12,121 bases of DNA from Hyphomicrobiales bacterium (lineage in GTDB: Bacteria > Pseudomonadota > Alphaproteobacteria > Rhizobiales > JAJFHB01). A program made the translations under genes and the position numbers. The stretch covers positions 1 to 12,121 of the forward strand of contig JAJFHB010000462.1 in NCBI GenBank assembly GCA_021775795.1, given 5' to 3'. The notes under the pieces are model-generated. The model was not told the DNA's origin, did no database searches, and was given only the letters and a program-made list of their open reading frames with translations. Of the stretch, positions 1 through 12,121 are shown piece by piece (position 1 is the first letter of the stretch; every line of letters starts with the position of its first letter).

Positions 1-100
1 GGCATCGCTGACGCATGGCGATACGGTAAGCACACGGGCACGATCTTTCGCCTGGTCTTTGGTGCGAGCAGTGTCACCGCTACGGGTGGGTGGGTGTCGT

Positions 101-136
101 CCACGGGATCTGCGAAGCCTCTTCGCCGGATCGTGG
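101..136. repeat. Long imperfect hairpin
   Basis: CCAC (101-104), GATC (107-110) and GCGAAG (112-117) pair in order with CTTCGC (121-126), GATC (129-132) and GTGG (133-136) around a CCT loop. That gives 14 base pairs with small internal loops. No T-tract follows on either strand, so it is not a classical intrinsic terminator. Its role is unknown. Confidence 0.5.
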
Positions 137-143
137 GATGCCA

Positions 144-156
144 TGCATTATATGCA
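144..156. repeat. 13-bp perfect palindrome
   Basis: TGCAT-TAT-ATGCA is a perfect inverted repeat around a 3-bp centre in the unassigned left region. It embeds a minus-strand TATAAT. An operator site is possible, but no regulator can be named. Confidence 0.3.
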
Positions 157-311
157 ATGCAGCATTGAAAGTCGTGCGGTTGCGAGTCTCATCGCGCGAC
201 GCCGGCAGAGCTAAGTTTTTCCCAGTATAATATAAATAAATCAGTTACTTAAGCTTATTTCACGATTCAGCTTTTGCGGCCGATCCAGAATGTCGCAGAA
301 ATCGGTGGGGG

Positions 312-340
312 TTGAAATTTGTGCAGTGCAATGCCATATT
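312..340 (+). promoter_or_regulatory. Candidate sigma70-type promoter of the small RNA
   Basis: TTGAAA at 312-317 (5/6 to the -35 consensus) is followed after exactly 17 bp by CATATT at 335-340 (4/6 to the -10 consensus). This predicts a transcript start near 347, a few bases ahead of the first hairpin of the small RNA. It is a prediction from sequence only. Confidence 0.5.
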
Positions 341-346
341 GAACTT

Positions 347-445
347 ATGCGATGTGAGACATTGTTCTCACGTATCGCCGCCCTTTCTGGGCGTTTCCTC
401 CCTAGACTTGGGCTGTTCTGCGAAAAGCGGAACAGCCCTTTTTTT
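347..445 (+). ncRNA. mmgR: Small RNA of the suhB / MmgR (alpha-r8) family, probable
   Basis: Three consecutive hairpins are visible. The first is 352-373 (GTGAGA/TCTCAC core). The second is 379-393 (CGCCC/GGGCG, loop TTTCT). The third is a strong terminator at 410-445. Between hairpins two and three lies an unpaired stretch TTTCCTCCCTAGACTT (394-409). The combination of a small GC hairpin, an unpaired TTTCCTCCCTAGA and a terminator hairpin matches my memory of the Sinorhizobium meliloti MmgR/alpha-r8 RNA (Rfam suhB motif). In rhizobia that RNA is linked to Hfq and nutrient-dependent control of storage-polymer granules. The transcript would be about 99 nt. It converges with the formylglutamate amidohydrolase gene. 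The 5' end is inferred from the promoter. Family membership is from memory of the motif, not a search; the terminator and hairpins are directly visible. Confidence 0.75.
410..445 (+). terminator. Strong intrinsic terminator ending the small RNA
   Basis: GGGCTGTTC (410-418) pairs perfectly with GAACAGCCC (430-438). The stem extends inward by T-G, G-C and C-G pairs around a GAAAA loop, and seven T residues follow (439-445). The polarity is plus strand only. Since no plus-strand protein gene ends here, it supports a stand-alone RNA transcript. Confidence 0.93.
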
Positions 446-488
446 GTCCGCAGAATGCTCTGAACAGAGAGACTTTCAGGGAGCGCAG

Positions 489-1409
489 TTATTCAGCTGC
501 GGCGCGCCGGTTGTCGGCAAAAATTTCAGGCAGAGCATCGAGAAGGCTGGAAACCAGGGCCAGCATGTCATCGACGATGCGGTAGAATCCACCATGCTTG
601 GCAAGGCTGTCTTCGTCCATATAGAGCGAGCGGTTCATTTCGAGCTGTAGCGCATGCATGTCATGTGACGGTCGGCCATATGTCTGGGTGATGAACCCAC
701 CGGCATAGGGCCTGTTGCGGGAGACGGTGTATCCCAGTTCTTTGAGCTTCCGCTCCACAATGTCCACAATGGTACCAACACAGGCACTGCCATAGCGGTC
801 ACCGAGAATAAAATCGGGACGTTGGCTGCCTTCGCCAGCCGATTTGGGGACGCTGGAAGGCATGGAGTGGCAGTCAATCAATAGGGCCGCTCCAAAAGTG
901 TCGCGGGCACGTTTCAGGAGCTGTGAAAGACAGCGGTGATAGGGCAGGTGCAAAGCATGAATGCGCGCCTGTGCCTCTGCAAACGTCAGGGGCTGGTTGT
1001 ATATTTCCTCTGATTCCGAAACGATGCGCGCAATGGTTCCAAGGCCGCCGGCAACCCGCACGGAACCTGTGTTGACATAATCGGGCAGCGGGTCTGCGAA
1101 CATTACCGGGTCAAGTTCATAGGGTTCCCGGTTAACGTCGAGATAGGCGCGGGGAAAAAGCGCATGCAAAAGCGGAACGCCCAGGGTGACGACATCTGCA
1201 AATATCTCGTCGACAAAACAGTCTTCCGATTTTCTCAGGCGCTTTCGGTCAAGTGATGAGCGCTGAACGAAGGGTTCTGGATAAAGGCGGCCTGAATGGG
1301 GTGAGCTGAAAACGATCGGGGCACGCAGCACGTCTGGCTCAAGCACCTCCAGCGGCGGCTCGAACCAGCCTGTGGAAGCACAGGCTGAAGTGTCGATCTT
1401 GTCATGCAT
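489..1409 (-). CDS. N-formylglutamate amidohydrolase (HutG-type family), paralog 1
   Basis: This 306-aa protein belongs to the N-formylglutamate amidohydrolase family, whose founding members hydrolyse N-formyl-L-glutamate to glutamate and formate as the last step of five-step histidine degradation. Visible family motifs are SPHSG (36-40), an acidic EDCFVDE segment (62-68), DVNREP (91-96), IDCHSMP (178-184), GDRYG, and LEMNRSLY with Glu267. Several of these carry the His/Asp/Glu residues expected of a metal-dependent hydrolase. The frame is open further upstream to 1553, but I choose the ATG at 1409: AGGA lies 8 nt upstream, and the extra upstream residues look like spill-over into the divergent promoter region. 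No other hut gene is in the window, so a dedicated histidine-catabolic role is not shown. The gene diverges from cpdR across 229 bp and converges with the small RNA. Family is sure; the exact substrate is inferred. Confidence 0.9.
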   Translation of the reverse strand: MHDKIDTSACASTGWFEPPLEVLEPDVLRAPIVFSSPHSGRLYPEPFVQRSSLDRKRLRKSEDCFVDEIFADVVTLGVPLLHALFPRAYLDVNREPYELDPVMFADPLPDYVNTGSVRVAGGLGTIARIVSESEEIYNQPLTFAEAQARIHALHLPYHRCLSQLLKRARDTFGAALLIDCHSMPSSVPKSAGEGSQRPDFILGDRYGSACVGTIVDIVERKLKELGYTVSRNRPYAGGFITQTYGRPSHDMHALQLEMNRSLYMDEDSLAKHGGFYRIVDDMLALVSSLLDALPEIFADNRRAAAE

Positions 1410-1638
1410 TCTTTGTTTTCCTGGCCGACCGTTGACGCCAAAAGACAAGCATGGCCCGGTGATGCATGCAAGCCTGAGGGCAAAGTTCAGGAATAATTGA
1501 TGCTGGATGCGAAAATGCGTGGGGATCGCAGTGTCTTGCCACAGTTTTTGCACGTTTTCACCGCGTATTTACTTTGCTCGATATATATTTCCGGATGATT
1601 CGCCGGGAAGGCGTAAAATAAGAGGGTGGATAAGCCGA

Positions 1639-1998
1639 ATGGCCAAAATCATACTCGCGGAAGACGACGAGGACATGCGCCGCTTTCTGGCGCGCGCATT
1701 GGAAAAAGCGGGCCATGAAGTGTGCTCCTATCCAGATGGACTGCAGGCCTTTGAACAGGTCAAGCAGGAAACCTTCGAACTTCTGCTGACCGATATCGTT
1801 ATGCCTGAAATGGATGGAATTGAGCTTGCCCGGCGTGCGGCTGAACTCGATCCGGCGCTAAAGATCATGTTCATCACGGGATTTGCGGCCGTAGCACTTA
1901 ACCCGGACAACAACGCGCCGAAGGAAGCCAAGATTCTCTCGAAACCATTTCATCTGCGTGATTTGGTGGACGAAGTCGAACGCATGATGGCGGCATAA
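1639..1998 (+). CDS. cpdR: CpdR-type single-domain response regulator
   Basis: This is a 119-aa stand-alone receiver domain with no output domain. The acidic pocket is Asp9/Asp10, the phosphoacceptor is Asp52 in TDIVMPEMDG, the switch Thr is Thr80 in FITGFAA, and Lys102 sits in SKPF. The sequence closely resembles Caulobacter CpdR. When unphosphorylated, that protein localises ClpXP and primes it for cell-cycle substrates; it is phosphorylated through CckA-ChpT. The C-terminus is -MMAA; in Caulobacter a terminal Ala-Ala is reported to make CpdR itself a protease substrate. I choose the ATG at 1639 because GGTGGA lies 8 nt before it and homology begins at MAKI. The same frame is open back to 1507 but runs through the divergent promoter region. 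The tRNA-Val gene follows after 78 bp and has its own promoter. Confidence 0.92.
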   Translation: MAKIILAEDDEDMRRFLARALEKAGHEVCSYPDGLQAFEQVKQETFELLLTDIVMPEMDGIELARRAAELDPALKIMFITGFAAVALNPDNNAPKEAKILSKPFHLRDLVDEVERMMAA

Positions 1999-2030
1999 GC
2001 ACAACAGGCGAATTTGCCGCGACGAAGCGC

Positions 2031-2059
2031 TTGCGTGAGCAGGCGTCTCCCGATATAGG
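2031..2059 (+). promoter_or_regulatory. Candidate promoter of tRNA-Val
   Basis: TTGCGT (2031-2036) and TATAGG (2054-2059) are separated by exactly 17 bp. The predicted start, near 2066, is about 10 nt before the mature tRNA 5' end. This fits a dedicated tRNA promoter, independent of cpdR. Confidence 0.6.
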
Positions 2060-2076
2060 ATGTCACCTTGGTGGCC

Positions 2077-2151
2077 GGGCGTGTAGCTCAGTGGGAGAGC
2101 ACTACGGTGACATCGTAGGGGTCGCTGGTTCAATCCCAGCCACGCCCACCA
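2077..2151 (+). tRNA. tRNA-Val (anticodon GAC)
   Basis: A complete cloverleaf is present. The acceptor stem GGGCGTG (2077-2083) pairs with CACGCCC (2141-2147). The D-arm is GCTC/GAGC. The anticodon stem is CTACG (2102-2106) with CGTAG (2114-2118) around the loop GTGACAT, giving anticodon GAC at 2109-2111. The T-arm is GCTGG-TTCAATC-CCAGC (2124-2140). The discriminator is A, and CCA is encoded at 2149-2151. The GAC anticodon reads the Val codons GUC and GUU. No integrase or attachment-site duplication is seen next to it. Confidence 0.96.
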
Positions 2152-2313
2152 TTTTCCCCACACATATGTCTGCATCAGCTGTTGCTGGGGCCCGCGATGC
2201 GGTTGCCAGCTGCAGTAGTGCTGCTGCCATGGAATCATACGGGCCGTGCGGTGTTTGTCTGCGGGTGATCCGGTAAATCCGAACTTCAAATCGTTGAAGC
2301 TGCTCCACAACGC

Positions 2314-2343
2314 AAAACGCGCACCCCGAAGGCGCGCGTTTTT
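2314..2343. terminator. Bidirectional intrinsic terminator
   Basis: AAAACGCGC (2314-2322) is the reverse complement of GCGCGTTTT (2334-2342), with an 11-nt loop. On the plus strand five T residues end the hairpin, suiting the tRNA-Val transcript. On the minus strand the A-run reads as T residues, ending the gene that stops at 2371. The interval 2152-2313 between tRNA and terminator holds no gene that I can support; a small CTTCAA-ATCG-TTGAAG hairpin sits at 2284-2299. Confidence 0.85.
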
Positions 2344-2370
2344 GTCAGTGTAGAGCTGATTGCAGAGGCG

Positions 2371-2964
2371 CTAGCGGACGTTCCAATAATCGTCTGCAAC
2401 GACTTCTTCACCGGGGGCTTCCTGAAGCTGATTGATATCTGTTTCAGGCGGAGTTGCTGCCGGGATTGGCGTGATCTGCGGTGTAAAGGTTGCGCCACCG
2501 CCGTCGCCATCAGGAATGATCACCAAAGGATCGTTTTCACTCACCGTATAGGTGAACGGGACATCATCAATTGTCAGCGCCGGCGCCGTATAGTCGGTGA
2601 GAACCAGGGCCTCAGGCGCTTCGGTCACACTCCGTGTGCTCACTTCTTCTTCGCTGGCGACAAAGGTGTCAGCGGAGGGCACTGCCTCAATCGGCGTTTC
2701 AACGCCAAGACCGGCAATGTCGATGTCTTGCGTCATCTCAATCAGATCACCCAGACCATCGCGGATTACACTGTCTGTTGCTTCGGGGAGCGCCAGCATA
2801 TCAGCCTTATCGGCAGCATTTATGGTTTGTGCCGGGGCTGCTGCGGTGCTTTCCAAAGGCGTTAGTATCGTGCTGCCCAGATTGGACGCAACGACGGCTC
2901 CCCCGACCAGAAGTACTGCTGGAATGGAGAGGGTTAGTAGAAAACTGCGGTTGGGTGCACTCAT
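2371..2964 (-). CDS. Unknown acidic protein with N-terminal membrane anchor or signal sequence
   Basis: I do not recognise the family. From the ATG at 2964 it is 197 aa. A short polar start (MSAPNRS) is followed by a hydrophobic helix at about residues 8-27, then a low-complexity region rich in Ala, Pro, Thr, Glu and Asp with several TP/IP/AP repeats, ending DDYWNVR. This is the layout of a single-pass anchored or exported protein with a disordered acidic tail; no lipobox Cys is seen. An in-frame ATG at 2988 adds eight residues but has no Shine-Dalgarno sequence, whereas a weak AAGAG precedes 2964. It lies about 120 bp downstream of the giant AAA+ gene on the same strand, with a candidate promoter of its own between them and a terminator after it. 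A role as a partner or substrate of the AAA+ protein is only a positional inference. Confidence 0.7.
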   Translation of the reverse strand: MSAPNRSFLLTLSIPAVLLVGGAVVASNLGSTILTPLESTAAAPAQTINAADKADMLALPEATDSVIRDGLGDLIEMTQDIDIAGLGVETPIEAVPSADTFVASEEEVSTRSVTEAPEALVLTDYTAPALTIDDVPFTYTVSENDPLVIIPDGDGGGATFTPQITPIPAATPPETDINQLQEAPGEEVVADDYWNVR

Positions 2965-3041
2965 GTTGGACACACTCTTACCTGTCATTGGTTAATGGGC
3001 ATTCAACAGCTTATTGAAGCCGCCGTTGCCTTCTCTAATCG

Positions 3042-3071
3042 TCTATATGGTGAATAATTCCGGTTTTTCAA
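3042..3071 (-). promoter_or_regulatory. Candidate promoter for the acidic anchored protein
   Basis: On the minus strand TTGAAA (3071-3066) and TATAGA (3047-3042) are 18 bp apart, giving a start near 3035 in the gap between the AAA+ gene and the acidic protein gene. If real, the downstream gene need not depend on read-through. Confidence 0.45.
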
Positions 3072-3082
3072 TGGCAGGGACG

Positions 3083-6000
3083 TCATTCGACAAGATCAAA
3101 GTTACCTTCGAGCACGCGGTCGATGCGACCGGTCCGCCAGCCTTTCTGCGTGTCCCGCACCAGTGGAGAGGGTGTTTCCCTGTAGTGCCGGACGATGTTT
3201 CGCTTGCCTGCTGGAAGGGCAGCGAAAACTGCAGCGGCGTGTTTGACCAGACTACTTTGCCCGGTGGCCGGGGGTTCGGCTGGCTGGGCGGCAACACTCA
3301 CACGGACCGTTGATCGCTGGTTCTTTCTGGAATTTGCTGCTTCTGTTTCAAAAACGTGTAATCCCGCTTCATCCCGCAATATGGAGTGCGCTCCAAAACC
3401 GGATACGGCCATCGTGAACGCAAAACCTTTCGAGGAGGGGGGGCGTTTGCTTTCGATTATCTTGTAGGTCATGCGTCTCTGCTTTGCCCAGGCCACATAC
3501 ATATCAGCAATGCGCATAGCGAAAGATACCGCATCTCCGGATCCTGCAGCATTGCGTCCGGCATCCACACGCAGGAAGGCTTCCAGAGGGAGATCTTTTT
3601 CCAGATCATGAAGGGCTATCTCGAGAAGGTAGAGCGTTTGCGCGAGTGACTGCACCATGTCCCGGGGGGCAGGCCCGTTCTTTTGTTTGCCCGAACCGGA
3701 AATTCTCCGTAGCAGCGATCCCGCCCGGCGCGTGGCCGCCTCAATACGGTCAATACACTCGACCTTGCCAAGAATGCCGAAGCGTTCAGGCGATTTCCAG
3801 AATTCGGGCAATTGCATGAGAGACAGGTTTGCTGCCTTCTCCTCATCCCATGCAGCACTTCCAACCTTCGTTGCAAGATCAGCATGGCAGCCTGCCAGAA
3901 TGCGGGTCTCGGCGGCTTTACCCTCGGCGTTCAGAATCAGGCCGCGCAACGTCAGGTCTGAAGATTTGCTCTTCTCGGACCGGGTGGGCGGCGAACTCTT
4001 CGTTGCAGGTGTCTGCGTTGCATTGGGGTCAACGAATTCGACCTGCAGATTGCCGCTGCGCTCCGTGACAAACAGAAACTGGTCACCCTCGGGAACCTGT
4101 CCACGGACGATCGTTTGCGCCAGTGGTGCCAGCAGATGGCGATCAACGGCGCGTTTTAGGGGCCGGGCCCCCAGATCGGGTGTGAAGCCTTTCTCCAGCA
4201 GAAAATTGATGGCCGCTTCATCCCACTCAACAGCCCATGACCGGGCCCGGAGCCCCCGGCGTTGAAACGCAAGGTCGAGCTCCTTTTGGAGGATGTCACG
4301 CATGATGTCCCGGCTGAGAGGGCGGAAGATCACGACCCGGTCGATGCGGTTTATGAATTCGCGGCGGAAAACCTTTTCGATCTCACCGCTGACGGATGAG
4401 GGATCAAACCCTGCCTGCGCCCCGGCAAAGCCCATTGGGGCGTCGGTTGGAACCGCGGCGCCAAGGTTCGATGTCAGGATGATGATGGCGTGACGGAAAT
4501 CCGCGGTGCGGCCTTGCGCATCCGTGAGGCGGCCATCGTCAAAAACCTGCAGGAAAAAGTCCCAGATTGCCGGGTGTGCTTTTTCAAACTCGTCCAGCAG
4601 GACGACGGAGAAGGGCTGCTCCCGGATTTTGTCTGTCAGTGCGCTCGAGCCCGCCAACTCCGTTCCAACAAGCCGTTCAAGGGAATTGGCGCTCTGCAAT
4701 TCGCTCATGTCGATGCGGATCATGCGCTGAGGTGATCCAAAGAGCCATTCAGCAAGGGTCTTGGCAATCTCTGTCTTGCCGGTGCCGGTCGGCCCCGCAA
4801 AGAGAAACACACCTGCCGGGCGTGTTGGGTCCGTGACGCCGGCCTTGATCATGGCGATGCGCTCAACAAGGCAGTCCACCGCTTCGTCCTGACCGATGAC
4901 ACGGTGATGGAAGTGATCGCGCAATGCGTCGATATTCAATGATTGGGCTTCATCGAGCATTGCAGCCGAGAGGCCGGTAAGTTCGATCAGGGTTGTAAAA
5001 AGATCTTCTCGGGTGATGGTCAAAGAGCCCGTCTTTTGTGTCCCCCTGCCACGCAATAAACGCTGCTCCGTCAGCTGCAGCAATTTGAGGAGGTTCCCCG
5101 GTGCTGCGACCTCTCCGAGGAAGTGCTGAGCCAGATGCCAGGCTTCGTCGATGATACCTTTTTCAGTTTTGGCGGCACGTTGCTGCAGCCATTGCCGACC
5201 GACCTCCAATGTATCGTTTGCACTGAGCGCGTTAATGCGTTCGACGGTGATACAACTGGAAATTCTGGGTTTTGCGAGGCTGAGGCTTTCGTATGCCGCG
5301 GCTGACATTTCGGCAGCAACACGGATTTCGCCGGTCTCCATGTAAGGCAACAGCATATCAAGGGCGCTCACGGCACTGAACCGGTGCGTGCCTGAGAGAG
5401 CCAGGGCCTCGAGACCCGGGATTATCCAGAGTACTTTTTTGCGAGCCTTCAGTTCCTCGATAACACGGCGCAATTGTCCTTCAAATTCGCCGATGTAGGA
5501 CTGGCCCGCGACGAGCTCCGTGTGTCCGGCAACAAATATTGTCCATTTGTCTTTCTGCAGCAGCCGGGCCAACCGGTTTAACACTGCGGATTTGCCGACA
5601 CCTGATGCGCCGACAACGAGAGTAGATTTTGGTGGTTTTGCCTTCAGGGAGCTCGCAAGGCTACGAACATGCAGATCCAGGGCAGAATGAGTGATCAACT
5701 GATCTGCCTGCGCTGTCTGGGCGCTGCTCCAGATCTGGCCGACGCTGTTGAGGGTGTCATCGTTCTGACCAGCTGTTGTGGCAGCCTGCCGAATGTGCTC
5801 GGCCAGTTCATTCTGCATCGCAGTCGGGTCAAATGCGGTGACGCTCTTGAGAAAATGCTCAATGTTGTAGGTATTGTCCGTGTCGAGCCGCGCAAGGGCG
5901 GCCCCGAATGCGGGCTTCTCTCCAGCGGCAATACGCTTTTCAATGAATTCCAGGAGGCGGGTTTTGATCTGATCTTCCCAGAGCTGGTCTGAGGCTTCCA

Positions 6001-6478
6001 CCATCGCAATACCGATGACCGACATTTCTCCAGGGGCGCCCTGGGCCACATGCCGAAATATGAAGTGTGCGGGCCATGCTGCAGCATGACCAAGCAACCT
6101 CAATACTCGGGGCCCGTAGTTTTCGGGCTCCATCTTCCTGCTGATAGCCTCGATGGCCATGCAGGCAAGCATGTCGTTTTCGCCGGCGGCATATCCGAAA
6201 AGATCGTCTTCAGAAAACTTGCCTGAAAGAAGCTCTGTCACGCCTTCTTCGAAGAGCTGGTGTTTGAGCAACTCACCGGGGTGGGCCGCAACTTTTGAAA
6301 AATCTGCAAGCCGTGTCGCCGTGACATACAGGCTGCGCAACGCAGGATCAGAGAACTCGGCACCAGCTTGCAGCTGTTCCTTGCCGGCTTGCATTTTTTG
6401 CAAGACAGCGCGGCCTGCGAAATAGATGGCGAGCGCAAACACTGCGCCGCCCCAGAATGCCGAACCAAGGGTTTCCAT
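3083..6478 (-). CDS. Membrane-anchored tandem AAA+ (ClpA/ClpB-like) protein fused to an RF2-like domain lacking GGQ
   Basis: The protein is 1131 aa counted from the ATG at 6478; a TTG immediately before it is also in frame, and neither start has a good Shine-Dalgarno sequence. Residues 7-26 form a hydrophobic helix, so membrane anchoring is likely, and about 40-260 are helical with no known family. AAA+ module 1 (about 265-470) has Walker A GASGVGKS (290-297) and pore-loop-like SYIGEFE around Tyr328, but its Walker B position reads VLWIIPGLEAL, without the Asp-Glu pair. AAA+ module 2 (about 510-810) is complete in catalytic residues: GPTGTGKT (562-569), VVLLDE (625-630), sensor TSN (669-671), RREFINRID and sensor-2 GARPLKR. 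An MGF tripeptide (682-684) sits where ClpA/ClpC dock ClpP, and the GYVG pore loop of module 2 is missing. Residues about 842-1131 align with release factor 2: FWKSPER, the RMY-like ADMYVAWAK, SGFGAHSILRDEAGLH, and a C-terminal RIDRVLEGNFDLVE. The GGQ domain is absent. The fusion is one uninterrupted frame. Function is inferred as unfoldase or remodeller, with the RF-like domain as recognition module. Confidence 0.92.
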   Translation of the reverse strand: METLGSAFWGGAVFALAIYFAGRAVLQKMQAGKEQLQAGAEFSDPALRSLYVTATRLADFSKVAAHPGELLKHQLFEEGVTELLSGKFSEDDLFGYAAGENDMLACMAIEAISRKMEPENYGPRVLRLLGHAAAWPAHFIFRHVAQGAPGEMSVIGIAMVEASDQLWEDQIKTRLLEFIEKRIAAGEKPAFGAALARLDTDNTYNIEHFLKSVTAFDPTAMQNELAEHIRQAATTAGQNDDTLNSVGQIWSSAQTAQADQLITHSALDLHVRSLASSLKAKPPKSTLVVGASGVGKSAVLNRLARLLQKDKWTIFVAGHTELVAGQSYIGEFEGQLRRVIEELKARKKVLWIIPGLEALALSGTHRFSAVSALDMLLPYMETGEIRVAAEMSAAAYESLSLAKPRISSCITVERINALSANDTLEVGRQWLQQRAAKTEKGIIDEAWHLAQHFLGEVAAPGNLLKLLQLTEQRLLRGRGTQKTGSLTITREDLFTTLIELTGLSAAMLDEAQSLNIDALRDHFHHRVIGQDEAVDCLVERIAMIKAGVTDPTRPAGVFLFAGPTGTGKTEIAKTLAEWLFGSPQRMIRIDMSELQSANSLERLVGTELAGSSALTDKIREQPFSVVLLDEFEKAHPAIWDFFLQVFDDGRLTDAQGRTADFRHAIIILTSNLGAAVPTDAPMGFAGAQAGFDPSSVSGEIEKVFRREFINRIDRVVIFRPLSRDIMRDILQKELDLAFQRRGLRARSWAVEWDEAAINFLLEKGFTPDLGARPLKRAVDRHLLAPLAQTIVRGQVPEGDQFLFVTERSGNLQVEFVDPNATQTPATKSSPPTRSEKSKSSDLTLRGLILNAEGKAAETRILAGCHADLATKVGSAAWDEEKAANLSLMQLPEFWKSPERFGILGKVECIDRIEAATRRAGSLLRRISGSGKQKNGPAPRDMVQSLAQTLYLLEIALHDLEKDLPLEAFLRVDAGRNAAGSGDAVSFAMRIADMYVAWAKQRRMTYKIIESKRPPSSKGFAFTMAVSGFGAHSILRDEAGLHVFETEAANSRKNQRSTVRVSVAAQPAEPPATGQSSLVKHAAAVFAALPAGKRNIVRHYRETPSPLVRDTQKGWRTGRIDRVLEGNFDLVE

Positions 6479-6587
6479 CAATCTGCCGAACTTGTTGCAG
6501 TCAGGTGCAGTTAGCGCTGATTACAGCAAATTGGTACGTCCGTCGCGACACACGTTGAAGTGAGGTAAACGTCGGGAGGTGGTGGAA

Positions 6588-6597
6588 ACACCGGTGT
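6588..6597. promoter_or_regulatory. Palindrome in the leader of the AAA+ gene
   Basis: ACACCGGTGT is a perfect 10-bp palindrome in the 149-bp gap between the response regulator stop and the AAA+ start. It is flanked by CACACG (6549-6554) and CGTGTG (6598-6603) as a wider inverted pair, and by two direct copies of GTTGAAG (6554-6560 and 6603-6609). It could be an operator or part of an RNA structure between the two genes. No convincing -35/-10 pair was found. Confidence 0.3.
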
Positions 6598-6627
6598 CGT
6601 GTGTTGAAGGAGAAGAGCGCCTGAGCC

Positions 6628-7167
6628 TTAAGAGGCTTGCGCCTGCTGGTCATCAACTTCCATGACTTCGGCGGCATTCTGTTTACGGCGCTCGGGGCCT
6701 GTATAATTTGTATCAGTGCGCCGCCTGCGGTCGGGACCGAAGTAACTCTTGGCGCGTATGAAAGGCCTGGGGCGCTCTATGATCTGCAGAACGCGAACGT
6801 AAAGGTCTTTGGCAGATATGGGTTTGCACAGAAATTCTGTGATGCCTGCATCCCTTGCTTCCTCTACGCGACTGCGGTCGGAGTAGGCGGTAAGCATGAT
6901 GATCGGCACATAGGGATTTGGGCTGTCGTTCGCCTGGCGGACGAGCTGAACAAATTCTATTCCATCAAGGGTCTCAAGCGCGTAGTCGACAATTATCACG
7001 TCGGTTTTTGTGCTCTGAAATTCCTCGAAGGCTTCTGCTGCATCCGATGCTTCGGAAATGTTTTGCACACCAAATCCTTTGAGGAGCGTCTTGACGATCG
7101 ACCGCATGTAGCTGTTGTCGTCAATCACCAGAAAGGAAAGGCTTGAGATGTCGTATCTTTTGGCCAT
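6628..7167 (-). CDS. Response regulator with receiver domain and basic C-terminal tail
   Basis: The protein is 179 aa from the ATG at 7167, preceded by GGGTGGGA at 6 nt. An upstream GTG at 7203 would add 12 residues without evident homology. The receiver domain spans about residues 10-125, with Asp16/Asp17, phosphoacceptor Asp51 in VIIVDYALE, Thr83 in MLTAYS and Lys105 in LCKPIS, so phosphorylation should be intact. After the receiver comes FIRAK, then two similar motifs, FGPDRRRR (about 133-140) and YTGPERRK (about 145-152), and an acidic-Gln tail. There is no DNA-binding helix-turn-helix, GGDEF, EAL or HPt domain. The repeated GP[DE]RR tail occurs in other alphaproteobacterial receiver proteins as I recall, with unknown role. 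No cognate kinase is in the window. It lies 149 bp upstream of the AAA+ gene on the same strand, so co-transcription is possible. Confidence 0.9.
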   Translation of the reverse strand: MAKRYDISSLSFLVIDDNSYMRSIVKTLLKGFGVQNISEASDAAEAFEEFQSTKTDVIIVDYALETLDGIEFVQLVRQANDSPNPYVPIIMLTAYSDRSRVEEARDAGITEFLCKPISAKDLYVRVLQIIERPRPFIRAKSYFGPDRRRRTDTNYTGPERRKQNAAEVMEVDDQQAQAS

Positions 7168-7284
7168 TTTTGGTCCCACCCTGTTGGCCACGCTGCCTGT
7201 CACGATTGTCGGATAGGCAGGAGCGTACAGGTTCAGTTCGAAGGCTTGCGCGGCGGCAGCAAGCTCACGCTAGTCTCGTTCATC

Positions 7285-7297
7285 TAACATATTGTTA
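7285..7297. promoter_or_regulatory. Palindromic operator-like site upstream of the response regulator
   Basis: TAACA-TAT-TGTTA is a perfect inverted repeat 118 bp upstream of the chosen response-regulator start. The surroundings are AT-rich compared with neighbouring DNA. This is a plausible transcription-factor site. The binding protein cannot be named, and no good -35/-10 pair was found here. Confidence 0.35.
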
Positions 7298-7338
7298 AGC
7301 TTGTCGAAGCGCTGGCATCATGCGATTCGCGCCTGCCT

Positions 7339-7575
7339 TCAAATCATGCCGAAGCGGCCGACGTGGGGTGTGCCGGTTACGAGGCTGACCAGATGCGCCA
7401 ACGCGAGGATGATGACCAGCAGGCAGAGAAACAACACCGGTGTGGTTGGGATGAGGCTTGGCTGACCCACGGGTTTTGGCTGTTTTTCGAACCAAATCAA
7501 CCATCCGCTACCGCCTGCGGCGGCAAAGGCTACGCACGCTGTTAAGACAAATTCTATGTCGATGAAGGGTGCCAT
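7339..7575 (-). CDS. Small membrane protein with two transmembrane segments, unknown function
   Basis: The 78-aa protein has hydrophobic helices at about residues 7-28 and 45-66. They are joined by a short basic, Pro-rich loop (FEKQPKPVGQPSLIPTTP), and the tail is GTPHVGRFGMI. The pattern of hydrophobic spans, helix-flanking charges and conserved-looking LIPTTP and GTPH motifs is typical of a real small inner-membrane protein. The overlapping plus-strand frame has none of this. The ATG at 7575 has only a weak upstream GTGAAAA. It is divergent from rpmJ across about 160 bp and lies 171 bp upstream of the response regulator on the same strand. I recall proteins of this kind in alphaproteobacteria, but their function is not established. 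Confidence 0.75.
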   Translation of the reverse strand: MAPFIDIEFVLTACVAFAAAGGSGWLIWFEKQPKPVGQPSLIPTTPVLFLCLLVIILALAHLVSLVTGTPHVGRFGMI

Positions 7576-7649
7576 TTTTCACAGTTGTGCTATAGGTTGC
7601 GTTCATAGCGGATTTTTAGGCAATCGCCGTTTCAAATGCTGCCATGCAG

Positions 7650-7678
7650 TTGACACAGGCGGCTACCAAACGTATGTT
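7650..7678 (+). promoter_or_regulatory. Candidate promoter of rpmJ
   Basis: A perfect TTGACA (7650-7655) is followed after 17 bp by TATGTT (7673-7678, 4/6 to consensus). It predicts a start near 7685 and a leader of about 50 nt before the L36 start codon. Confidence 0.65.
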
Positions 7679-7734
7679 CCGCGCCGAATTTCGATAGCTG
7701 GGCGTCCGGACCGCCGAGATCAACAGGTTAGCAA

Positions 7735-7860
7735 ATGAAAATCCGTAATTCTTTAAAATCATTGCGCGGCAGGCATCGCGATAACCGTATTGTGCGCCGT
7801 CGTGGCCGCCTCTACGTGATTAACAAAACCAACCGGCGCTTCAAAGCCCGCCAGGGTTAG
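7735..7860 (+). CDS. rpmJ: 50S ribosomal protein L36, zinc-free form
   Basis: The product is 41 aa, highly basic, starting [14 protein letters not shown] and ending [12 protein letters not shown]. This is the usual alphaproteobacterial L36, the smallest large-subunit protein, which binds 23S rRNA. The Cys/His zinc ribbon of the other L36 type is absent: there are no Cys residues and the protein is extended at the N-terminus. AGG lies 7 nt upstream of the ATG. It stands alone under its own promoter, away from any ribosomal-protein operon. The TPR gene follows on the same strand after 122 bp. Confidence 0.96.
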
Positions 7861-7982
7861 AAACTTGCGCTTCGGTTGCTGCACTGCGGCTGCCCAAAAA
7901 ACAGATATTTTTGGCGCCTTGTTCGCAACAAGGTGAACATCTGCGCTTTGACCGCGTTTGGTGGTCATTGTATCGTGTCAAC

Positions 7983-8654
7983 ATGCACGTATTCACACAC
8001 ACCAGAAAAACCATCCGTAGAGCGTTGAGCCGGCGGTTGGGTTTGCTATTGCTGCTTCCCCTGGCAGCACTCGTTTACTCCGTGACCGCGAAAGCGTCCG
8101 GGGCAAATGTCATTCAGGTGCAGTCGGACGAAAGCACCCCGGGTCTCACGGCGGAAGAATCACAGGACCGGCAAGAGTATCTTCTTGATGATCTTTTTTT
8201 GCGCCTCAAGTCTGCAGATGATGAGCGCAATGCGCAAGTCATCGAGCAGGCGGTCTGGCAGATGTGGCTGAGGTCGGGAAGCGACACGGTCGACCTGCTC
8301 ATGCAACAGTCAATCCAGGCGCTCAATGCGGATGAGATGGACGATGCCTTGCGCATTCTCGATGCCATTGTTGAGCTGGCACCGGGCTTTGCGGAGGGCT
8401 GGAACAAACGTGCGACGGTCTATTATCTGATGGATCGCTATGATGAATCCATGCGTGATATTGTGCGAGTGCTCGAAATTGAGCCCCGCCACTTTGGCGC
8501 GATCAGCGGTATTGGTCTGATAAGACGTCAGCTCGGCGATGTGCAACAGGCGCTGGCAGCTTTCCGGCAGGCACTCGAAATTCACCCGTTTCTGCCAGGC
8601 GCTCAGCAGGCGATCGATGAACTGAGTGAGGAAGTGGAAGGGCAGGGGATCTAG
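7983..8654 (+). CDS. Exported or membrane-anchored tetratricopeptide-repeat protein
   Basis: The protein is 223 aa from the ATG at 7983. The N-terminus is basic (RKTIRRALSRR), followed by a hydrophobic stretch at about 19-33 and VTAKASGAN, which fits a signal peptide or uncleaved anchor. About residues 101-202 hold three TPR-like helical pairs, recognisable from ALRILDAIVELAPG, ATVYYLMDRYDESMRDI, LEIEP, LGDVQQALAAFRQALEIHP and similar spacing. TPR proteins are protein-protein interaction scaffolds, here probably periplasmic. The frame is open upstream to a TTG at 7911, but those residues lack homology and precede the signal sequence. Upstream of 7983 there is no strong Shine-Dalgarno sequence, so the start is less certain. 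The 122-bp gap after rpmJ has a CTTGTT-CGC-AACAAG hairpin (7919-7933) without a T-tract. The stop is 27 bp from the convergent pyk stop. Confidence 0.85.
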   Translation: MHVFTHTRKTIRRALSRRLGLLLLLPLAALVYSVTAKASGANVIQVQSDESTPGLTAEESQDRQEYLLDDLFLRLKSADDERNAQVIEQAVWQMWLRSGSDTVDLLMQQSIQALNADEMDDALRILDAIVELAPGFAEGWNKRATVYYLMDRYDESMRDIVRVLEIEPRHFGAISGIGLIRRQLGDVQQALAAFRQALEIHPFLPGAQQAIDELSEEVEGQGI

Positions 8655-8681
8655 AGCGTATCGATATCAACGCGCAGCGCT

Positions 8682-10121
8682 TTATGAATCCGGCAGATCT
8701 TCATCCCGGCCGACAAAGGCCACGCGCAGCAGGTTCGTCGCTCCCGGAGTGCCGAAAGGTACACCTGCCGTAATGATGATCCGCTGTCCGGCTGCAGCAA
8801 TGTTTTCCTGAAATGAAATTCGGCAGGCACGATCCACCATGTCATCAAGGCTGGTTGCGTCTTCTGTGAGGACGCAATGCAGGCCCCAGACAATGGCCAG
8901 TCGACGTCCGGTGTTCTTGATGGGCGTCAGGGCGATGATCGGCTTCATCGGCCGTTCTCGCGCAGCCCTCAGGCCGGTTGTGCCGGAAGATGTGTAACAG
9001 ACGATTGCAGCAAGGTTGAGCGTCTCGGCAACCGTGCGTGCCGCAGCACTGATGGCATCTGCACTGGTTGTCTCGGGCTCGGTACGTTGCGCATGGATTA
9101 TGCTGGAGTAGAACGGTTCCCGCTCTATCTGCTGCGCGATGGTATCCATCGTGCTCACGGCCTCGCAGGGAAAATCCCCAACGGCAGATTCGGCTGACAA
9201 CATGATTGCGTCGGCACCCTCAAAAACGGCGGTGGACACATCGGACACCTCAGCCCTGGTGGGCACCGGTGACTTGATCATGGATTCAAGCATTTGCGTT
9301 GCCACCACAACCGGCTTGCCGGCCCGGCGTGCTGCGCGCGTGATCTGTTTTTGCCGACCTGGAACCTGTTCGAGCGGCAATTCCACCCCGAGGTCGCCAC
9401 GCGCCACCATCAGGCCATCGACCAGTTCGAGGATTTCTTCCAGATGTACAAGTGCGGAGGGCTTTTCGATCTTCGCCATCAAGGCGGCCCGTCCGCGTGT
9501 GTGCTTACGTGCTTCCGCCACGTCCTCGGGCCGCTGCACGAATGACAGACCGATCCAGTCGACGCCTACACTGCAGGCCATTTCGAGGTCTGAGCGGTCT
9601 TTTTCGGTCATGGCGGAGACCGGCACTACCGTGTCGGGGAGATTGACGCCCTTTCGCGATGACAATTCACCACCAAATTCCACGACGGTGCGGATCATCT
9701 CGGGTGAGCTGTCTTTCACTCTTAGACGGATGCGGCCATCGTCGAGAAGGAGCGCGTTGCCGGGGTTGACGGCAGACAAGATTTCGGGGTGCGGCAAGGC
9801 AACCTGACGGCTCGATCCTGGAACCTCTTCATTGACGAGGTCAAAGACCTGCCCGTTGACCAGTGTCACGGGCTCATCGTCAATCTCGCCAATCCGGAAT
9901 TTTGGGCCCTGAAGATCGGCAAGTATGCCTATGGGATGCCCACGTTCGGCCTCGACACCGCGAATGATGTCATGAAGCTCGCGCAGCTGCGCGTGATCCG
10001 TGTGGCTCATGTTGATGCGAAAAACGTCGGCGCCGCAATCAAACAGTTGCGTGATCATTTCTGCAGTCGAGCTTGCAGGCCCGAGTGTTGCGACAATCTT
10101 GACGCGTCGGCGCCGCGTCAC
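8682..10121 (-). CDS. pyk: Pyruvate kinase
   Basis: The 479-aa enzyme catalyses phosphoenolpyruvate + ADP to pyruvate + ATP, the last step of glycolysis, in the cytoplasm. It has normal length and all active-site landmarks. These are KIVATLGPASS near the start, Arg35 and Asn37 in FRINMSH, DLQGPKFRIG (69-78), catalytic Lys217 with metal ligands Glu219 and Asp243 (KIEKPSA, ARGDLGVE), then ATQMLESM, PTRAEVSDV and MLSAESAVG. The C-terminal allosteric-type domain follows from about 350. The start is GTG at 10121. It overlaps the TGA of the upstream DUF1036 gene (GTGA, 4 nt), and no clear Shine-Dalgarno sequence is seen, so translational coupling is likely. The pairing with DUF1036 is, from memory, a recurrent alphaproteobacterial arrangement. 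Confidence 0.97.
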   Translation of the reverse strand: MTRRRRVKIVATLGPASSTAEMITQLFDCGADVFRINMSHTDHAQLRELHDIIRGVEAERGHPIGILADLQGPKFRIGEIDDEPVTLVNGQVFDLVNEEVPGSSRQVALPHPEILSAVNPGNALLLDDGRIRLRVKDSSPEMIRTVVEFGGELSSRKGVNLPDTVVPVSAMTEKDRSDLEMACSVGVDWIGLSFVQRPEDVAEARKHTRGRAALMAKIEKPSALVHLEEILELVDGLMVARGDLGVELPLEQVPGRQKQITRAARRAGKPVVVATQMLESMIKSPVPTRAEVSDVSTAVFEGADAIMLSAESAVGDFPCEAVSTMDTIAQQIEREPFYSSIIHAQRTEPETTSADAISAAARTVAETLNLAAIVCYTSSGTTGLRAARERPMKPIIALTPIKNTGRRLAIVWGLHCVLTEDATSLDDMVDRACRISFQENIAAAGQRIIITAGVPFGTPGATNLLRVAFVGRDEDLPDS

Positions 10122-10567
10122 TGATTTTGGCCGTTGATGCTGCTTGCTCCTGTCAGAGAGACAGTGAAATCACTGTTTTCTCCCGTATCAATCTCATCAA
10201 AACCCTGCCGGGCGTAGCCACGCTCCGTGCATTCCGTATTGCCGACAATTTTGAACTCCGCGTCCTGTATGCACAAGAACGCCTTGCCGCTCCAATCTCC
10301 GCCGCTGTCATAGTCGACAGCATAGACATAGTAGTAGCGTGCGATGAGATCGCCGCTCAGTATGGTCAAGCACGAATTGGCACTGATATTCCACCAACCC
10401 TCGCTTATCCAGACCGCGCCGCCTTCTTCATCGACATGGCGATAGCCTATTGCCACGCCGACTCGACTCGGCGTGTTGTTACATAATTTCAGGTCGGCGT
10501 GCGCCGGACGGACGTCCATCAGGAACAACGACCAGACGCCCAAAATTACCAGAGCGGCTCTTAACAT
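10118..10567 (-). CDS. DUF1036 family exported protein
   Basis: The protein is 149 aa from the ATG at 10567, chosen because GAGGA lies 5 nt upstream and because it begins a classical signal peptide: MLRAALVILG, a hydrophobic core, then cleavage after AHA at residue 24. Upstream in-frame starts at 10600 (ATG) and 10609 (GTG) would bury the signal. The mature part shows the DUF1036 pattern: LCNNTPSRVGVAIGY, SEGWWNI, YYYVYAVDYD, WSGKAFLC and RGYARQGFDEIDTGE. Four Cys (29, 66, 99, 113) could form two disulfides in the periplasm. Function is unknown. It is the first gene of a two-gene unit with pyk, overlapping it by 4 nt. Confidence 0.9.
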   Translation of the reverse strand: MLRAALVILGVWSLFLMDVRPAHADLKLCNNTPSRVGVAIGYRHVDEEGGAVWISEGWWNISANSCLTILSGDLIARYYYVYAVDYDSGGDWSGKAFLCIQDAEFKIVGNTECTERGYARQGFDEIDTGENSDFTVSLTGASSINGQNQ

Positions 10568-10616
10568 CAGATTCCTCGCTGATTCGCGCTGATGGTTCAT
10601 AGTTAGCACGGCATTT

Positions 10617-10646
10617 CTGACGTTTCATTGAATTTCGATACGTCAG
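10617..10646. repeat. Inverted repeat CTGACGT-N16-ACGTCAG
   Basis: A perfect 7-bp dyad lies 50-79 bp upstream of the DUF1036 start codon. It could be a two-arm operator (arm centres about 23 bp apart, roughly two helical turns) or a hairpin in the mRNA leader. Confidence 0.45.
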
Positions 10647-10658
10647 GCAGTTGTCGTG

Positions 10659-10714
10659 ATTATCCCTTGGATTAATGACGAGGCCGTGCTTGATCTTCGG
10701 CAAGGGATGATAAT
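10659..10714. repeat. Inverted repeat ATTATCCCTTG / CAAGGG-ATG-ATAAT
   Basis: Eleven base pairs form between 10659-10669 and 10701-10714 with a 3-nt bulge (ATG) and a 31-nt loop. No T-tract follows on the plus strand. It may be a structured leader, an operator, or part of an undescribed short RNA in the divergent region. Confidence 0.4.
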
Positions 10715-10868
10715 AATTTGGCAATATCAAGGCTTTGCGTTTGCAGGAGGCTTTGGCGCGGGGGCCAGAAGTCACTAGTGTTTTCGCAAAGCCGGTTTGT
10801 TTTAATCCCTGCTCTGAGCGTTCAGTTGGCGCGCGGGCATGAAATGCACCGTCTTCAGGCGCTAGAAT

Positions 10869-11690
10869 GTGGAACATATGCTGGAAAGCAACATTGAAAT
10901 GCAAGGCCTCCATGAGCTCCGGTTTCAGGGTAGCGGCGAAGCATTTGAGGTCATTGAAGGGGGGCTTGGGAGCGGATTGCTGATTGTCTGTGATCACGCC
11001 ACCAACATTGTTCCGCCGGAATATAAGAGCCTTGGGCTTGGTGAGGAACAACTCGGCCGCCATATCGCCTACGACATTGGTGTGGAGGCGGTCACTCGAT
11101 CCCTTGCCGAGCGTCTTGGCGTTCCTGCGGTGATGTCGAGATTTTCCCGGCTCCTGATTGACCCAAACCGTGGTGCCGATGATCCGACACTGGTCATGCG
11201 ATTGTCCGATGGAAGTGTTGTCCCGGGCAATGCAACCATCGACGATGAAGAGATCGACTATCGTGTTGAACGTTTTTACCGTCCCTACGATGACGCGGTT
11301 GCCGCTGCAATCGCGACTTTTCAGGTGCAGGGCATAAACCCGGCGCTACTGTCCATACACAGTTATACGCCGGCCTGGAAAGGCATCGAGCGTCCCTGGC
11401 ATGCAGGTGTGCTGTTTGATTGCGATATGCGCTTTGTGGAACCTCTGATTACCGCCCTGCGGACAGAGACGGGACTGATTGTCGGGCGAAACGAACCCTA
11501 TAGTGGAGAGCTGGTGGGAGACACCATGAACCGCCACGGCACCCGCGCCGGGCTTGCTCATGCGCTGCTTGAAATTCGTCAGGATCTGATTGCCGAACCT
11601 GCGGGCCAGGAAGAATGGGCGGAGCGACTGGCAAATCTTCTGCCAGCTATTGTGGAATGCGACAGCCTGCACAAAATAGAGTCTCAATGA
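10869..11690 (+). CDS. N-formylglutamate amidohydrolase family protein, paralog 2
   Basis: The protein is 273 aa from the GTG at 10869, with AGG 9 nt upstream. In-frame ATGs at 10878 and 10899 are possible alternatives. The family motifs run from LLIVCDHATN (37-46) through His65, SRLLIDPNR (93-101), SIHSYTP (162-168) and GRNEPYSG to LEIRQDL (214-220). These parallel SPHSG, DVNREP, DCHSMP, RNRPYAGG and LEMNRSLY in the first paralog, but with little other identity, so it belongs to a distinct subfamily. It is the type that, as I recall, sits next to DUF1244 and pyruvate kinase in alphaproteobacteria rather than in hut operons. A metal-dependent amidohydrolase acting on an N-acyl amino acid is likely; the substrate is not known. 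DUF1244 follows after 47 bp, probably in one transcript. Confidence 0.85.
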   Translation: MEHMLESNIEMQGLHELRFQGSGEAFEVIEGGLGSGLLIVCDHATNIVPPEYKSLGLGEEQLGRHIAYDIGVEAVTRSLAERLGVPAVMSRFSRLLIDPNRGADDPTLVMRLSDGSVVPGNATIDDEEIDYRVERFYRPYDDAVAAAIATFQVQGINPALLSIHSYTPAWKGIERPWHAGVLFDCDMRFVEPLITALRTETGLIVGRNEPYSGELVGDTMNRHGTRAGLAHALLEIRQDLIAEPAGQEEWAERLANLLPAIVECDSLHKIESQ

Positions 11691-11737
11691 CAGGACAGCG
11701 TAGAGCGTGCGAGCGATACAGCTGATGGAGATAGTTT

Positions 11738-12034
11738 ATGGATGATCAAACGCGTACCGAACTTGAAGCTGCAGCGTTCAGGCGCCTGGTGAACCACTTG
11801 CGCGAACGTACAGACGTTCAAAACATTGACCTCATGACACTTGCGGGATTTTGCCGGAACTGTCTTTCGAACTGGTACAAGGATGCCGCCGACGATCAGG
11901 GGCTTGATCTCTCTAAGGATGCGGCTCGAAGCATCGTTTACGGGATGTCATACGACGAGTGGAAGTCTAAATATCAGACAGAGGCTACTGCAGAACAGCT
12001 GGCAGACTACGATGCGTCAAAACCGGCGCACTGA
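11738..12034 (+). CDS. DUF1244 family protein
   Basis: The protein is 98 aa, starting at an ATG preceded by GGAGA 6 nt upstream. The core LVNHLRERTDVQNIDLM, LAGFCRNCLSNWY (with CxxC at 39-42), DAARSIVYGMSYDEWKSKYQ is the DUF1244 signature as I know it. The two Cys could bind a metal or form a disulfide, but no biochemical role is established. It follows the amidohydrolase-like gene by 47 bp on the same strand. The remaining 87 bp to the window edge hold no gene that I can support; a GTG at 12080 opens a short frame to the edge and could be incidental. Confidence 0.88.
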   Translation: MDDQTRTELEAAAFRRLVNHLRERTDVQNIDLMTLAGFCRNCLSNWYKDAADDQGLDLSKDAARSIVYGMSYDEWKSKYQTEATAEQLADYDASKPAH

Positions 12035-12121
12035 CAGCGGCCAGCTTCAGTGAATTTCTGAGGATATCTACATTTTTTGGTGGCCAAGCGCGCTTGTGCG
12101 GCCTTTCATGCGCGCCGTAGG

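Follow-up and report, generated by a model that had tools for sequence, protein, structure and literature searches.

Described relatives

In bacterial release factors the catalytic domain is an insertion in the stop-codon-recognition domain, and the helical N-terminal domain interacts with GTPases (PMC6514570, accessible text). The same text describes catalytically inactive Dom34, which acts on stalled ribosomes in eukaryotes, and the release-factor-like Vms1, which works with the AAA+ protein Cdc48. Chloroplast PrfB3, an RF2 relative without the SPF and GGQ motifs, binds the 3' UTR of petB mRNA (accessible text of PMC5897788). Among Hsp100 ATPases, an LGF loop is used to tell ClpC from ClpB, and ClpI of the Actinomycetota is a distinct class outside ClpB/ClpC, with or without this loop (PMC10149685, the part available).

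The window, by which we mean the whole stretch of 12,121 nucleotides that was analysed, encodes a Clp-type ATPase with an RF2-like tail, in effect a translation release factor built permanently into an Hsp100-type machine. With RF2 (prfB) the tail shares the predicted fold of domains 1, 2 and 4 and the order of conserved segments up to the last residues. It differs in lacking domain 3 with its GGQ, the SPF motif and the GGT tip, in being fused to an AAA+ part, and in a domain 2/4 that is basic where that of RF2 is acidic. Like ClpC, ClpA and ClpB, the protein has two AAA+ modules plus a D2-small domain, and it has a ClpC-type GF loop. Unlike them, it lacks an intact D1 Walker B pair and the D2 GYVG motif, and it adds a probable N-terminal membrane helix, a helical domain and the RF2-like tail. 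ClpI is comparable as an Hsp100 class of its own; its description in the available part of PMC10149685 differs, with conserved features for ATP hydrolysis and unfolding and no mention of a release-factor-like tail.

PrfB3 is a precedent: this RF2 relative lost both SPF and GGQ and gained another role, whereas no ATPase fusion is described for it in the accessible text (PMC5897788). Vms1/Cdc48 and Dom34 resemble the fusion in combining a release-factor-like fold with an AAA+ machine, or in placing a dead release factor paralogue on stalled ribosomes. However, their fold is the archaeo-eukaryotic one, structurally unrelated to the bacterial one, and they are not fused to AAA+ (PMC6514570, accessible text). 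PrfH (PDB 9mq4, 9mor, 7sa4), which the PDB titles describe as binding damaged 70S ribosomes, is a much weaker match. In the accessible text of the release-factor survey PMC6514570, 'Clp' does not appear, and 'AAA+' appears three times, always in connection with Vms1 and Cdc48. That text centres on the catalytic domain, which is absent from fusions of the window's type (clade 1 below), so the fusion may have been missed there. No description of it was found in the literature that we searched, mostly without subscription papers.

The fusion protein and its annotation

3086..6478, minus strand: complete fusion protein of 1131 aa, probably starting with the ATG at 6478; stop codon 3083-3085

The program-made list of open reading frames gives a minus-strand frame at 3083-6481, encoding the double AAA+ protein, with TTG as the listed start. 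An ATG follows directly, at 6478, where the database copy P0002 (1131 aa) begins; residue numbers are those of P0002 unless stated. Pfam families matched are AAA_2, ClpB_D2-small and PCRF. Clp_N is not among the matches listed (25 of 40 Pfam families). The sequence-only reading had proposed a release-factor-2-like domain fused to the C-terminus of a membrane AAA+ unfoldase. Profiles and fold prediction bear out the fusion of an RF2-derived scaffold to a Clp-type AAA+ part: the PCRF profile match is significant (33.8 bits, above the curated cut-off of 24), and the release-factor fold of domains 1, 2 and 4 is predicted for the tail. Whole-protein models fit poorly, with NCBIfam prfB at 31.0 bits (cut-off 370), the RF1 model at 18.8 bits (far under its cut-off), ClpB at 324 (cut-off 1232) and ClpA at 313 (cut-off 993). 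By sequence comparison and predicted fold, the tail is homologous to RF2 and has lost its motifs, and the motor has the D2 ATPase residues and the GF loop.

There is next to no chance that the resemblance is accidental or a low-complexity artefact, or that the fusion is an assembly error. The score of the real tail is far above those of shuffled and reversed nulls, which rule out chance resemblance to RF2, and the same fusion occurs in 55 other database proteins (56 matches with the window protein) and in 14 other genomes, as one open frame in 13 and, in G012, as a fragment of the tail where a contig ends. The idea that the family might already be catalogued holds for automatic annotation only: precomputed Pfam lists give the pair PF07724 and PF03462 in most relatives, and one relative has the JGI name 'ClpA/protein subunit release factor B'. 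Thus automatic databases already hold the fusion as a domain pair.

Comparisons were made within three clades. Clade 1 comprises 54 proteins with the same fusion as the window protein. Clade 2 comprises P0056 and P0058-P0065, with the same kind of AAA+ part, one of them named Gemmataceae. Clade 3 comprises 43 proteins found with locus L032, its own included, from Saprospiraceae, some named Aureispira.

Probable membrane helix and N-terminal domain

6368..6472, minus strand: hydrophobic helix near the N-terminus, residues 3-37, probably a membrane anchor, with Lys/Arg C-terminal to it (structure model; Kyte-Doolittle 1.58 over 19 residues)
5771..6346, minus strand: all-helical N-terminal domain, residues 45-236 (structure model)

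That the protein sits in a membrane fares better for clade 1 than for the window protein itself. A Kyte-Doolittle maximum of at least 1.8 over 19 residues is reached by 41 of 47 near-full-length proteins of clade 1, by none of 9 proteins of clade 2 and by 1 of 41 of clade 3, and the anchor is mainly a clade-1 trait. The helix in the window protein, with a maximum of 1.58, falls below this cut, which we count against a membrane-anchored explanation. The helical domain may be called HEAT-like by analogy only, from a HEAT_2 match in the sister protein P0063.

The AAA+ motor

5039..5695, minus strand: AAA+ module D1, residues 262-480, with Walker A retained and a degenerate Walker B (Pfam, alignments)
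5480..5509, minus strand: D1 pore-loop-1, AGQSYIGEFE, aromatic kept (Y/F/W in 46 of 46 clade-1 cores)
5399..5440, minus strand: degenerate D1 Walker B region, KKVLWIIPGLEALA (core alignment)
4319..5011, minus strand: AAA+ module D2, residues 490-720, with Walker A and B, both sensors and the Arg finger intact
4619..4681, minus strand: D2 pore-loop-1 region, shortened, without GYVG or any aromatic in the window protein (core alignment)
4409..4447, minus strand: position of the ClpC-type ClpP-docking loop, ...PMGFAG... (clade-1 loop alignment)
4064..4318, minus strand: D2 small domain, ClpB_D2-small (Pfam)

Motor cores were cut from 46 of 54 clade-1, 8 of 9 clade-2 and 42 of 43 clade-3 proteins (n=96); the remaining 8, 1 and 1 could not be cut for the core alignment. 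They were aligned with 68 controls, presumed to be ClpB/ClpC by similarity rather than identified singly. In D1, the glycines and Lys of Walker A are invariant (29 sequences). None of the 96 family cores has an intact Asp-Glu pair in Walker B, whereas all 68 controls do. Two clade-1 proteins (P0037 and P0040) have the Glu alone, with Pro for Asp, and clade 3 mostly has Asp-Asn. The D1 pore aromatic is present in 46/46 clade-1, 8/8 clade-2 and 0/42 clade-3 cores, the last having I or V instead.

The ATPase site of D2 is complete by sequence, with an invariant Walker A, Walker B kept in 95 of 96 cores (the other is gapped), and both sensors and the Arg finger kept in all 96; in clade 1, these four elements are present in 45-46 of 46 cores. 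GYVG is found in the D2 pore loop of none of the 96 family cores, whereas all 68 controls have the GYVG aromatic. Any aromatic in this region is mostly absent from clade 1 (5/46), mixed in clade 2 (3/8) and usual in clade 3 (41/42), which may keep a shortened aromatic D2 pore loop. Loss of GYVG argues against ordinary Clp threading, and hence against a plain role in degradation. Of the designation as an AAA+ unfoldase, the AAA+ part stands, with two modules and a D2-small domain; the unfoldase part is put in doubt by the absence of an intact D1 Walker B pair and of GYVG in D2.

The loop on the ClpP-facing side has G in 96 and F in 92 of the 96 family cores. In clade 1, where 53 loops were aligned from the 54 proteins, both residues are at 100%, most other positions are at 24-69%, and a few further along the loop are conserved. 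The residue before GF is [LIVMF] in 47 of 53 loops (the window protein has MGF) and Pro in 6, which we count against the docking explanation proposed below. A ClpP family was found in 14 of 14 carrier genomes searched, with G012 left out. To our knowledge ClpP is nearly universal in bacteria, so its presence in carriers says little.

The best PDB matches of the motor are ClpC and ClpB. In a quick tree of 72 cores, the 28 presumed ClpB/ClpC controls group together, apart from all other groups, on a long branch (length 1.82, support 100). Clade 1 has a support of only 63 in the same tree, and three long rows are unsurely placed. By sequence, the fusion protein adds a separate Hsp100 branch in which D1 has the pore aromatic without the hydrolysis pair and D2 has the hydrolysis residues without GYVG.

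The release-factor-like tail

3950..4027, minus strand: flexible linker between AAA+ part and tail (pLDDT <50 at residues 820-840)
3590..3949, minus strand: RF2-like domain 1, helical, FWKSPER at 893-899 (RF2 comparison)
3287..3589, minus strand: RF2-like domain 2 (PCRF core), first part; GGT tip and SPF loop lost (Pfam, RF2 alignment)
3200..3286, minus strand: short linker at the place of the RF2 catalytic GGQ domain 3 (RF2 alignment)
3086..3199, minus strand: C-terminal segment, RF2 domain 2/4, Arg-rich, among the best conserved of the tail (alignments)

The 64 alignment columns that are invariant in 12 RF2 proteins (at least 9 without a gap) were compared with 15 clade-1 tails. Eleven are kept at the 90% cut, in 93-100% of the tails (M153, G187, E197, G199, H201, V222, R257, Y259, D269, V282 and G285 in tail numbering). 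Nineteen, mostly in domain 3, are gapped in half or more of the tails. Lost are the GGT tip and the W that follows it, the S of SPF, the R of GVHR, the RxTSF motif, and domain 3 together with its GGQ; the S of SPF is gapped in all 15 tails, and none of them keeps the T of GGT. The P of SPF aligns with Pro in 10 of the 15 (the window tail is an exception), and the alignment around SPF is therefore unsure. The window protein has no GGQ anywhere and its tail has no SPF. None of the 54 clade-1 proteins has GGQ or SPF at the RF2 place; the strings occur by chance elsewhere in the C-terminal parts, GGQ in 4 and SPF in 1. The RF2 motifs lost here are those for codon reading and peptide release. Many RF2 invariants beyond the known motifs are also lost, which points to a broad loss rather than one aimed at function, and so tells against a docking role.

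Given that the catalytic domain is an insertion (PMC6514570, accessible text), clade 1 resembles RF2 minus that insertion. On alignment, the tail is best described as an RF2 without catalytic domain or codon-reading motifs. The genome of the window also encodes two separate release factors with GGQ, as read from their frames; thus the tail is not a replacement for them.

Over 27 sequences, mean pairwise identity is 44.5% for domain 2/4, 38.6% for domain 1, 40.5% for D1 and 64.9% for D2, which makes the tail about as conserved as D1. The mean net charge of domain 2/4 is -5.8 in RF2 (n=12), +1.6 in clade-2-type tails (n=11) and +5.4 in clade 1 (n=15), where it ranges widely, from 0 to +10, and where it comes to just +2.6 with other boundaries (27 sequences).

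Sister clades and diverged relatives

Clade-2 tails align with RF2 over 308 columns, domain 3 included (E 9.7e-31; score 220.3 versus 21.5 for the best of 40 shuffles). No GGQ was found in the last 360 residues of 11 clade-2-type proteins (the 9 members plus P0057 and P0066), so domain 3 can persist after the loss of GGQ. Clade 2 is thus a possible half-way state, by sequence, between RF2 and clade 1. The clade-3 tail is probably release-factor-like as well, judging from scores of 58.4 against clade 1 (best of 40 shuffles, 23.6) and 40.2 against RF2 itself (best of 40 shuffles, 21.8). The AAA+ family with this diverged tail comprises L032 9302-12598 and P0067-P0109, and the L032 protein has no Pfam PCRF match.

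Other related AAA+ proteins were seen as three in tandem in a Deltaproteobacteria MAG (L007 5548-9156, 9209-12793 and 12803-15850), two in tandem in a Verrucomicrobia MAG (L034 9296-12760 and 12757-15093) and one alone in a Planctomycetota MAG (L008 9383-12805). An N-terminal membrane helix is not evident by eye in these proteins. In single-sequence comparisons, the tails of the L008 protein and of the third L007 protein match clade 1 weakly and in register.

Proposed function

We consider it moderately probable that the protein is a membrane-tethered, possibly ClpP-docking Clp-type ATPase in which the RF2-derived tail is an exapted docking module and not a release factor. The N-terminal helix would hold the double AAA+ ATPase of Clp/Hsp100 type at the inner membrane, with the AAA+ part on the cytoplasmic side, as the flanking charges suggest. 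D1 probably binds nucleotide without hydrolysing it, D2 would be the working ATPase, and the conserved GF loop on the ClpP-facing side may still dock ClpP. The tail would either bring a client to the motor or fix the motor to a site, and its ligand could be an RNA or a ribonucleoprotein such as the ribosome. A docking module is favoured because the tail is conserved to the degree of D1, lacks the release chemistry and has become basic, and because PrfB3 sets a precedent; the alignments suggest an old translation factor reused for docking. The shift to basic charge, together with the retained Arg-rich C-terminal strand, makes an RNA or ribonucleoprotein ligand possible. With the stop-codon and release motifs gone, recognition of the RF2 type is unlikely; by sequence, a codon-independent contact with RNA or the ribosome is possible. 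Against the docking explanation we count that the acidic-to-basic shift is an average with a wide spread.

The tail could instead be a mere protein scaffold, for binding a protein client or adaptor or for ring assembly, with no link to RNA or translation. We take this seriously while not expecting it to be right; it overlaps with the docking reading and differs in the ligand. None of the 11 strongly kept RF2 positions falls in a known functional motif, and a flexible linker joins the tail to D2, both of which suit a scaffold, whereas the conserved Arg-rich terminal strand and the charge shift are more than a bare scaffold would require. A narrower form of the docking reading, whose probability overlaps with it, is ribosome quality control, in which the tail would dock, independently of codons, on stalled or membrane-bound ribosomes and bring in the AAA+ motor, possibly together with ClpP, for remodelling of the ribosome or extraction of the nascent chain. 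The tail descends from a factor of the ribosomal A site, the basic domain 2/4 suits an RNA partner, the fusion keeps the N-terminal helical domain that is GTPase-interacting in release factors, and inactive Dom34 and Vms1 with AAA+ Cdc48 are precedents (PMC6514570, accessible text). However, domain 3 and the motifs for codon contact have been lost, the 15 genomes compared have no link to translation genes in common, and we hold this reading to be unlikely. Its most specific version, a membrane-anchored bacterial counterpart of Dom34 and Vms1-Cdc48 whose stripped RF2 body docks on stalled or translocon-bound ribosomes and whose own Clp motor, with ClpP, clears them, seems to us improbable. If the docking module does still touch RNA or ribosomes, it would physically connect protein remodelling with translation at the bacterial membrane.

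Distribution and mobility

Strong tail matches (E 5.1e-61 or better) occur in 5 of 61 genomes of the relatives sample, the window's own included. Twenty further genomes of this sample have weaker matches (E 6.5e-6 to 8.7e-4), in frames 250-394 aa long; the seven frames that were read all have GGQ, indicating ordinary release factors. At least 2 of 299 genomes in the phylum sample have a strong match, own included, and at least 6 of 247 in the phylum to which G064 (the source genome of a Bryobacteraceae contig) belongs have a tail match; both counts are lower bounds, with at most 8 or 9 candidates scored per listed genome. Matches listed in the genome-contigs scan were mostly ClpB/ClpC-like and were not used for counts. 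Named carriers are Ulvibacterium marinum and Lysobacter antibioticus, and database proteins add, by source name, Luteimonas viscosa, Pyrinomonadaceae and Dormibacteraeota. The sporadic scatter over phyla suggests putative transfer and loss.

In the genome searches, a standalone form of the tail was rejected: strong matches lie in frames of 892-1511 aa, the one exception being the 300-aa contig-edge frame in G012. A mobile element was rejected, as the tail had no match among 72,556 plasmids at E 1e-5 or among 50,697 phages at E 1e-3. A defence system was likewise rejected, as PADLOC matches fall on the part of D2 that is generic to AAA proteins, and further matches in the AAA part are weak.

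Gene neighbourhood

6628..7203, minus strand: receiver-domain response regulator, a neighbour about 150 bp upstream on the same strand (Pfam, neighbourhood comparison)

No neighbour is common across phyla in the 15 genomes compared: the AAA gene alone is present in all, which we count against the docking explanation. A conserved operon was thus rejected, with synteny confined to the window's own family. There the surrounding gene order is kept, and a response regulator lies directly upstream in 2 of 3 cases, being present also in L097 (G001) and not found upstream in L096 (G002). The generic receiver-domain cluster has members in 5 of the 15 genomes.

Downstream of the fusion gene, at 2371-2988 (minus strand), is a 205-aa protein with no Pfam match, which has a homologue downstream in G002 (L096 13068-13664). 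The 78-aa frame at 7339-7575 (minus strand) has relatives at the equivalent position in both G001 and G002; it matches no Pfam family above cut-off and appears hydrophobic by eye in G001. The 12 kb also carry two N-formylglutamate amidohydrolase (FGase) genes, at 489-1553 (minus strand) and 10869-11690 (plus strand), and a tRNA-Val(gac) at 2077-2151 (plus strand).
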